The notes below the pieces were generated by a model. It had not been told where the DNA came from. It worked only from the letters and a program-made list of their open reading frames with translations, and did no database searches. Below are positions 1 through 64,000 of a DNA stretch of 64,000 nt, piece after piece. Made by a program: the position numbers and the translations under genes. The DNA lies in NCBI RefSeq assembly GCF_900101435.1, contig NZ_FMZH01000002.1, positions 124,001 to 188,000 of the forward strand, written 5' to 3'. The stretch is from Pedobacter soli (GTDB lineage: Bacteria; Bacteroidota; Bacteroidia; Sphingobacteriales; Sphingobacteriaceae). Within the stretch, counting starts at the first letter, position 1. Every line of letters begins with the position of its first letter.

Positions 1-449
1 GCGTGCTTATCCGGCCTGATGGTTAAAGCCGCTTCAGCAGGGAAGCTGGTGTTTATTTTCAGGGTACTTACGGCTACATCGGCAAAAGCATAATATTCGA
101 TTTTTGCTTTTTCGTAAACAGTTGCTACCTCATGCACCACAGAAAGTTTGTAGGTGCCATCCTGATCGGGCGTAAAGCTGGTTTTGTAAAAAAGTACATC
201 AGGCGACGCGGTTAAAACCTGCGTTTTGCCATTTGGCGCCGTTAAAACGAGTTTAAAATCTTTAAGGTTGCTGAACCATTTGGCCGCCGAATCGGGCTCA
301 CCGCTTTCATATTCGCCAAAGAAAATTTTTACTTCCTGTGTCTGGCCTTTTTTGCCAGTGGCAGCGGTTTCTATCCATAATGCATGTGCAAAAGCCCCCG
401 AGATACTAAAGGCCATAAAGAAAAATAATAATGCAATTTTAGTTTTCAT
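1..449 (-). CDS. DUF4198-like periplasmic protein, C-terminus cut by window edge
   Basis: Reading from ATG at 449 on the minus strand gives an open frame to the window edge, about 149 residues. A signal peptide (MKTKIALLFFFMAFS..., cleavage after GAFA) is followed by HALWIET, the His-Ala-x-Trp start typical of DUF4198 proteins. The rest looks like a beta-sandwich with a PDQDGTYKLSV segment, as in that family. It starts 56 bases after the stop of the TonB-dependent receptor gene on the same strand, so the two are probably co-transcribed. Proteins of this kind often accompany metal or siderophore receptors; a role in metal handling is inference from that neighbour. The C-terminus, possibly with a membrane anchor, is outside the window. 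Confidence 0.7.
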   Translation of the reverse strand, partial: MKTKIALLFFFMAFSISGAFAHALWIETAATGKKGQTQEVKIFFGEYESGEPDSAAKWFSNLKDFKLVLTAPNGKTQVLTASPDVLFYKTSFTPDQDGTYKLSVVHEVATVYEKAKIEYYAFADVAVSTLKINTSFPAEAALTIRPDKH

Positions 450-505
450 GTTTTCGGTTTTTAAATCAGGAGAAACTGATCTGATCCAATTTCTCCTGAT
501 GAGGA

Positions 506-2941
506 TTAAAATTTATAAGTAATACTGCCGGCGTAAGTTCTTAAGCGTTGAGGATTTTGAGTGGTGTAGCCAATCCAGTACTTTTCATCAGTTAGGTTGT
601 CAACCTTTGCAGAAAATCTGATTCTTTTAAGGTCATAGAATGCTGAGGCATTTAAAACAGTATACGACGGCAAGGTGTAAACACCCATGCTTACACTGTT
701 TACAATTTTGTTAGCACTGGCGTAATTACCGCCAAATCCGAACCCAAGGCCATTTAAAGCGTTTCCGCTAAAACGATAGCTGATAAAGAAATTAGCCAGG
801 TAAGGCGACATGGCAGTAGCTGGTCTTCTGTTAATTACATCTGCATCAGCTTCAGTATATTTCGAATCGTTATAAGCGAAACCTGCGTTAATATTTAAGC
901 CATTAACCGGGTTGGCCATAAGGTCGACTTCAATACCTTTGCTAAGCTGAGTTCCGTCTTGTATTTGTGCGTTTGCCGGATCGTTAGGATCGGCCCTCAA
1001 CACATTTTCTACTTTAATGTTGTAGTAACTAATGGTAGAAGATAATTTACCATTAAAAGCATCTAACTTAACACCACCTTCAATTTGGTTGGCACGTTCC
1101 AGTTTGGCAATAGCCGTGGTAAGTGAGCCATTAACCAGTGCACGGTAAGCGCCTTTATTGGTAAAGCTGTTTTGGTAATTGGCAAAAATAGAAACCTGAT
1201 CTTTGATGGGTTGATAAACCAAACCGAATTTTGGAGAGAATCCTTTCTGTGCATAAGGCTCAACAGGGCTGTATTCAAGACCGCCTTTATTGTCGAAATA
1301 ATCGTAACGTAACGCCGCCAAAGCCATTAATTTATCGGTAATATTCAATACATCCGAAATGTAGGCACCATAAATATTGGTTTTAACATTTACGATATAT
1401 GGAGGTGCCATATTTTGCTGAATATAGCGTTGTGCTACCGTACTGCCATTAAACTGGCTGTAATCAAATCCGGCAACATTTAGCGGTACGATATCAAACT
1501 GGTCAATACCATTGAAATTGATAGTTGGGCTTTTTCTGAAGAAATCGAATCCAACAACTGTTCTGTTGCGCAGGCTGCCGATGTTAAAATCTGCATTGAA
1601 GTTTTGCTGTACGCCATATAACTGGCTTTTTGAGCGCTCTGTAGACTGATCGGCCCTTACCAGGTAATTGCTTTTGCCTGCATCAGCTGCATTCCCGGTA
1701 ACTACATTATCTGGCAATAAGTAGAAATACGGTCCATAACCGTTAGAAAAACTGTGGCTACTGGTAAAAATCGTACTTGATGTAAAATGATCTGAAAATT
1801 TATAATCTGCCTGAGCAAAAAAGTTAGTACTTCTCGAAGTATTTAATAATCCATCGCCGCGGTAAGGTTGGTTATAATCCAGTTTGGTTTCAGCAGGAGA
1901 TGTAGCACCCAAAGCTGAAGTAGGATAATAAAAGAAGAATGCCTGTTTACCGGTACCTTGTGTATTAAAGATTTCGGCATCTAATGATAGCGTTAACTTT
2001 TTGGTGATTTTAAATAGCAAGCTTGGCGCTATCGCAAAGCTTTTATCGTAGCCTGCACCTTGAAAATCGTTGATGTAATTATAGGCAGCGTTTATCCTGA
2101 ATGCGATGTTGCTATCAAGTGGTTTGTTAAAGTCGACGCTTACACGGCTAAAATCCGAACTACCCATACCCACGCTTACTTCGCCCGCAGTGGTAAAAAA
2201 TGGTTTTTTAGTTACGCGGTTAATCGCGCCTCCATAAGATGTTAAAGCGCTGCCAAATAAAGTGCCTGATGGGCCTTTTAACACTTCCAGTTTTTCGAGG
2301 TTGACAGCATCAATACCACCTGTAACCAAACCGGCAACACCATTTCTTAAAGCCGATTGGGCAGTGAATCCACGTACACTGTAATAGCTACCTCCGTCTC
2401 CACCACGACCGGTAGGTTCCCACATTTTTTGTAATCCGGGGATATTTCTGGTGCCATCATCAACCGAGAAAACCATTTGGTCGGCTAATATGGCTTTATC
2501 TACTGTATTGTAAACCTGTGGGTTTTCTAAATTGTTAAGTGGCATTTTCGATACATACTCACTTTTTTTAGTAACATAACGGTTGGTGCGGCCATGGTTA
2601 ATATTGATTTCGTTCAACTGGTTAGCGTTCTGGCTAATTACAAAGTCAACCACTTTGCTTTCGCCGGCAGCTACGGTAATGGTTTTTTCGAGATTTTGCA
2701 TTCCCACAGCCGAAACCCTAATGTTATAAGTACCTGGCTTAACCCTGGCAATTTCATATAAACCTTTATCGTTGGTTACGTTACCCAGTCCTTTACCTTT
2801 TAGACCTACAGAAATGTAAGCAGCGGGCTTCCCATCAGCTGTGGAAACGGTACCTTTTATGGTTGCGAATTGTTGTGCAAAAGTAATGGTATTGATTAGG
2901 AGCATCACTGCGGTTAATACGAGTAGTCTGGTTTTATTCAT
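506..2941 (-). CDS. TonB-dependent receptor, siderophore type
   Basis: Outer-membrane beta-barrel receptor of 811 residues that would import an iron chelate or another metal complex using TonB energy. The order is: signal peptide (1-22, ending TFAQ), carboxypeptidase-regulatory-like domain (about 25-110, GTVSTADGKPA onward) common in Bacteroidota receptors, plug domain (about 130-270, with the YYSVRGF and LEKLEVLKGPSGTLFG segments seen in siderophore receptors), then a long barrel ending YAGSITYKF with the C-terminal aromatic residue expected of barrel insertion. There is no SusD partner, which argues against glycan uptake. The DUF4198-like gene follows at once. The substrate cannot be read from the sequence. 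Confidence 0.9.
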   Translation of the reverse strand: MNKTRLLVLTAVMLLINTITFAQQFATIKGTVSTADGKPAAYISVGLKGKGLGNVTNDKGLYEIARVKPGTYNIRVSAVGMQNLEKTITVAAGESKVVDFVISQNANQLNEININHGRTNRYVTKKSEYVSKMPLNNLENPQVYNTVDKAILADQMVFSVDDGTRNIPGLQKMWEPTGRGGDGGSYYSVRGFTAQSALRNGVAGLVTGGIDAVNLEKLEVLKGPSGTLFGSALTSYGGAINRVTKKPFFTTAGEVSVGMGSSDFSRVSVDFNKPLDSNIAFRINAAYNYINDFQGAGYDKSFAIAPSLLFKITKKLTLSLDAEIFNTQGTGKQAFFFYYPTSALGATSPAETKLDYNQPYRGDGLLNTSRSTNFFAQADYKFSDHFTSSTIFTSSHSFSNGYGPYFYLLPDNVVTGNAADAGKSNYLVRADQSTERSKSQLYGVQQNFNADFNIGSLRNRTVVGFDFFRKSPTINFNGIDQFDIVPLNVAGFDYSQFNGSTVAQRYIQQNMAPPYIVNVKTNIYGAYISDVLNITDKLMALAALRYDYFDNKGGLEYSPVEPYAQKGFSPKFGLVYQPIKDQVSIFANYQNSFTNKGAYRALVNGSLTTAIAKLERANQIEGGVKLDAFNGKLSSTISYYNIKVENVLRADPNDPANAQIQDGTQLSKGIEVDLMANPVNGLNINAGFAYNDSKYTEADADVINRRPATAMSPYLANFFISYRFSGNALNGLGFGFGGNYASANKIVNSVSMGVYTLPSYTVLNASAFYDLKRIRFSAKVDNLTDEKYWIGYTTQNPQRLRTYAGSITYKF

Positions 2942-3264
2942 TTTATTGTTTTAAAGAATGATGTGCAATGCATTTTTAAGGGAAAGCATGCGTATTAGTC
3001 TTTTTTAAAATTTATTTGGATTAATTCTAAAGAGACGCAAAATAACGGTAGAAAATTGGATAATCCAAATTATTTTGAACAATTCTAAATAAGAAAGTGT
3101 TAAATTTTGTGGGAGCTGCTTTTTTTAATTTTAGCATTAATTAATTGCCTGAATAAGCATAAATCGTGCTATTGGGATTTAAAGCCAGGTGTCAAAACAG
3201 CATAAAAACAAAAAACGCCTCGTGTAAAACACAAGACGTTTAATTATTAGCAGAGAAATTAAGC
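2942..3264. other. Intergenic region between the DUF4397 gene and the TonB receptor gene
   Basis: This 323-base AT-rich gap should contain the promoter of the receptor gene (which starts at 2941 on the minus strand) and the terminator of the lipoprotein gene at 3209-3239. I see no perfect TAnnTTTG -7 element, no ORF worth calling and no other structure. Confidence 0.5.
3209..3239 (-). terminator. Rho-independent terminator after the DUF4397 gene
   Basis: On the minus strand, ACGTCTTGTGT (3239-3229) pairs with ACACGAGGCGT (3225-3215) around a 3-base loop. The stem is 11 bp with two G-U pairs and is followed directly by a run of T (3214-3209). It lies 26 bases after the stop of the gene at 3265. 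Confidence 0.85.
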
Positions 3265-3963
3265 TTACTTGATTAGTATAACCTGTAAACTTAAAGGTCT
3301 TTCCGTATCGTTTGCCGGTGTTACCAGTCCACCGCAAATAACATCGTAATGATAGCCCGCTACAAAGGTGGAACTGGCCGAGGTAGTCTTAACAGTACCT
3401 GTAGATGTTTCTTTGGCATCAAGGGTATAAGTTCCTGCATCTACAGTGGTAAAACCACTTGCCGTTTTATAAGCCTTATTGATAGCCAGAGATGTGGTAG
3501 CACTGGTTTTTGCCAAATCTAAAGCGGGTGCATCAGGCGATAGATTGATGAAACGTACATAAGCCTTATCGGTAGCGGTGATGCTCAAATCATCAGAAAG
3601 GGTGTAAGTATCTAGCGCTGCAGGCTTATTAATCAGGTAAGTAGAATAATAGGAGTTTACGCCCAGGGTTACAGTTTTGGTGAGCAGGCTTTCGACACTG
3701 CTGGCGGTTGTAAATTTTAAACTATAAGATCCAGGTGTGTAAGAGCTGTAAGAAGCCGAACCACCAAAGGGTAGTGCTGCCGAATTAACCATAGTACCAT
3801 TAAAATAGGCATTATAGGTAGCCAAAGAAGGCGAGGCATTTACCACCCTTAAGTAAGAAATCGTTGTATCTGTCTCCTCCTTTTTGCAGGAAGTTAGCAC
3901 GGTTAGCACAGCGAAAATAAACAAGGGGAAAAACTTGAGATTAAATGGAGTAAAATTCTTCAT
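3265..3963 (-). CDS. DUF4397 domain lipoprotein
   Basis: A 232-residue lipoprotein. The N-terminus has a hydrophobic stretch ending LTSCKKEE, a lipobox with Cys at about 26. A DUF4397-type domain follows: SYLRVVNASPSLATYNAYFNG near the start and AYVRFINLSPDAPALDLA about 110 residues later are the two repeated strands typical of the family, which holds cell-surface or periplasmic proteins of unknown function. It is a single gene with its own terminator and a long AT-rich upstream region. Confidence 0.85.
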   Translation of the reverse strand: MKNFTPFNLKFFPLFIFAVLTVLTSCKKEETDTTISYLRVVNASPSLATYNAYFNGTMVNSAALPFGGSASYSSYTPGSYSLKFTTASSVESLLTKTVTLGVNSYYSTYLINKPAALDTYTLSDDLSITATDKAYVRFINLSPDAPALDLAKTSATTSLAINKAYKTASGFTTVDAGTYTLDAKETSTGTVKTTSASSTFVAGYHYDVICGGLVTPANDTERPLSLQVILIK

Positions 3964-4545
3964 CTTTTTTGAAATTGGATTTAAATATTAAAGGGTAACC
4001 ATAAAACGTTAGCCGAAAAGCTTTCGCTACAGGCCTACAAATATTGCTTTTAAAGCCTATTGGAGGATGTTAAATGATGTTAAGCAGATGTTAAAGTTTG
4101 CCAGATATTTTTAACAATGTTAATATTGGCAGGCCCGATTTAATCCGATCTGTTTAACAATTGCTTTTTAGTTTTAAATGAATGTGTGCCTTGAGGTAGA
4201 ATTAAGTCAGATTAGTTTAAAAAAATTAAACTCCAGGCATAAAAAAATGAGGATAATATTGTGTAACTCGATTTTTATTTAAACCTTTGCACCTCAATAG
4301 AGTTAAAGCCGTTTTAATACGCAGAAAATGATTAAACAATTTTTACATAAACTTTCTGTTTTCACAGCCCATTTGGTTGCTGGTGAAAGTTTGTTTATTA
4401 ATCGTTTTCAACCCGTATTTTATTACCCCACAAGCCGGCAAAATTTTACTCCACGTATTTAGTACTCAACTAAACGTAACGAGGAATTGATCCTCTCTAA
4501 AAACCCAATTAACAAGAATACTAATAATTTTTCGTTAGAAAACGA
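3964..4545. other. Long leader region upstream of the arginine operon
   Basis: This 582-base gap separates divergent genes. A candidate promoter lies at 4259-4289, which would leave an untranslated leader of about 250 bases before the first arginine gene. Within it an open frame runs from ATG 4328 to TAG 4462 (44 codons, beginning MIKQFLHKL). It has only three Arg codons, not clustered, so it is not an obvious arginine attenuator peptide, and nothing else supports it. The rest is AT-rich sequence with no strong hairpin that I could find. Confidence 0.45.
4259..4289 (+). promoter_or_regulatory. Candidate Bacteroidota promoter of the arginine operon
   Basis: TTG at 4259-4261 and AACCTTTG at 4282-4289 are 20 bases apart. 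This is a -33 plus -7 pair in which the -7 element differs by one base from TAnnTTTG. Transcription would start near 4295. Confidence 0.4.
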
Positions 4546-5244
4546 ATGGATATTAACGAATTTATAGTGCAGGTTGCACTTCCTGAACATCGTGTATTTG
4601 CAGAAGAAATTGTAACCGAGATGGCCGAATCTGCGAAAGCACGTGGTACAGGTATCGCAAAGCGTTCGCCAGAATACATCTCTAACAAGATGCAAGAGGG
4701 CAAATCGGTTATTGCTTTCCACAAAGATGGTTCATGGGCAGGATTTTGCTACATCGAAACCTGGAGTCACGGACAATTTGTGGCCAACAGTGGTTTGGTA
4801 GTAAGTCCAAAATACCGTAAAGCCGGATTGGCCAAAGCCATTAAAAATGAAATTTTCGGCTTATCGAGAAGGTTGTACCCCAAAGCAAAAATCTTTGGTT
4901 TAACAACTGGTTTGGCGGTAATGAAAATAAACTCAGATTTAGGCTACGAACCGGTAACCTACAGCGAACTTACCCAGGATGAAGAATTTTGGAAAGGCTG
5001 CCAGAGTTGCGTAAACTTCGAGATTTTAAAAATGAAGGAACGTAAAAACTGCATGTGCACTGCTATGCTTTACGATCCGGCTGAGAAAAAACACGAAGTT
5101 GCCAAGCAATTTGCCGAAGAACTGCAAAAGAAACCCAAATTATACGAGCGCTTTATGCGCATCAAACAACGTTTGGTTGTTAAACCAAAGCCGAAAACCG
5201 GCTTAAAAGCCCTTTTATTTTTATTTACCCTTTTATTTAAATAG
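4546..5244 (+). CDS. GNAT-family N-acyltransferase heading the arginine operon
   Basis: A 232-residue protein with a GNAT acetyltransferase core: the segment SGLVVSPKYRKAGLAKAIKN (about 84-103) matches the strand-beta4/acetyl-CoA-binding motif R/Q-x-x-G-x-A. A Cys-containing segment (ERKNCMCTAMLYDP) and a basic C-terminal tail (KPKPKTGLKALLFLF) follow. It is the first gene of the arginine operon and stops 1 base before argG. No argA or argJ is visible in the cluster, so this protein is a good candidate for the first step, acylation of glutamate (probably succinylation, given the argF' type). That assignment is inference; the GNAT fold is what the sequence shows. Confidence 0.75.
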   Translation: MDINEFIVQVALPEHRVFAEEIVTEMAESAKARGTGIAKRSPEYISNKMQEGKSVIAFHKDGSWAGFCYIETWSHGQFVANSGLVVSPKYRKAGLAKAIKNEIFGLSRRLYPKAKIFGLTTGLAVMKINSDLGYEPVTYSELTQDEEFWKGCQSCVNFEILKMKERKNCMCTAMLYDPAEKKHEVAKQFAEELQKKPKLYERFMRIKQRLVVKPKPKTGLKALLFLFTLLFK

Positions 5245-5245
5245 C

Positions 5246-6439
5246 ATGAAAAAAGTTGTTTTAGCATTTAGCGGAGGATTAGATACCTCATTTTGCTGTA
5301 TTTACCTGGCAAAAGACCGTGGATTAGAAGTTCACTCGGTGATTGTAAATACTGGTGGTTTCTCAGATGAGGAATTACAGGAAATTGAGAAAAGAGCTTA
5401 CGCTTTAGGGGTAAAATCGCATGCTGTGGTAGATGAAACAGAAGGTTACTATGACGATTGTATTAAATATCTGATTTTCGGCAACGTATTGAAAAATGCA
5501 ACTTACCCACTTTCTGTTAGTGCAGAACGTGTAAGTCAGGCTACTGCAATTGCCAACTATGTAAAGAAAATTGGTGCTGATTATGTGGCACATGGAAGTA
5601 CAGGTGCGGGTAATGATCAGGTGCGTTTCGATATGATTTTTAATATTCTGATTCCAGGTGTTGAAATCATTACGCCAATCAGGGATTTAAAATTATCACG
5701 TGAAGCGGAAATTGAGTATTTGGCGGGTCATGGTGTTGAATATAGTGCCGAAAAAGCAAGATACTCGATCAATAAAGGTTTATGGGGTACTTCAGTAGGT
5801 GGTAAAGAAACGTTAACCTCTCACGAAACTCTGCCGGAAAGCGCCTGGCCAACTCAGGTTTCTGAAACCGAATCGCGAAAAATTGAATTGACTTTCGAAA
5901 AGGGCGAGCTGGTAGCGCTTGATGGCGAAAAATTGGAGCCAGTAAAAGCAATCCAGAAATTACAGGCTATTGCGCAACCTTTCGGTATTGGCCGCGATAT
6001 CCATGTGGGCGATACCATTATCGGTATTAAAGGCCGTGTCGGTTTCGAGGCTGCAGGCCCGGTAATTATTATCAAAGCGCACCATACTTTAGAAAAACAT
6101 ACCTTAACCAAATGGCAGTTAAGCTGGAAAGAACAATTATCTTCTTTCTATGGCAACTGGTTGCATGAAGGTCAGTTCCATGATCCGATCATGCGGAATA
6201 TCGAAGCATTCTTAGCTGATACGCAGAAATTTGTGAGCGGTAAAGTTTTTGTTGAGCTATTGCCATATCGTTTCCAGATTATCGGTATTGAATCTAACCA
6301 CGATTTAATGAGCAACAAATTTGGTAGCTATGGCGAAATGAACAATGCCTGGAGCGGTGAAGATGTAAAAGGTTTCTCTAAAATCTTCGGCAACCAGGTA
6401 ATGATCTGGCATAAAGTAAATAGTGAGGCTGAAGGCTAA
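5246..6439 (+). CDS. argG: Argininosuccinate synthase
   Basis: Joins citrulline and aspartate using ATP to give argininosuccinate, the penultimate step of arginine synthesis, in the cytoplasm. The 397-residue length is normal. The N-terminal P-loop-like AFSGGLDTS (about 8-16) is the ATP pyrophosphatase signature of the family, and GSTGAGNDQVRFD (about 117-129) matches the substrate-binding motif. It starts 1 base after the GNAT gene, so translation of the two is probably coupled. Confidence 0.97.
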   Translation: MKKVVLAFSGGLDTSFCCIYLAKDRGLEVHSVIVNTGGFSDEELQEIEKRAYALGVKSHAVVDETEGYYDDCIKYLIFGNVLKNATYPLSVSAERVSQATAIANYVKKIGADYVAHGSTGAGNDQVRFDMIFNILIPGVEIITPIRDLKLSREAEIEYLAGHGVEYSAEKARYSINKGLWGTSVGGKETLTSHETLPESAWPTQVSETESRKIELTFEKGELVALDGEKLEPVKAIQKLQAIAQPFGIGRDIHVGDTIIGIKGRVGFEAAGPVIIIKAHHTLEKHTLTKWQLSWKEQLSSFYGNWLHEGQFHDPIMRNIEAFLADTQKFVSGKVFVELLPYRFQIIGIESNHDLMSNKFGSYGEMNNAWSGEDVKGFSKIFGNQVMIWHKVNSEAEG

Positions 6440-6484
6440 AAGCCTAAGGTCTTGATACCCGATGCTTAATACTTGATACTCAAA

Positions 6485-6835
6485 ATGAACGAAATCCTGT
6501 CAAAAGAACATTGCTTAAACCACTACAAATGGGGCGACAACTGTGATGGATGGAATTTTGTAAATAGCCCGGAGGCATCGGTTAAGCAAGAGCTGATGCC
6601 TGCAAACACTGCCGAGAAGTTGCATTTTCATACTTATGCAAAGCAATTTTTCTTCATATTGAAAGGCCAGGCGACATTTTTAATTGAAGGCGAATCATTT
6701 ATTGTTGATGTCGGCAAAGGTTTGCAAATTAAAGCAGGCGACAAACATAAAATCTTAAACAACGGGACTGGTGACCTGGAATTTATACTTTTTTCCTATC
6801 CATCAACCCTAAATGACAGAACTGATTGTGAGTAA
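6485..6835 (+). CDS. Small cupin-domain protein
   Basis: About 116 residues from ATG 6485; a frame from TTG 6473 exists but ATG is preferred. The single cupin domain shows the metal-ligand motif KLHFHTYAKQFFFILKG (His-x-His followed by a conserved aromatic region) and a second motif with DKHKILNNG. It probably binds a metal ion and a small molecule; the substrate is unknown. Its 3' end overlaps the following GNAT gene by 23 bases. The gene sits between argG and argC although cupins are not normally part of this pathway, so it may be a passenger or a regulator of flux. Confidence 0.8.
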   Translation: MNEILSKEHCLNHYKWGDNCDGWNFVNSPEASVKQELMPANTAEKLHFHTYAKQFFFILKGQATFLIEGESFIVDVGKGLQIKAGDKHKILNNGTGDLEFILFSYPSTLNDRTDCE

Positions 6836-7298
6836 TATAGAAATCAAACGAATCGGATTAACAGAAGGCCATCTGGTAGCTGGCCTGTTTAACCAATATC
6901 GTATTTTCTATAATCAGTTTTCGGATATCGGGATGGCCAAAGCTTTTATTGATGAACGTTTGCAGCAAAACGAATCGGTAGTTTTTTTAGCCATTGATGC
7001 CGACAATCAACAAGCAATAGGTTTTACGCAGCTATATCCAAAATATTCATCGGTAAGATTAAGTAAAAACTGGATCCTAAACGATCTGTATGTTGATGCC
7101 GATTACCGAAAACAAGGTATAGGTGAAAAGTTGATTAAAACCGCCATGGAGTTTGCCAAAACTACAGGAGCTACATTTGTACAACTGGAAACAGCCGTAG
7201 ATAATTACACCGCACAGCATTTGTACGAAAGTATAGGTTTTGTGAAACAGGCAAACGACGAAGATTTTTTTCTTTATAAAATAGTACTAAACTCATAG
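6813..7298 (+). CDS. GNAT-family N-acetyltransferase
   Basis: A 161-residue stand-alone GNAT. The acetyl-CoA-binding motif is seen in LYVDADYRKQGIGEKLIKTA (about 92-111, Arg-Lys-Gln-Gly-Ile-Gly), and a C-terminal QHLYESIGFVK segment matches the conserved Tyr/Gly-Phe strand. The gene overlaps the cupin by 23 bases and is 2 bases from argC, so all three should be translated from one message. The acceptor is unknown. It differs from the larger GNAT at the head of the operon; it may acylate a pathway amine or be a passenger. Confidence 0.85.
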   Translation: MTELIVSNIEIKRIGLTEGHLVAGLFNQYRIFYNQFSDIGMAKAFIDERLQQNESVVFLAIDADNQQAIGFTQLYPKYSSVRLSKNWILNDLYVDADYRKQGIGEKLIKTAMEFAKTTGATFVQLETAVDNYTAQHLYESIGFVKQANDEDFFLYKIVLNS

Positions 7299-7300
7299 CG

Positions 7301-8284
7301 ATGAATAAAATTAAAGCAGGGATAATTGGTGGGGCAGGTTATACTGGCGGCGAAATGCTGCGCATTTTAGTTAACCACCCAAATGTTGAAATTGCTTTTG
7401 TAAACAGCACCAGTAATGCTGGAAACCTTATTTCTGATGTGCATACCGATTTAATTGGCGATACCGATTTACGCTTTGTAAACGATATTTCTCAGGATAT
7501 TGATGTGCTTTTTCTTTGTGTTGGCCACGGCGATGCAAAGAAGTTTTTAGCTGCTAATTCCATTAACGATAACATCAGGATTATTGATTTATCGCAGGAC
7601 TTCAGACTGGCTCAAAATGCACAGCTTTTAAACCGTAAATTCGTTTACGGACTTCCGGAATTGAACCGCGATAAAATTAAATCAGCAAGCAATATTGCCA
7701 ATCCAGGCTGTTTCGCAACTTGTATTCAGCTGGGATTATTGCCTTTAGCTGCTAAAGGTCTAATTAAGCAAGAGGTGCATATTAATGCTACTACAGGTTC
7801 GACAGGGGCAGGACAGAGCTTAGCTACGACCTCACATTTTAGCTGGAGAAACAACAACCTTTCTATTTATAAGGCTTTTGAACACCAGCACCTGAATGAG
7901 ATCAGCGAAAGCTTGTTGCAGTTACAACCATCGCTTACTGACACCTTGAATTTCATCCCGCAACGTGGTGCTTTTACCCGTGGTATTTTGGCGGCAATGT
8001 ACATGGAAAGCGATCTTACTTTGGAAGAGGCGCAAGCTATTTACGAAGATTATTACAGCGCACATCCTTTTACACATGTAAGCCGGAAAAACATTGATTT
8101 AAAGCAGGTGGTAAATACCAATAAAGCATTGGTACACATCGAGAAACATGGCAACAAACTGTTTGTTATCAGTATTATCGATAACCTGTTAAAAGGCGCC
8201 AGCGGTCAGGCTGTTCAGAACATGAACTTAATGTTTGGATTAGAGGAAACTGCAGGCTTGCGATTAAAAGCCGCTAATTTTTAA
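7301..8284 (+). CDS. argC: N-acyl-gamma-glutamyl-phosphate reductase
   Basis: Reduces N-acetyl- or N-succinyl-glutamyl-5-phosphate to the semialdehyde with NADPH. The 327 residues begin with the Rossmann motif GIIGGAGYTGGEMLRIL (about 8-24). The catalytic cysteine lies in IANPGCFATCIQLGLLPL (about 130-147). Length and order agree with the family. The acyl group is probably succinyl here because the downstream transcarbamylase is of the succinylornithine type, but argC itself does not show this. Confidence 0.95.
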   Translation: MNKIKAGIIGGAGYTGGEMLRILVNHPNVEIAFVNSTSNAGNLISDVHTDLIGDTDLRFVNDISQDIDVLFLCVGHGDAKKFLAANSINDNIRIIDLSQDFRLAQNAQLLNRKFVYGLPELNRDKIKSASNIANPGCFATCIQLGLLPLAAKGLIKQEVHINATTGSTGAGQSLATTSHFSWRNNNLSIYKAFEHQHLNEISESLLQLQPSLTDTLNFIPQRGAFTRGILAAMYMESDLTLEEAQAIYEDYYSAHPFTHVSRKNIDLKQVVNTNKALVHIEKHGNKLFVISIIDNLLKGASGQAVQNMNLMFGLEETAGLRLKAANF

Positions 8285-8366
8285 TAACCATTCATGCTGA
8301 GGAAAGGAGCATCTGCAAACGATGAAACAGATTCTTCGTTCCTTGGAATGACAAAAACCTTAAAAA
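8285..8366. repeat. Intergenic repeat fragment between argC and argD
   Basis: The spacer contains CATGCTGAGGAAAGGAGC and GATTCTTCGTTCCTTGGAATGAC. Related stretches (AGATTCTTC...CAGAATGAC) recur at about 51649-51671. These look like worn pieces of a dispersed intergenic repeat common in this lineage. Confidence 0.35.
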
Positions 8367-9497
8367 ATGAACTTATTCGACGTTTACCCACTTAACGATA
8401 TAGAAATTACTAAAGCAGCCGGCAGCAATGTTTGGGATGCTAACGGACAACAATACTTAGATTTATACGGCGGACATGCCGTAATTTCAATTGGTCATAC
8501 CAATCCCCATTACCTAAGCCGTTTAACCGATCAGTTAAACAAGGTTGGTTTTTATTCAAATTCAGTTAAAATTCCTTTGCAGGTACAACTGGCCGAAAAG
8601 CTTGGCGAAGTATCGGGCAAAAAAGATTTCCAGTTATTTTTATGTAATTCTGGTGCCGAAGCAAACGAAAATGCACTTAAACTGGCTTCGTTTTACAATG
8701 GGAGAAAAAAGGTGATTGCTTTTACCGGTGCTTTTCACGGACGTACCTCTTTAGCAGTTGCAGTAACCGATAACCCCAAAATTGTAGCACCTGTTAACCA
8801 AACTGAAAATGTTATCTTTTTGCCACACAATAACGAAGTGGCTTTAGAAGAGACTTTTAAAGCACAGGGCAACGAAATTTGTGCGGTAATTATTGAAGGC
8901 ATACAAGGCGTTGGTGGAATTAAAGAAGCTTCGAAAAGTTTCCTTCAAAAAATCCGTTCGTTATGCGATGAGTATAATGCCGTTTACATCGCCGATTCAG
9001 TACAATGTGGTTATGGCCGTACAGGTTTGTTTTACTCGCACGACTGGGCCGGAGTAGAAGCCGATGTTTACACCATGGCAAAAGGCATGGGCAACGGATT
9101 TCCAGTAGCTGGAATTGCTATTGCTCCTAAATTTAAACCTTGGCATGGCGAATTGGGTACAACCTTTGGCGGTAACCACCTGGCTTGCGCTGCAGCATTA
9201 GCCGTACTGGAAGTTATGGAGCAGGATAATCTGATGAAAAATGCCGAAGAGGTTGGAAACTATTTAATTACTGAATTAAAGAAATTTGAGCAGGTAAAAG
9301 AAGTTCGTGGCCGAGGTCTAATGATTGGTATTGAATTGCCTGAGGAGCTGGCGCATGTTAAAAAAGAATTATTATTTAAACATTTTATCTTCACCGGTGA
9401 GGCAAAACCAAATGTAATCCGTTTATTGCCAGCATTAAATTTAACTAAATCGCACGCTGATGAGTTTTTGAGTGCGTTTAAAAAATTAGTAAAATAG
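8367..9497 (+). CDS. argD: Acylornithine aminotransferase (class III)
   Basis: PLP-dependent transfer of an amino group from glutamate to N-acyl-glutamate semialdehyde. The 376 residues include CNSGAEANENALKLA (about 92-106), the conserved PLP-phosphate-binding region, FTGAFHGRT, and the catalytic lysine in TMAKGMGNGFPVAG (about 236-249). It fits class III transaminases of the ArgD/AstC type. The gene is inside the arginine operon, so the biosynthetic role is preferred. The substrate is probably N-succinyl- rather than N-acetyl-ornithine. Confidence 0.93.
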   Translation: MNLFDVYPLNDIEITKAAGSNVWDANGQQYLDLYGGHAVISIGHTNPHYLSRLTDQLNKVGFYSNSVKIPLQVQLAEKLGEVSGKKDFQLFLCNSGAEANENALKLASFYNGRKKVIAFTGAFHGRTSLAVAVTDNPKIVAPVNQTENVIFLPHNNEVALEETFKAQGNEICAVIIEGIQGVGGIKEASKSFLQKIRSLCDEYNAVYIADSVQCGYGRTGLFYSHDWAGVEADVYTMAKGMGNGFPVAGIAIAPKFKPWHGELGTTFGGNHLACAAALAVLEVMEQDNLMKNAEEVGNYLITELKKFEQVKEVRGRGLMIGIELPEELAHVKKELLFKHFIFTGEAKPNVIRLLPALNLTKSHADEFLSAFKKLVK

Positions 9498-9625
9498 CTA
9501 TTGTGTATCAGGCCGTTCGTCATGCTGATCCGATAACTATCGGATTTATTTCAGCACCTCTTGTTTAGGAGGCCCTGAAACAAGTTCAGGGTGAGGGATC
9601 GGGATAAATTAATTTAGATTAAAAA
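9498..9625. repeat. REP-like hairpin element between argD and argF'
   Basis: The spacer holds GATCCGATAACTATCGGAT (a small hairpin) and, further on, CCCTGAAACAAGTTCAGGG, an inverted repeat closely related to the hairpins at 52414-52434 and 26934-27001. It looks like a composite of dispersed palindromic elements. Its position inside an operon suggests it is tolerated or acts as a processing hairpin. Confidence 0.45.
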
Positions 9626-10600
9626 ATGAAACTTTTCACTTCCGTACACGATGTTCCAAACATCAAGCAATTTGTAACTGATGCATTGGCATTGAAGGCT
9701 AACCCTTATGCACATCAGGATTTAGGTAAGAACAAAACTCTGGGTTTGGTTTTTATGAACCCAAGCTTACGTACCCGTTTAAGCACGCAAAAAGCCGCAT
9801 TAAATTTAGGTATGAATGTAATGGTGATGAACCTGGATAAAGAAGGCTGGGCATTAGAAACCCAGGATGGTGTAGTGATGAATGGTTCTACTGTTGAGCA
9901 CATTCGCGAAGCTGCCGCGGTTATGGGACAATATTGCGATATTTTGGGCTTGCGGTCATTTCCAAAACTAAACAACCGTGAGGAAGATTACAGTGAAGAT
10001 TTTTTTAACAAGTTTGTAAAATACTGTGCAGTGCCGGTAGTGAGTTTGGAGAGTGCAACACGCCATCCCTTACAGAGTTTTGCCGATATCATAACCATTC
10101 ACGAAACTTGGACCAAGAAACCTGATGGCACAAAACCTAAAGTAGTTTTGGCCTGGGCACCGCACGTAAAAGCTTTACCACAGGCCGTTCCAAATTCTTT
10201 TGCCGAGTGGATGTGCAAAGCACAGGAAGAGGGTATGATTGATTTCACAATTGCCCAGCCGGAAGGTTATGAGCTGGCTGAAGATTTTACGCCAGGTGCT
10301 AAAATTGAATATAATTTGGAAGAAGCCCTGGTTGGTGCCGATTATGTATATGTGAAAAACTGGAGCAGCTACAAAGAATATGGTAAGGTACTAACTTACC
10401 CTGATGGCTGGATGATGAATAACGAAAAGTTAAAAATCACCAACGATGCAAAGGTTATGCACTGCTTACCGGTTCGCCGCGATCTGGAATTATCTTCAGA
10501 GATTTTGGATGGTCCAAATTCATTGGTAATCCACGAAGCAGGAAACCGTTTATGGGCTGCACAAGCTGTAATTAAAGCGGTACTGGAAGAATTGAAATAA
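9626..10600 (+). CDS. argF': N-succinylornithine carbamoyltransferase
   Basis: Transfers the carbamoyl group from carbamoyl phosphate to N-succinyl-ornithine, the variant step found in Bacteroidota. In 324 residues, the carbamoyl-phosphate loop is NPSLRTR (about 45-51), as in this subfamily, instead of the usual STRTR. The C-terminal motif is HCLPVRRDLE (about 279-288). Residue 90, which from memory discriminates acetyl- from succinyl-ornithine (Glu in the Xanthomonas acetyl enzyme, Pro in the Bacteroides succinyl enzyme), is Val here (MNGSTVEH). The lack of Glu supports succinyl specificity. Confidence 0.9.
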   Translation: MKLFTSVHDVPNIKQFVTDALALKANPYAHQDLGKNKTLGLVFMNPSLRTRLSTQKAALNLGMNVMVMNLDKEGWALETQDGVVMNGSTVEHIREAAAVMGQYCDILGLRSFPKLNNREEDYSEDFFNKFVKYCAVPVVSLESATRHPLQSFADIITIHETWTKKPDGTKPKVVLAWAPHVKALPQAVPNSFAEWMCKAQEEGMIDFTIAQPEGYELAEDFTPGAKIEYNLEEALVGADYVYVKNWSSYKEYGKVLTYPDGWMMNNEKLKITNDAKVMHCLPVRRDLELSSEILDGPNSLVIHEAGNRLWAAQAVIKAVLEELK

Positions 10601-10616
10601 TAATTTTGCCCAAATT

Positions 10617-10694
10617 TAACCACAGATAAAAAGGATGAATACAGATACTTTTTATAATTTAAATCTGTGTTTATCTGTGCACATCTGTGGTTAA
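10617..10694. repeat. Inverted repeat between argF' and argB
   Basis: TTAACCACAGAT (10617-10628) and ATCTGTGGTTAA (10683-10694) form a perfect 12-bp inverted repeat, with further CTGTG words between. It is related to the CTCTGTGGTTAAA units around the GxxExxY gene (31196-31838), so it is a dispersed intergenic repeat and not an operon-specific signal. Confidence 0.6.
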
Positions 10695-10708
10695 CTAATA
10701 AAATAGAA

Positions 10709-11497
10709 ATGAACCAACTCACTATCATAAAAATTGGCGGAAACGTAATTGATAATTCTGAAAACCTGCACCGGTTTTTGTTGGATTTTACAGCTTTACC
10801 CGGCGATAAAATTCTGGTGCATGGCGGAGGCAAAATTGCAACCGAACTGGGTGAAAGCTTAGGTGTTGAAGCGAAAATGGTTGAAGGCCGCCGGATTACT
10901 GATATTGAAACTTTGCGGATTGTAACCATGGTTTATGCTGGTTTAATCAATAAAAATATGGTTGCCCAATTGCAAGCTAAAGGTAGCAATGCGATTGGTT
11001 TAACTGGTGCCGACGGAAATGTAATTCAGGCAAAAAAACGTCCGGTTAAAGAAATCGATTATGGTTTTGTTGGCGATCTGGATGAAAACTCGGTGTCAGC
11101 AACTACATTAGATAACTTATTGAAAGCGGGACTGGTACCGGTTTTATGTGCCATTACGCATGATGGTGAAACACAATTGCTAAATACCAATGCCGATACC
11201 ATTGCCTCATCGGTAGCAGTGGCTATGGCAGGCTTATATGAAACCCGTTTGGTATATTGCTTTGAGAAAAAGGGCGTGCTGAAAGATGTAAATGACGATG
11301 GCTCTGTGGTGAGAGAAATTAAAGCAGGTGAATTTGAGGGTTTAAAAGCTGATGGGACGGTAGCAGGTGGAATGATTCCGAAATTGCATAATGCTTTCGA
11401 AGCCATTAAAAAAGGTGTTTCGGCTGTATATATTGGCAAGGCTGATGAGCTGACAGAGCTGGCTACCGGTACTTTTGGCACCAAAATGCTGGAATAA
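10709..11497 (+). CDS. argB: Acylglutamate kinase
   Basis: Phosphorylates N-acyl-glutamate with ATP. From ATG 10709 the protein has 262 residues and begins MNQLTIIKIGGNVID, the amino-acid-kinase start with the KIGGN phosphate loop; a frame upstream from 10667 lies in the repeat and was not used. LVHGGGKIATELGE (about 36-49) binds the substrate, and GGMIPKLHNAFEAIKKGV near the C-terminus is the conserved Gly-Gly-Met-x-x-Lys region. The length is that of the short forms without an arginine-binding N-terminal helix, so feedback inhibition by arginine may be weak (inference). Confidence 0.93.
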   Translation: MNQLTIIKIGGNVIDNSENLHRFLLDFTALPGDKILVHGGGKIATELGESLGVEAKMVEGRRITDIETLRIVTMVYAGLINKNMVAQLQAKGSNAIGLTGADGNVIQAKKRPVKEIDYGFVGDLDENSVSATTLDNLLKAGLVPVLCAITHDGETQLLNTNADTIASSVAVAMAGLYETRLVYCFEKKGVLKDVNDDGSVVREIKAGEFEGLKADGTVAGGMIPKLHNAFEAIKKGVSAVYIGKADELTELATGTFGTKMLE

Positions 11498-11770
11498 GGC
11501 AGAGGGGTTAAAGGTTGAGGGTGAGCAGGTGGAAGGTTAAAAGGTAGGAGGCGAAAGGTTTTGCCCATTGCAAGGAAAAAGGAGCCGAAGAATTACTGTT
11601 TTTGCCCAATAAACCTGATAGCAGCGGACATCCCGATTCATCGGGATAAAGCGGATAGCAGGACTGCATATAAATAGAACTACTGAAACTGATTTTCAGA
11701 AATAAACAGGAATCGGTGAAATCACATGATCTTTGTAATGAATCCGAAGGAAATAATAAATGAACCACAA
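11498..11770. repeat. Intergenic spacer with small hairpin, between argB and proC
   Basis: The 273-base spacer has purine-rich AGGTTGAGGGTGAGCAGGTGG-like low-complexity sequence, then CCCGATTCATCGGGAT, a short hairpin next to AGCGGATAGCAGGACTG. The same style of filler recurs elsewhere in the window. I see no gene in it. Confidence 0.35.
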
Positions 11771-12580
11771 ATGAAAAAAATTGCCATTATCGGTAGCGGA
11801 AACATTGGCCTTTCTTTAGCCAAAGGATTGGTTAAAGCCAATTATACTACTACTAAAAACATCACCCTAACCCGGCGAAACACGGCCAACCTCTATAAAT
11901 TTGCGCAGGAACGCTACAAAGTTACAGCCAATAATGCTGAAGCGGCTGCAGAAGCCGATGTAATTATTTTAGCGGTATTACCACAACAGCTGAATTTGGT
12001 TTTGGATGAAATCCAACCCGCCATTAATCCTGCTAAACATTTGGTAATTTCCGTAATCTCGGGCGTAAGCTGTGCCGCGGTTCGCGAAAAATTGGATAGT
12101 GATGTTCAGATAATCAGGGCAATGCCCAATACCGCCATTGCTATAGGCCAATCGATGACCTGTATTGCGAGCGACAATGCTTCGCCGCAAAATATGGAAG
12201 ATGTTACCCGCATGTTTGAGACTGTAGGTTCGGTGGTTAAAATCAACGAAGATCTAATGACCTCGGCTACTGCGCTTTGCGCCTGTGGTATTGCTTTCTT
12301 TTTAAGGGGGATCAGAGCTGCATCGCAAGGTGGTGTAGAAATTGGTTTCCATGCAGATGAAGCTTTGAAAATGGCTGTACAAACTGCAAAAGGTGCGGCC
12401 GATTTACTTTTATTACACGGAACACACCCGGAATCAGAAATAGATAAGGTAACTTCGCCCAAAGGTTGCACCATTGCCGGCTTAAATGAAATGGAACACA
12501 ATGGTTTTAGCTCGTCGCTAATAAAAGGTATTAAACTTTCGGCCCTAAAAGCTGGGAATTTGTACACTAAAGAGAGTTAA
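11771..12580 (+). CDS. proC: Pyrroline-5-carboxylate reductase
   Basis: Reduces pyrroline-5-carboxylate to proline with NAD(P)H. From ATG 11771 the product is 269 residues, the usual ProC length, and begins MKKIAIIGSGNIGLSLAKGL with the Rossmann GxGxxG motif (about 8-13). An upstream in-frame ATG would add 15 unrelated residues. The C-terminal half has the ProC signature (VTSPKGCTIAGLNEMEHNG, about 226-244). Its place among arg genes links proline and arginine synthesis from glutamate. Confidence 0.9.
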   Translation: MKKIAIIGSGNIGLSLAKGLVKANYTTTKNITLTRRNTANLYKFAQERYKVTANNAEAAAEADVIILAVLPQQLNLVLDEIQPAINPAKHLVISVISGVSCAAVREKLDSDVQIIRAMPNTAIAIGQSMTCIASDNASPQNMEDVTRMFETVGSVVKINEDLMTSATALCACGIAFFLRGIRAASQGGVEIGFHADEALKMAVQTAKGAADLLLLHGTHPESEIDKVTSPKGCTIAGLNEMEHNGFSSSLIKGIKLSALKAGNLYTKES

Positions 12581-12617
12581 AAGCTTAAAGACCAAAGCTA
12601 AAAGCAGTGGTGCAATG

Positions 12618-12724
12618 TCTTGATACTTTTACAACAAAATAAAATGGGTGTCAGGAATTAAGTATCAAGATTAACCGATACTCGATACTTAATACTTGAT
12701 ACCAGATAAAGAGTACTTGATACT
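12618..12724. repeat. TACTTGATAC-type repeat cluster upstream of argE
   Basis: Several near-copies of CTTGATACTCGATACTTAATACTTGATAC-like words are packed in this spacer. The same words occur before the cupin gene at 6451-6480. They are low-complexity direct repeats typical of this genome's spacers. I see no promoter element or hairpin. Confidence 0.5.
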
Positions 12725-13792
12725 ATGTTACTAGAAAATATACAAAAAGAAAGCCTGGACTTATTGAGGCAATTGATCCGCATCCAGTCTTTTAGTAAAG
12801 AAGAAGACAGGACCGCAAATTTAATTGCTCAGTTTCTAGAAGAGAGAGGGATTAAGACCCAGCGTAAAATGAATAATGTTTGGGCTTATAACAAACATTT
12901 TGATGCCAATAAGCCAACCTTATTGCTAAACTCCCACCATGATACAGTTAAGCCAAATTCTGGTTATACCCGCGATCCGTACGATGCGGCAATTGAGGGC
13001 GATAAATTATTTGGTTTGGGCAGTAACGATGCGGGAGGGTGCCTGGTTTCGTTAATCGGAACATTTTTGTACTATTACGAGCAGGAAAATTTAAAATATA
13101 ACATTTGCTTGGCAGCCACAGCCGAGGAGGAAATTTCGGGGAATAACGGTTTAGAGCTGGTATTGCCGGATTTAGGTGAGCTCGAATTTGGTATTGTGGG
13201 CGAACCAACTGAAATGAATTTAGCAATTGCTGAGCGTGGTTTGTTGGTGTTAGATTGTGTATCGCACGGTAAAGCCGGACATGCTGCCCGCGAAGAAGGC
13301 GAGAATGCCATTTACAAGGCGTTGAAAGATATAGAATGGTTCAGAAACTACCAGTTCCCTAAGGTATCAGAAGTTTTTGGCCCCTTGAAAATGACGGTTA
13401 CAATAATCAATGCAGGTTCGCAGCATAATGTGGTGCCGGCCAATTGTACTTTTACTGTTGATGTACGCGTAACAGATGCTTATACCAACGAAGAGGTATT
13501 GGAAATTATCCGTGCAAACGTGGATTGTGATGTTACGCCGCGCTCTATCCGTTTAAAACCATCATCTATTGATAAAAATCATCCGGTTGTGCAGGCAGGT
13601 GTAGCCCTGGGCAAAACAACTTATGGCTCGCCGACTACCTCAGATCAGGCTTTGCTGGATATTCCTTCAGTAAAAGTTGGTCCGGGTTTTTCTGGCCGTT
13701 CGCACATGGCTGATGAGTTTTTGTATGTACGTGAGGTTGCTGAAGGGGTTGCAGGATATGTTAATATGTTAAAGCCGGTTGTAGTAGGATAG
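12725..13792 (+). CDS. argE: Acylornithine/acylcitrulline deacylase, M20 family
   Basis: Zinc-dependent M20 hydrolase of 355 residues that removes the N-acyl group; in the succinyl pathway the likely substrate is N-succinyl-citrulline. Metal-site motifs are LLNSHHDTVKP (about 61-71), SNDAGGCLVSL (about 100-110), AEEEISG (about 135-141) and the GEPTE segment (about 159-163). The dimerisation lid domain lies between. Its place between proC and argH agrees with the pathway. Related dipeptidases share these motifs, so the substrate rests on context. Confidence 0.88.
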   Translation: MLLENIQKESLDLLRQLIRIQSFSKEEDRTANLIAQFLEERGIKTQRKMNNVWAYNKHFDANKPTLLLNSHHDTVKPNSGYTRDPYDAAIEGDKLFGLGSNDAGGCLVSLIGTFLYYYEQENLKYNICLAATAEEEISGNNGLELVLPDLGELEFGIVGEPTEMNLAIAERGLLVLDCVSHGKAGHAAREEGENAIYKALKDIEWFRNYQFPKVSEVFGPLKMTVTIINAGSQHNVVPANCTFTVDVRVTDAYTNEEVLEIIRANVDCDVTPRSIRLKPSSIDKNHPVVQAGVALGKTTYGSPTTSDQALLDIPSVKVGPGFSGRSHMADEFLYVREVAEGVAGYVNMLKPVVVG

Positions 13793-13819
13793 CTAAAATA
13801 AATTCCTTTAAATAATGTT

Positions 13820-13827
13820 TATCTTTG
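13820..13827 (+). promoter_or_regulatory. -7 element before the DUF433 gene
   Basis: TATCTTTG matches TAnnTTTG exactly and lies 5 bases before the ATG at 13832, so a transcript starting here would be leaderless or nearly so. No clear -33 TTG at the right distance. Perfect -7 matches also precede the other two toxin-antitoxin pairs (15781, 17706). Confidence 0.4.
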
Positions 13828-13831
13828 GGAT

Positions 13832-14053
13832 ATGAACACCTATGCTAATTTTATCGAGATTAATGCCGATAAACGATTCGGCCGGCCATGTATAATTGGA
13901 ACCAGAATTGCAGTTTATGATGTTTTAAACTGGTTTGCGAACGGCATGACCCTGGAACAGATTTTGGAAGATTTTGATGAATTGACCGAAGCACAGGTAT
14001 TAGCTTGTTTGGCATATGCTGCCGATCGGGAACATAAAATAAGGGTGGCCTAG
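13832..14053 (+). CDS. DUF433 antitoxin-like protein
   Basis: 73 residues with the DUF433 signature GRPCIIGTRIAVYDVL (about 17-32) and LTEAQVLACLAYAADRE near the end, a winged helix-turn-helix-like fold often seen as the antitoxin partner of DUF5615/PIN-like proteins. The stop TAG (14051-14053) overlaps the GTG start of the next gene by one base, the usual coupling of antitoxin and toxin. It lies between argE and argH, in a spot that would otherwise be a short operon spacer. Confidence 0.88.
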   Translation: MNTYANFIEINADKRFGRPCIIGTRIAVYDVLNWFANGMTLEQILEDFDELTEAQVLACLAYAADREHKIRVA

Positions 14054-14385
14054 TGAAATTACTATTTGATCAGAATATTTCTTTCCGGATTATTAAGCTT
14101 ATTCAGCAGGCTTTCCCACAGAGTGAGCAAATCAGGAAATTAAATCTGGAGAATAAATCAGATAAGGAGATCTGGGCATTTGCTGGTCAAAATGGTTTTA
14201 CAGTGGTTACTTTTGATGCCGATTTTTATGAATTTTCTAATTTATATGGGCATCCACCGAAAATAATCTGGCTCAGAACGGGCAACAATACAACCCTCTC
14301 GGTATCACAGATACTTTTAGCAAAAAAAGAATTAATAGCAGAATTTATAAAGCAGGAAGAATTCTCTTGTTTAGAAATTCAATAA
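14053..14385 (+). CDS. DUF5615 PIN-like toxin candidate
   Basis: 110 residues from GTG 14053, overlapping the DUF433 stop. The N-terminus KLLFDQNISFRI and the later VVTFDADFYEFSN give the spaced acidic residues of the DUF5615 PIN-like nuclease fold (Asp at about 6 and Asp-x-Asp at about 55-57). Paired with DUF433 this makes a type II toxin-antitoxin-like module; RNase activity is expected from the fold but not shown. Inserted in the arginine operon, it may stabilise the locus or be a selfish passenger. Confidence 0.85.
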   Translation: MKLLFDQNISFRIIKLIQQAFPQSEQIRKLNLENKSDKEIWAFAGQNGFTVVTFDADFYEFSNLYGHPPKIIWLRTGNNTTLSVSQILLAKKELIAEFIKQEEFSCLEIQ

Positions 14386-14441
14386 AATGCTTAGTGTGCT
14401 TCGCGAAAAGCTTGGTGCCCTTTGCGGTTAAATAAATTGAA

Positions 14442-15773
14442 ATGAAGATTTGGCAAAAAAATATTGATGTAAATCAGTTTGTAGAAAATTTTACTGTAGG
14501 TAAAGACCGTGAACTGGATCTGCAAATGGCAAAATTTGATGTGCTGGGCTCACTGGCTCACACCGAAATGTTGGAAACCATTAATTTGCTTACTGCCGAT
14601 GAGTTAAAAACTGTTCAGCAGGAACTTAAAAATATTTACGCCGAAATTGAGGCCGGTAATTTTACCATCGAAGATACGGTTGAAGATGTACACTCGCAGG
14701 TAGAGTGGTTGCTAACCCAACGCATCGGCGAAGCAGGTAAGAAAATCCACAGTGGCCGTTCGCGTAATGACCAGGTTCTGGTTGATTTAAAACTGTTTTT
14801 CCGTGCCTGCATCGAAGATATGGTTAACCAGACTTCTACTTTGTTTAACCAGTTGATAACGCTGAGCAATACCCATAAAGATAAACTATTACCAGGTTAT
14901 ACGCATTTGCAAATTGCGATGCCTTCATCGTTTGGTTTGTGGTTTGGTGCTTATGCAGAAAGCCTTGCCGATGATATGGAACTGATGCTGGCCGCCTGGA
15001 AAATTACCAATAAAAATCCATTGGGTTCTGCCGCAGGTTATGGCTCATCATTCCCTTTGAACAGAACTTTAACCACTAAACTATTGGGGTTTGAAAGCTT
15101 AAACTATAATGTGGTTTATGCGCAAATGGGGCGTGGTAAAACAGAAAGAATTTTGGCACAGGCCATGAGTGCTGTTGCAGCTACTCTAGCTAAAATGGCC
15201 ATGGATGTTTGCCTTTTCATTAACCAGAATTTCGGCTTTATCAGTTTCCCTCCCGAACTGACTACAGGTTCGAGCATTATGCCGCATAAAAAGAATCCTG
15301 ATGTTTTTGAGTTGATCCGTTCGCGTTGTAACAAGATTCAGGCTTTGCCAAATGAAATTGCCATGATGATTACCAATTTACCTTCTGGCTATCACCGCGA
15401 TCTACAGCTGCTAAAGGAAAATCTTTTCCCGGCAATTACGTCGCTTAATGAATGCCTGGAAATTGCCACCTTTATGTTCCAGAACATTACCATAAAGGAT
15501 GATATTTTGAAGGATAAAAAGTACGATTACCTGTTTAGTGTTGAAGTGGTTAATGAACTGGCCCTACAAGGTGTTCCGTTTAGAGAAGCTTATAAAATAG
15601 TTGGTGAGCAGATTGAAAGTGGTACTTTTGCACCATCGAACCAGATACACCATACCCACGAAGGCAGTATAGGTAATCTTTGCAACGAGCAGATTGAAGC
15701 ATCAATGAAGGCTGTATTAGCACAGTTTGGTTTCGAAAAAGTGAATAATGCAATAGCAGATTTGGTTAAATAA
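14442..15773 (+). CDS. argH: Argininosuccinate lyase
   Basis: Splits argininosuccinate into arginine and fumarate. The 443 residues include HSGRSRNDQVLVDLKLFF (about 103-120) near the N-terminus and the superfamily signature GSSIMPHKKNPD (about 279-290), which carries the catalytic serine loop. It ends the core arginine pathway in this operon. The short spacer before it holds the sequence CTTTGCGGTTAAATAA, a worn copy of a dispersed repeat. Confidence 0.96.
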   Translation: MKIWQKNIDVNQFVENFTVGKDRELDLQMAKFDVLGSLAHTEMLETINLLTADELKTVQQELKNIYAEIEAGNFTIEDTVEDVHSQVEWLLTQRIGEAGKKIHSGRSRNDQVLVDLKLFFRACIEDMVNQTSTLFNQLITLSNTHKDKLLPGYTHLQIAMPSSFGLWFGAYAESLADDMELMLAAWKITNKNPLGSAAGYGSSFPLNRTLTTKLLGFESLNYNVVYAQMGRGKTERILAQAMSAVAATLAKMAMDVCLFINQNFGFISFPPELTTGSSIMPHKKNPDVFELIRSRCNKIQALPNEIAMMITNLPSGYHRDLQLLKENLFPAITSLNECLEIATFMFQNITIKDDILKDKKYDYLFSVEVVNELALQGVPFREAYKIVGEQIESGTFAPSNQIHHTHEGSIGNLCNEQIEASMKAVLAQFGFEKVNNAIADLVK

Positions 15774-15780
15774 ATTTTGC

Positions 15781-15788
15781 TAAATTTG
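15781..15788 (+). promoter_or_regulatory. -7 element before the small antitoxin gene
   Basis: TAAATTTG matches TAnnTTTG exactly, 5 bases before ATG 15794. A TTTG lies at 15761-15764 with a 16-base spacer, a little shorter than usual. It would let the second toxin-antitoxin pair be expressed apart from the arginine operon. Confidence 0.45.
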
Positions 15789-15793
15789 TAATT

Positions 15794-15982
15794 ATGACAA
15801 CTTTAACAATAGAAATTAAGGATAAGGATGCAGGTTTTGTAAAAGAATTCCTTAGCAAAATTGGTGCAAAAGTTAAATCAGAACCAACAAGTCAGATAAC
15901 CGCTGAAATTGCGCAGGCCTTAAAAGAGATTAAGGAAATGCAACAAGGAAAACGGAAACCACTAACTTTAAAAGATATTTAA
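15794..15982 (+). CDS. Small antitoxin-like protein
   Basis: 62 residues (begins MTTLTIEIKDKDAGFVKEFL), with an N-terminal beta strand plus helix of ribbon-helix-helix type and a C-terminal helical tail EIAQALKEIKEMQQGKRKPLTLKDI. This architecture is usual for antitoxins (DUF2683-like) that wrap RelE-type toxins. Its stop overlaps the start of the following gene by one base (15982). Confidence 0.78.
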   Translation: MTTLTIEIKDKDAGFVKEFLSKIGAKVKSEPTSQITAEIAQALKEIKEMQQGKRKPLTLKDI

Positions 15983-16314
15983 TGGCGAATGAGGTTATTT
16001 ATTCATCCGTTTTTATCAAAAAAGCCAAAATCTATAAAAAGAAGTATCTCTCTTTAGTCGAAGACCTTTATGAGCTCGAGGAAAAGCTCCTGAAAGATCC
16101 ACATCAAGGAAATGATTTGGGAGCAGGTCTATATAAAATCAGACTGGCCATAAAAAGCAAAGGAAAAGGTAAAAGCGGTGGATTTAGAATAATCACTTAT
16201 TTAGTCTCTAATATACCTGAGGGTACAATTATCAATATGTTAACACTTTATGATAAATCGGAAGAAAGCAGCATTGATAAAAAGGAACTTCAAAAATTAA
16301 TAAAAGCATTATAA
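15982..16314 (+). CDS. RelE/ParE-superfamily toxin
   Basis: 110 residues. The segment GLYKIRLAIKSKGKGKSGGFRIITYLV (about 48-74) has the basic RelE/HigB pattern (Leu-x-Lys-x-Arg ... Gly-x-Gly-Lys-Ser-Gly-Gly-x-Arg-x-Ile). The expected action is ribosome-dependent mRNA cleavage. It pairs with the small upstream protein as a type II module and lies between argH and an aminotransferase gene. Confidence 0.85.
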   Translation: MANEVIYSSVFIKKAKIYKKKYLSLVEDLYELEEKLLKDPHQGNDLGAGLYKIRLAIKSKGKGKSGGFRIITYLVSNIPEGTIINMLTLYDKSEESSIDKKELQKLIKAL

Positions 16315-16348
16315 ATTTGCTGATATCAGCATTGCAACATACAACTAC

Positions 16349-17602
16349 ATGAAAGTTTCAGTAATAGCCAATTCATTAATTGGCTCAGAAATTATAAAAA
16401 TTGGTAACGAAGTTAATGAAATGAAGCGCAAAGGCGCATCGATTGCTAACCTTACTATTGGCGATTTCGATTCGAATATTTACCCAATTCCTGCTGAGTT
16501 AAAAGCTGGAATTGTGGAAGCTTATAATGCCAATCAAACCAATTATCCGCCTGCTGATGGTGTTTTGCCTTTACGTGAAACCGTTTCAGAATTGTTAAAA
16601 GACAGATTTGGTCTGGAATACAATACCAACAGTATTTTGGTTTCGGGAGGTTCGCGTCCGTTAATTTATGCTACCTTTCTGGCGCTAATTGATCCGGGCG
16701 ATACCGTAGTGTTTCCCGCTCCATCATGGAACAATAACCACTATTGTCATTTAACATCAGCAAATGCTATTGCAGTTGAAACCGATGCAGCGCATAATTT
16801 TATGCCTACTGCGGCACAGTTAAAACCGCATTTAAAAGGTGCAACTTTACTGGCACTGTGCTCGCCACTAAATCCTACCGGTACCATGTTCGATGCCGAT
16901 GCTTTGGCTGAGATTTGTGATGCTGTTTTGGAAGAAAATGCAACCAGAGGAGCAGATGAAAAACCACTTTACCTGATGTACGATCAGATTTACTCGCTTT
17001 TAACTTTTGATAAAGTGCATGTAAATCCGGTTTCGTTACGTCCGGCTATGCGCGAGTTTACCATTTTTGTAGATGGTAGCTCTAAATGTTTAGCTGCAAC
17101 AGGTGTACGCGTAGGCTGGGGATTTGGTCCGGAAGATATTATTAACCGGATGAAAGCACTTGTTGGACACATGGGTGCCTGGGCGCCAAAAGCAGAGCAG
17201 GTTGCCATGTCAAACTATTTTAACGACAAGCCGCAGGTTGATGCATTCTTAACCAGCTTTAAGGCTCAGATACAAGATAGCTTAAACGCGCTTTATAATG
17301 GCTTTAATGCATTAAAGGCCGAAGGCTTTAATGTTGATGCCGTAGAGCCAATGGGAGCCATTTACCTAACCATTAAAATTGATTATATCGGAAGAACAAC
17401 CGAAGACGGTCAGCTTTTAAAAGATAGTGCCGATGTTAACTTCTATTTAATTAAAGAAGCGGGAGCTGCTTTGGTGCCATTCTCGGCATTCGGAAACGAA
17501 CACAGCATGCCATGGTTCAGGGCTTCGGTAGGTGCTTGTACCTTACAGGATATTAAAGACATGTTACCGAGAATTAAAACAGCTTTAAGTAAGTTGAAAT
17601 AG
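16349..17602 (+). CDS. Class I/II aminotransferase, aspartate-aminotransferase type
   Basis: 417 residues, fold-type I PLP enzyme. SPLNPTGTMFDADAL (about 172-186) holds the conserved Asn-Pro-x-Gly turn, YDQIYS (about 211-216) the PLP-contacting Asp and Tyr, and DGSSKCLAATGVRVGWGF (about 240-257) the Schiff-base lysine in SxSK-like context. A likely role is making aspartate or glutamate for the arginine pathway (aspartate enters at argG), but the exact substrate pair is not evident. It is the last gene before a strong terminator, so it probably closes the operon. Confidence 0.88.
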   Translation: MKVSVIANSLIGSEIIKIGNEVNEMKRKGASIANLTIGDFDSNIYPIPAELKAGIVEAYNANQTNYPPADGVLPLRETVSELLKDRFGLEYNTNSILVSGGSRPLIYATFLALIDPGDTVVFPAPSWNNNHYCHLTSANAIAVETDAAHNFMPTAAQLKPHLKGATLLALCSPLNPTGTMFDADALAEICDAVLEENATRGADEKPLYLMYDQIYSLLTFDKVHVNPVSLRPAMREFTIFVDGSSKCLAATGVRVGWGFGPEDIINRMKALVGHMGAWAPKAEQVAMSNYFNDKPQVDAFLTSFKAQIQDSLNALYNGFNALKAEGFNVDAVEPMGAIYLTIKIDYIGRTTEDGQLLKDSADVNFYLIKEAGAALVPFSAFGNEHSMPWFRASVGACTLQDIKDMLPRIKTALSKLK

Positions 17603-17621
17603 ATCCTCATTCATAACATGT

Positions 17622-17662
17622 AAACCCCTCTTCAATTTGTTTTGTAGAGGGGTTTGTTTTTT
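17622..17662 (+). terminator. Rho-independent terminator closing the arginine operon
   Basis: AAACCCCTCT (17622-17631) pairs perfectly with AGAGGGGTTT (17646-17655) over a 14-base loop, followed by GTTTTTTAA. It lies 20 bases after the aminotransferase stop. Confidence 0.93.
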
Positions 17663-17705
17663 AATTAAGCAATTCTTTTAGGAGTACGTTGTATTGAATA
17701 ATCTG

Positions 17706-17713
17706 TAAATTTG
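17706..17713 (+). promoter_or_regulatory. -7 element before the frameshifted antitoxin
   Basis: TAAATTTG matches TAnnTTTG exactly, 26 bases before ATG 17740. The nearest TTG (17689-17691) is 14 bases upstream, which is short. It is the third toxin-antitoxin pair in this stretch preceded by a perfect -7 match. Confidence 0.4.
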
Positions 17714-17739
17714 TATATTAGTTTAAAATCACATTGGAT

Positions 17740-17945
17740 ATGGAAACTTACGTGGTACATCCCGATAAAGTGCAGGAGAAAGCATTAAAGGCATTTCTTG
17801 AAGCGTTAGAAGTTCCTTACGAAATAAAAAAAACAACGACTTACCTCAGCACGTCATATCAGGGATTAAAAAAGGGCAGGATGATATTAAGGAGGGTAAA
17901 GGCATCTCTTTAGCAGAATTTAAAGAAAGAATTTCTGGGATGTAA
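17740..17945 (+). pseudogene. Antitoxin gene broken or recoded by a frameshift at an A8 run
   Basis: From ATG 17740 the frame reads METYVVHPDKVQEKALKAFLEA...PYEIKK and then, after a run of eight A (17826-17833), stops early. With one more A the frame continues as NNDLPQHVISGIKKGQDDIKE and then GKGISLAEFKERISGM, ending in a TAA that overlaps the toxin ATG at 17945. Both halves together make a normal antitoxin of about 68 residues with a Phd/RelB-like C-terminal tail (SLAEFKERI). The choices are a real loss of one A, slippage on the A8 run that makes the full protein, or a homopolymer sequencing error. The overlap with the toxin suggests the module was recently intact. Confidence 0.75.
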
Positions 17946-18238
17946 TGGAATTGCCGATAGTCATATCAGAAACAGCACTAAAAACTTTCGAGTCAATCTG
18001 TGCTCAAATACATGAAAGACTAGGATCAAAAGCATTAAAAGATTTTAAAAAGAATACGATTAAAACCTTAGACTTAATAAGTCATTCTCCTTTCATTTAT
18101 AAAGAAACTGAATTTGATCCTAACATACGTCAGGGATTAATTAAAAAGATCTCCTCTGTATTTTATGAAATTAAACCAGATCGGATAGAAGTCCTGTTCT
18201 TTTGGGCCAATAGACAGGAACCCATGTTTTTCTCATAA
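17945..18238 (+). CDS. RelE/ParE-family toxin
   Basis: 97 residues (begins MELPIVISETALKTFESICAQ), with the ParE/RelE arrangement: two N-terminal helices (KTFESICAQIHERLGSKALKDF), then strands ending IRQGLIKKISSVFYEIKPDRIEVLFFWANRQEP, where the FYEI and VLFFWANRQ strands match the family. The ATG overlaps the stop of the frameshifted antitoxin. If the antitoxin is truly broken, the toxin must be weak, silent or counteracted elsewhere. A bidirectional hairpin follows at 18252-18287. Confidence 0.85.
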   Translation: MELPIVISETALKTFESICAQIHERLGSKALKDFKKNTIKTLDLISHSPFIYKETEFDPNIRQGLIKKISSVFYEIKPDRIEVLFFWANRQEPMFFS

Positions 18239-18251
18239 TAAATTAATGAGA

Positions 18252-18287
18252 AAGACCTCCCGGGTTTTTTAAAACCCACGAGGTCTT
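18252..18287. terminator. Hairpin between convergent genes; member of a dispersed palindrome family
   Basis: AAGACCT (18252-18258) pairs with AGGTCTT (18281-18287), and inside it GGGTTTT (18262-18268) pairs with AAAACCC (18271-18277). It sits between the toxin gene and rtcB, which converge, so it could end transcription from both sides, though no long T run follows it. It resembles the palindromes at 28752-28787 and 47239-47271. Confidence 0.6.
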
Positions 18288-18339
18288 CTATTCCAGGCTC
18301 CAGGCTCCAGACTGAGGACTTTGGACTCAAGACTCCAAA

Positions 18340-19764
18340 CTAATCCTCCCTGCTCCCATCATCAGCCATTCTTACCATTTTAGGTTCGAATTTAGCCACC
18401 ACATCAACCAGTTCTGTTTGTGCAGCCATTACTTTATGGATGTCTTTATAAGCCATCGGCGCTTCGTCTATACCCGCACCAATTAAGGTTACGTTATGGT
18501 CTTTCAAAATTGCTTTCATGTCCGATTTGGTGATCGATTGAATGGCTTTCGTCCTGCTCATTTGTCTACCCGCGCCATGCGATGCCGAATTGATTGCGCT
18601 GGTTTCACCTTTCCCTCTAACCAGAAATCCTGGAGCGGTCATACTTCCCGGGATAATCCCCATTACGCCCTTACCGGCCGGAGTAGCGCCTTTACGGTGA
18701 ACAATCACTTCCTCACCGTTAATAAGCTCCTTCCAGGCAAAATTATGATGGTTTTCTACCTTGGCTAAAACTTTTGCACCAATGGCTTTGGTTAACCTTT
18801 TATGAATTACCTCGTGACAGGCCGAAGCATAATCGCCAGCTAAGTTCATGGCAATCCAGTACTCTTGCCCTTCGGCCGTGTTAAGGTCTAAGTAGGCGAG
18901 GTTTGCGGCCTCTTTAGGTAATTTACAGATCTCTTTCGCCAGTTTGGTATAATGACCGGCAATAGTAGCACCTAAACCACGCGAACCGGAATGGGTTAGC
19001 AAGGCTACATAACGACCTTTATCGATATTTAGAACTTCATCGCGTTCGGCAAAATCAATAATCCCCCATTCTACAAAGTGGTTACCACCGCCTGATGTAC
19101 CCAATTGAGCCCAGGCTTTTCCATGCAGGTTTTTAAGGAAAGTAGTTGAGTTAAAAGCTTCGTTATCCAACACCTCGTGCTCGGCTCTTTCCAAACCCCT
19201 AAACTCTCTGCCTGCTCCAAATTTGGTAAAGGCAATCAACTCGCGTTTGTACATGGCATCTTTACCGAAATAATGCTTTTCAGGAATGTCGAAAATACTC
19301 AACGCCATTCGGCAACCAATATCAACGCCTACACCGTAAGGTATAATTGCATTTTTGGTGGCCAGTACACCGCCAATAGGCAAGCCATAGCCTTGGTGGG
19401 CATCGGGCATTAAAGCCCCTGCTACCGATACGGGTAGTTTCATGGCAATATCCATTTGGTTTCTGGCACCTTCTTCAATGTAATCAGGGCCAAATACCGC
19501 GTAGGGTTTGGCATGGCTTACCAGTTCAATGATTTCATCTTTTGGAGCATTGGCTTCTTCAATCATGGCCGTGGCCAGCGGATGTAAAACTGGATCATCC
19601 AAAAAACTTTCGGGATAATCTTTTACTTTTTTAAATAAGGCCAGCAATTCTTTTTCTTCAATATCCGCAAAGTTTGTTTTCAAAATATCCAATGCTAAGC
19701 CTAATATTTTTCCTTCAGTATAACCTGTTTCAAGCAGGTTATTTCCTGTTATGTTGTTTTTCAT
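18340..19764 (-). CDS. rtcB: RtcB RNA-splicing ligase
   Basis: Joins RNA 2',3'-cyclic phosphate or 3'-phosphate ends to 5'-OH ends through a GTP-dependent guanylyl-His intermediate with Mn2+. In 474 residues: PDAHQGYGLPIG (120-131), DIGCRM (148-153) with the metal-binding Asp and Cys, GTSGGGNHF (222-230), HSGSRG (258-263), NHHNFAW (338-344), HRKGATPAG (356-364), and SASHGAGRQMSR (393-404) with the guanylated His at 396. It is the last gene of the minus-strand RNA-repair operon, 11 bases after the second nucleotidyltransferase. No archease or RtcA is nearby. Confidence 0.96.
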   Translation of the reverse strand: MKNNITGNNLLETGYTEGKILGLALDILKTNFADIEEKELLALFKKVKDYPESFLDDPVLHPLATAMIEEANAPKDEIIELVSHAKPYAVFGPDYIEEGARNQMDIAMKLPVSVAGALMPDAHQGYGLPIGGVLATKNAIIPYGVGVDIGCRMALSIFDIPEKHYFGKDAMYKRELIAFTKFGAGREFRGLERAEHEVLDNEAFNSTTFLKNLHGKAWAQLGTSGGGNHFVEWGIIDFAERDEVLNIDKGRYVALLTHSGSRGLGATIAGHYTKLAKEICKLPKEAANLAYLDLNTAEGQEYWIAMNLAGDYASACHEVIHKRLTKAIGAKVLAKVENHHNFAWKELINGEEVIVHRKGATPAGKGVMGIIPGSMTAPGFLVRGKGETSAINSASHGAGRQMSRTKAIQSITKSDMKAILKDHNVTLIGAGIDEAPMAYKDIHKVMAAQTELVDVVAKFEPKMVRMADDGSRED

Positions 19765-19775
19765 TTTTGTTTTTT

Positions 19776-20837
19776 TTAATCGGCATAAAGCGCTGTTCGC
19801 ATCTCAACAAGTAAAGACTCAACTAAAGCAGTATCTGGCTTATCCATGAGCTTGCTTTTGGTTGTTTCTTGTTCAATTTGTTCCATCAGAGCCTCAGCCA
19901 TTTTTAATACCTCTTCGTAATCAAGTTCTCCTCTTTTAATCATGAGTAACTCATCCCGATTTTGTCGTTTTACATTTAATTTTCCATCCCGTACAATCTC
20001 AAGTGCTACTTGTAATAGCCTGATGGTATGCATCATGTTTTTCGAATCATAATCTTTACCATGATTCTTATTTAAACTGTAGCGTTCCTCGTTCCGTTTT
20101 TCTACCCATTCCCAATATTCACTATGCTCCTTGCAGTACGAGGAATAACTATCCTTATTGAAGAATAAATACGCAATTCCCGTTTCCCCAGCGGGGATGG
20201 CAGATACTGAAACTTCATTGGCATTTGTTTTATTTGCTATGCCTTTATAGGGAATGTTTTTTTCATTGTTATAAAATAATGCATAAAGATCTTTGGTGTG
20301 CGAAATTTTTGATAGCCCACAGTTTTCCTGTAGGATATTCCTTTTTTTTAGCCATGCTTTAACTTTAACTGCTGAATAATTTCCTGTTATATAACAAAAA
20401 TCAAGTACTGTTTTTCGAGCTTTTGGCATTGGATTCAAAATCTTTTTATTTAAACCTTTTGCCTTTCTGATCTGGGTTAAAGCATAACCACCAAAAGTAT
20501 CTTTACACAATTTGGACAAGAACATCGCAATGTTTAATTTCTCCATTACGGGATGCTTATATAAAATGCAGTCTTCAGGTGTTGCTAAAATCTCAACAAT
20601 GTTCGGATTATTCTTGATTAACAATTCTACAAAGCGGCCAATTTCATAATAAACCTCATCATTACTCTCATTGCTGATTTGTGGGATATACTTAAAGCCA
20701 AAGAACATGCTTTTAGGCATGTAATAAATACCCTTTATATCTGTATCAGATTCCGGAGTATTTAAGCCATAAGCCTTACTGCCACTTAAACATTCAAATA
20801 ACAAGAGATTTCTATCTTTTAAATCTTTAATTGTCAT
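19776..20837 (-). CDS. Pol-beta-superfamily nucleotidyltransferase, second copy
   Basis: 353 residues. The N-terminus has the nucleotidyltransferase core, CLSGSKAYGLNTPESDTDIKGIYY, with Gly-Ser at 19-20 and the metal-binding Ser-Asp-x-Asp at 30-33. The rest is a long helical region without a motif I recognise. It matches the predicted nucleotidyltransferases (COG3541-like) found with RtcB. It might add nucleotides to damaged RNA 3' ends or modify another RNA or protein; that is inference from the operon. It overlaps the frameshifted first copy by 11 bases and is 11 bases from rtcB. Confidence 0.85.
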   Translation of the reverse strand: MTIKDLKDRNLLLFECLSGSKAYGLNTPESDTDIKGIYYMPKSMFFGFKYIPQISNESNDEVYYEIGRFVELLIKNNPNIVEILATPEDCILYKHPVMEKLNIAMFLSKLCKDTFGGYALTQIRKAKGLNKKILNPMPKARKTVLDFCYITGNYSAVKVKAWLKKRNILQENCGLSKISHTKDLYALFYNNEKNIPYKGIANKTNANEVSVSAIPAGETGIAYLFFNKDSYSSYCKEHSEYWEWVEKRNEERYSLNKNHGKDYDSKNMMHTIRLLQVALEIVRDGKLNVKRQNRDELLMIKRGELDYEEVLKMAEALMEQIEQETTKSKLMDKPDTALVESLLVEMRTALYAD

Positions 20838-21587
20838 AACTCTTTATCGTTTTTCTAAAGAAAATATCCAGGGCTTCCCCGCTAAAACTTTCTTTTGGCA
20901 AGTCTTTAGCGGCTGCACTACATTTTTCAAATTCATGATCGATGTATGTGCTTAACTGAGGAACTATTTTTATCAGAAATCCTTCATTAGAAGTTGATTT
21001 GAGTAAAATAAGTTCGCGAACAATCTCCAGTAAATTTTCAGGCATTAAGGTAATTAACGGTTCAATCGTCATTGGCGCAATAGTGTTTTTTTCTAAGCAC
21101 CATTTTGCTGAAAGTAGTGATCTGAGCACATAAAAAAGCTTTTTATTTTGATTTCTCCTGCATTTGTACCAGTTTCTAATGCACCAAGCGCAATACCCAG
21201 GTAATGGTTAACATTTGTTTTTCTATAAAAGTACTGCTGGCACAATTTCCACAAGTCCTCTTTGAAATGATCGTGCTCCATATAAATTATGGGTGACTGT
21301 AACCATTCAAACGGAGTTGTATTTGATTTTCTGATCAGTTTGAGCACTTTCCTTATATCCCAGCCATTGATATCAAGTTCATTATTAATTGGGAAATCAA
21401 GATGATCCGGGCTATCAGAAACCGATAAATAATCATCCAAAGGGCGTTTATAAATAAACCTTACATCATAATCGCTATCTGGTGACGGGAATTGCCAACC
21501 TCTACTTCCAGACTCACAGGCAAATAATATTTTGATGTTGTGTGCGCATTCTATTTCGCCAAGTTTCCTTATTATCTCGGTTTTCAT
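20827..21587 (-). pseudogene. Pol-beta-superfamily nucleotidyltransferase, first copy, split by a frameshift
   Basis: Two frames together make one protein of about 250 residues. The first (ATG 21587) has LFACESGSRGWQFPSPDSDYD, with Gly-Ser at 27-28 and Asp-Ser-Asp-Tyr-Asp at 37-41. It leaves frame after GEIKIK. The second frame, with one extra A in the A5 run (T5 on the plus strand at 21140-21144), continues as KKLFYVLRSLLSAKWCLEKN, which matches the KKYFYVLRPLLA-like segment of the family as I remember it, then runs to the stop at 20827. So either one A was lost, or it is a homopolymer error. It is the first gene after the Y-RNA array. Confidence 0.8.
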
Positions 21588-21602
21588 TTTTCTCTAATTA
21601 AT

Positions 21603-21634
21603 CCCCGGCAGGTAACATTCACCATGCCAGGGGG
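21603..21634 (-). promoter_or_regulatory. Strong hairpin between the Y-RNA array and the first nucleotidyltransferase gene
   Basis: On the minus strand CCCC (21634-21631), GGCA (21628-21625) and GGT (21623-21621) pair with ACC (21613-21611), TGCC (21610-21607) and GGGG (21606-21603), an 11-bp interrupted stem. No T run follows, so it is not a typical terminator. It lies 15 bases before the ATG at 21587 and could mark processing of the Y RNAs from the mRNA or affect translation start. Confidence 0.5.
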
Positions 21635-21658
21635 CTTCTAAATTTAATCATTTTAATT

Positions 21659-21726
21659 AATGAGGCTACAAGCACAAAATGTATCAAACTTTTTGGACGA
21701 AGTAACATTTAGCAACGGCACTCATT
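21659..21726 (-). ncRNA. Y-RNA-like ncRNA 6 (bare hairpin form)
   Basis: Shortest member, about 68 bases, last in the array. The core TGYCGT-N8-GTTACTTCG is present (GTTACTTCG at 21706-21698). Pairs: AATGAG with CTCATT at the ends, GTTGC with GTAGC (with wobbles), and AAATGT with ACATTT. The loop region TACTTCGTCCAAAAAGTTTGAT has no T-arm or D-arm, so the tRNA-like part is absent while the presumed Ro60-binding stem is kept. Confidence 0.7.
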
Positions 21727-21747
21727 TTTTTGCGAGAGCGTAATCAT

Positions 21748-21841
21748 TTAAGAGCAATACTGGCAAGTGTATATTTACTAGCAGGATTCGAACCTGCACT
21801 ATATTCAACCCTCGAAGTAACACTTGACAACGGCATCTTAA
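21748..21841 (-). ncRNA. Y-RNA-like ncRNA 5 (T-arm only)
   Basis: About 94 bases. The ends TTAAGA and TCTTAA pair, and CAAGTGT of the N8 region pairs with ACACTTG. The core GTTACTTCG is at 21821-21813. A perfect T-arm, GCAGG-TTCGAAT-CCTGC, lies at 21797-21781. No D-arm or acceptor-like hairpin follows; the chain returns directly to the stem. Confidence 0.8.
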
Positions 21842-21853
21842 TTTTTTAATGAA

Positions 21854-21985
21854 CAGAAGCAAAAAGCAACAAAAGTTTACGGGGCATGTCGTTGCCGGAG
21901 TCGAACCGGATAATCTTGCTGGCTTTACAACTTCATTATTCCTCCCCTCAATTGCGACGAAGTAACTTTTATTTACGGCATTCTG
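21854..21985 (-). ncRNA. Y-RNA-like ncRNA 4 (divergent interior)
   Basis: About 132 bases. CAGAA pairs with TTCTG at the ends, GTAAA with TTTGC (one wobble), and AAAAG with CTTTT. Core GTTACTTCG at 21966-21958. The interior has a T-arm CCGG-TTCGACT-CCGG enclosed by GTTG/CAAC and by GGGG/CCCC, but no D-arm; an anticodon-arm-like TTGTAAA precedes the T-arm. The architecture differs from copies 1-3. Confidence 0.75.
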
Positions 21986-21997
21986 TTTTTATTATAG

Positions 21998-22125
21998 ATA
22001 AGGCAATAGGTGATAAAAGACATTTCCCCATGTTCTAAAACTTAAACTATTCTGCGTTGGCAGAAGCTGGAATTGAACCAGCATCCTGGGCTTGAATCGA
22101 AGTAACTTTTATCTACGGCACTTAT
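21998..22125 (-). ncRNA. Y-RNA-like ncRNA 3 (permuted tRNA-like, weak D-arm)
   Basis: About 128 bases. ATAAG pairs with CTTAT at the ends, and GATAAAAG pairs with CTTTTATC (8 bp). Core GTTACTTCG at 22106-22098. T-arm GCTGG-TTCAATT-CCAGC at 22082-22066, then a 6-bp hairpin TTCTGC-CAAC-GCAGAA in the place of the acceptor stem, then TA and a D-arm-like GTTT...GAAC whose loop lacks the Gly-Gly pair of G bases seen in copies 1 and 2. Confidence 0.85.
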
Positions 22126-22142
22126 TTGGTATTTTAATTAAA

Positions 22143-22272
22143 GCAAGGTAAATGACAAAAAGAGACTATTTTTCCTGCTCTACCAGCTGAGCTACCCATT
22201 TACATGGGGCAGGGCTCGAACCTGCGACACGGGCATTAAGAGTGCGAAGTAACTCTTCTTTACGACACTTGC
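22143..22272 (-). ncRNA. Y-RNA-like ncRNA 2 (full permuted tRNA-like)
   Basis: About 130 bases. GCAAG/CTTGC, GTAAA/TTTAC and AAGAG/CTCTT form the long closing stem, with TGTC bulged on the 5' side. Core GTTACTTCG at 22253-22245. T-arm GCAGG-TTCGAGC-CCTGC at 22225-22209, a 5-bp hairpin CCCAT-GTAA-ATGGG replacing the acceptor stem, then U8-A9-like TA and a canonical D-arm GCTC-AGCTGGTA-GAGC. The order T-arm, capped acceptor, D-arm is a circular permutation of tRNA, with the open ends at the anticodon stem. Confidence 0.9.
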
Positions 22273-22307
22273 TTGTTTTCTGTTTTTTATTTTTTTTCTA
22301 TAATTAG

Positions 22308-22434
22308 GCAAGGTTAAAGGCAAAAGAGACTGTTTTCCTGCTCTACCATTGAGCTATTCTGTTTAAAGAAGTAGGATTCGAACCTACAACCAGGGCGACC
22401 TGAATGCGAAGTAACTCTTTTTAACGACACTTGC
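22308..22434 (-). ncRNA. Y-RNA-like ncRNA 1 (full permuted tRNA-like)
   Basis: About 127 bases, first in the array after the Ro60 gene. GCAAG/CTTGC, GTTAAA/TTTAAC and AAGAG/CTCTT form the closing stem. Core GTTACTTCG at 22415-22407. T-arm GTAGG-TTCGAAT-CCTAC at 22387-22371, a 4-bp hairpin TTCT-TTAAAC-AGAA, then TA and D-arm GCTC-AATGGTA-GAGC. A small CAGG/CCTG hairpin precedes the T-arm. From memory, the core resembles the 5' strand of vertebrate Y RNAs (CCGA-N9-GUUA), the part bound by Ro60. Confidence 0.9.
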
Positions 22435-22456
22435 TTTTCTATAAATGTTTTTTAAT

Positions 22457-22482
22457 ATCCCACAGTCATTTTACTGTGGGAT
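22457..22482. repeat. Perfect hairpin between the Ro60 gene and the Y-RNA array
   Basis: ATCCCACAGT (22457-22466) and ACTGTGGGAT (22473-22482) form a perfect 10-bp stem with a 6-base loop, 4 bases past the TROVE stop. On the minus strand it is followed by ATTAAAAAAC, not by T, so it is not a normal terminator for that strand. It may protect or process the 3' end of the Ro60 mRNA where the ncRNA part begins. Confidence 0.6.
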
Positions 22483-22486
22483 GGGT

Positions 22487-24004
22487 TTATATTTCAATTC
22501 GACTTATTTTCTCGAGCGCAGAAACTGCATCTTCCATTCCTGAAAGGATATCAAAAATTTTATCAGACCAACCAGCCAACAAATACACATCATTTTGTCT
22601 AACATCTACCGGTTGGTTACTGTAGCCAGCTAAATCGAACAAATACAATTTGGCATTTGGTGCGATTTCTTTGTATCTAGACCACGAGTTTGCAAAAGTG
22701 CTGTTGGTGTTATTGTTATTCCACATTTGCGTATCGGTAAATATCATCACCTTATCAGTAACCTTTCTTTGTCTTATTAAGTCATCGATTACCAGATATC
22801 CATTTGTAGCATAGCCAACTTCACCTTCACGTCTGTAATATTCCATCACATTGGCTAAAACATTTTGTTTAGGCATATTGATTACTTTATAAGTATCGCC
22901 AAACATACCAGTGGTTACATTTTTGCATTGCGACTGAAGTAACATGGCTAACATTAAGCCTATATCGTACAACAACACAGTACTTCTTGCTGAAACTGGT
23001 TTTTGCATTGATCCCGAAACATCGCAGGCAATTACAATTGAAGTATCAAATCCAAAGCCTTTTATGTTCTTTGCGCTACACATTACTGCATTTTCCAGGG
23101 CATCTAACATGGCTGACGTAAAGCTCGATTTAATTGATTTTAACTCTCTGTATGCAGACAAAAATCTGAACGGAAGTTGTCTCGAATTTAAAACCGCTTT
23201 TTCATTAGCCAGGTAATCGCAAACCAGCTCAATGTGCTTAGCCGAAACATTAGCTTCTAAAATATTACGCAGGTTTCTTAGCATAGCCATGTAGCCGATC
23301 TTTTTGCTTTCTATCATCTCCTCCCATTTTCTGGTTACTGCTAATGCTCTGGCAGCTTCATTTGCAAATCTGTTTTTACCTAAAGCAGAAAGTTCAGTTT
23401 CCCAGGTGTATGGCGTATCCAGGCTATCAGATGCGATCTTGTTAAAAATAGCTTGCTGAGCAGCATTTTTAGCTTTAGGGTGTACCAGAAACAAAGCATC
23501 CTTTAATTTTACCGCTGCATTTCTATTGTATTTGGCAAATTGGTACTCATCAAAATTGTTAAAAGCTCCTATCAAACCTTTTTGTATTTGTTTTGAAAGC
23601 TTATTCAGCTTTTTGATTTCAGTTCGCTCGTTTGCAATTTGATAGTAAGCCAACATTTCAGTGATCTCATCTGCACGTAAAACAACTCTGTTAACAGTTC
23701 TACTCACAAGTGAGTTACCTGATGTTTTTTTGGCCAGCTCTACCGATAAAACCATTGGTATGGATCTTAAATTCATTTCCGTTCTGGCGTAAATAGCCAG
23801 CCTGGCAATAAATTCAGGGCTACATTTTTCAATTAAAGCTTTGAGCCTTTCTAATCTGGTATTTCCAGCTTCGTAAAACGAATCGTTCAATCCTGTAGTA
23901 ACAACTGCAGTATACAATTCCATTTCAGGACTCATCACGAATGCTTTTGCATCTTCATGATTTTTTGTTAGCTGTCTGTTTTTGTTAAAAAAATTGAATT
24001 TCAT
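22487..24004 (-). CDS. rsr: Ro60-like TROVE-domain protein (Rsr)
   Basis: A ring-forming RNA-binding protein, relative of animal Ro60 and Deinococcus Rsr, which binds Y RNAs and misfolded RNA and works with exonucleases. In 505 residues, the N-terminal TROVE domain of helical repeats (about 20-310, with LERLKALIEKCSPEFIARLAIYAR) is followed by a von Willebrand factor A domain with the MIDAS motif DVSGSM at 328-333 and FTDTQMWN later. The array of Y-RNA-like elements starts right after its stop, with nucleotidyltransferases and rtcB further on, all on the same strand. The divergent WYL gene probably controls it. Confidence 0.94.
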   Translation of the reverse strand: MKFNFFNKNRQLTKNHEDAKAFVMSPEMELYTAVVTTGLNDSFYEAGNTRLERLKALIEKCSPEFIARLAIYARTEMNLRSIPMVLSVELAKKTSGNSLVSRTVNRVVLRADEITEMLAYYQIANERTEIKKLNKLSKQIQKGLIGAFNNFDEYQFAKYNRNAAVKLKDALFLVHPKAKNAAQQAIFNKIASDSLDTPYTWETELSALGKNRFANEAARALAVTRKWEEMIESKKIGYMAMLRNLRNILEANVSAKHIELVCDYLANEKAVLNSRQLPFRFLSAYRELKSIKSSFTSAMLDALENAVMCSAKNIKGFGFDTSIVIACDVSGSMQKPVSARSTVLLYDIGLMLAMLLQSQCKNVTTGMFGDTYKVINMPKQNVLANVMEYYRREGEVGYATNGYLVIDDLIRQRKVTDKVMIFTDTQMWNNNNTNSTFANSWSRYKEIAPNAKLYLFDLAGYSNQPVDVRQNDVYLLAGWSDKIFDILSGMEDAVSALEKISRIEI

Positions 24005-24068
24005 AATAATTGAATTAAGTTTTTAAATCTTTTTTGTCTGTGTAAATCTCTTTACCGTTCTGACATTA

Positions 24069-24076
24069 CAAAGATG
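24069..24076 (-). promoter_or_regulatory. Candidate -7 element of the RNA-repair operon
   Basis: On the minus strand CATCTTTG differs by one base from TAnnTTTG, 64 bases upstream of the TROVE ATG. The 12-base motif at 24098-24109 lies about 22-33 bases further upstream, where an activator could sit. Confidence 0.35.
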
Positions 24077-24097
24077 CCACCAGCCCTACGCGAAGGA

Positions 24098-24109
24098 ATT
24101 GCGCAGTTG
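24098..24109 (+). promoter_or_regulatory. Operator-like copy 1 of ATTGCGYARTTG
   Basis: ATTGCGCAGTTG, one of three near-identical 12-mers in the 287-base divergent gap between the Ro60 operon and the WYL regulator. It is nearest the Ro60 promoter. Binding by the WYL protein is inference from position and repetition. Confidence 0.5.
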
Positions 24110-24190
24110 GAAATATTTTGCAGTTTTTTAATTAACCTGTTGATTTTTAGTTTAATAAAATTTAATTTATGATTGAATTTGTGTTTTTGG

Positions 24191-24221
24191 TACGCAATTG
24201 CGCAATTGTATTGCGTAGTTG
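24191..24221 (+). promoter_or_regulatory. Tandem operator-like copies 2 and 3 with a palindrome
   Basis: ATTGCGCAATTG (24197-24208) and ATTGCGTAGTTG (24210-24221) are direct repeats with a 1-base gap. They overlap a 14-bp perfect palindrome CAATTGCGCAATTG (24195-24208) and a longer inverted repeat TACGCAAT/ATTGCGTA (24191-24198, 24210-24217). A candidate WYL-gene promoter (TTG 24211, TATCTTTA 24235-24242) overlaps the pair, as expected for autoregulation. Confidence 0.55.
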
Positions 24222-24291
24222 TATGAAACTTAGTTATCTTTAACAGAGACTTAAATGCCAGATTTTTAACTTCGACCATAAAACCCACAAA

Positions 24292-25344
24292 ATGGCCATC
24301 AATAAATTAGCCCTCATTCGCTACAAAACCATCGACGATTGTTTGAGAAATCGTTTCCGTAAATGGACGCTCGATGATATTATAGAAAAGGTTGCCGAAA
24401 CGCTTTACGAGCTGGAAGGTATAACCAGCGGAGTAAGTAAGCGTACCATACAGGCCGACATTCAGTTGATGCGAAGCGATAAATTGGGTTACAATGCGCC
24501 TATTGTGGTAAAAGACAAGCGATTTTATGCCTATGAGGATACCGGTTTTAGCATTACAAAAGCACCGATTAATCATGCCGATGTAGATAAAATGAAAGAA
24601 ATTGTTGGCGTGCTAAAGCAGTTTAATGCTTTCAATTATTTCGACGAGATGAGCGATATGATTGCCCGTTTAGAAAACAATCTTTATAAATCGACCAAAC
24701 AGAGTGGCAATAACATTCAGTTAGAAAGCAATAAGCTGGTGAAGGGGATCGAATGTATTCCGCCACTTTACCAGGCTGTTTTGAATAAACGATCCTTGTT
24801 GATTGAATATAAATCCTTCAAGGCAAAACAGGCTCAACAGGGCATTTATTTTCCCTACCTGCTAAAAGAATACCGTAACCGCTGGTTTTTGATCTGTAAG
24901 GCTAAAAAACGACCAGGAATTCTCAATTTAGCACTTGACCGGATTGTTGAATTTCAGGAATTGCCCAATGAAGAATTTTTAGCCTATGAAGGGGTCGATT
25001 TCGACCGTTATTATGATGATTTGATTGGGGTGACCAAAAACCAAAGAGACAGGGCGCAAAAAGTTATATTGGAGTTTACCAACGATCATGCACCCTATGT
25101 AATTACCAAACCTTTGCATACTTCGCAGGTAATATTGAACAAAAATGATAAAACTACCGTTTTCAGAATAGATGTTGTACTGAATTATGAGCTGGAACGC
25201 GAGATTTTGGGTTTTGGAGAATGTGTTAGAGTGCGTTCGCCAAAATTGCTGATCTGGAAAATAAAAAAACGTTTGCAGCAAACTTATGAGCAGTATGAAA
25301 CCATCCAAAAGGAAAATGATACTGTTGAAAATACCACAACTTAG
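24292..25344 (+). CDS. WYL-domain transcriptional regulator
   Basis: 350 residues. An N-terminal winged helix-turn-helix (about 1-70, RKWTLDDIIEKVAETLYELEG, then SKRTIQADIQLMR) is followed by a WYL domain (about 155-240, LLIEYKSFKAKQAQQGIYFPYLLKEYRNRWFL with the ligand-binding Arg/Trp pattern) and a C-terminal WCX-like part (VILEFTNDHAPYVITKPLH). WYL proteins sense nucleic-acid or nucleotide ligands in several defence and repair systems. It is divergent from the Ro60 operon across a gap with three operator-like repeats, so it is the likely regulator. Confidence 0.9.
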   Translation: MAINKLALIRYKTIDDCLRNRFRKWTLDDIIEKVAETLYELEGITSGVSKRTIQADIQLMRSDKLGYNAPIVVKDKRFYAYEDTGFSITKAPINHADVDKMKEIVGVLKQFNAFNYFDEMSDMIARLENNLYKSTKQSGNNIQLESNKLVKGIECIPPLYQAVLNKRSLLIEYKSFKAKQAQQGIYFPYLLKEYRNRWFLICKAKKRPGILNLALDRIVEFQELPNEEFLAYEGVDFDRYYDDLIGVTKNQRDRAQKVILEFTNDHAPYVITKPLHTSQVILNKNDKTTVFRIDVVLNYELEREILGFGECVRVRSPKLLIWKIKKRLQQTYEQYETIQKENDTVENTTT

Positions 25345-25400
25345 TTAAACGTTTTAGTAATTGGATTCTTATTTGTATTTTAAAGGCTCAATAATCAATT

Positions 25401-26918
25401 ATGAGCAGAACCAAATATATCTTATCCATCCTTATTGCTTGTTCGTTAAACACTTTTGCGCAGCAAGCTACCCCGCAATGGCGGCCCAGTTACCATTTTA
25501 CAGCGCCAGCCAACTGGCTTAACGATCCTAACGGATTGATTTACCTAAATGGTGAATACCATTTGTATTACCAGTATAATCCTTTCGAAAATAAATGGGG
25601 GCATATGAGCTGGGGCCATGCGAAAAGTAAAGACCTGGTAAATTGGGAACACCTGCCAGTTGCCATCCCCGAGAAGATCACCAAAGATACCACAACCATG
25701 ATTTTCTCTGGCTCGGCGGTTTTAGATAAACAAAACGCAAGTGGTTTAGGCAAAGGGAAAGCACCAATTCTGGCTTTTTATACGGCCGATTTACCTAAAC
25801 AGCATAACGAATCGCAGTATATGGCCTATAGCAACGATGGTGGCTTAACTTTTACCAATTATGCGAAAAACCCCATCATTGATTTAAACAAAAAGGATTT
25901 CCGCGATCCGAATGTGTGGTGGCATGAGGCTTCGAAACAATGGATTATGACCGTTGCGATGGTGGATGAACATCAGGCACGGTTTTACGGTTCGAAAAAC
26001 CTTAAAGACTGGACCATGCTGAGTGATTTTGGTAAGCAAGGCAACCAGGGCAGTGGCTGGGAATGCCCTTTTATGATTCCACTTGCAGTTGATGGAAATA
26101 AGAATAACACCAAATGGGTGCTCATGATTTCGCTGTTTGGGCCAAAAGGTCCAACCATGCAATATTTTGTAGGCGATTTTGATGGCAAAACTTTTAAAAA
26201 TGACAACGATGGCCAATTAACCTTGCTGGTAGATGATGGTGACTCATTTTATGCGGCCATTCCCTGGAACAGTGCGCCAAATGATAAACGCATCCTTTTA
26301 GGTTGGTTACAGCCGGGAGGTAAAGAAACTTTTCCATGGAAAGGGCAGATGTCTATTCCAAGGGATTTAGCTTTGAAAACTACTCCTGATGGCGTGAGGT
26401 TGTTTCAGCAGCCTAGTTCGGTTGTTGCAGGTAATCTTAAAAAACTGGCTCAAAACCGGGTAATTTCCAAACAAAACCTGGCTGTTAATGGCGAATTGAA
26501 ACTGGATGACATTACCAATGCAAACTGGATTGAAGCAGAATTTGATTTGAATGGTGCTAAAAATGCAGGCTTTAAGCTGGCACAATTAAAAGATGGACAA
26601 GGTAAAGTGATTAAGGAAATTGAAGTAGGCTACCAGGCTGATAAAAATGAGCTTTATGTTGATTGCTCGCGCTCAGAAAAAGGCATTAAAAACGATAAGA
26701 ACATCGTGCAAACTGCTAAAATAAATCCTGTTGGTGGTAAAGTAAAAATTCAGATCCTGATTGATAAATCATCGCTTGAAGTTTTTGGCAATGGTGGTGA
26801 AAAGGTGATTTCTACCATGATTTTTCCGGACGAAAAGGCAACGGGGATTACCGCATTCTCGAAAGATGGTAAAAGTACTTTGAGCAGTTTAAAGATTTGG
26901 GATTTGAGTAAGAAATAA
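25401..26918 (+). CDS. GH32 fructan/sucrose hydrolase (secreted)
   Basis: 505 residues with a signal peptide (cleavage after NTFAQ at about 21). The GH32 five-bladed propeller has WLNDPNG (39-45) with nucleophile Asp42, FRDP (167-170) with the transition-state stabiliser, and ECP (221-223) with the acid/base Glu. A C-terminal beta-sandwich follows (about 350-505). It would release fructose from levan, inulin or sucrose in the periplasm or outside. No SusC/SusD pair or transporter is beside it, so it is a single-gene unit; exo- or endo-activity cannot be told. Confidence 0.93.
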   Translation: MSRTKYILSILIACSLNTFAQQATPQWRPSYHFTAPANWLNDPNGLIYLNGEYHLYYQYNPFENKWGHMSWGHAKSKDLVNWEHLPVAIPEKITKDTTTMIFSGSAVLDKQNASGLGKGKAPILAFYTADLPKQHNESQYMAYSNDGGLTFTNYAKNPIIDLNKKDFRDPNVWWHEASKQWIMTVAMVDEHQARFYGSKNLKDWTMLSDFGKQGNQGSGWECPFMIPLAVDGNKNNTKWVLMISLFGPKGPTMQYFVGDFDGKTFKNDNDGQLTLLVDDGDSFYAAIPWNSAPNDKRILLGWLQPGGKETFPWKGQMSIPRDLALKTTPDGVRLFQQPSSVVAGNLKKLAQNRVISKQNLAVNGELKLDDITNANWIEAEFDLNGAKNAGFKLAQLKDGQGKVIKEIEVGYQADKNELYVDCSRSEKGIKNDKNIVQTAKINPVGGKVKIQILIDKSSLEVFGNGGEKVISTMIFPDEKATGITAFSKDGKSTLSSLKIWDLSKK

Positions 26919-26933
26919 CAACAATAATAGTTT

Positions 26934-27001
26934 GTCACGTTGAGCCTGTCGAAACGCCTCACACAATTTTAAGGTAGGCCCTTCGACAGGCTCAGGGTGA
27001 C
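26934..27001. repeat. REP-like inverted repeat with TTCGACAGGCTCA arms
   Basis: A left arm at 26934-26953 (TTGAGCCTGTCGAA) and a right arm at 26982-27001 (TTCGACAGGCTCAGGGTGAC) pair with two mismatches. A single arm of the same sequence recurs at 54107-54127. It looks like a dispersed palindromic element; between the convergent GH32 and prfC genes it could also end transcription. Confidence 0.75.
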
Positions 27002-27050
27002 AATTCTATATATATTAAAAAATGATGTGTCCCGGACCTCTGACTCCAGA

Positions 27051-28634
27051 CTAGCTTTTAAACTCGCTTGTTTTATGGAAATCGATATCAGGATAATCCT
27101 GTTTGGTTAAATTAATCATGTACTCACTATCGGCCAGGTAAACCGGGTTAGCCTCTTTATCAAAGCCAATGTGCTGTTGCTTGCGTTTTACAAACTCATC
27201 CAGTTTCTTTTTATCCTCTGAAGTTACCCAGCTTGAACGGGTATAACTTAGCGTACGGAAACGGCATTTTGCCCCATACTCGTGTTCTAAACGGAAGTTA
27301 ATTACTTCGAACTGAAGCTCACCCACTGCACCAATTACTTTCCGGTTTCCGGGCTGCATCACAAATAATTGCGCCACCCCTTCATCGGTTAATTGCTCAA
27401 TTCCTTTTTCCAACTGTTTGGTACGCATAGGGTCCATGTTTTCTACCTCTTTAAAAATAGAAGGAGAGAAACTAGGGATGCCTTTAAACTGCAGTTTTTC
27501 ACCTTCGGTTAAAGTATCGCCGATTTTAAAGTTACCGCTATCGTACAAACCAACCACATCACCTGGCCAGGCTTCTTCAACAATACTTTTCTCGTTGGCC
27601 ATAAAATCCATCGGGTTAGAGAATTTCAGTTTCTTATCCTGACGGGTATGATAATAAAATTTATTTCGTTCAAATTTACCAGAGCAAATTCTCAAAAAAG
27701 CAATCCGGTCGCGGTGTTTAGGATCTAAGTTGGCGTGAATTTTAAATACAAAACCGCTAAAGTTTTTTTCTTCTACCAAAACATCTCTTTCTTCGGCCTC
27801 GCGATGTTTCGGGCTTGGGGCAATTTCAATAAAGGTATCCAGCAATTCCTTGATTCCGAAATTGTTAATGGCACTTCCAAAAAATACAGGAGCCAGCAAG
27901 CCTTCGGTATATAAATCCTTATCTACTTTGCCGTAAATTCCATCAACCAGCTCCACATCGTCATTTAAAGTCTTAATTTCCGATGCTTTAAGGTAATCTA
28001 AAAGTGAAGGGTCGTTCAGATCATTTGCAGCAACTACCGAATCGGTTACTTTGGTTTTATCAGAATTGAATAAATTTAAGTGTTTGTTATAGATGCTGTA
28101 AACTCCTTTAAAGGTATGTCCCTGACCAATTGGCCACGAAAGCGGGCATAAGCTAATGTTTAGCTTTTCTTCAATTTCATCTAGTAGATCATAAGCTTCT
28201 TTACCTTCGCGGTCCATTTTGTTGATGAAGATAATTACAGGCGTGTTGCGCATGCGGCAAACCGACATGAGTTTTTCGGTCTGTTCCTCTACACCTTTTA
28301 CACAGTCGACCACCAAAATTACGCTATCCACAGCCGATAAAGTACGGTAAGTATCTTCGGCGAAATCTTTGTGACCCGGTGTATCCAGAATATTGATGCG
28401 TTTACCGCTGTATTCGAAACCCATTACCGAAGTTGCAACCGAGATACCACGCTGCTTTTCAATCTCCATAAAATCGGAGGTATTGCTCTGGTTTGCCTTA
28501 TTTCTTTTTACTGCACCGGCCGTGTTGATGGCACCACCAAACAGCAGAAATTTTTCTGTCAGTGTGGTTTTACCCGCATCGGGGTGACTTATAATGGCAA
28601 AGGTTTTACGTTTTTCTATTTCAGGGTTAAGCAT
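27051..28634 (-). CDS. prfC: Peptide chain release factor 3
   Basis: GTPase that recycles release factors RF1/RF2 from the ribosome. 527 residues: P-loop HPDAGKTT (17-24), DTPGH (84-88), NKMDREG (138-144), then the EF-Tu-like domain 2 and a C-terminal domain ending in the family pattern. The length agrees with RF3. It is a single gene, with a possible promoter at 28720-28727. Confidence 0.96.
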
Positions 28635-28719
28635 AATAAAAAGGAAATTATAAGATAGGTGGAAGCTTTAAAGAAATCTTGCTAACAGAAGAATTTTAGA
28701 TTTTTGCTCCATGAGGCTG

Positions 28720-28727
28720 CAAAGATA
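28720..28727 (-). promoter_or_regulatory. -7 element upstream of prfC
   Basis: TATCTTTG on the minus strand matches TAnnTTTG exactly, about 86 bases before the prfC start. No clear -33 TTG is seen at the right spacing. Confidence 0.4.
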
Positions 28728-28751
28728 CGAAAAACTGGCTAATTGTTTAAT

Positions 28752-28787
28752 AACTATTACCTTGGGTTTAAACCCAAGGCAATAGTT
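28752..28787. repeat. 36-bp near-perfect palindrome
   Basis: AACTATTACCTTGGGTTT (28752-28769) faces AAACCCAAGGCAATAGTT (28770-28787), an 18-bp inverted repeat with one mismatch, between the divergent prfC and helicase genes. It resembles the palindromes at 18252-18287 and 47239-47271. It could be a dispersed element or a binding site. Confidence 0.7.
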
Positions 28788-28898
28788 CGAAGATAAAAAC
28801 GAAATAATCCAAAATTTTTATAAATCATCCCTATTTTTGTGCTAAAATGTTTAGCTTTATTTATCCCGCCTGTTTAGCAAACTAAAATTTTATTGCAG

Positions 28899-31169
28899 AT
28901 GCCTACATTAGAAGAAACTTCTATGCCCGCAGAAATTGCGGCTAAATTTGTGAATTACACCTCTAAACACGTTTTCTTAACAGGAAAAGCGGGGACTGGT
29001 AAAACTACTTTTTTGCGGAAACTGATTCAGCTTACGCATAAGAAGGCAATGATTTGTGCGCCGACGGGTATAGCCGCTATTAACGCAGCAGGGGTTACCA
29101 TTCATTCTCTTTTTCAGCTGCCATTTGGTGCTTTTTTTCCAGATGCAGCGGGGAACATCATTAATCAGAATATCACCTTTAACTTTAATACACCTCGTAC
29201 ATTGGCTAAGCATTTAAATATGCAGGGCAATAAAAGACGCCTGATTCAGGAGCTGGAACTGTTGGTGATTGATGAGGTGAGTATGCTGCGGGCAGATATG
29301 CTGGATGCGATTGATTTCGCACTGCGCTACATCAGGAGGAATAAAAATGTGCCTTTTGGAGGTGTTCAGCTATTATTTATCGGCGATTTACATCAGTTAC
29401 CACCTGTAGTTAAAAATGACGAATGGCGGGTAATGGCCGGATTTTACAAGAGTATTTATTTCTTCGATGCCCTGGCGCTGCAAAATAATCCGCCGGTATA
29501 TATCGAACTGGATAAAATTTACCGACAGGATGATTCGGTTTTTATCGATTTGCTGAATAACCTGCGGAACAACCAGATTACCGCACAGGATACCGCGTTA
29601 TTACAACAACATTTTATTCAGGATTTTAAACCTGCAGCAACAGAGAATTACATTACCCTAACCACGCATAACAATAAAGCTGATGCCATAAACCGTGACC
29701 GCTTAACACAGCTGACCAGCAAATCTTACTTTTTTGAGGCAAAGGTTACCGGCGAATTTAACGAGCATGCTTATCCCAACGATAAAAGTTTAGAACTTAA
29801 GGTTGGTGCACAAATTATGTTTATTAAAAACGATATGACTGCCGAAAAACGCTATTACAATGGTAAAATAGGGGTAGTGCACCATATTGAAAAAGGAGTG
29901 ATAGAAATTGAGTTGCCTGAAGATAGAACAGTGATACAGATTTCGCCTTACACCTGGGAGAATGTAAAATATAAACTCAACGAAGCCACAAATGAAATTG
30001 AAGAAAATGTGGCGGGTTCTTTTGTACAATATCCAATTAAGCTGGCCTGGGCCATTACGGTGCATAAAAGTCAGGGTTTAACTTTTGATAAAGCGATTAT
30101 CGATATTGGTGACGCTTTTGCCCCGGGACAGGCTTATGTTGCGCTTTCGCGCCTACGCTCACTTAAAGGCCTGGTATTAACTTCACATCTGCGTGAAAGT
30201 GGTTTGCAACAAGATCAAAATATCCATTATTTCTCTAAAACGAAACAACCAGCCGAAGTGCTCGATCAGCAGATCAGTGCCGAGAGTTATGATTTTATCA
30301 GGACGTATTTACTATCTGCCTTCGACCTGAACATGGCGCGCTATTATTTTAAGGAACACATGCAAACTTTTGATAAGAGCGAAGCTAAATCGACTAAGCA
30401 GCGCTACGACGAATGGACGATGGATTTGTATAAAGATTTCCAGAAAATTACAGCAACGGCTGATACTTTTATCAACCAGCTTAAAAATCTGTTTGCCCAA
30501 CAAACCGAACATACTTTGTTCAATGTATCCAAGCGGGTGCAGGCAGCGGTAAAATATTTCAGCCCTTTGATTAAGGAGGTATCGGATAAATTTTTAACAC
30601 AGATAGAGGCCATAAAAGAAGAAAAACAGGTTAAAACCTACCTGACCGAATTGCTTGAACTGGAAATTGTGATTTATGAACAGTTGAAGAAAATTCACAA
30701 AAGTAAGGCACTGCTGGAAGCGATTATAGACGGTAAAGAGTTCAGTAAAGCCGATACCGAGGCACTTTTAAATGTAGTTGAAAGGGAAGCACAGTTGAAA
30801 AAGGCTATCACCCTTAAAGGAATGGCGCTAAAAGTAAGAACTGCAACAGAGAAGAAAAAGAAAGAGCCGAAGCCTGATACCAAACTGCTGAGTTTTGAAT
30901 TGTATGAACAGGGCAAAACATTAACTGAAATTGCAAAGGAACGCGGTTTATCGTTAGGTACCATTGAAGGCCATTTGGCTTACTATGTTTCTACCCAGCA
31001 ACTGGATGTAAACAAACTGGTTAAACCCAATAAAATCAGGAATATTACAGATGCTGTGGAAAGCCAGAAAACGAAATCAATGGCTACAATCAGGGAGTTT
31101 CTGGGCAAGGATTACTCTTTCGGCGAGATAAAAATGGTGCTGGCATCGCTGTTTCCAACAGAAGAGTAA
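28899..31169 (+). CDS. Pif1/RecD-like helicase with C-terminal helix-turn-helix
   Basis: 756 residues from ATG 28899 (TTG 28893 is possible but not preferred). Superfamily 1 helicase: Walker A GKAGTGKTT (29-37), Walker B IDEVSM (about 125), and a UvrD/RecD-like C-terminal motif WAITVHKSQGLTFDKAIID with YVALSRLRSL. The region after about residue 430 has no helicase motifs and ends with a helix-turn-helix segment, LLSFELYEQGKTLTEIAKERGLSLGTIEGHL, of the kind seen in RecQ-linked domains. It would unwind DNA, perhaps G-quadruplexes or replication intermediates. It is alone in its unit. Confidence 0.9.
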   Translation: MPTLEETSMPAEIAAKFVNYTSKHVFLTGKAGTGKTTFLRKLIQLTHKKAMICAPTGIAAINAAGVTIHSLFQLPFGAFFPDAAGNIINQNITFNFNTPRTLAKHLNMQGNKRRLIQELELLVIDEVSMLRADMLDAIDFALRYIRRNKNVPFGGVQLLFIGDLHQLPPVVKNDEWRVMAGFYKSIYFFDALALQNNPPVYIELDKIYRQDDSVFIDLLNNLRNNQITAQDTALLQQHFIQDFKPAATENYITLTTHNNKADAINRDRLTQLTSKSYFFEAKVTGEFNEHAYPNDKSLELKVGAQIMFIKNDMTAEKRYYNGKIGVVHHIEKGVIEIELPEDRTVIQISPYTWENVKYKLNEATNEIEENVAGSFVQYPIKLAWAITVHKSQGLTFDKAIIDIGDAFAPGQAYVALSRLRSLKGLVLTSHLRESGLQQDQNIHYFSKTKQPAEVLDQQISAESYDFIRTYLLSAFDLNMARYYFKEHMQTFDKSEAKSTKQRYDEWTMDLYKDFQKITATADTFINQLKNLFAQQTEHTLFNVSKRVQAAVKYFSPLIKEVSDKFLTQIEAIKEEKQVKTYLTELLELEIVIYEQLKKIHKSKALLEAIIDGKEFSKADTEALLNVVEREAQLKKAITLKGMALKVRTATEKKKKEPKPDTKLLSFELYEQGKTLTEIAKERGLSLGTIEGHLAYYVSTQQLDVNKLVKPNKIRNITDAVESQKTKSMATIREFLGKDYSFGEIKMVLASLFPTEE

Positions 31170-31195
31170 GATGCTTTTACCCACAAAAGAGCAAT

Positions 31196-31237
31196 TTTTA
31201 CCACAGAGAAAAAGAGGCTAACACAGAGCACGCAGAG
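31196..31237. repeat. Left inverted repeat of the GxxExxY cassette
   Basis: TTTTTACCACAGAGAA and ACACAGAGCACGCAGAG lie just before the GxxExxY start. They are the inverted counterpart of the CTCTGTG...CTCTGTGGTTAAA unit at 31628-31663 after it. Confidence 0.65.
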
Positions 31238-31241
31238 CTTT

Positions 31242-31619
31242 ATGAAAGAAGATTTATTAACGAGAACCATTATTGGGCTGGCAATTGATGTTCATACTGC
31301 CCTTGGTCCAGGTTTGCTCGAAAATGCTTATAAAGAATGCCTGTTCTATAAAATTGATCAAGCAGGTTTTCAGGTTGAGAAAGAAAAAATTATGCCTTTA
31401 GTTTTTGAAGATGTAAAACTGGATTGTGGTTACCGCATAGATATTTTGGTGGAGAATAAGCTTGTTTTGGAGTTGAAAAGTATAGAAGCCCTCAGTGATG
31501 TTCACCTTGCACAAACATTAACGTACATGAAACTTGGAGGTTACAGATTTGGGCTATTAATGAATTTTAATGTGCTAAGATTAAAAGATGGAATTAGACG
31601 AATAGTAAATGGATACTAG
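31242..31619 (+). CDS. GxxExxY family protein
   Basis: 125 residues carrying the signature GLLENAY at 24-30, an N-terminal TRTIIGLAIDVHTALGPG helix and the YRIDILVENKLVLELKSI segment of a PD-(D/E)XK-like nuclease fold (Asp-x-x-x and Glu-x-Lys spacing at about 69-80). The family is widespread in Bacteroidota and its function is unknown. It is framed by inverted CTCTGTGGTTAAA-type repeats and further tandem copies, which is often seen around these genes; the framing suggests a mobile or repeat-associated cassette. Confidence 0.85.
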   Translation: MKEDLLTRTIIGLAIDVHTALGPGLLENAYKECLFYKIDQAGFQVEKEKIMPLVFEDVKLDCGYRIDILVENKLVLELKSIEALSDVHLAQTLTYMKLGGYRFGLLMNFNVLRLKDGIRRIVNGY

Positions 31620-31627
31620 TACTCTTT

Positions 31628-31838
31628 CTCTCTGTGAAAGTTCAATGTGCTCTGTGGTTAAAATTTAGGCAAATTGATGCATAATCGTATGAATGCTTTT
31701 TGTATCAAATTCTTTTTGCACTGAATTATCACAAAAATAATCTGTTTTCTCTGTGCGAACTCAATGCACTCTGTGGTTAAAGAACTTAAATAATTCTGTT
31801 TTTTCATTGTAAAACTTTGAGCCTTTTGTGGTTAAACT
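31628..31838. repeat. Tandem CTCTGTG...CTCTGTGGTTAAA repeats after the GxxExxY gene
   Basis: Three imperfect copies of a unit of about 35 bases (31628-31663, 31749-31782, 31804-31838), of the form CTCTGTG, a short AT-rich piece with TCAATG, then CTCTGTGGTTAAA. The third is the most worn. This 243-base gap has no gene. Confidence 0.65.
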
Positions 31839-31862
31839 TTAAAAATAATTATATTAGCATCT

Positions 31863-32471
31863 GTGGAGAAAGTTAAAGTTTTAGCGCAATACATGCCTGC
31901 CGAGGCCGCCCCGCTAATTGCCAAGTGGATAGATTATTTTCAATGTGAATTTAAGATCGCTAAAACCCGTTCCACTAAACTTGGAGATTACCGCCATCCT
32001 TTTCGCGATAAAGGTCATCGCATTTCAGTTAATTTTAATCTCAACCATTACGCTTTTCTGGTAACCACGGTGCACGAATTTGCACATTTGTTAACCTGGA
32101 ATGATTTTAAGAATAAGGTAAAGCCACATGGGACCGAATGGAAAAAAAACTTTCAACGTATGATGGTGCCCTTTTTTGATATGAATATCTTTCCCGATGA
32201 TATTCATAAAGCGATAGATAACTACATGTCGAACCCTGCTGCTTCGAGCTGTTCAGATTTACATTTATCACGTGCCTTAAAAAAATACGATGCTGATACA
32301 ACCGGTACCTTGCATGTGGAGCAATTGCCTGTAAATGCCAACTTCAAAATCAAGGATGGCCGCCGTTTTACCAAAGGCGAGCGCATCAGAAAACGTTACC
32401 GCTGTGTGTGCTTAGATGATAAACGGGTTTACTTGTTTAATCCGCTTGCAGAGGTGTTTTTGTTAGAATAA
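31863..32471 (+). CDS. SprT-like zinc metalloprotease domain protein
   Basis: 202 residues, GTG start at 31863. The zinc motif HEFAH is at 71-75, inside VTTVHEFAHLLTW; this is the SprT/Spartan-like HExxH signature (relatives cleave DNA-protein crosslinks). The C-terminal part, KGERIRKRYRCVCLDDKRVYLF, would be the usual zinc-ribbon region, but only two cysteines are visible, so the ribbon is not complete. Its unit follows the GxxExxY repeats. Confidence 0.82.
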   Translation: MEKVKVLAQYMPAEAAPLIAKWIDYFQCEFKIAKTRSTKLGDYRHPFRDKGHRISVNFNLNHYAFLVTTVHEFAHLLTWNDFKNKVKPHGTEWKKNFQRMMVPFFDMNIFPDDIHKAIDNYMSNPAASSCSDLHLSRALKKYDADTTGTLHVEQLPVNANFKIKDGRRFTKGERIRKRYRCVCLDDKRVYLFNPLAEVFLLE

Positions 32472-32560
32472 TTTATTATTAGCGTCCTGCTGAACTTGTT
32501 TCAACATCTCTTTAAGTTTTTTACTTAACTTTTCACTACAGATCAGCGTATTTGATGATA

Positions 32561-34198
32561 TTAAATCAACCTAAACTCATCACCATCAAACAAACCTTTA
32601 TCGCTTAGTTTCAGGTGTGGAATAACCAAAAGCGCCATAAAAGAAAGCGTCATAAAAGGAGCGAGGAGGGTTGAACCCAAATCTTTTGCAAATCGATCGA
32701 TAGTAGTATAACACGTGGCAACCTCGTAACCATTGTGGTTACTCATTAAGCCAGCCACAGGCAGCGGCAGCACTTCTTCTTTTCCATTGCCTAAAGCGAC
32801 AACACCACCGGTTTCCTTTATCACCAGGTTTACCGCTTCGCAAATACTTTTATCATCAACACCCACTGCAATGATATTGTGACTATCATGCGCAACACTT
32901 GATGCAATCGCTCCCTGTTTTAAGCCAAAGTTTTTAACAAAGGAAATAGCTATTGGAGCATCTTGATAGCGGTTAACCACCACCATTTTAAGTATGTCGT
33001 TCGCTACATCGCTTATGATATTGCCATTTTCAATCTTGGGCTTTGCCTGTATTTTATTGGTAATGAGCTGACCATCCAAGGCTTCAATAACGGGGATTTC
33101 TTGCTGATTGGTGTATTCCAATATAAAATCTGCTTCTTTTTTGGGGCTGCAATCAAAATGGTTAATCGATTCTTTACCGGCCACATGATTGATCCAATTA
33201 CCTACCATTTTGCCGTTTTCTGCTAATAAAAGCCCATTGATATAGGTTTGTTTTACCTTAAAATTAACAAGATCTTCCACCACAATAAAATCGGCATCAT
33301 CGTTTACCTGTAAAGCACCAACTTCCAGTTTATAGTGTAATATAGGATTAATGCATGCTGCTCTTAGTACTTTAAAAACGTCGATTCCCTTAGCTACGGC
33401 CCTCGCGCAAACTTCGTTAACGTGGCTTTCTACTAAACTATCAGGGTGTTTATCATCACTGCAAAACATCATCATTTTGGGCCAGTCGTGAAGTAAATGA
33501 ATTAAAGCCTCGAAGTTTTTGGCTGCACTGCCTTCGCGGATCAATATTTTCATGCCACGTTGCAGTTTATCCAGCGCTTCTTCTGCAGTAAAACATTCGT
33601 GGTCAGTAGAAATACCCGCGTCGATATATTTTTGAGCCGCATCGCCACGTAAGCCTGGTGCGTGCCCGTCAACAGGTTTACCGAGCTGGTGGGCAGCTGC
33701 AATCTTTTTTAAAACTTCTTCATCTTTGTATAGCACCCCTGGGAAGTTCATCATTTCACTGAGGTATTTAATTTCAGGACGTTCTAACAGAGCTTTAACA
33801 TCATCGTGGTTTAAGGCTGCACCAGCGGTTTCGAAAACAGTAGCCGGAACGCAGCTTGGTGCCCCGAAATTGAATTTAAAGGGTACAGTATTTCCGTTTT
33901 CGATCATAAACTCAACACCTTCCATACCACAAACATTGGCAATTTCGTGCGGATCGCTGATGGTGGCCACCGTACCATGCACTACAGCCAGCCGGGCAAA
34001 TTCGCTCGGAATTAGCATACTGCTTTCGATGTGTACATGACTATCGATAAAACCCGGAGTAATGAAAGGGCTGCCTGGGCGTTCTTCTGAAATTTTGGTA
34101 ATCGATTTTATTTTTCCGGTTTCAACCGTTATTTCGCCGAAAAAAATATTTCGTTTTAAAATATTGACGATGTTTCCTTCGACTTTGAATGTGCCCAT
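32561..34198 (-). CDS. ade: Adenine deaminase
   Basis: Converts adenine to hypoxanthine and ammonia for purine salvage; an amidohydrolase-superfamily metalloenzyme. 545 residues, close to the usual family length. [11 protein letters not shown] (51-60) gives the HxH metal ligands at 54 and 56, and [16 protein letters not shown] and FCSDDKHPD supply the remaining His/Asp ligands. Gene by itself, minus strand, with an AT-rich 95-base spacer to the E1 gene. Confidence 0.94.
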
Positions 34199-34293
34199 TT
34201 CTTTATGTTTAACTAATTAATTGTATCAATGGGTTAACTGTTAGATCAACTTACAATTAACCAATTTAAACCGTTTATACGATTAACCCTCTT

Positions 34294-36270
34294 TTAGTAT
34301 TTTAATAATTTATCAATTGTTGCTGCCAGCCTGGCTTTAGCTAAAAAGTCATCTTCGAGCACCTTGCTCATCGGGATGGCGGTATCTAAACTGGCGCAAC
34401 GCATTACAGGTGCATCCAGGTAATGGAAAAGATGCTCTCCAATCCAGGCCGAAATTTCAGCGCCGAAACCATTGGTCAGGGTATCTTCGTGTAAAATCAG
34501 CACCCGACCGGTAGCTTTTACAGCTTCTTCTACCGTTTCCTGATCCCAGGGCCGGAGTGTACGCAGATCAACCAGAGTTGCTTCTTGTTCAGGGTGATTG
34601 TTTAGATATTCCAAAGCCCAATGTACGCCTAAACCATAGGTGATAATCGTAAACTGGCTACCTGTTTTTAAGGTAACCGCTTTTCCTATTTCGGTGGTAT
34701 AATAACCATCAGGTACTGCCGCAGTTAAACTTCTGTACAGGTATTTGTGTTCAAAATAGATTACCGGGTTGGGATCGGCAATGGCGGCTAAAAGCAAGCC
34801 CTTGGCATCATCTGGAAATGCAGGATAAACAATTTTTAAGCCTGGTGTTTTGGTAAACCAGGCCTCATTGCTTTGCGAGTGGAAAGGACCGGCGCCCGTT
34901 CCGGCACCTGTAGGCATGCGTACTACAACATCGGCTTTCTCGCCCCAACGGTAATGTGTTTTGGCCAAATTGTTTACAATCTGGTTAAAGCCAACACTTA
35001 CAAAATCTGCAAACTGCATTTCTACAACAGCTTTATATCCATTTATAGAAAGGCCTAAACCCGCACCTACAATCGCCGATTCGCAAATAGGGGTGTTACG
35101 CACCCGGCCTTTGCCATATTTAGTCATAAAGCCATCCGTAATTTTAAAGGCACCACCATAATCGGCAATATCCTGCCCCATTAAAACCAGATTAGGATAT
35201 TTTTCCATAGCGAGATCGAGTGCATCGCTAATGGCATCTAAATATCTTTTTTCAGTAGTAGCCTCGCCCGGTTGAATGATTTCGGATTCGTAAGGGAAAT
35301 ACATATCCGTTTCTTCCTGAACAGTATTTGGAATAGGCTCTGGCTCTTCAAAAGCTTCTTCTACAGCTATTTCAATATCTTTTTTAAACTGGATTTTAAT
35401 ATCGGTGATGGTATCGGTAGTTAAAATGCCTTGTTCAATTAAATATGCTTCGTAATTGTTTAACGGATCTTTCTTTTCCCATTCATCGAACATTTCTTGC
35501 GGTACATATTTGGTGCCTGATGCCTCTTCGTGGCCACGCATCCTGAAAGTCATGCACTCTACCAAAACAGGTCTTGGGTCTTTTCTGATTTCCATGGCCA
35601 GCTGATTAATGGTATCATAGACTTCAAGAATATTATTGCCGTCTATTTGCCAGCCTTCAATGCCATAACCAATGGCTTTATCAACCAGGTTTTTGCATCT
35701 GTACTGTTCTGCTTTTGGGGTTGACAGCCCGTAACCATTATTCTCGATTAAAAAGATGACCGGAAGGCCCCAAACAGCTGCAACATTTATCGCTTCGTGA
35801 AAATCGCCTTCACTGGTTGCACCTTCACCGGTATAAACCAGGGTAGCATGTTGTTTATTAGCAAGTAAATCAGCTAAGGCAATGCCATCGGCAAGAGCCA
35901 TTTGCGGACCGAGGTGGGAGATCATCCCCACAATTTTATAATCTTGTGTGCCAAAATGAAAGGAGCGGTCGCGGCCTTTGGTAAAGCCGGTTAACTTGCC
36001 CTGCCATTGGGCCATTAATTTCTTTAGCGGAATATTACGTGAGGTAAAAACACCTAAATTACGGTGCATGGGTAAAATGTATTCCTCAGGCTGCATGGCC
36101 ATTGTACTGCCAACAGCAATGGCTTCTTGTCCAATACCCGAAAACCATTTGCCTATGCGCCCCTGGCGTAACAATATGAGCATTTTATCCTCCACCATCC
36201 GGGGATAAAGCAGCTTTTTGTATAAATTCAGTAAGAATTCGTCGTCTTTATCTCTTCGGTTGAAATGCAT
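34294..36270 (-). CDS. 2-oxoacid dehydrogenase E1, alpha and beta fused
   Basis: 658 residues, a fusion of the alpha (about 1-330) and beta (about 345-658) chains of a thiamine-diphosphate E1 component. The alpha half has the ThDP motif GEGATSEGDFHEAINVAAVWG...ENNGYG; the beta half has LMGQDIADYGGAFKIT and the ESAIVGAGLGLSINGYK strand. Best match by eye is branched-chain 2-oxoisovalerate dehydrogenase of the fused type common in Bacteroidota; pyruvate-type is possible. E2 and E3 are not in the window. It is 28 bases from the upstream LutB-like gene. Confidence 0.92.
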   Translation of the reverse strand: MHFNRRDKDDEFLLNLYKKLLYPRMVEDKMLILLRQGRIGKWFSGIGQEAIAVGSTMAMQPEEYILPMHRNLGVFTSRNIPLKKLMAQWQGKLTGFTKGRDRSFHFGTQDYKIVGMISHLGPQMALADGIALADLLANKQHATLVYTGEGATSEGDFHEAINVAAVWGLPVIFLIENNGYGLSTPKAEQYRCKNLVDKAIGYGIEGWQIDGNNILEVYDTINQLAMEIRKDPRPVLVECMTFRMRGHEEASGTKYVPQEMFDEWEKKDPLNNYEAYLIEQGILTTDTITDIKIQFKKDIEIAVEEAFEEPEPIPNTVQEETDMYFPYESEIIQPGEATTEKRYLDAISDALDLAMEKYPNLVLMGQDIADYGGAFKITDGFMTKYGKGRVRNTPICESAIVGAGLGLSINGYKAVVEMQFADFVSVGFNQIVNNLAKTHYRWGEKADVVVRMPTGAGTGAGPFHSQSNEAWFTKTPGLKIVYPAFPDDAKGLLLAAIADPNPVIYFEHKYLYRSLTAAVPDGYYTTEIGKAVTLKTGSQFTIITYGLGVHWALEYLNNHPEQEATLVDLRTLRPWDQETVEEAVKATGRVLILHEDTLTNGFGAEISAWIGEHLFHYLDAPVMRCASLDTAIPMSKVLEDDFLAKARLAATIDKLLKY

Positions 36271-36298
36271 ATTTGGTTGTTTGGCTAATGGTTTCTGA

Positions 36299-37693
36299 TT
36301 AAGATTCCCGGTTCTTTTTCATCTCCTCAAACTGCTTTGCAAAAGATTTATCGGCAACTTTTGGCATCTCGCGGTATTTGCCCCAACTCTTTTTGAAGAA
36401 GGTTTTGAGCATAAAGTTTTTAAATTTTCCACCAAAGAAATCCATCCATTTGCGTTTTTGCATCATCCTGTTAAACATGCTCCAGCCCATTTCTTCCTTT
36501 TTCCCATTTTCATGGCCTGCTGCAGCATCCCTACGGTTGAGCAACAACATTTTATGGATATCGATTTTTACAGGACAAACCTCCGAGCATTTTCCGCAGA
36601 GACTGGAAGCATAGCTTAAATGCTTAAACTCTTCCATGCCTTTTAAATGCGGGGTAATTACAGAGCCAATCGGGCCACTGTATGTGGTGTTATAGGTGTG
36701 CCCGCCAATATTTTTATATACAGGGCAAGCATTTAGGCAAGCACCACAACGAATGCAGTACAAGCCCTGTCGCTGGTCTTTTTGCGCCAGTAAATTGGTA
36801 CGGCCATTATCCAGCAGGATAACATACATTTCTTCTGGGCCATCCGTTTCGTTTGGCTGACGCGGACCGCTCAGGATACTATTGTAAACCGTCAAATTTT
36901 GTCCGGTACCGTGTGATGCCAGTAAAGGCCAGAACAGATCCAGGTCGGCCATAGAAGGAATTACCTTTTCGATACCAACAATGGCAATGTGTATTTTGGG
37001 GAAAGTAGTGCTTAACCTGGCATTGCCTTCATTTTCGGTGATAGCAATACTTCCCGTATCGGCAATCAGGAAATTACCACCACTGATACCGATATCGGCA
37101 TTTAAATATTTATCTCTGAGTAGTTCCCTTGCTTTTTGCACCAGCTGCGGTGGTGTGGCATCAAGCGGGGTTCCAAATTTATCGTGAAATAACTGTGCAA
37201 TATCAGTAGCACTTAAGTGCATGGCGGGGGTAACAATGTGGTAGGGTGCCTGACCCAATAACTGAACAATGTATTCGCCCAGATCACTTTCCAGCGATTC
37301 GATATTGTTCTGCTCCAAAAAATAGTTCAGGTGGATTTCTTCAGTCGTCATCGATTTAGATTTGATGACCGTTTTCCCATTGTTTCTTTTAATGATATTG
37401 AGGATTTCCTGCTGAGCTTCTGCCGCATCGTTGGCCCATATTACTTTACCACCTCGGCGCTGAAAGTTCGATTCGAACTCAGGTAAGAACTTGTCGAGGT
37501 TTTCCATTACACGCCATTTAATTACATGGGCCTTTTTTTTAGAAGCTTCGAGATTTTCGAATTTCGATAAGCCGCGTTCAACTGCCGCATTGTATTTACC
37601 AATATTGTAATTTATGGTTTTACGGTGCGGTAAATCGAAAGCTTTCTCATCAGACTTCTCTAAAAATTCCTCGGCAGTTTTCATCAATGGCAA
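36299..37693 (-). CDS. lutB: LutB-like LUD-domain iron-sulfur protein
   Basis: 464 residues. A LUD (lactate utilisation) domain at the N-terminus (about 60-290) is followed by two 4Fe-4S clusters, CIRCGACLNACPVYK and CGKCSEVCPVKIDI, and a tail. LutB works with LutA and LutC in L-lactate oxidation, but neither is next to it here, only the fused E1 gene 28 bases downstream. So the electron-transfer partner is uncertain. Confidence 0.9.
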   Translation of the reverse strand: MPLMKTAEEFLEKSDEKAFDLPHRKTINYNIGKYNAAVERGLSKFENLEASKKKAHVIKWRVMENLDKFLPEFESNFQRRGGKVIWANDAAEAQQEILNIIKRNNGKTVIKSKSMTTEEIHLNYFLEQNNIESLESDLGEYIVQLLGQAPYHIVTPAMHLSATDIAQLFHDKFGTPLDATPPQLVQKARELLRDKYLNADIGISGGNFLIADTGSIAITENEGNARLSTTFPKIHIAIVGIEKVIPSMADLDLFWPLLASHGTGQNLTVYNSILSGPRQPNETDGPEEMYVILLDNGRTNLLAQKDQRQGLYCIRCGACLNACPVYKNIGGHTYNTTYSGPIGSVITPHLKGMEEFKHLSYASSLCGKCSEVCPVKIDIHKMLLLNRRDAAAGHENGKKEEMGWSMFNRMMQKRKWMDFFGGKFKNFMLKTFFKKSWGKYREMPKVADKSFAKQFEEMKKNRES

Positions 37694-37796
37694 TTTATAT
37701 AGGGGTAACGAAGAATAGCTGCTTTTAGTTCAGGCTACGCTGTTAAAAACCAAAGATATGAATTTATGCAGGCACCAAAAGTAATGTGCATAAAAA

Positions 37797-37819
37797 AGCC
37801 CCAACATTTCGTTGAGGCT
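37797..37819 (-). terminator. Terminator after the M28 peptidase gene
   Basis: On the minus strand AGCCTCAAC (37819-37811) pairs with GTTGGGGCT (37805-37797), 9 bp with one G-U, and is followed by a run of T (37796-37792). It lies 15 bases after the peptidase stop. Confidence 0.85.
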
Positions 37820-37833
37820 GAGTATTTTGAATA

Positions 37834-39468
37834 TTATTTCTTCGGATTTCCTTTTCCGTCCATGTCTACTACCGGGCGTTTAGCTCTGTTGGCAAGCTCC
37901 CATGCAGTGAAATAGGTTAATTTTGCCCTTTTTGCCAGGAGCGGGAAGTTGATTTTGCTTACTTCATCGCCAGGTTTGTGGTAATCCTGTTGTAACATTC
38001 CATCGTAATAGAAAATAATCGGAATACCTAATTTAGCAAAGTTATAGTGGTCTGAGCGGTAATAAATCTGCTCAGGATCTTTTGGATCATCGTATTTATA
38101 ATCCAGTTTCATTTTGGTATAAGTGGCATTTACCTGCTCACTGATGTTAGCCAGATCACTGCTTAACATTTTCGAGCCTACAGAGTAAATGTAGTTTGCC
38201 GAATCTGGCTTACCCAGGTATTCTTCACCTGTACGGCCAATCATATCGGTGTTTAAATCGGCAATAGTATTGGCAACAGGGAAAACAGGATGCTCAGAGT
38301 ACCATTCAGAACCCCAAAGCCCTTTTTCTTCACCAACAACAGTCATAAATAAAATACTGCGTTTAGGACCTTTACCTGCCTTTTTAGCATCGGTAAATGC
38401 TTTTGCCATCAATAAAACACCGGTAGTTCCAGATCCGTCATCATCTGCGCCATTGTTTATTTTATCCGAACCTGGAGCATCGGGAGTAATACCAATATGA
38501 TCGTAGTGACCAGTAAGGATCAAAACTTCTTTTTTAAGTACCGGATCAGAACCTTCTAAGTAACCCAAAACGTTTTCGCACCTAACTGATGCTTCGTTTT
38601 TGGCTGCACTTGCAGAAAAAGGAACGTTTAATACCTGTGAAGCAGGTGCCTGGCTTTCTACTATTTTTTTCTGTAAATCGGCGGCAGTTGTATTTGCTCC
38701 TTTTAATAAATCGTTTGCAACTGCTGTAGAAATCGAAATGCGCGGGATATCATTTTGTTTTTGGGCTTCGATCGCTGCATTGGTTTTTACCATTACCCTG
38801 CCTTTGTTTTGGGCCTGCTTGGTATTCTCTGTAATCCTGTCTACCATAGGATCAATCAGAATGATGGCCTTTACGTTGTTCTCAGCAAAATATTTCGCAC
38901 GTGTTTCGAGCATGGCACGGTAAGCTGCCCTGTCAATTCTGGTGCCTGGCTTTATAGTTGGATCACCGGCACTGAACATCATTACCACTTTTCCTTTAAT
39001 GTCGGTTCCGTTAAAGTCGTTATAGTTGTCTTTTTTAACACCGTAACCGACAAATACAATCTGATCGGTAGAAAAAGTAAAACCGTTATCGCTGATTAAG
39101 CTTGGCGACACGATATAATCTTTCTGGTATTCTTTCGGCTGACCGTTAACGGTTACATGGCTTTCTTTTAAAGTAACATTTACCAGGTTAATTTTCTGGA
39201 AATAGCTACCATCAACCGGACCTTTTAAGCCGATAGATTTAAAATAATCGCGAATATAATCGGCGGCCATCCAGGCCCCTTTGGTTCCTGTTTCACGACC
39301 TTCGTATTCATCAGATGCCAAAACAGAAAGGTGCTTGTAGGCATTATCAGGATTAATGGCCTTGCTAAACTTGATAGCGTCTTTATTGGCCGGTAGTGGT
39401 TTAATCTGACCAAAACAACTTGCCGTAACAAGCGTAGCCAAACCAAGGGTTAAAAACTTTTTGTTCAT
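37834..39468 (-). CDS. M28-family zinc aminopeptidase, exported
   Basis: 544 residues with a signal peptide (MNKKFLTLGLATLVTASCFGQ). A PA-like insertion is seen at about 110-250, then the zinc site of family M28: HYDHIG, NNGADDDGSGTTG, EEKGLWGSEW, TDMIGR, and HYNFAKLGIPIIFY near the end, which supply the two-zinc ligands. It would cut amino-terminal residues from peptides in the periplasm or at the surface. It has its own terminator. Confidence 0.92.
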   Translation of the reverse strand: MNKKFLTLGLATLVTASCFGQIKPLPANKDAIKFSKAINPDNAYKHLSVLASDEYEGRETGTKGAWMAADYIRDYFKSIGLKGPVDGSYFQKINLVNVTLKESHVTVNGQPKEYQKDYIVSPSLISDNGFTFSTDQIVFVGYGVKKDNYNDFNGTDIKGKVVMMFSAGDPTIKPGTRIDRAAYRAMLETRAKYFAENNVKAIILIDPMVDRITENTKQAQNKGRVMVKTNAAIEAQKQNDIPRISISTAVANDLLKGANTTAADLQKKIVESQAPASQVLNVPFSASAAKNEASVRCENVLGYLEGSDPVLKKEVLILTGHYDHIGITPDAPGSDKINNGADDDGSGTTGVLLMAKAFTDAKKAGKGPKRSILFMTVVGEEKGLWGSEWYSEHPVFPVANTIADLNTDMIGRTGEEYLGKPDSANYIYSVGSKMLSSDLANISEQVNATYTKMKLDYKYDDPKDPEQIYYRSDHYNFAKLGIPIIFYYDGMLQQDYHKPGDEVSKINFPLLAKRAKLTYFTAWELANRAKRPVVDMDGKGNPKK

Positions 39469-39495
39469 TATGATAATAGTTAGTTGAGTTTCTGT

Positions 39496-39933
39496 TTAGC
39501 ACGAAATTTTTTCGACCCGGTTTTGGTGGCGACCGCCTTCAAATGCTGTAGTTAAAAAAGTTTCGGTAATTTTTTTTGCTTCATCTGCTGAAACAAAACG
39601 TGCCGGAATACACAATACATTTGCGTTATTGTGCTGACGTACCAAAGAGGCTACTTCGTTCTCCCAACATAAGCCTGCTCTAATGCCCTGATGTTTGTTG
39701 GCAGTAATGGCCACACCATTGGCCGAGCCGCAAAGTAAAATACCGTAAGTAAATTCTCCACTTTCAACAGCGTTAGCAACAGGATGCGCAAAATCAGGAT
39801 AATCAACTGAATCTGCACTATAAGGACCAAAATCCTTTACCTCGTAGGCTTGTAAAAAATCTTTTAATATTTCTTTGTATTCGAATCCGGCATGATCCGC
39901 GCCAATAGCAATTTTAATTTTTGTATCAGACAT
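39496..39933 (-). CDS. rpiB: Ribose-5-phosphate isomerase B
   Basis: Interconverts ribose-5-phosphate and ribulose-5-phosphate. 145 residues: IGADHAGFEYKEILKDFL (about 9-26), then LLCGSANGVAITANKHQGIRAGLC, which carries the RpiB catalytic Cys in CGSANG (65 or so). The length fits. It lies between the M28 peptidase and tatC. Confidence 0.95.
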   Translation of the reverse strand: MSDTKIKIAIGADHAGFEYKEILKDFLQAYEVKDFGPYSADSVDYPDFAHPVANAVESGEFTYGILLCGSANGVAITANKHQGIRAGLCWENEVASLVRQHNNANVLCIPARFVSADEAKKITETFLTTAFEGGRHQNRVEKISC

Positions 39934-39979
39934 TGTTCAAATGTATAGAGAATTATGAATTCTGTTCGTAATGTTTTTG

Positions 39980-40861
39980 TTAGTTAGCGTAGAATGCCGC
40001 TTCTGTCTTTTTCTTCTTTCTTTCAATGTAAGCTGAAACAAAAATGCTTAGCTCGTACAGTAAGAATAGCGGAGTAGCCACAATCAGCATCGTCATGATA
40101 TCTGGTGTAGGCGTTACAATAGCTGCGATAATTAAAATAATTACAGCAGCGTACCTTCTGCTTGCCCGCATCAGTTTCGGGGTCATTAATCCCAGCTTTG
40201 ATAAAATGAAAATGATTACCGGAAGCTCAAAAATAATACCTGTACCTAAAGTAAGTGTCGCAACTGATGAAAGGTAAGAATCGACAGTGAAAGTGTTTTT
40301 AATTTCTGTACTAACGGTATAGCCTGTTAAAAAGTTAACTGATAAAGGACAAACAACAAAATAGCCGAAAAGGATACCGATAACAAACAATACAGATGCA
40401 AAGAATACAAAACCGCTTGCAGATTTGCGCTCATTCTCGTGCAGGGCAGGTTTAACAAAGCGCCAGATTTCCCATAACAGATAAGGGAAGCCCACCACAA
40501 TACCGCACATAACACACACGTTTAACTGCAGGTTAAACTGACCTGCCATTTCGGTATTGATGATTTCGCCGTTAATTTTGGTGATACACATATCCTTGCC
40601 GAGCGAAGGAAAGTGCTCTACCAGTTTGCACATCATGCGGTAGGTCCAGAAATCGGGCTTTTTAGGTCCGAAAATAATTTTATCTAAAATTTCTTCATTG
40701 AAATAAAACGCGATACCCGTAAATACGGCAACTGCAATTACTGCTCTGATTAAATGTTTACGGAGTACGTCGAGATGATCGAAAAAAGACATTTCTGCCT
40801 CTAAGGTTGTACTCTTTTGCCCGATTGCTTTTGTAAGGGCTGTTTTTTTATTGTCGCTCAT
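39980..40861 (-). CDS. tatC: Sec-independent translocase subunit TatC
   Basis: 293 residues, six-helix inner-membrane protein that binds twin-arginine signal peptides. SFFDHLDVLRKHLIRAVIAV (about 24-43) is the conserved TatC N-terminal segment, and VGFPYLLWEIWRFVKPALHENERK (about 128-151) is the typical loop and helix. TatA is not in the window. It follows rpiB by 46 bases. Confidence 0.95.
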   Translation of the reverse strand: MSDNKKTALTKAIGQKSTTLEAEMSFFDHLDVLRKHLIRAVIAVAVFTGIAFYFNEEILDKIIFGPKKPDFWTYRMMCKLVEHFPSLGKDMCITKINGEIINTEMAGQFNLQLNVCVMCGIVVGFPYLLWEIWRFVKPALHENERKSASGFVFFASVLFVIGILFGYFVVCPLSVNFLTGYTVSTEIKNTFTVDSYLSSVATLTLGTGIIFELPVIIFILSKLGLMTPKLMRASRRYAAVIILIIAAIVTPTPDIMTMLIVATPLFLLYELSIFVSAYIERKKKKTEAAFYAN

Positions 40862-40872
40862 GTTGAAAACAA

Positions 40873-40904
40873 AAATACCATTCTATTTGAATAGAATGGT
40901 ATTT
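40873..40904 (-). terminator. Terminator after the LVIVD lipoprotein gene
   Basis: AAATACCATTCTAT (40904-40891 on the minus strand) pairs perfectly with ATAGAATGGTATTT (40886-40873) over a 4-base loop and is followed by TTG TTTTC. It would stop the gene at 40980, before tatC. Confidence 0.85.
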
Positions 40905-40979
40905 ACGTGTTAAATATAGAAATAGTTTATATTATTCTGAGAAATGACTGAAAAAATCGAACTCAGCCGTTGCAATAAT

Positions 40980-42176
40980 TTAAAGCTGCGCCTTAATTAT
41001 GCTCAATTGCTTTAAATTGGCTGCATTGGTGTAATTGAATTGATATACTCCATCTTCTCCTGTTACGATCAAAGATTTGGGGCCGGCGATAACATCAAAA
41101 CTTTTGATATTCTTTAAATGCTGCAACAGGTTGTCGCCTATTTTAGTTTTATTGGCAATGTTAAAACTCTTTATTCCGAAGTTGCCTTCGCATAAAAACA
41201 AATTATCTCCACTGGTGCTTAAACCATGCGGGTTTTGCATCGGATAAACTGCAAGCTGTTTCGGTTTGGCTGGATCTTCTATATCTACAACTTCCAATTG
41301 ATTGCTCGCTTGCCTGCAAGTGTTGCCCGTACGTAAGGTAACATAAGCGTATTTTCCTTGCACAACAACTGGGTCACAAGCAAAAATGTGGCTGTAAGTA
41401 GAAAGTTGAACCGGATTGGCAGGATCGGTGGCGCTAAAAATGTGCATGCCTCTATTGGTACCGATAAATAATTTATTTTCGTACGGGAAGATAGTTTCAA
41501 CACCCCAAGCTAAAGTAATAGCCTTTAAAAAGGTTGGATTCGATGCTGTTTTAACATCAAATAAACTCAGGTTATTTAATCCCACCGTGTACAAATAGTC
41601 GTTCATTAAGGTAAATCTGGCCATTGAGCCTCCTTGCCCCGAACCACCCTGCGATGAAGAATTACTGTAAGCATCATAATATATTTTATCCTTACTGGTC
41701 CGTTTTTTTACTATTGTGTCTTTATAAGTGTAAAGATACTTTTCAGAACCTGGACTATACAGTTGATTGAAAACATCTGTTAACCTTTTAACCTGCTTGA
41801 TATTGTTCATGTCCGACAGATCAAAAGCAAGTAAATCAATAAAATTATCGGCGTAGAGGATATTGTTGTGGATCGCTAAATCTACGTTTCCCGGAATTTT
41901 CAGAAAAGCCACATTTACCGGCGCATTCGGATTAGCATTGTTGTAGATGTGGATACCTTCATTAGGTTCGTTGATAAAAAGGTAATCGTTGTAAATGTAG
42001 ATTTTGCCAGTCCTTTTGGCGGGAGTGGCTTTGGTTATTCCCGTAGGCAAGGCCCTCATTTCCTTAACGGAAATCATTTTTACAATTTGGATGGTTTCAT
42101 ACTCGTCTTTTTTGCAGGAAGTAAATACAGCAAAAGCAAGTACGAAAAGGATGACGTTAATTAGATTTTTTTTCAT
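40980..42176 (-). CDS. LVIVD-repeat lipoprotein
   Basis: 398 residues with a lipobox in LAFAVFTSCKKDE (Cys at about 21). The rest is repeated blades with (L/V)xxVD, for example QLEVVDIEDPAKPKQLAVYP, and SLFDVKTASNPTFLKAIT. It is a surface or periplasmic propeller, often with unknown function in Bacteroidota. No operon partner is clear. Confidence 0.85.
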   Translation of the reverse strand: MKKNLINVILFVLAFAVFTSCKKDEYETIQIVKMISVKEMRALPTGITKATPAKRTGKIYIYNDYLFINEPNEGIHIYNNANPNAPVNVAFLKIPGNVDLAIHNNILYADNFIDLLAFDLSDMNNIKQVKRLTDVFNQLYSPGSEKYLYTYKDTIVKKRTSKDKIYYDAYSNSSSQGGSGQGGSMARFTLMNDYLYTVGLNNLSLFDVKTASNPTFLKAITLAWGVETIFPYENKLFIGTNRGMHIFSATDPANPVQLSTYSHIFACDPVVVQGKYAYVTLRTGNTCRQASNQLEVVDIEDPAKPKQLAVYPMQNPHGLSTSGDNLFLCEGNFGIKSFNIANKTKIGDNLLQHLKNIKSFDVIAGPKSLIVTGEDGVYQFNYTNAANLKQLSIIKAQL

Positions 42177-42290
42177 TACCGGAGTGTTTTTGTATATAAA
42201 CGTAACGAGCTAACTAAATGCTACAGTTGAAGTTAAATATTAATGATCAGCTATTTATCCGGGCTGAATAAAAATTTGAGGGCAATAAAA

Positions 42291-42319
42291 AAGGCTGTTC
42301 AAATATTTTGAACAGCCTT
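42291..42319 (-). terminator. Terminator after accC
   Basis: On the minus strand AAGGCTGTTCAAA (42319-42307) pairs perfectly with TTTGAACAGCCTT (42303-42291) over a 3-base loop, followed by TTTT. It closes the yceD-accC operon. Confidence 0.93.
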
Positions 42320-42345
42320 GATATGTTTTAACGTTATAATCGTTT

Positions 42346-43689
42346 TTATCCTTCTGAAAATTCAAAGGTTTCCATGAATTTTGTGGTGAAATTACCTGCT
42401 CTGAAGTTAGGATCTTTCATCAATTGTAAGTGAAAAGGAATTGTAGTTTTAATACCTTCAATTACAAATTCGCTTAAAGCACGTTCCATGGTACAAATTG
42501 CTTCTTCGCGGGTTTGAGCCACGCAAATTAATTTGGCAATCATCGAATCGTAGTTGGCAGGAATTGAATATCCAGCATAAACGTGCGTATCTACACGTAC
42601 ACCGTGGCCACCTGGCGAATGGAAATTCGTAATTTTTCCTGGTGACGGGCGGAAATTGTTCGCTGGATCTTCGGCGTTAATACGGCACTCGATAGCGTGC
42701 ATTTCAGGGGTATAGTTCTTACCTGAAATCGGAATACCGGCTGCAACTTTAATCTGTTCTTTAATTAAATCGAAGTTGATTACCTCTTCTGTAACCGGGT
42801 GCTCTACCTGGATACGGGTATTCATTTCCATGAAATAGAAATTACGGTGTTTATCAACCAGGAACTCAATAGTACCTGCGCCTTCGTAATTTACAGCCAT
42901 AGCGCCTTTAATCGCAGCTTCACCCATTCTTAAACGCAGTTCTTCGGTCATAAATGGCGAAGGTGATTCTTCTACCAGTTTTTGGTGACGGCGTTGAATT
43001 GAGCAATCGCGTTCTGATAAGTGACAGGCTTTGCCAAACTGATCGCCAATAACCTGGATTTCAATGTGACGTGGATCTTCGATATATTTTTCCAGGTATA
43101 AACCATCATTACCGAATGCTGCACCAGATTCCTGACGTGCACTATCCCAGGCATTTTCAAAATCTTCATCTTTCCAAACTACACGCATACCACGGCCACC
43201 GCCACCGGCAGTAGCTTTAAGGATAACCGGATAGCCCATTTCGTTGGCAATAGTAATACCTTCTTTCACGCTGGTAAGTAAACCTTCCGATCCTGGAATG
43301 GTTGGAACACCGGCATTTTTCATGGTTGCTTTTGCCGAAGCTTTATCGCCCATATCGTTAATCTGCTCTGGCGTAGCACCAATAAACTTGATGTTATACT
43401 CGCGGCAGATGTTAGAAAACTTAGCATTTTCTGACAAGAACCCATAACCTGGGTGAATGGCGTCGGCATTGGTTAACTCTGCCGCCGAAATAATATTGGG
43501 GATATTTAAATAAGAATCTTTACTAGGCGGGGGACCAATACAAACGGCCTCATCAGCAAAACGTACGTGTAAACTTTCGCGATCGGCGGTAGAATAAACA
43601 GCAACCGTTTTGATGCCCATTTCCTTACAGGTACGGATAATACGCAAAGCGATTTCTCCCCTGTTGGCAATAAGTATTTTTTTAAACAT
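42346..43689 (-). CDS. accC: Biotin carboxylase subunit of acetyl-CoA carboxylase
   Basis: ATP-dependent carboxylation of biotin on AccB, the first half of malonyl-CoA synthesis. 447 residues with the ATP-grasp pattern: [18 protein letters not shown] at the start, [10 protein letters not shown] (about 165-174), and [14 protein letters not shown] (about 285-298). It follows accB by 44 bases. Confidence 0.96.
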
Positions 43690-43733
43690 AATTTTACCTT
43701 TTCTGATTACTAATTAATCTGTGTAATCAATAA

Positions 43734-44210
43734 CTAAATAGGTTCTACCAAAAATAATGGTTGGTCGTACTCAACAGGTGATGCATTATCAACCAGGATT
43801 TTAACGATACGGCCTGAAACTTCGCTTTCAATCTCGTTGAAAAGTTTCATTGCCTCAATAATACAAACTACTTTACCTGCACCGATTTCATCGCCAACAT
43901 TTACAAACATTGGTTTTTCCGGACTAGCTGAACGGTAGAAAGTACCAATCATTGGAGATTTAATGGTGATGTATTTCGAAGTGTCTTCTGCAGCAGGAAC
44001 AGCAGGAGTTGCTGCAACCGGAGCAGTAGGAGCTGTAGCAACTGGTGCAGCAGCCTGAACAAGCGGAGCTTGCGGGATGGTAGCATGCACAACTGTAGGT
44101 GCTTGGTTTGTTTTGATCGTGATTTTGAAGTCCTCTTGCTCAATAGCAACTTCGTTTACTCCAGAACGAGAAACAAATTTAATCAGTTCCTGTATTTGTT
44201 TGATATCCAT
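43734..44210 (-). CDS. accB: Biotin carboxyl carrier protein
   Basis: 158 residues. An N-terminal helical part ([22 protein letters not shown]), an Ala/Pro-rich linker (about 40-75) and a C-terminal biotinyl domain with the attachment motif [11 protein letters not shown] (about 118-128; Lys at 121) where the AMKL lysine is biotinylated. The gene is between fabH and accC. Confidence 0.95.
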
Positions 44211-44351
44211 TTTTTAATCCTTGTTATGTGAAAAAAAGTGTATAAATGAATTAACTAAGTTATACTTTTTTTGTTTTAAATTTTAATTGTGGTTGATAGT
44301 CTTTTTGTTGCTGGCTAATGGCCAATTTCACTCCAAACTGCCAACTCTAAA

Positions 44352-45350
44352 CTATACGGTATCGTATGCCCATTTCAGGTACACAGAGCCCCAGGTAAAG
44401 CCACCACCAAATGCTGCTAACACAATGTTATCGCCTTTTTTAAGCTTGCTTTCCCATTCCCATAAACACAATGGAATGGTACCGTTGGTTGTATTACCAT
44501 AACGCTCAATGTTAATCATTACCTTATCGGTAGTAACGCCCATGCGGTTTGCAGTTGCATCGATAATACGTTTGTTGGCCTGGTGAGGTACCAGCCAGGC
44601 TACATCATCAGCAGTTAAGTTATTGCGTTCCATAATTTCGGCTGCAACATCAGCCATATTGGTTACGGCAAATTTAAATACTGTTGGGCCTTCCTGGTGC
44701 GCAAAGTGCTCTCTGGCATCAATGGTTTCGTGCGTTGCCGGTTTAACAGAACCTCCGGCTTTCATACCTAAGAAATCTCTTCCGGCTCCATCGGTTCTCA
44801 AGATAGAATCCTGAATACCTAAACCTTCTTCATTAGGCTCTAATAAGGCACAGCCGCAGCCATCGCCAAAAATAATGCAGGTAGTACGGTCTTCGTAATT
44901 AATAATCGACGACATTTTATCGCCACCAACTACCAATACTTTTTTATGTCTGCCCGACTCGATAAAAGATGCACCTGTTGAAAGGCCGAAAATAAAGCCA
45001 GAACAAGCGGCCTGTAAATCGTAACCCCATGCATTGGTTGCACCAATTTTATCAGCTAAAACGTTTGCAGTTGCAGGGAAAGTAAAATCGGGAGTAGTGG
45101 TGCAAAAGATAATCAGTTCAATTTCCTTTGCATCAATTCCTCTCTTTTTAAGTAAACCATTTACAGCATGAACAGCCATATCTGAAGTACCTAAACCTTC
45201 TCCTTTTAAAATTCTACGTTCTTTAATTCCCGTTCTGCTGGTAATCCATTCATCCGAAGTGTCAACAATGGTTTCTAACTCTGCGTTTGTAAGCACATAG
45301 TCGGGAACGTAACCATTTACTGCTGTAATAGCAGCGTGAATTTTACTCAT
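44352..45350 (-). CDS. fabH: Beta-ketoacyl-ACP synthase III
   Basis: Starts fatty acid synthesis by condensing acetyl-CoA with malonyl-ACP. 332 residues with the Cys-His-Asn triad: AACSGFI (Cys116), WLVPHQAN (His), YGNTTNG (Asn). In the conserved yceD-rpmF-plsX-fabH-accBC operon, 18 bases after plsX. A second FabH-like gene lies at 52877. Confidence 0.95.
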
Positions 45351-45368
45351 TTTAAGAATTTTAATAAA

Positions 45369-46307
45369 TTATTTAAATGCCATTCTAATTTTTTCTACCA
45401 ATCCGGTAGTAATCATTTCCCTGGATTGGAGTACCATATTTTTAACGGCTAACGGGCTGGAAATACCATGTCCGATAACTACGGGAGCGTTAACACCTAA
45501 TACCGGGCTTCCACCATATTGCTCATAATTAAAACGATCAAAAAACTCATCTTTTAATCCTTTCTTGATGGTTAATACGTAAAATGATTCAGCCAGTTTA
45601 AGCATTACATTCCCGGTAAATCCATCACAAACAATTACATCAGCCTTGTCATTAAATAAATCCCTGCCTTCAACATTGCCTGCAAAGTTAAACAGGTTGG
45701 TATCTTTCATCAACGGAAAAGTAGCCATACTTAGCATGTTTCCTTTTTCGTCTTCTTCACCAATGTTCATTAGCGCTACCTTAGGATCGGTTATCTGCAA
45801 AAGATTTTCTGCATATAAACTGCCCAGTACGCCAAATTGTAATAAAATATCGGGTTTGCAGTCGGCATTAGCGCCAACATCTAAAAGCAAGCCAGTGCCG
45901 CCTTTAATTTTAGGAAGGATTGTACATAAACAAGGGCGAATAATGCCCGGAATGGTTTTAACGCTAAATACAGCGCCAACCAACATTGCTCCAGAGTTAC
46001 CTGCACTGGCAAACGAATCGATTTTACCTTCTTTTAGAAGATTAAAACCAACTGCGATGCTCGAGTTTGGTTTCTGAACAATTGCTTTGGTAGGATGTTC
46101 GCCCATACCAATTACTTCATCAGTATGAACGTATTCAAAATGATCTGGATTAAAGCCTTCTTCTGCTAGAATGGGTTTAATCTGTTCGGTATCGCCAATA
46201 AGAACAAGGTGCTCTCCGGCGTTAAGCGATTGATGAGCAGCTATTGCTCCCAAAACAATTGCTTTGGGAGCATAGTCTCCGCCCATTATGTCGAGGCCTA
46301 TTTTCAT
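45369..46307 (-). CDS. plsX: Phosphate acyltransferase PlsX
   Basis: Makes acyl-phosphate from acyl-ACP for phospholipid synthesis. 312 residues: MKIGLDIMGGDYAPKAIVLGA at the start is the family signature, and VDGFTGNVMLKLAESFY-like CDGFTGNVMLK (about 211-221) follows. Operon member between rpmF and fabH. Confidence 0.95.
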   Translation of the reverse strand: MKIGLDIMGGDYAPKAIVLGAIAAHQSLNAGEHLVLIGDTEQIKPILAEEGFNPDHFEYVHTDEVIGMGEHPTKAIVQKPNSSIAVGFNLLKEGKIDSFASAGNSGAMLVGAVFSVKTIPGIIRPCLCTILPKIKGGTGLLLDVGANADCKPDILLQFGVLGSLYAENLLQITDPKVALMNIGEEDEKGNMLSMATFPLMKDTNLFNFAGNVEGRDLFNDKADVIVCDGFTGNVMLKLAESFYVLTIKKGLKDEFFDRFNYEQYGGSPVLGVNAPVVIGHGISSPLAVKNMVLQSREMITTGLVEKIRMAFK

Positions 46308-46408
46308 AGAAAAAATCTGTTTGTGTTAAGTCAGGTGTAATCCTGAATTTTTCAGTTGACTAAGGTATGACTAAAGCCGCTGAAAACACAAACAATTTTT
46401 TAAGAAAA

Positions 46409-46600
46409 TTACCCAATCTGAGTATTTTCGATAACCAGTTTGCCGTTGTAGTATAAGTTACCATCAACGTTGTAAGCACGGTGAGGTACGTGGATAGCAC
46501 CTGTTGCCGAGCAAGTTGCTAAAGAAGGCGCAACAGCTTTATAGTGTGTTCTTCTTTTATTTTTTCTCTGTTTCGAGATTTTCCGTTTTGGATGTGCCAT
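46409..46600 (-). CDS. rpmF: 50S ribosomal protein L32
   Basis: 63 residues, basic: MAHPKRKISKQRKNKRRTHY is the typical L32 N-terminus, with one Cys left of the usual zinc set (ATCSATG), so it is the zinc-free form. Neighbours yceD and plsX confirm it. Confidence 0.95.
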   Translation of the reverse strand: MAHPKRKISKQRKNKRRTHYKAVAPSLATCSATGAIHVPHRAYNVDGNLYYNGKLVIENTQIG

Positions 46601-46615
46601 TGGTGTATAATCTAA

Positions 46616-47146
46616 TTATTTTTTTAACTTATTAAGGGCTTCCCAACGTGGGTCGCTTGTTTGTTCACTTTCTTCTGCTTGCTTCGCAACCGATAGTTGC
46701 TCCAGGCGCTCAACCATATTCTGGTCGCAATCCTGGTTTGCCTGCCCGCAATTTTTGATATAAGGTACCGCTACGTTTATCATTTCGTACAAAGGCCCCG
46801 ATAGATCAACTTCAGAGTCCTTACGGCTTAGCGTAATAATTTCTTCATCATCGCTCTCCAGTTCATCCTCAGCAAATTTTACAATCTGCCTTTCATAGAG
46901 GTTTACCGGATAAGCAAATTCTGATAAACATTTATCGCAATCTAATTTTACTGTACCAATAACTTTGAATTTCAGAATTAACATGGTCTCTTGTTTCTCA
47001 AGTTCCAGGTCAACCTTTAAATCTCCGCTTTTAATCAACGAATACTCAAAAGCGTTAAAAAAGCTGTCACCAAGCTCATAATCAAATTGATGAGTTCCCA
47101 ATTTTAACCCGGTAAACGGTAATGAAAATTGTTTTAGTGGCTTCAA
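46616..47146 (-). CDS. yceD: YceD/DUF177 protein
   Basis: 176 residues, DUF177 family, next to rpmF as in most bacteria. The conserved core is VKLDCDKCLSEFAYPV (about 64-79) with Cys-x-x-Cys. Members are tied to 23S rRNA accumulation in E. coli and plants, but the exact role is open. First gene of the lipid operon; a -7 element lies at 47169. Confidence 0.88.
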   Translation of the reverse strand: MKPLKQFSLPFTGLKLGTHQFDYELGDSFFNAFEYSLIKSGDLKVDLELEKQETMLILKFKVIGTVKLDCDKCLSEFAYPVNLYERQIVKFAEDELESDDEEIITLSRKDSEVDLSGPLYEMINVAVPYIKNCGQANQDCDQNMVERLEQLSVAKQAEESEQTSDPRWEALNKLKK

Positions 47147-47168
47147 AGTACTGTAAAATTTTAGCCTG

Positions 47169-47176
47169 CAAATGTA
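47169..47176 (-). promoter_or_regulatory. -7 element of the yceD-rpmF-plsX-fabH-accBC operon
   Basis: TACATTTG on the minus strand matches TAnnTTTG exactly, 22 bases before the yceD start. No clear -33 TTG at 20 bases; the spacing suggests a very short leader. Confidence 0.55.
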
Positions 47177-47238
47177 GGGATAAAATAATTAGATTAAAAA
47201 TGTTTTTTGAAAATTGTTGATCTTAACTCTTGATTTTT

Positions 47239-47271
47239 AGACCTTACAGGTTTTTAAAACCTGTAAGGTCT
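47239..47271. repeat. Perfect 16-bp inverted repeat, palindrome family
   Basis: AGACCTTACAGGTTTT (47239-47254) and AAAACCTGTAAGGTCT (47256-47271) pair perfectly around one base. It sits between the sulfurtransferase stop and the yceD promoter. There is no T tract on the sulfurtransferase strand. It resembles 18252-18287 in its AGACCT...AGGTCT ends. Confidence 0.75.
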
Positions 47272-47279
47272 GTATAAGA

Positions 47280-48122
47280 TTAGCCAGCCAGCACCATTTC
47301 CTTATTGTTTCTGCTCCATTCGCTCCATGAACCCACGTAAAGCTTCGGGATTGGTAAACCAGCATAATCCATTGCTAGCAGCGTATGGCAGGCAGTAATT
47401 CCTGATCCGCAATGTACAATGGTGTGTTCGGTTTCAATGCCAGCCAGCGCTTTACTGTATTTGTCTTTTAACTCTTCCGGAGATAAAAAGAAGCCCTTTT
47501 CATCTAAATTTTCGGTAAAGGGAATATTGGTAGCAGCTGGGATGTGGCCGGCAATTAAATCAATTGGTTCGGTTAAACCACCGTAACGGTTGGCATCGCG
47601 CACATCAATTACCATATAATCGTTGTTTTGTGCTACCTCTTCTACCTCGTTTATATCAGAGAGGGGCAGCTTCCATTCAGCAATTGTGTAAGGTTTAGCA
47701 GATTTAGGCGTTTCAACTGTATTGTTGGTTGGGAAACCCGCATCAACAGCCGCCTGAAATCCACCATCAATTACCTGTACTTTTTCATGGCCAATGGCTT
47801 TGAGCATCCACCATAACCTGGCTGCAGCATTGCCTCCGTTTTTATCGTCGTAAACCACCACATGACTATCCTGATCAATACCAAATTTGGCCAGAACCCC
47901 GGCAAATTGTTCGAAAGTAGGTAAAGGATGACGGCCACCCTGAGCGAAATCGCCGATATTAGCCAAATCAGCGTTTACATCGGCAAAAAGTGCACCCGCA
48001 AGGTGTTGTTCGTCATAGCGCGCCTTTGAGCCCGCACTGGCATCGATAAGCACGATTTCATTGGTTTGATTTAAAGCAATTAAATCTTCTGGTTTTATGA
48101 TAGGGGATAGTTTATTACTCAT
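47280..48122 (-). CDS. Sulfurtransferase, 3-mercaptopyruvate type
   Basis: 280 residues with two rhodanese domains; the active site is in the second, VHCGSGITACH with Cys238. The CGSGxTA loop fits 3-mercaptopyruvate sulfurtransferases, whereas thiosulfate types usually have CRKGxT. It would transfer sulfur to thiols or cyanide. It lies 4 bases after the MFS gene stop, so they are probably co-transcribed. Confidence 0.9.
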   Translation of the reverse strand: MSNKLSPIIKPEDLIALNQTNEIVLIDASAGSKARYDEQHLAGALFADVNADLANIGDFAQGGRHPLPTFEQFAGVLAKFGIDQDSHVVVYDDKNGGNAAARLWWMLKAIGHEKVQVIDGGFQAAVDAGFPTNNTVETPKSAKPYTIAEWKLPLSDINEVEEVAQNNDYMVIDVRDANRYGGLTEPIDLIAGHIPAATNIPFTENLDEKGFFLSPEELKDKYSKALAGIETEHTIVHCGSGITACHTLLAMDYAGLPIPKLYVGSWSEWSRNNKEMVLAG

Positions 48123-48126
48123 GTTT

Positions 48127-49305
48127 TTAGCTGTGTTGTTTTTTAAATAAGGCCAAAAGTCCCAAAATTGGTCCGATGGCTAAAACCATATAAAGATAAT
48201 GCGAATTCATCTCTTTTGATAACATATTAATCACCTGGATACTCACAATAGTAATGGCAAAGCCAATGCAGTTCACCAGGGTAAGCGAGGTTCCCCTTAG
48301 TGCTTCGGGCGCGTTTTTGGCTATTAATGAAGAGAATAGGGGCGAATCTGCCGTGCCTGATAATCCCCAGATAAATAAAAAGATCAATAGTGCATAAACA
48401 GAGTGGGAGAAAAGGAAGATTGGGGAAAGCAAACAGCATAAACCAGAAATGGCCAGGGCGATCATCGCAATGCGTTTAGCACCGAATTTTTGAGATAACA
48501 ACCCACCTGCCATACAGGATACGCCACCTGACCCGATTACCAAAAACGAAAACAAAGGAATATTTAACTGTGCAGTAGGGTGCACGCTATTGTAATGTAA
48601 AAGCATTGCCGGTAAAAATGCCCAAAAGGTGTATAGTTCCCACATGTGGCCAAAGTAACCAAAAGCAGCCGACCGGAAACCTGCATTTTTAAACCCGCTT
48701 AAACTGGAACAGAAGTCAAATTTTTGCCCTGGCTTTCTAAATGGCCCATCGGGAACAAGGAAAAAGATGGCGCAGGCACCAATTACCGATAAAATTGAGG
48801 TGGCATAAATCACATATTTCCAGGGGAAATTTGCCGTAAATGTTTTTAACAGGTGCGGAAAGGCTGTGCCTAATACCAAAGCGCCTACCAGAAAGCCCAG
48901 CGATTTGCCTAAACCATCTTTAAAATAATCGGATGCTATTTTCATCCCCACAGGGTAAATGCCAGCCAGCATAAAGCCCGTTAAGAACCTGAATAAAAGC
49001 AATAACCTTACATCGGCTAGCTGCAGGCAAATAGCCAGGTTAAATAGTGCTGCAGCAATACCACAAACAAAGAAAACTTTCGATGGCGAGAAAATATCGG
49101 AAATGGCGAAGAAAGCAAACACCAGTGTCCCGGTAATAAAACCAAATTGCACCATGCTGGTTAAGTTGGCCAGTAGATTTTGTGCTAACGGGAAATTTTT
49201 AACAATATCAGACAATACCGCATTGCCCGCAAACCACAAAGAAGTGCACAAGAATTGCGAAATCACAATAATGGGCAGTATGCCAGTAGGTTTAGTGGCT
49301 TTCAT
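48127..49305 (-). CDS. MFS transporter
   Basis: 392 residues with about 12 hydrophobic segments (for example ILPIIVISQFLCTSLWFAGNAVLSD at the start and VLAIGPILGLLALF at the end). The major facilitator fold is clear from the segment pattern and the GRR-like loops are weak. Substrate unknown. Directly upstream of the sulfurtransferase, which may hint at a sulfur compound or cyanate-type substrate (inference only). Confidence 0.82.
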   Translation of the reverse strand: MKATKPTGILPIIVISQFLCTSLWFAGNAVLSDIVKNFPLAQNLLANLTSMVQFGFITGTLVFAFFAISDIFSPSKVFFVCGIAAALFNLAICLQLADVRLLLLFRFLTGFMLAGIYPVGMKIASDYFKDGLGKSLGFLVGALVLGTAFPHLLKTFTANFPWKYVIYATSILSVIGACAIFFLVPDGPFRKPGQKFDFCSSLSGFKNAGFRSAAFGYFGHMWELYTFWAFLPAMLLHYNSVHPTAQLNIPLFSFLVIGSGGVSCMAGGLLSQKFGAKRIAMIALAISGLCCLLSPIFLFSHSVYALLIFLFIWGLSGTADSPLFSSLIAKNAPEALRGTSLTLVNCIGFAITIVSIQVINMLSKEMNSHYLYMVLAIGPILGLLALFKKQHS

Positions 49306-49396
49306 TGATAAAACTTTTTCGTTTTAGCGCTCCACATACATAAGTGTAACTAAGCTTTGGTCTTTAAGCTTTCAGCTTTAGTCTTCCAGCTTTCCC

Positions 49397-50476
49397 TTAA
49401 GAAGCATCATCCTTAATATCGAACTGTGTTTCTACCACTTTACCGCCCGTACGCAGTTGGTTGCCCAGCATCTCTTCCTGCTCCCTGCGTTTTTTTACAA
49501 TGTGGATAGCAGAAAACAAAGCTTCGGTAAAAGAAGTTGGATCGGCCAGGTCTTTACCTGCAATGTCGTAACCTGTTCCATGATCGGGAGAGGTACGCAC
49601 AAAGTTTAAACCAGCAGTATAGTTTACGCCATTATGGAAAGCGAGTGTTTTAAAAGGAATCAGCCCCTGGTCGTGGTACATGGCCAGTACAGCATCAAAT
49701 TGTTTGTAGCTGCCATTGCCAAAGAAACCATCGGCTGGGTATGGTCCGAAAACCATCATGCCTTTATCGTAGGCCTCCTGAATGGCCGGACTTATAATTT
49801 CGGCTTCTTCTGTGCCCAATAAGCCATTATCGCTGGCATGCGGGTTAAGGCCCAAAACGGCGATTTTAGGTTTTTCGATCCAGAAATCTTTCTTTAAACT
49901 ATCATTAATCAGCTTTAATTTGCTGGTAATTTTTTCTTTGGTAATTGCCGCCGGCACGTCTTTTACCGGAATGTGACCGGTAACTACACCTACGCGCAAA
50001 CCTTCGCTAATCAAAAACATCAGTACATCTTTACTGCCGCTTTTTTCCTGCAGGTATTCGGTATGGCCCGGAAAAGCAAAAGTTTCTGATTGAATATTAT
50101 GTTTATTAATTGGAGCAGTAACCAGGGCATCAATCTCGCCGTTTACCAGATCGGCTGTAGCACGCTCTAACGATAAAAGTGCATACTTACCACCTGTGGC
50201 GGTAACCTGGCCCAGTTCTATTTTTACATCTTCTTCCCAGCAATTGATCATGTTTGCCCTTTTTGCCTGTGCCTGGTTGGCATGGTTAATCACGTTAAAG
50301 CTGAAATCGCCCAGGCTGTTTGCCTTTCTGTGAAAAGACGAAACCTTGGTGTGGCCATAAACAATTGGAGTACAATAATTTAAAATTGCAGGGTTGGATA
50401 ATGTTTTAATAATTACCTCTAAACCTATGCCGTTTACATCGCCTATACTAATACCAATTTTAAGTTTATTGCTCAT
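49397..50476 (-). CDS. pdxA: 4-hydroxythreonine-4-phosphate dehydrogenase
   Basis: Pyridoxal phosphate synthesis step using NAD. 359 residues: IGISIGDVNGIGLEVIIKTL at the start, FPGHTEYLQE (about 130-139) and LAMYHDQGLIPFKTLAF (about 265-281) are PdxA motifs with the His and Asp metal ligands. The gene is divergent from rsmA. Confidence 0.95.
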   Translation of the reverse strand: MSNKLKIGISIGDVNGIGLEVIIKTLSNPAILNYCTPIVYGHTKVSSFHRKANSLGDFSFNVINHANQAQAKRANMINCWEEDVKIELGQVTATGGKYALLSLERATADLVNGEIDALVTAPINKHNIQSETFAFPGHTEYLQEKSGSKDVLMFLISEGLRVGVVTGHIPVKDVPAAITKEKITSKLKLINDSLKKDFWIEKPKIAVLGLNPHASDNGLLGTEEAEIISPAIQEAYDKGMMVFGPYPADGFFGNGSYKQFDAVLAMYHDQGLIPFKTLAFHNGVNYTAGLNFVRTSPDHGTGYDIAGKDLADPTSFTEALFSAIHIVKKRREQEEMLGNQLRTGGKVVETQFDIKDDAS

Positions 50477-50668
50477 AATTACTGGAAAATTTTAGCGCAA
50501 ATTACTGATTTTCGATTAAAGAGGTGCTTACCCGATAAAAATTAGTTATTTTGTACAAAATAGAGTCGCCACGGAAACACGGTTTGCACGGAAAGGGGAT
50601 TATGGTTTTTCCTTTCTTTACAAAGTTTCTGTGGGTTTCGTGCCTCCATGGCAAAATAAAGCGTAAAG

Positions 50669-51454
50669 ATGAGTTTAGTAAAAGCAAAAAAACATTTAGG
50701 GCAACATTTTTTAACCGATAAAGGTATTGCCAACCGCATTGTAGAAGCGTTGGTAAGTACCGATAAATACAACCAGGTTTTAGAGGTAGGCCCCGGGATG
50801 GGAATCCTGTCTGATTTTTTGTTGCAACGCCAGGATTTACAAACTTATCTGATCGATATCGATACCGAGTCCTTTCACTTTCTGAATGAGAAGTACCCGC
50901 AATTGGGCGATCGTTTAATTAACGGCGATTTTTTGAAACTCGATTTTGATGCCATTTTTCCAAATCAGTTTGCCATTATTGGTAACTTTCCCTACAATAT
51001 TTCTTCACAGATTTTATTCAAAATTTTAGATAACCGCCATAAAGTTGTCGAAATGGTGGGCATGTTCCAAAAAGAGGTGGCACAGCGCTGTGCAGCTCCG
51101 GCGGGCAGTAAAGAGTACGGTATTCTGAGCGTTTTTCTGCAGGCTTATTATAAAATCGAATACCTGTTTACCGTTAAGCCGGGTACATTTAATCCACCGC
51201 CAAAGGTGCACTCTGCAGTAATCCGATTAACCCGTAATGCGGTCGAAACTTTGGATTGTGATGAAAAATTATTCTGGCGGGTGGTTAAAGCAGGCTTCAA
51301 CCAGCGCCGTAAAACTTTGCGCAATGCGGTTTCTGCAGTAATGCCTAAAGATAAAATGGACGACCATATTTACTTTGAAAAGCGTGCCGAGCAGTTAACC
51401 GTTGCCGATTTCGTGGCTTTAACGCAACACGTAACTAAGTTGATGGCGGTTTAA
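50669..51454 (+). CDS. rsmA: 16S rRNA dimethyladenosine transferase
   Basis: Dimethylates two adjacent adenines near the 3' end of 16S rRNA. 261 residues: KKHLGQHFLTDKGIANRIVEAL (about 7-28), SAM-binding EVGPGMGILSDFLL (about 40-53) and GNFPYNISSQILFK with the NFPY (NLPY-type) catalytic motif. The usual pairing with pdxA is seen, divergent here. Confidence 0.96.
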   Translation: MSLVKAKKHLGQHFLTDKGIANRIVEALVSTDKYNQVLEVGPGMGILSDFLLQRQDLQTYLIDIDTESFHFLNEKYPQLGDRLINGDFLKLDFDAIFPNQFAIIGNFPYNISSQILFKILDNRHKVVEMVGMFQKEVAQRCAAPAGSKEYGILSVFLQAYYKIEYLFTVKPGTFNPPPKVHSAVIRLTRNAVETLDCDEKLFWRVVKAGFNQRRKTLRNAVSAVMPKDKMDDHIYFEKRAEQLTVADFVALTQHVTKLMAV

Positions 51455-51800
51455 TCGGCAACAATTTTGTCGGGCTTATTTTTTGAAAAGCAGGCTCTGG
51501 TGCATTTCGGTTCCGGTAGCCCCGTTTTTCGTTTAAAGTCCTCGCTGCGCTCCGGGCTTAACACTTCAACCGGGTTTATTTAACTTCAGGTACTACAATA
51601 TACTAAGGTTATGTTCTCCTCGTTCTGTTTTTTCCGCAATTAAGAGATTCTTCACTGCGTTCAGAATGACAGTGAGAGAGAGAAAAGCTAAAATATGTGT
51701 CATTCCAAAATCGGTGTAATCACCCGCTTGCGCTTTCTTGCAAAATCATGATTATTCTCAACTAATTTCTCCTTTCCTTTGCCTCATAATTATAAACATC
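51455..51800. other. Intergenic region with repeat fragments
   Basis: The gap of 346 bases has no gene. It holds AGATTCTTCACTGCGTTCAG followed by AATGACAG, half of a dispersed repeat also seen in worn form at 8290-8355, and other low-complexity sequence (GGTTTATTTAACTTC). The start of the thioredoxin-fold gene at 51801 is preceded by AT-rich sequence with no -7 match. Confidence 0.4.
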
Positions 51801-52403
51801 ATGGTTAATTATCGCGAAATTTTTGACGAGCAGGGAATGGATTATACCACTTACCGTCAATTGATTGACAAGCTTTTGGCTGAAGGGCAAACTACCGGTC
51901 CGGATAATTCTGAAGCAATGCTACACTACACTAAAATGAATGTGCAGCGTATGAACCGTGTAGATAAAACGGCAGCTTTAAATGAAGCACTAACCACTGC
52001 TATCACCAATTTAAAAGGAAGCTATAAATTATGGGTAATTAGCGAAGGCTGGTGTGGCGATGCTGCACAGATTGTTCCGGTTTTTAACAAAATAGCCGAA
52101 GCTGCTCCAGATAAATTTGAACTTAAGTTTGTACTGCGCGATAAAAACCTGCCGCTAATCGATGCACATTTAACGAACGGTGGTAGGGCGATACCTGTTT
52201 TATTGGTGCTGGATGAAAAAGGAGAAAAAGTAATAAAAAGCTGGGCACCACGACCTCAGGTTTTACAAGCTTTATTAAAAGGCTGGAAACAGGAAAATAC
52301 CGATCCGATGGCTACTGCCGAAAAACTGCACAGCTGGTACGCAAAAGATAAAACGCAAACTACACAAGGAGAATTAGCGGAATTATTGACCGGGTTGGAA
52401 TAA
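51801..52403 (+). CDS. Thioredoxin-fold protein
   Basis: 200 residues from ATG 51801 (a longer frame from TTG 51738 starts with unrelated residues). The segment LWVISEGWCGDAAQIVPVF (about 76-94) is a thioredoxin-like strand and loop, but with WCGDA instead of WCxxC, so only one Cys. ARAIPVLLVLDEKG-like GRAIPVLLVLDEKGE follows, giving the cis-Pro. The family is 'thioredoxin family' or BrxA-like; disulfide reductase activity is doubtful. Confidence 0.8.
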   Translation: MVNYREIFDEQGMDYTTYRQLIDKLLAEGQTTGPDNSEAMLHYTKMNVQRMNRVDKTAALNEALTTAITNLKGSYKLWVISEGWCGDAAQIVPVFNKIAEAAPDKFELKFVLRDKNLPLIDAHLTNGGRAIPVLLVLDEKGEKVIKSWAPRPQVLQALLKGWKQENTDPMATAEKLHSWYAKDKTQTTQGELAELLTGLE

Positions 52404-52413
52404 CCAGCCCGTC

Positions 52414-52434
52414 ACCCTGAACTCGTTTCAGGGT
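52414..52434. repeat. Small REP-like hairpin after the thioredoxin-fold gene
   Basis: ACCCTGAA (52414-52421) pairs with TTCAGGGT (52427-52434) over a 5-base loop, between convergent genes. Related to the CCCTGAAACAAGTTCAGGG element at 9498-9625. Confidence 0.6.
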
Positions 52435-52466
52435 CTCTTCATTACAACGGGAGTCAAGCTTGGGAA

Positions 52467-52748
52467 CTAATCAACAGAAACGGTTAAACCTTCTTGTTGT
52501 AAGATTTTGCGGTAAACTTCCATTTCGGTAAAAGAACCTTCCAGTACGGGGCATTTACCCTCATTGTGCACTTTCCAGGCAATTTTTTCGGCCTGCGATT
52601 CGCTGTAGTCTAAATATTTCATCATGCAAAAAATCACATGATCGAAAGTATTCACATCGTCATTCCACAAAATAAGGCGATGTACAGTTTTAAGGGAAGT
52701 TAAAATTTCTTCGAGTGTAAAGGTCTCTTCTTTGGTTTCTGTAGACAT
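52467..52748 (-). CDS. clpS: ClpS adaptor
   Basis: Delivers N-degron substrates to ClpAP. 93 residues from ATG 52748 (a longer frame from 52796 adds 16 residues with no family match). LILWNDDVNTFDHVIFCMM (about 25-43) is the ClpS core with the NDD motif, and AEKIAWKVHNEGKCPV the second helix. A possible -7 element, TATTTTTG, lies just before the start (52760-52753). Confidence 0.93.
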   Translation of the reverse strand: MSTETKEETFTLEEILTSLKTVHRLILWNDDVNTFDHVIFCMMKYLDYSESQAEKIAWKVHNEGKCPVLEGSFTEMEVYRKILQQEGLTVSVD

Positions 52749-52841
52749 GGCGCAAAAATAAACATTAGTATCAAGTATTTGGGTATATAGTAGCAAGATT
52801 TTGTTCCTTCGGTAATAATAATAGCTTAGACAATAAATGAT

Positions 52842-52849
52842 TAACTTTG
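52842..52849 (+). promoter_or_regulatory. -7 element before the second fabH-like gene
   Basis: TAACTTTG matches TAnnTTTG exactly, 27 bases before ATG 52877. No -33 TTG at the usual distance. Confidence 0.4.
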
Positions 52850-52876
52850 TTTAACCAAATTATAATACATACGAGC

Positions 52877-53923
52877 ATGCATCAATCTAAAATTGCCGGA
52901 ATTGGCTACTATGTTCCGAAAAATGTATATACCAACACCGATCTAAGCCGTTTTATGGAAACCAGTGATGAATGGATTCAGGAACGTACGGGTATTAAAG
53001 AGCGCCGTTTTGCCGACCGCAACGAAGAAACCACTACTACAATGGGGATCGAAGCCGCTAAAATTGCCATCGAACGTGCTGGTATTACGGCAAAAGATGT
53101 CGATTTTATTGTTTTTGCCACGCTTAGTCCCGATTATTATTTTCCCGGTTGTGGGGTTTTACTGCAGCGCGAAATGGGTATGGGCGAAATCGGTGCCTTA
53201 GATATCCGCAACCAATGTTCGGGTTTTGTGTATGCACTTTCTGTTGCCGATCAGTTTGTAAAAACCGGCATGTATAAAAATGTACTGGTGGTTGGGAGTG
53301 AAAAACATTCCTTTGCCATGGATTTCGAAACCCGGAGCCGCAATGTTTCCGTAATTTTTGGCGATGGTGCAGGTGCAGTGGTTTTGCAGCCAACAGATGA
53401 GCAGGGAAAAGGTATTTTAAGTACGCATTTACATAGTGATGGTGCCGATGCCGAAATTCTGGCCATGTATTATCCCGGGTCTCATGCCAACAAATGGTTA
53501 AAAGATAAACCAGCCTATCCGGAGCAAGAACTGGGTGGTTTATTTATGACTCCTGAAATTTTAGAAAGTGGCGCCGCTTTACCGTATATGGATGGCCCTG
53601 CTGTTTTTAAAAAAGCCGTTGTTAAATTTCCTGAAGTGATAAAAGAAGCTTTAGCGGCTAATAATTTAACGGAAAAAGATATCGATATGTTGGTACCCCA
53701 TCAGGCCAATTTGCGTATCAGCCAGTATGTACAGCAGTTGTTAGGTTTAAATGATGATCAGGTGTTTAATAACATTCAAAAATATGGAAACACTACAGCC
53801 GCTTCTGTACCCATTGCCTTATGCGAAGCCTGGGAAGCGGGTAAAATTAAGGATGGCGATCTGGTTTGTCTCGCTGCATTCGGATCGGGTTTTACCTGGG
53901 CCAGTGCTTTAATCAGGTGGTAA
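52877..53923 (+). CDS. Second FabH-like ketoacyl synthase III
   Basis: 348 residues from ATG 52877 (a TTG-started frame from 52847 is not preferred). Triad: QCSGFV (Cys114), LVPHQAN (His), YGNTTAA (Asn). Close to the first FabH but with an insertion AMYYPGSHANKWLKDKPAYPE in the middle, so it may take longer or branched primers, or work in a special lipid. Single gene after clpS (divergent). Confidence 0.9.
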   Translation: MHQSKIAGIGYYVPKNVYTNTDLSRFMETSDEWIQERTGIKERRFADRNEETTTTMGIEAAKIAIERAGITAKDVDFIVFATLSPDYYFPGCGVLLQREMGMGEIGALDIRNQCSGFVYALSVADQFVKTGMYKNVLVVGSEKHSFAMDFETRSRNVSVIFGDGAGAVVLQPTDEQGKGILSTHLHSDGADAEILAMYYPGSHANKWLKDKPAYPEQELGGLFMTPEILESGAALPYMDGPAVFKKAVVKFPEVIKEALAANNLTEKDIDMLVPHQANLRISQYVQQLLGLNDDQVFNNIQKYGNTTAASVPIALCEAWEAGKIKDGDLVCLAAFGSGFTWASALIRW

Positions 53924-53960
53924 GGTATATGTGAGGTCAGATGTTTCCATCTGAGAGATT

Positions 53961-54078
53961 CGTCATTGCGAGAAGGCTTTTTCAGCCGACGAAGCAATCT
54001 TTATAGCAAGAATTACCGGCATGAAAGATTGCTTCCCCGAGGAGTCGGGGCCGGCTGTGGTACCTCCTCGCAATGACG
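53961..54078. repeat. 118-bp composite inverted repeat
   Basis: CGTCATTGCGAG (53961-53972) pairs with CTCGCAATGACG (54067-54078), and GAAGCAATCTTT (53991-54002) pairs with AAAGATTGCTTC (54024-54035), giving nested perfect 12-bp arms. Between the arms is GC-rich CCCCGAGGAGTCGGGGCCGGC. It looks like a dispersed intergenic element, not a gene. Confidence 0.8.
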
Positions 54079-54106
54079 TCCCTTCGATTATCTTTCCCCA
54101 AATTCC

Positions 54107-54127
54107 TTCGACAGGCTCAGGATGACA
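54107..54127. repeat. TTCGACAGGCTCAG half-element
   Basis: TTCGACAGGCTCAGGATGACA is one arm of the REP-like element whose full inverted copy is at 26934-27001, with one base changed. The other arm is absent here. Confidence 0.7.
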
Positions 54128-54141
54128 TCTTAAGCCATTGA

Positions 54142-56598
54142 TTATTTTCTGCTTTTAGCTGCAATAAAATCCCGTAAATAACTGCAATCACCTGCAGCCA
54201 CCTGGTAATAAGGTGTTTTGTTGTAATTCAATCTCAACTCAATGAAATAAGGGTTGTTGTAGTTGGCTTTGATAAAATTCTTCCATTTTACATCCGTTTT
54301 ATCATAGTACGAGAAAGATAGCGGATGTGCATTCATAATAATTTGTTTTTGCAGGCATTTGGCCAGCATGAAAGTACATTTCGCTTTAAAATCAGGATTG
54401 GTACTTAACGACCTTGCTTTTAAATACCAGGCTTTGGCTGTTTGTGCTTTTTTGTAATCGACATCGTAAACAAATTTGGCTGGTGCACTATTGTCATATG
54501 AAGACCAATCGTAGCTGATTAAAAACCAGCTGTTGCCATAATAGCCTGTTTGGTAAACCGCATTGGCCATTTTATAATAATAGGTTGCCGCATTCTTTTT
54601 ATCGCTCACCAGCAATTTCTGTAAACGGAGCATCTCTGCCGCAAAGGCCTTTTTGGTAACCGATGTTTTAGCCGCTACATATTGCTTAGGATAGTCGTTA
54701 ATGGTTTCGATAAATGGATTGGCATAAAGTTTTGAATTCGATTCATCTCCATACCAGTTTTCAGGCGCAAAGTATTTATAATCTGCCGAAACCTTTGCAA
54801 ACATTTGAACAGCCTTGTCATACTGATGGGTACGTAGATAAGTGGTGCCATAAAGCTCATAAAAATCGTCGTTTTTAAGCTGGTTAAGCGCCGAGGCCAA
54901 TAAAGCGGTAACATCATTACCCGCTGCTTTGGTTTTATAAACAGCTAAGCCCTGCATACTTTTCGGGCTCAGGTTTTTTTGCCAGAAAGCAATCGTCTGG
55001 TAACTCATGTTTTGGAACAGCGAATTTTCTTTTAATGTTTTATATCCAATATCGCCTTTAACCATTGCCAGGGCTGCTTTGGCAGTATCGCCTAAACTTA
55101 AATAGGCAGGTGCCAGTATTTGCTGGTAAAAATTTCGTGTGGTTCTGCTAAAGCGTTTTTCGGCTCCGCTACCATAATCGTAATACTGTCCGTTGGGTTG
55201 GGTTTTATTTTCTGCAAAACGCTTTTCATCCAGCCATTTTAAAGTGGGTAGCAGGTCATTTTCGTTAAAAGGACTACCTTTTTTGATGTTTTTAGCTTTA
55301 ATCAAGAGATCAGTAATGCGGTATTGATCGCGCAACCTTTCTGGTAATTTATCAGGTTTTAAAATGGCCAGGTAATTAGCGGCCATAAAATCTTTGTTTT
55401 CCATCCACGATAAATAGGCTGCTGTTAAAGTGCCCAGTTCGGGTTGTGGATATTTTTTTTCTGTAGCCAATTTAACCGCAAAATTTCTGATTTTGTTCAG
55501 GTGTTTAAGGTTTACAGCTTTTAAACTGTCTTTATATTTAGAGCCACCATTATCCGAGAAATAATAATTATAAGCTATTTTGGCGATATCATTAGCTTCA
55601 ATCAGATCTTGTTCCAGTTTATTTACCTCGCGTACCAGTAACGTTCCGTTCAACTGGCTTTTTGGCTCGTACTGATAAACTTTTTGTATGCTTTCAATAC
55701 CTGAATCAGCATTGCCGAAGCCATTTATAGCCCAGATATTGGCTTTTTCATTGTCAGTTTTGGCATATTTTAAGGCGCCATTTACAGGAGTGCTGTTGTA
55801 ATAATAGTTTTTATAGGCTTGCACTCTTCGCTCGGGGTTGCTGGCGAAAACTTTGGAGAATAAAAACGCAGATTCTTCAGGATTACCTAAGCGCCTTGTA
55901 GAACCAGCGTATAATGCCAGCCCCCAGCCTTTAACCGCGCTGTTTAGCTTGCTTGGTTTAATGTATTTCTCGTAGGTTGATTTACTCTCGGCATGGTAGC
56001 CACCAAAATGGAACATCCGGGCCGATTGGTAAGCATATCTCAATTTCAGGAAGTCATCTTTTTCATCGGCGGTCAGTTTTAAGCCTTCATTTGCTTTTGC
56101 GGCCATGGCTGCGGTATCACGAGGCGCAGCATCCCACAGACTGAACTCTACGTTAGCTAGTGGTTCGCAGCTTTTGGCAAACAGATAATATTTTAGTGGA
56201 GCTTTACGTTTGCTCAAGGCCTGGATAAAAGAATTTTGTTGCAGACTATCGGGCAATTGCGATAGGTTTCCGTCGAAATTAGCCAGTTTGACGCTGGTTG
56301 CACTGTCGGCTTTGTACATTACTTTCAGTACATCTTCTTTTTTAATGTTGAGGTATTTGGCCCATTCGCCGCTATTGATATCGGGCTCGCTTTCTACATC
56401 CTCCTCACTGTTTAAATAAACCATTTCATTGAAAGCAAAAGGTGCATACTCATCTCCCTCAATGTTGTTGTGGAAATAGGAAATGTAATAATCGTAGGGG
56501 TCAATTTCACCCCCACAGGCAATGTTTACGGCAATTTCGCCGAAAAAAGTAAGGAGAAATACACTAGAGATAAGCGATAATTTTTTGAAAGTCATCAT
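54142..56598 (-). CDS. Uncharacterised exported protein, helical/TPR-like
   Basis: 818 residues. N-terminal signal-like segment (KKLSLISSVFLLTFFGEIAVNIACGGEIDPYDYY) with a Cys in IACGG that could be a lipid anchor. The rest is alpha-helical, with tandem motifs such as ALYAGSTRRLGNPEESAFLFSKVFASNPERR and YGTTYLRTHQYDKAVQMFAKVSADYKYFAP, of the TPR type. No enzyme motif seen. It overlaps the 3' end of the next upstream gene (56564) by 35 bases, so the two form a translational pair. Function unknown. Confidence 0.75.
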   Translation of the reverse strand: MMTFKKLSLISSVFLLTFFGEIAVNIACGGEIDPYDYYISYFHNNIEGDEYAPFAFNEMVYLNSEEDVESEPDINSGEWAKYLNIKKEDVLKVMYKADSATSVKLANFDGNLSQLPDSLQQNSFIQALSKRKAPLKYYLFAKSCEPLANVEFSLWDAAPRDTAAMAAKANEGLKLTADEKDDFLKLRYAYQSARMFHFGGYHAESKSTYEKYIKPSKLNSAVKGWGLALYAGSTRRLGNPEESAFLFSKVFASNPERRVQAYKNYYYNSTPVNGALKYAKTDNEKANIWAINGFGNADSGIESIQKVYQYEPKSQLNGTLLVREVNKLEQDLIEANDIAKIAYNYYFSDNGGSKYKDSLKAVNLKHLNKIRNFAVKLATEKKYPQPELGTLTAAYLSWMENKDFMAANYLAILKPDKLPERLRDQYRITDLLIKAKNIKKGSPFNENDLLPTLKWLDEKRFAENKTQPNGQYYDYGSGAEKRFSRTTRNFYQQILAPAYLSLGDTAKAALAMVKGDIGYKTLKENSLFQNMSYQTIAFWQKNLSPKSMQGLAVYKTKAAGNDVTALLASALNQLKNDDFYELYGTTYLRTHQYDKAVQMFAKVSADYKYFAPENWYGDESNSKLYANPFIETINDYPKQYVAAKTSVTKKAFAAEMLRLQKLLVSDKKNAATYYYKMANAVYQTGYYGNSWFLISYDWSSYDNSAPAKFVYDVDYKKAQTAKAWYLKARSLSTNPDFKAKCTFMLAKCLQKQIIMNAHPLSFSYYDKTDVKWKNFIKANYNNPYFIELRLNYNKTPYYQVAAGDCSYLRDFIAAKSRK

Positions 56599-57589
56599 GG
56601 GTAAAATGTTTTAACAGGTCGGTGTCTAAATGGTAGAAAACAAGGTTTCGTTCTTCAGGCTTTAAATATCGGGATAAAAATTTAGCAGTAGTGGATAAAT
56701 TTGATGCCGAAATTTCCTCCCAGCGCACTACATCACCTTTTTTTAAGCCAGCTGTGGGATAATCGACCAACAAGTCGAATAAAATAGTATTTCCGCGCTG
56801 CCTAAAAAGTTTAGGGTTTTGTAAAACTGTTTTACTGATGTGTTTGGAAATACCTGCATATTCCTGATTTCTGAACACTACAGCCCACTCAAAAATGGGT
56901 AAAGCTACGTCAAGTTGAAGAGGATATTGCGCGAGGAAATCTTTCAGGTAAAGATTCATTTCATGCTGATCTAAAATCGAGTTCTGTTCGCCATATTTAC
57001 GCAGATTACCCATATTGTAGCACATCAGCATCGCTTTTTCCACCGGAGGAATTCCGCTTGATACGACATTTTTTACCTGGTGAAGGCGCAAGGTAACCGA
57101 TACCGCTTTATGCTTTAAAAGTGGGTTGGCCTTTAACTCTTTTAGAAATTTAAAATAAGACGCACGGGTTGTTTTAGTCCAGTCGCAATCGATTTGCAGT
57201 TCGGTATAATTTTGCTTCCCGGCTTGTTTAACCTTATCATCAACAAATTTAGCTATGCGACTGGCTAAAATGCCCGTTTGTTGCGAATCGATTTTGTTAA
57301 ATACATTGTTTACAATGAATACTACCGGAATAATAGCTATTCCGTCGGGTACCGGATCGGAAAATTTAATGGGCGAAACCGGGGCAGCTTGTTGCACATC
57401 GGGGTTAAAATCTACGTCCATGATGCGCACATACAGCGATTTTGATTTAAACTGATTCAGGTAAGCGGTTTCTGCCGGTTTATTGCGGTAATCGGTTTTC
57501 CAGTAATAAAAGGTAGGATGAATAACCGGTTTTTGTTTACAGCCCAATAAGAAAAAGGCAAAAATCACTAAAATACTTATCTTGCGCAT
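56564..57589 (-). CDS. Uncharacterised lipoprotein, glycosidase-like fold suspected
   Basis: About 341 residues from ATG 57589 (a longer start at 57607 is possible). A lipobox appears in FAFFLLGCKQKP (Cys at about 16). LQIDCDWTKTTRASYFKFLKEL and AMLMCYNMGNLRKYG look like beta-barrel strands of a GH18/DUF3142-like TIM barrel, with Asp-x-Asp where such enzymes have catalytic residues. This is inference from the pattern. It overlaps the following gene by 35 bases. They may work together at the envelope. Confidence 0.65.
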   Translation of the reverse strand: MRKISILVIFAFFLLGCKQKPVIHPTFYYWKTDYRNKPAETAYLNQFKSKSLYVRIMDVDFNPDVQQAAPVSPIKFSDPVPDGIAIIPVVFIVNNVFNKIDSQQTGILASRIAKFVDDKVKQAGKQNYTELQIDCDWTKTTRASYFKFLKELKANPLLKHKAVSVTLRLHQVKNVVSSGIPPVEKAMLMCYNMGNLRKYGEQNSILDQHEMNLYLKDFLAQYPLQLDVALPIFEWAVVFRNQEYAGISKHISKTVLQNPKLFRQRGNTILFDLLVDYPTAGLKKGDVVRWEEISASNLSTTAKFLSRYLKPEERNLVFYHLDTDLLKHFTHDDFQKIIAYL

Positions 57590-57619
57590 ATCAATTTTAT
57601 CGATCAAAAGTAATATAAA

Positions 57620-58072
57620 ATGCGGGCAGTTTTACAAAGAGTTACACAGGCAAGTTGCACTGTTGAGGGCGAAATAACGGGGCAGATTGAAACGGGTTTT
57701 TTGGTGCTGCTGGGTATCGAAGATGCCGATACAGCAGCAGATTTAGATTGGTTGGCGCAGAAAATTGTGGGCATGCGGGTGTTTGGCGATGAAAATGACC
57801 TGATGAATAAGGCCCTTGCCGATGTAGATGGAAATATTCTTTTAATCAGTCAGTTTACCTTATTTGCATCGACCAAAAAAGGCAACCGGCCGGGATTTAC
57901 ACGGGCCGCCAAGCCTGATATTGCAGTGCCGCTTTACGAGCAGATGATTAAAAAATTATCGGCTTTGCTGGGTAAGGAAATAAAAACCGGAATTTTTGGG
58001 GCAGATATGAAAATCGCTTTGCTTAACGATGGCCCGGTTACCATATTAATCGATACGAAGGATAAAGAATAA
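57620..58072 (+). CDS. dtd: D-aminoacyl-tRNA deacylase
   Basis: Removes D-amino acids from mischarged tRNA. 150 residues with SQFTLFAST (about 78-86) and NDGPVTI (about 137-143), the two DTD signature motifs. It is divergent from the lipoprotein gene and 16 bases from the next gene. Confidence 0.95.
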   Translation: MRAVLQRVTQASCTVEGEITGQIETGFLVLLGIEDADTAADLDWLAQKIVGMRVFGDENDLMNKALADVDGNILLISQFTLFASTKKGNRPGFTRAAKPDIAVPLYEQMIKKLSALLGKEIKTGIFGADMKIALLNDGPVTILIDTKDKE

Positions 58073-58088
58073 ATTAAACTCGAGGCAC

Positions 58089-59654
58089 ATGGTAAATAAC
58101 ATCAACTTTAGAAAATCAACATCCGCTCAATTGGATGTATTAGTGCTTGGGGGATTTGTTCTTGTGAAACTCATTTTGCCTTTCTTTTTGGTAAATACGG
58201 CTTATAGCTTGCATCGCGACGAATTTTTACACCTCGATCAGGCCCATCACCTGGCCTGGGGTTTTCAGTCGGTACCACCACTTACTTCAATTTTTGCCGT
58301 TATAATTCAATTTTTAGGTGGAAGCGAAGCAGCTGTAAGATTGGTTACAGCAAGTATTGGTGCGCTAACCTTAATTTTTACCTGGAAAATTGTGGCTGAG
58401 TTTAAAGGCAGGCTGTATGCCAAAGCGCTTTCGGCTATTGCTTTAATTTGCTGCGCTGTTGGGCGTTTGGATTTACTTTTTCAGCCCAATGCATTTGATA
58501 TCTTAAGCTGGACAGCCATTTACTTTTTTCTTATCAGGTATTTTAATACCAGGGCAAACAAATATCTGTATTTAACCGGAGTAGCCTTGGGAATCGGTTT
58601 TCTAAATAAGTACAGCATTTGTTTTTTAATAGCAGGTCTTATTCCTGCATTGTTTATTGCTAACCAAAGGAAAATTTATGCCAGCAAGCATTTGTATGGA
58701 GCAGGCCTTATTGCGCTGTTAATTATGTTGCCGAATCTGCTTTGGCAATATCACCATCATTTTCCGGTTGTAGGGCACATGAAAGAACTGGCCCGGACTC
58801 AACTCGATAAAATAAACAGGGTCGATTTTTTAAAAGATCAGTTGTTGTACTATTTCAATATCATTTTTATAGTATTGGCTGGTTTGTGGGCTTTGGTGTT
58901 GAGTAAAACTTTTAGTAGTTACCGTTGGATTGTGATCGGATTTGTGATCTCGCTGGCTTTGTTTACCTGGTTCAGGGCTAAGGCTTATTACGCAGCGGGT
59001 TTGTATCCGGTTATTATTGCTGCAGGTTGTAGTTATCTGGCCCTGCAATTTAACCAGGGATGGAAAAGAAAATACCTTAGGGCTTTAATCGTAATTTTAC
59101 CCCTGGCACTGTTTAGTGTTACCTTAAAATATGCTTATCCCGTTTTAAGTCCACAACAGATTGTTGGTTCACATGATAAGTACGCCCGCGTGGGAGCTTT
59201 ACGTTGGGAAGATGGTTTGCAGCATGATTTGCCACAGGATTTTGCCGATATGCTGGCATGGAAAGAAATGGCTGCTTTAACAGATATTGCTTATGCAAAG
59301 GTGAAAGATAAATCGGCTTTACTGGTGCGTGCAGATAATTATGGAGAAGCGGGAGCGATAAACTACTATTCGAAATTTAAAAATATAAATGCGGTTACTT
59401 ACAATGCCGATTACTTGTACTGGTTTAAAATGGATAAACCAATTAAACACGTAATTTTGGTCAGGGAATCGAACGAAGAAGATCCGCAACGTAAAAAAGA
59501 GCAGCCGTTTTTTAAAAAAATAACAAAAATAGGCGAGGTGACCGTACCTTATGCCAGAGAAAAAGGTGCAGCGGTTTTTTTACTGGAGGATGCCACCATT
59601 GATATTAACAGCAGGGTACAAACTGAAATAGAAGAAGAGAAACATGACCATTAA
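58089..59654 (+). CDS. GT39/ArnT-like membrane glycosyltransferase
   Basis: 521 residues with about 10-12 hydrophobic helices in the first 350 residues. SLHRDEFLHLDQAHHLAWGF (about 42-61) has the early Asp-Glu of GT-C enzymes, which use polyprenyl-linked sugars; PPLTSIF follows. The C-terminal about 150 residues are soluble. It would put a sugar on a protein or lipid at the outer face of the inner membrane. It overlaps the MazG-like gene by 11 bases. Confidence 0.85.
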   Translation: MVNNINFRKSTSAQLDVLVLGGFVLVKLILPFFLVNTAYSLHRDEFLHLDQAHHLAWGFQSVPPLTSIFAVIIQFLGGSEAAVRLVTASIGALTLIFTWKIVAEFKGRLYAKALSAIALICCAVGRLDLLFQPNAFDILSWTAIYFFLIRYFNTRANKYLYLTGVALGIGFLNKYSICFLIAGLIPALFIANQRKIYASKHLYGAGLIALLIMLPNLLWQYHHHFPVVGHMKELARTQLDKINRVDFLKDQLLYYFNIIFIVLAGLWALVLSKTFSSYRWIVIGFVISLALFTWFRAKAYYAAGLYPVIIAAGCSYLALQFNQGWKRKYLRALIVILPLALFSVTLKYAYPVLSPQQIVGSHDKYARVGALRWEDGLQHDLPQDFADMLAWKEMAALTDIAYAKVKDKSALLVRADNYGEAGAINYYSKFKNINAVTYNADYLYWFKMDKPIKHVILVRESNEEDPQRKKEQPFFKKITKIGEVTVPYAREKGAAVFLLEDATIDINSRVQTEIEEEKHDH

Positions 59655-59973
59655 CGAAGCACAGGAAACCGTAGACCGTTGGATCAACACCACAGGAATC
59701 AGGTATTTTAACGAGTTAACCAATACCGCCATTTTAATGGAAGAGGTGGGCGAAGTAGCCCGCATTATGGCCCGTAAGTACGGTGAGCAATCGTTTAAAA
59801 AAAGCGACGAATCTGTAAACCTGGCTGATGAAATGGCCGATGTAATGTTTGTTTTGATTTGCCTGGCAAACCAAACCGGCATTAACCTAACCGAGGCTTT
59901 AGAGAAAAACCTCGAAAAGAAAAGCATTCGCGATGCCGACAGGCATAAGAATAACGAGAAATTAAAACCTTAA
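59644..59973 (+). CDS. MazG-like nucleotide pyrophosphohydrolase
   Basis: 109 residues. MEEVGEVARIMARKY (about 31-45) and LADEMADVMFVLICLANQTG (about 60-79) are the EExxE and ExxD metal motifs of the all-alpha NTP-PPase family. It may clean non-canonical nucleotides. The overlap with the membrane protein gene suggests coupled translation, not shared function. Confidence 0.88.
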   Translation: MTINEAQETVDRWINTTGIRYFNELTNTAILMEEVGEVARIMARKYGEQSFKKSDESVNLADEMADVMFVLICLANQTGINLTEALEKNLEKKSIRDADRHKNNEKLKP

Positions 59974-60013
59974 ATCCCCCGCAGGGGACTTGTGTTTCCT
60001 GCCTAAGCTTTCT

Positions 60014-60325
60014 TTAGGCGGTTGGAGGTACAAACTCCATCAAACTGCGGTAAGCCACGAAACGGTTTTTATATCTTTCGTTTAGTTCAGCTTGTAAAGC
60101 CGGGGCATACACTTCCTGGTACTGGTTGTAATTTTCTAAACTATCTACCACGTATTGTGCGCAGTAAGTTACCCCTTCATTTGGAGAATCGACTACTTTT
60201 AACAAGCGGTTAGATACAAACATACCGGTTGCCATTACCTGTGGGATGTGTGTTTCCTGCATCCACTGTAACCATTCTTTGGCAGCAGAATCTTCTAAAA
60301 TGAGCGTAACATTGTATAAAAACAT
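60014..60325 (-). CDS. DUF4286 family protein
   Basis: 103 residues from ATG 60325 (a longer frame from 60436 adds 37 residues that are not of the family). MFLYNVTLILEDSAAKEWLQWM is the DUF4286 start, a ferredoxin-like fold (dimeric alpha/beta barrel type) in Bacteroidota, function unknown. Confidence 0.82.
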   Translation of the reverse strand: MFLYNVTLILEDSAAKEWLQWMQETHIPQVMATGMFVSNRLLKVVDSPNEGVTYCAQYVVDSLENYNQYQEVYAPALQAELNERYKNRFVAYRSLMEFVPPTA

Positions 60326-60503
60326 GGGGCAAAGATAGTAATTTCCTAAAAGATTATGATTTTTGAGTCGTCTCGAAATGACGAGGGAAGCAATTTGGCG
60401 TTTGGCTTCAGTTAACCGGTTAACCAGTTCTAACAATTAATCATTGTACAGTTTGCAATTCCCCATGCACTATTTGTCATTGCCAGCTTGACTGGAAGAT
60501 TAT

Positions 60504-62327
60504 CTAAACTCCATCTCCTCGTAAATTCCTGAACCTCTTCCTGGCTTCGGCGCTAAACATGCTTCCGGGGTAATCAGTAATTAGTTTCTGGAAATAAATT
60601 TTAGCCTGGGCAATGTCGTTCAGCTTTTTCTCGTACAAATCGCCGAGGGTAAACAAGGCATCATCAGTCCAGATCCCGTCTTTAAAATCGTCGGTTACTT
60701 TTTTGAGGATATCGGCTGCCTTTTGAAATTCGCCTGCTTTAATCCAAATCCTGGCCTTGCTCATCATAATGGCATCGGTAAGACTGTTTTGCGGGTAAGC
60801 AATGGCAATGCTATCCATTTTTTTAATGGCACGCTCAGGCAGGTTTCTAAATAAAAGCATCTCGGCGTCGGCATACATTTTTAAAGCATTGCTGTCTGCA
60901 GGTGTTTGAATGTTATCGTTAATCAGTAAACTTAAATTCAATGCATCGTTGGCAATTAACTGCGAGGTGGCGGCTTTTAAAACCAGGCACTGACCGTTGC
61001 TATACTCAAAATTGCCCTGATAGAAAGAAAGTTTGGCGCTGCGGAAACGGGCTTCGTTACCAATCGGCTGTCCTTCAAATTGTTTGCTTACCTGCTCGTA
61101 AACCAAAAATGCCTCCCAGGGTTCGTTGGTTAAAATGTAAATGTCGCCTAAATCCAATTTCAGCTGGCCAACTTCCTGATCGTTTACGCCTGGCATTTTG
61201 ATGGCTTCTTCCAACTCCTTTTCAGCCAATGCTGGCTGGTTAAGATAATAAGCCTGCAGGTTGGCCAGTTTTTTAATGGCAAACAGCGTATTCCGGTTTT
61301 TACCATTTTCGGACAATAAAGCCTCATAATCTTTGGCCAGCAAATCGAGCTCAGCAACAGTGTATTTCCCGCTGGTACGCAGGTTATAGCGGGTGTTCAG
61401 CATTTCAATCTTCGAAGGCAGATAATACTGGTTATCTTTCCCTTTGGTTAAAAGATATTCGTACGCTTTTATGGCTGTTTCGTAGGCGCCGTTATCTACA
61501 AAAGTATAAATGGCATTAAACAGCGTTCCGCCATCAGCCTTGGTACGTTTATCAAAAGCAATGAGTTGACGTAAGGCCATATCAAACTCCTGTTGCTGTA
61601 TGTAGTTCCAGGTAAGCAACTGGATGTAAATTTCGGCATCTGGCTCTTTCTGGATTTTTTTTAGAATAGCCCCCTGAAAAAGCTGATAATCGTTTTTATC
61701 TTCAAAAACAGCCGAAAGCACCGCCTGCGCCTGTGGTAAAAGCTGTGGCATGGTAGCCAATGCATCCAGGTATTCCTGCATCAGCATGGGTTTATCCTTT
61801 TTAAACCTGTAAATATTCAGCAGTTCGAAAGTAAACAACTGCTCATTCCCCAATACTTTTCTGCCTTGCTTAAAGGTTTGTATGGCAAAATCGTAGTTTT
61901 CGAAACGGTAAAAATTATTGGCTAAATTCCTGATTTTAAATTCGTCTTTTGGCAGTTTAGCAATTACATCAGTAAAAATTTTATTGGCCGATTGTACATC
62001 TCCTTTTTCCTGGTAAAGTTTACCTAAGGCAATCGGGTACATATCATTCTGCGGATTTTTTTTAATCTCTTTCTTCACCGCCTTTTCGGCCACATCGTAA
62101 CGTTTTAGCTTAAGCAGAGTGTTAAAATAAAAGTCAAAATAGCCATCATTATTCGGTATCGCATAAAGTTTTTCGAGCAAAACCAATGCTTTTTCATAAT
62201 CGCCATCCTGGTAGTATTGTACAGCTAAAGTACTTTCATCGGGTGCTATGGGCTGGCTGGGCCTGAAAATCTGAGCATTAGCCCCCAGTGTAAACGATAA
62301 GAATATGATGAAAAGCAAACGGTTCAT
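60504..62327 (-). CDS. TPR-repeat periplasmic protein
   Basis: 607 residues with a signal peptide (MNRLLFIIFLSFTLGANAQ) and many TPR units, such as AVQYYQDGDYEKALVLLEKLYAIPNN and FTLGDLYEKKLNDIAQAKIYFQKLITDYPGSMFSAEARKRF. The last is the typical BamD/YbgF-like end. It probably is a scaffold at the envelope. Divergent from the S9 peptidase gene across 228 bases. Confidence 0.88.
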   Translation of the reverse strand: MNRLLFIIFLSFTLGANAQIFRPSQPIAPDESTLAVQYYQDGDYEKALVLLEKLYAIPNNDGYFDFYFNTLLKLKRYDVAEKAVKKEIKKNPQNDMYPIALGKLYQEKGDVQSANKIFTDVIAKLPKDEFKIRNLANNFYRFENYDFAIQTFKQGRKVLGNEQLFTFELLNIYRFKKDKPMLMQEYLDALATMPQLLPQAQAVLSAVFEDKNDYQLFQGAILKKIQKEPDAEIYIQLLTWNYIQQQEFDMALRQLIAFDKRTKADGGTLFNAIYTFVDNGAYETAIKAYEYLLTKGKDNQYYLPSKIEMLNTRYNLRTSGKYTVAELDLLAKDYEALLSENGKNRNTLFAIKKLANLQAYYLNQPALAEKELEEAIKMPGVNDQEVGQLKLDLGDIYILTNEPWEAFLVYEQVSKQFEGQPIGNEARFRSAKLSFYQGNFEYSNGQCLVLKAATSQLIANDALNLSLLINDNIQTPADSNALKMYADAEMLLFRNLPERAIKKMDSIAIAYPQNSLTDAIMMSKARIWIKAGEFQKAADILKKVTDDFKDGIWTDDALFTLGDLYEKKLNDIAQAKIYFQKLITDYPGSMFSAEARKRFRNLRGDGV

Positions 62328-62555
62328 AAACCCTAAATTATAAGTTTTAAATGTAACATTTTAATACCTGATTAGCTAAACCACTATCTTATCTAAAACG
62401 TATTTTAAATGTTACCTGTATTTTATTTTGTGTATATGTTATAAATACTAAATTGAACCACGACTTATTATTGCTGGCGCAGGTAACATTGTTAGTGTAA
62501 ATCGTGGTTAAGTGATTGTGATACTTATTTTTGTTATCCCGTTGAGGATTTATTT

Positions 62556-64000
62556 ATGTTAAAAAGGATTTTTCTATTGTTTATGGTTGCGTTTATTTTT
62601 GCCTGTAAAGGGAAGAATGATAGTACAATACCTGTGGATGATTTTTTTAAAACGCAGGATAAAGCCTATTACCGCATATCGCCTGATGGGAAAAGCCTCT
62701 CGTATTTAAAGCTGCAGAACAAGAAACTCGAACTGTTTGCCGAAGATCTGGCCAGTGGAAAAAGTGTGCAGCTTACACATCTGAATGATAAGAGTATCAG
62801 TTTTCATTTCTGGACCAGCAATAACGAATTGATTTATTATACAGAAGATGAATCAAAAGAGCGCAGATCTGATTTATTTGTGATCAACAAAGACGGCAGC
62901 AAACAGGTTCAATTATACAGTAACGAAAAAAGCAGGTTAAGAGTAATTGAAGACCAGCTGATTGATGATAAATACATCATCGTTTCATCCAATAAACGCG
63001 ATTCGACCCTTTTTGACGTTTACCGCCTAAATGTGCGTAATGGCCTAATGGATATTCTGGCTCAAAATCCAGGCAATTTTAGTCGCTGGATGACCGATTG
63101 CAGGGGTGAGTTAATGCTGGCCATTGCCAGTGATGGCGTGAATGAAACTTTAATGTACCGCGAAAATCCGGGCAAGGCTTTCAAACCCGTAATATCCAAC
63201 AACTTCGAAACCACTTTGCAGCCGATCGCCTTTTCAGAAGCTAAATCTCATACACTATATGCAATTTCCAGCGTTAACCGCGATAAAAATGCACTGGTAG
63301 AACTCGATTTGCTTACCGGAAAGGAAAAACGGGTGCTTTTTGCCAATGATACATTAAACGTTGTAGATGCCACTTACTCGCGTTTCAGGAAAAAAATGCT
63401 TTTTGCAACATACGAAACCTGGAAAAGAGAGAAATATTACCTTGACGACAGCACAAAACTGGCTTATTCAAAAATAGATCAGCTTTTGCCGGGTACCGAG
63501 TGGATTATTGCCGATAAGGATAGAACCGATAAAGTATTTGTAATACGCACTTTTACCGATAAAAATCCGGGTTCTTATTATTTGTACTCCGCTGCAGATA
63601 ATAAACTGAAGAAACTAACGGATGTGAGTCCCGCTATTAAACCTGAAGATATGAGCGCCATGACGCCCATCAGTTTTAAAAGCAGCGATGGTTTAACCAT
63701 TAATGGTTATTTAACCCTGCCTAAAGATAAAAAAGCAGTTAATTTGCCGGTTGTGGTTTTCCCGCATAATGGGCCAAAAGCCAGAAACAGCTGGGGTTAC
63801 AATGCCGAAGTGCAGTTTTTGGCCAATTGTGGTTATGCCGTTTTACAGGTAAACTACCGTGGTTCTACAGGTTATGGCAAATCATTTTATGCTGCAGGCT
63901 TTAAAGAATGGGGCGATAAAATACAAAATGATGTAAACGATGGGGCCAGATGGCTCATTGCACAAAAAATTGCTAACCCGAAACGTATCGCTATTTATGG
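62556..64000 (+). CDS. S9-family peptidase (prolyl oligopeptidase type), 3' end outside window
   Basis: From ATG 62556 the frame stays open to the window edge, 481 codons. Lipoprotein start MLKRIFLLFMVAFIFACKGK (Cys at 17). An N-terminal beta-propeller (YYRISPDGKSLSYLKL and more blades), then the start of the alpha/beta hydrolase: PVVVFPHNGPKARNSWGYN, NYRGSTGYGKSFY and GARWLIAQKIANPKRIAIYG. The catalytic GxSxGG would follow right after the last base. A secreted peptidase acting on short peptides is expected. Confidence 0.9.
   Translation, partial: MLKRIFLLFMVAFIFACKGKNDSTIPVDDFFKTQDKAYYRISPDGKSLSYLKLQNKKLELFAEDLASGKSVQLTHLNDKSISFHFWTSNNELIYYTEDESKERRSDLFVINKDGSKQVQLYSNEKSRLRVIEDQLIDDKYIIVSSNKRDSTLFDVYRLNVRNGLMDILAQNPGNFSRWMTDCRGELMLAIASDGVNETLMYRENPGKAFKPVISNNFETTLQPIAFSEAKSHTLYAISSVNRDKNALVELDLLTGKEKRVLFANDTLNVVDATYSRFRKKMLFATYETWKREKYYLDDSTKLAYSKIDQLLPGTEWIIADKDRTDKVFVIRTFTDKNPGSYYLYSAADNKLKKLTDVSPAIKPEDMSAMTPISFKSSDGLTINGYLTLPKDKKAVNLPVVVFPHNGPKARNSWGYNAEVQFLANCGYAVLQVNYRGSTGYGKSFYAAGFKEWGDKIQNDVNDGARWLIAQKIANPKRIAIY

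Follow-up and report, generated by a model that had tools for sequence, protein, structure and literature searches.

The window analysed here, a 64,000-nucleotide stretch of the Pedobacter soli genome, carries a Ro60 operon on its minus strand, with an array of six predicted RNA units lying between the Ro60 gene and the genes of its partners. An earlier, sequence-only reading of this DNA had proposed Ro60 and rtcB as the neighbours of the array, and Pfam agrees, naming TROVE and vWA_Ro60, RlaP and RtcB. The genes and accessory features of the locus are the following:

24292..25344, plus strand: divergent WYL/WCX regulator (PF13280 7.6e-10, PF25583 2.7e-8)
22487..24004, minus strand: Ro60 (Rsr) protein, 505 aa, TROVE and vWA_Ro60 (PF05731 4.4e-32, PF25045 6e-8)
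22456..22483, minus strand: 11-bp hairpin in the gap from Ro60 to unit 1 (listed as terminator-like, on the plus strand)
21603..21635, minus strand: hairpin past unit 6, ahead of RlaP (direct reading)
21093..21587, minus strand: RlaP nucleotidyltransferase, first piece (PF10127 1.3e-49)
20827..21129, minus strand: RlaP, second piece of the same gene (PF10127 6.8e-9)
19776..20837, minus strand: second RlaP-family protein, intact, 353 aa (PF10127 1.1e-21)
18340..19764, minus strand: RtcB RNA ligase, 474 aa (PF01139 2.5e-79)

The predicted Ro60 model (pLDDT 82.8) matches solved Ro60 structures, including 9kop, 9l5y, 1yvp, 9nep and 2nvo. The first RlaP gene (20827-21587, minus strand) is split by a frameshift into two overlapping frames; it is a single 253-aa frame in the loci L007, L008, L013 and L022, and the split may be due to faulty sequencing or mark a young pseudogene. 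Among 30 loci with long flanks we find a WYL homologue in 21 (window counted), RtcB in 17 and RlaP in 7, so the repair partners vary between loci. We infer that the WYL/WCX regulator is a candidate switch for the operon. By eye, palindromes around CAATTGCGCAATTG and GCGCAATTCCTTCGCG can be seen between the regulator and Ro60 (window 24090-24230), a candidate operator.

Promoter signals between 21500 and 24320 number 8 where 8.2 are expected, which is no more than chance, and a Bacteroidota-type promoter pattern has no match in this region. Terminator-like sites in the same interval number 4, with 2.3 expected. The hairpin at 22456..22483 may serve as a processing site. Hairpins like the one at 21603..21635 are present, by eye, in L007, L008, L009, L013 and L022.

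The array itself consists of six exact, minus-strand copies of the motif TGYCGT-N8-GTTACTTCG, flanked by the Ro60 gene and the RlaP/RtcB genes (21587-18340). They lie where the sequence-only reading had located them, with zero mismatches, and the spacer is exactly 8 in all six, as it had claimed. When up to two mismatches are allowed the window still holds 6 matches, compared with a mean of 0.09 and a maximum of 1 in dinucleotide shuffles, and the exact motif is absent elsewhere in the 6.0 Mb assembly. Each copy opens a stem-closed unit of 68-136 nt; the 68-132 given previously had the lower bound right and the upper bound too short once the stems were closed. The units, with the payload classes described below, are:

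22308..22434, minus strand: unit 1, class A, handle and permuted tRNA (T arm, acceptor-like helix, D arm), 127 nt
22141..22274, minus strand: unit 2, class A, handle and permuted tRNA, 134 nt
21998..22125, minus strand: unit 3, class A, handle and permuted tRNA with a variant D arm, 128 nt
21852..21987, minus strand: unit 4, class B, handle and GGGG/CCCC-closed module with central hairpin and T arm (a second T-arm class), 136 nt
21748..21841, minus strand: unit 5, class C, handle and T arm only, 94 nt
21659..21726, minus strand: unit 6, class D, handle and 16-nt payload, almost bare, 68 nt

The class order in the window is thus A A A B C D. That units 1-5 contain tRNA arms, and that the payloads differ from unit to unit, had escaped the sequence-only reading.

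What the units share is a handle, composed of an outer helix, a U bulge, G-C and Y-R pairs, an internal loop, an 8-bp inner helix and UUACUUCG. The outer helix has 5-8 bp and the inner helix about 8, formed by the paired flanks of each motif; between the two, the 5′ side reads TGYCGTA and the 3′ side usually has nine bases, GCNNNTTRC. Over a collection of 252 units from many loci, the motif spacing is 8 in 233, 9 in 17 and 10 in 2. A T stands four bases before the outer 3′ strand in 252/252 units, at a position that was left unscored.

The evidence for folding is covariation. The single-sequence folding energies are ordinary (z from -0.26 to -1.86), so covariation rather than stability has to carry this point. 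With the Y-R pair left out of the score, the Y of TGYCG pairs with the R of TTRC in 136 of 138 distinct units from 36 loci (89 C-G, 43 T-A, 4 T-G and 2 unpaired), and in a further 51/52 units from 31 additional loci. These are recounts; the previous figures, 133/135 (Fisher p 6e-29, inflated by relatedness) and 50/51, were obtained with a score that slightly favoured GC in the spacer. Kinship among the sequences inflates covariation statistics of this kind. For an alignment of 76 of the 77 class A units then collected, RNAalifold recovers the handle, the T arm, the acceptor-like helix and the D arm, with changes on both sides of the helices. The covariation in the flanking helices proposed by the sequence-only reading therefore holds on a wider set, and the paired positions are conserved in relatives, which that reading had expected of true RNAs.

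The array can be set beside other Ro60 loci. A scan of GTDB genomes for Ro60 relatives yielded 35 loci; in these and the window, a loose handle pattern occurs 129 times, in every case on the Ro60 strand, and the reversed pattern has 1 match. Another 40 stretches were added, and three duplicates and a stretch lacking Ro60 were dropped, which left a set of 72 loci. A two-strand handle finds 252 units in 65 of these, 0 on the opposite strand and 1 in the reversed-sequence control; in the other 7 loci no unit is detectable. The earlier proposal of Y-RNA-like structured units beside Ro60 is upheld by this strand-strict association. Since 13 of the 72 loci were picked by the motif itself, copy numbers are best judged on the 59 others, window included, that were picked by Ro60: units are present in 52 of them, with at least two in 49 loci and at least six in 8, and the unit-bearing loci range from 1 to 8 with a median of 4. 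Six in a row, described earlier as unusual, is high, not rare. Ro60 is itself accessory, being found in 31 of the 394 genomes of a phylum sample; within the genus, a count by eye gives 19 of 145 genomes with at least two clustered matches of the pattern.

Ro60 relatives are also found in 93 of 50,697 phage records, and we scanned ten phage, archaeal-virus or plasmid loci with a looser handle pattern. Caulobacter phage CcrColossus has 7 handle-like units beside its TROVE gene, Rhizobium phage TM30 has 4, and Brevundimonas and Xanthomonas phages have 1 each; on reversed sequence the looser pattern gives 3 matches in the CcrColossus locus and 1 in the Brevundimonas phage. In their place beside a TROVE gene the CcrColossus and TM30 units resemble those of the window, but CcrColossus has G-C, a third pair type, at the Y-R position in 7/7 units, and in TM30 this position is unpaired in the register found. 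The looser handle has 0 matches in LR745206, crAss001 and csAssE-Sib. Single matches in a Halobaculum plasmid, HGTV-1 and cr111_1 (scores 37.2, 30.6 and 26.2) were not counted, as their covarying position is unpaired. Among the matches listed for IMG/VR contigs all are single, with no handle arrays.

Some phage loci deserve a separate description. The seven CcrColossus handle units lie upstream of the TROVE gene (L319 1847-2910), one of them overlapping a tRNA-Gln that the record annotates at 2161-2228. Rfam finds a tRNA match in crAss001 (46.6 bits), split by an 82-nt insertion that contains, by eye, a handle. This tRNA-like RNA (L320 4552-4695) has no listed feature and, unlike the window units, keeps the native tRNA order, with the handle apparently in the anticodon arm. 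A second tRNA-like RNA can be seen by eye near 4808-4950.

The placement of the units bears on whether they are RNAs in their own right. One could suppose that they never exist as separate RNAs and are folded parts of the operon mRNA through which RlaP and RtcB are regulated, an idea favoured by their position within the operon and by the lack of internal promoter signals above chance. Most units (239/252) do lie downstream of Ro60. In some Bacteroidales loci, e.g. L028, L031 and L034, they instead start 1.6-2.2 kb before the Ro60 end, just upstream of the gene, and the CcrColossus units are likewise upstream. This makes a purely regulatory mRNA element very unlikely.

Several known systems invite comparison. 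One is YrlA (RF02553), which also adjoins Ro60/Rsr in an RNA-repair operon, also has both ends forming a stem and, like units 1-3, carries a permuted tRNA-like module of T arm, acceptor-like helix and D arm. The Rfam match is confined to that module: unit 1 reaches 38.1 bits (22337-22394, E 1.2e-6) and unit 2 38.5 bits (22174-22232, E 9.3e-7) with a cut-off of 69, both matches span the tRNA-like part and exclude the handle, and units 3-6 have no match. The handle letters TGYCG..TACTTCG are missing from the printed Rfam consensus. Animal Y RNAs (RF00019) share a YCG ... GUUA layout in the 5′ strand of the end stem and a bulged helix (PMC4030889). They are printed as CCGA-N10-GUUA in a human fragment (PMC5331234) and as CCGA-N10-GUUU in another Y RNA (PMC4619022), while the window units read YCGT-N8-GUUA, two bases shorter in the same counting. 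The Rfam animal model has 0 matches in 21600-22500 at E up to 10. A covariance-model search with YrlA and Y RNA models, suggested by the sequence-only reading, thus gives matches below the cut-off on two units with the former and none with the latter; the animal likeness that it drew is partly supported, the layout being shared while the spacing differs and the model has no match. Other Rfam matches in the array (GIR1, lncRNA, snoRNA, ribozyme and tmRNA) are far under their cut-offs and were treated as chance.

According to the review PMC4030889, Ro60 binds primarily at a bulged cytosine, which bacterial Y RNAs retain. The handle as predicted agrees with such a bulged-helix site, and we infer that it docks on Ro60. 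Broadly, the six units are predicted to be bacterial Y RNAs.

The payloads that the handle carries fall into a few classes, which we assigned by our own rules: among 252 units, 105 are class A, 34 class B, 30 class C and 42 class D, and 37 are unassigned. The rest are rare types, two 23S H69-H71 payloads, one from the 23S GTPase centre and one tRNA opened at its D loop. Class A has the parts of a tRNA in permuted order, T arm, then an acceptor-like helix closed by a loop, then D arm; RNAalifold finds several pair types at many of its positions, with the T-loop letters UUCGA and the D-loop letters GGUAGA kept. In class B (25 sequences) a GGGG/CCCC helix closes a module that holds an inner hairpin and a T arm. 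Where classes co-occur, B is ahead of C in 15/18 loci and of D in 21/23, and C is ahead of D in 14/18, counts which are not independent because the loci are related; the loci outside this order are reversed or mixed. The place of class A is variable, before B in 14 loci, after it in 13 and mixed in 2.

The permuted order raises a further alternative, namely that the units are pre-tRNAs which RtcB circularises into working tRNAs. The T arm of class A does precede the D arm, the acceptor-like helix is loop-closed, and RtcB is in the operon. A T and D arm module is present in units 1-3 and absent from units 4-6, however, which fall far short of complete tRNAs, ARAGORN finds 0 tRNA genes in the window, and by eye there is no CCA end or stable anticodon stem. 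We regard this as extremely improbable. An RF00005 match at 22201-22272 (29.5 bits, cut-off 29) straddles the handle and the module of unit 2.

Individual payloads can be traced to particular parts of tRNAs. The T arm of unit 5 is 15/15 identical to that of a tRNA-Pro of the same genome, the payload start of unit 2 resembles a tRNA-Lys/Asn anticodon loop, and unit 6 is 13/15 identical to the genome's tRNA-Trp around the anticodon, a weak match (E 0.025). With a library of 166 tRNAs from the loci collected, an anticodon-spanning 10-mer is found within the first 20 payload bases of 17/252 units, where 50 shuffles have a mean of 2.1 and a maximum of 6. In 12 of these 17 the register is the same, payload base 1 corresponding to tRNA position 31, and 40 further units match only tRNA positions other than the anticodon. 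The string CT-NNN-[AG][AC] stands at the payload start in 51/252 units, where 200 shuffles average 11.7 and reach 21 at most. We also considered whether payloads in general form a 7-nt anticodon hairpin with the handle end, and set this aside because such a hairpin is only weakly enriched.

In relatives the copying extends to ribosomal RNA. The payload of unit -1795 in L028 is 82.5% identical to E. coli 23S 1049-1111 over 63 nt and matches the Rfam LSU_rRNA_bacteria model at 1079-1158 with 63.9 bits (cut-off 50), all model pairs being kept. The payload of L026 +1038 equals 23S 1913-1943 at 31/31 positions, and that of L011 +1499 matches 23S 1919-1943 at 92% of 25. By 23S numbering, the first of these stretches corresponds to the GTPase-associated centre and the other two to H69-H71. 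The three payloads score 65.2, 49.7 and 34.3 bits, and the best of 2760 shuffled payloads 28.1; the Rfam LSU search, at E up to 0.01, does not flag L011 or L026. For these two we also asked whether a permuted 23S domain IV continues past the 25-31 nt match, and rejected it, as the rest is not consistently above shuffles: L011 versus E. coli over 23S 1650-1792 is narrowly above all 200 shuffles, and the other three of four comparisons are not. We limit the claim for L011 and L026 to the short match because their remaining payload has no reliable 23S similarity. Such payloads are rare, being known from three genomes, all metagenome-assembled, and a search for further ones refound each pattern in its seed genome only (1/301 and 1/296 genomes). 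The handle strands pair across each 23S payload, which argues against assembly chimeras.

Starting from the handle, its covariation, its Ro60 and strand link at the loci examined and the payload classes, all of them read from sequence, we propose that the array is a set of Y RNAs sharing a Ro60-docking handle and differing in payloads that act as interchangeable tethers; we would give this a probability of about 0.55. The units would be cut from one Ro60-operon transcript, and every unit would dock on the Ro60 ring by the shared handle. Its payload would then capture the protein that normally recognises the corresponding piece of translation RNA, be it the tRNA elbow, the anticodon loop or (in relatives) a domain of rRNA. 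This would bring Ro60, along with RtcB and RlaP from the operon, to different factors for decay, modification or repair.

A constant handle with a strict link to Ro60 makes Ro60 docking the likely shared step. Since the payloads differ yet are conserved, the most economical second step is a partner specific to each payload, as in the Rsr-Y RNA-PNPase machine (RYPER) of Deinococcus. That parts of translation RNA recur as payloads suggests partners with an affinity for tRNA elbows, anticodon loops or domains of rRNA. Deinococcus would be the template, multiplied: the proposed principle of a Ro60 handle joined to an effector-binding module is the same, but PMC6340977 and PMC8394870 describe a single Y RNA with a single partner, whereas the window array has six units. 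Tethering by Y RNAs has precedent in these papers and in PMC8058203. The Salmonella rsr-yrlBA-rtcBA operon is similar in combining Ro60, Y RNAs and RtcB with a divergent regulator, and differs in its components: it has a pair of Y RNAs, with RtcA and with a sigma-54 activator, where the window has six units with differing payloads, RlaP proteins and a WYL regulator (PMC9879122).

Several results given above weigh against the tether model: the ordinary folding energies, the promoter count at chance level, the 7 Ro60 loci in which units are not detectable, the accessory nature of Ro60, the inconstant repair partners and the unpaired position in TM30. Units 5 and 6 also speak against tethering, since they offer little or no payload to tether with. 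They would suit a role in which the handle only blocks the RNA-binding surface of Ro60, with payloads as neutral caps and a dose that depends on copy number, as would the frequency of nearly bare units (42 class D in 252). Neutral caps require neither a conserved payload structure nor an order that tends to persist across loci, though, and both are seen, so we think such a gate unlikely to be the whole function.

The chief rival to the tether model is a decoy or damage-sensor role. Here the payloads would be a panel of baits for toxin-cut tRNA and rRNA sites, held by Ro60 near RtcB and RlaP, and would soak up a nuclease or report damage. The presence of these enzymes in the operon, the excess of anticodon-loop starts over chance by both counts and the 23S sites of relatives all fit. 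Yet the same counts leave most payloads without a clear anticodon loop, and the 7-nt hairpin adds little. Furthermore, activation of an anticodon nuclease in Salmonella gave no YrlA fragments in the experiment reported in PMC7790460, whose authors allow that YrlA might still be a competitive inhibitor. We consider a bait panel possible, if doubtful.

Combining elements of capture and sensing, the Ro60 systems of Bacteroidota and phages might together form a display library, in which one handle presents many parts of the translation machinery as a panel of look-alikes that captures or senses RNA handlers or damagers near repair enzymes. The parts on show would be tRNAs opened on the anticodon side or in the D loop, the T arm alone, the anticodon loop, the 23S GTPase-associated centre and 23S H69-H71. 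This is a tentative generalisation, one that we find quite conceivable without expecting it. The range of payloads is the unexpected part of these results; six copies are not exceptional. The titles and abstract openings that we searched, which did not cover the main bacterial Y RNA papers, contain no report of arrays or of rRNA-like Y RNA payloads.

According to PMC7790460, functional work on bacterial Ro60 and Y RNAs was, as of 2020, confined to Deinococcus, and as of 2023 the account in PMC9879122 gives no known RNA substrate for the Salmonella complex. The role of bacterial Ro60 outside Deinococcus is thus largely open, and a constant dock with a variable payload makes the tether idea directly testable. 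Payloads derived from 23S would widen bacterial Y RNAs from tRNA mimics to general mimics of translation RNA, and would point to ribosome-associated partners.

Finally, some additional observations concern payloads and arrays. The L028 +103 and L030 +104 units (a Bacteroidales MAG and Prevotella sp. P5-50) share a conserved 152-nt payload that has 0 Rfam matches at E up to 0.5. By eye, payloads of L305/L111, L114, L269, L270, L276 and L277 resemble tRNAs whose opening lies in the D loop, and that of L289 +554 has the native tRNA order (D, anticodon and T arm), as though the acceptor end were the point of grafting. In L007, the closest relative of the window (Ro60 96% identical), unit 3 lacks its 3′ half (+359 to +453 after Ro60), which by eye is a natural partial deletion within the array.
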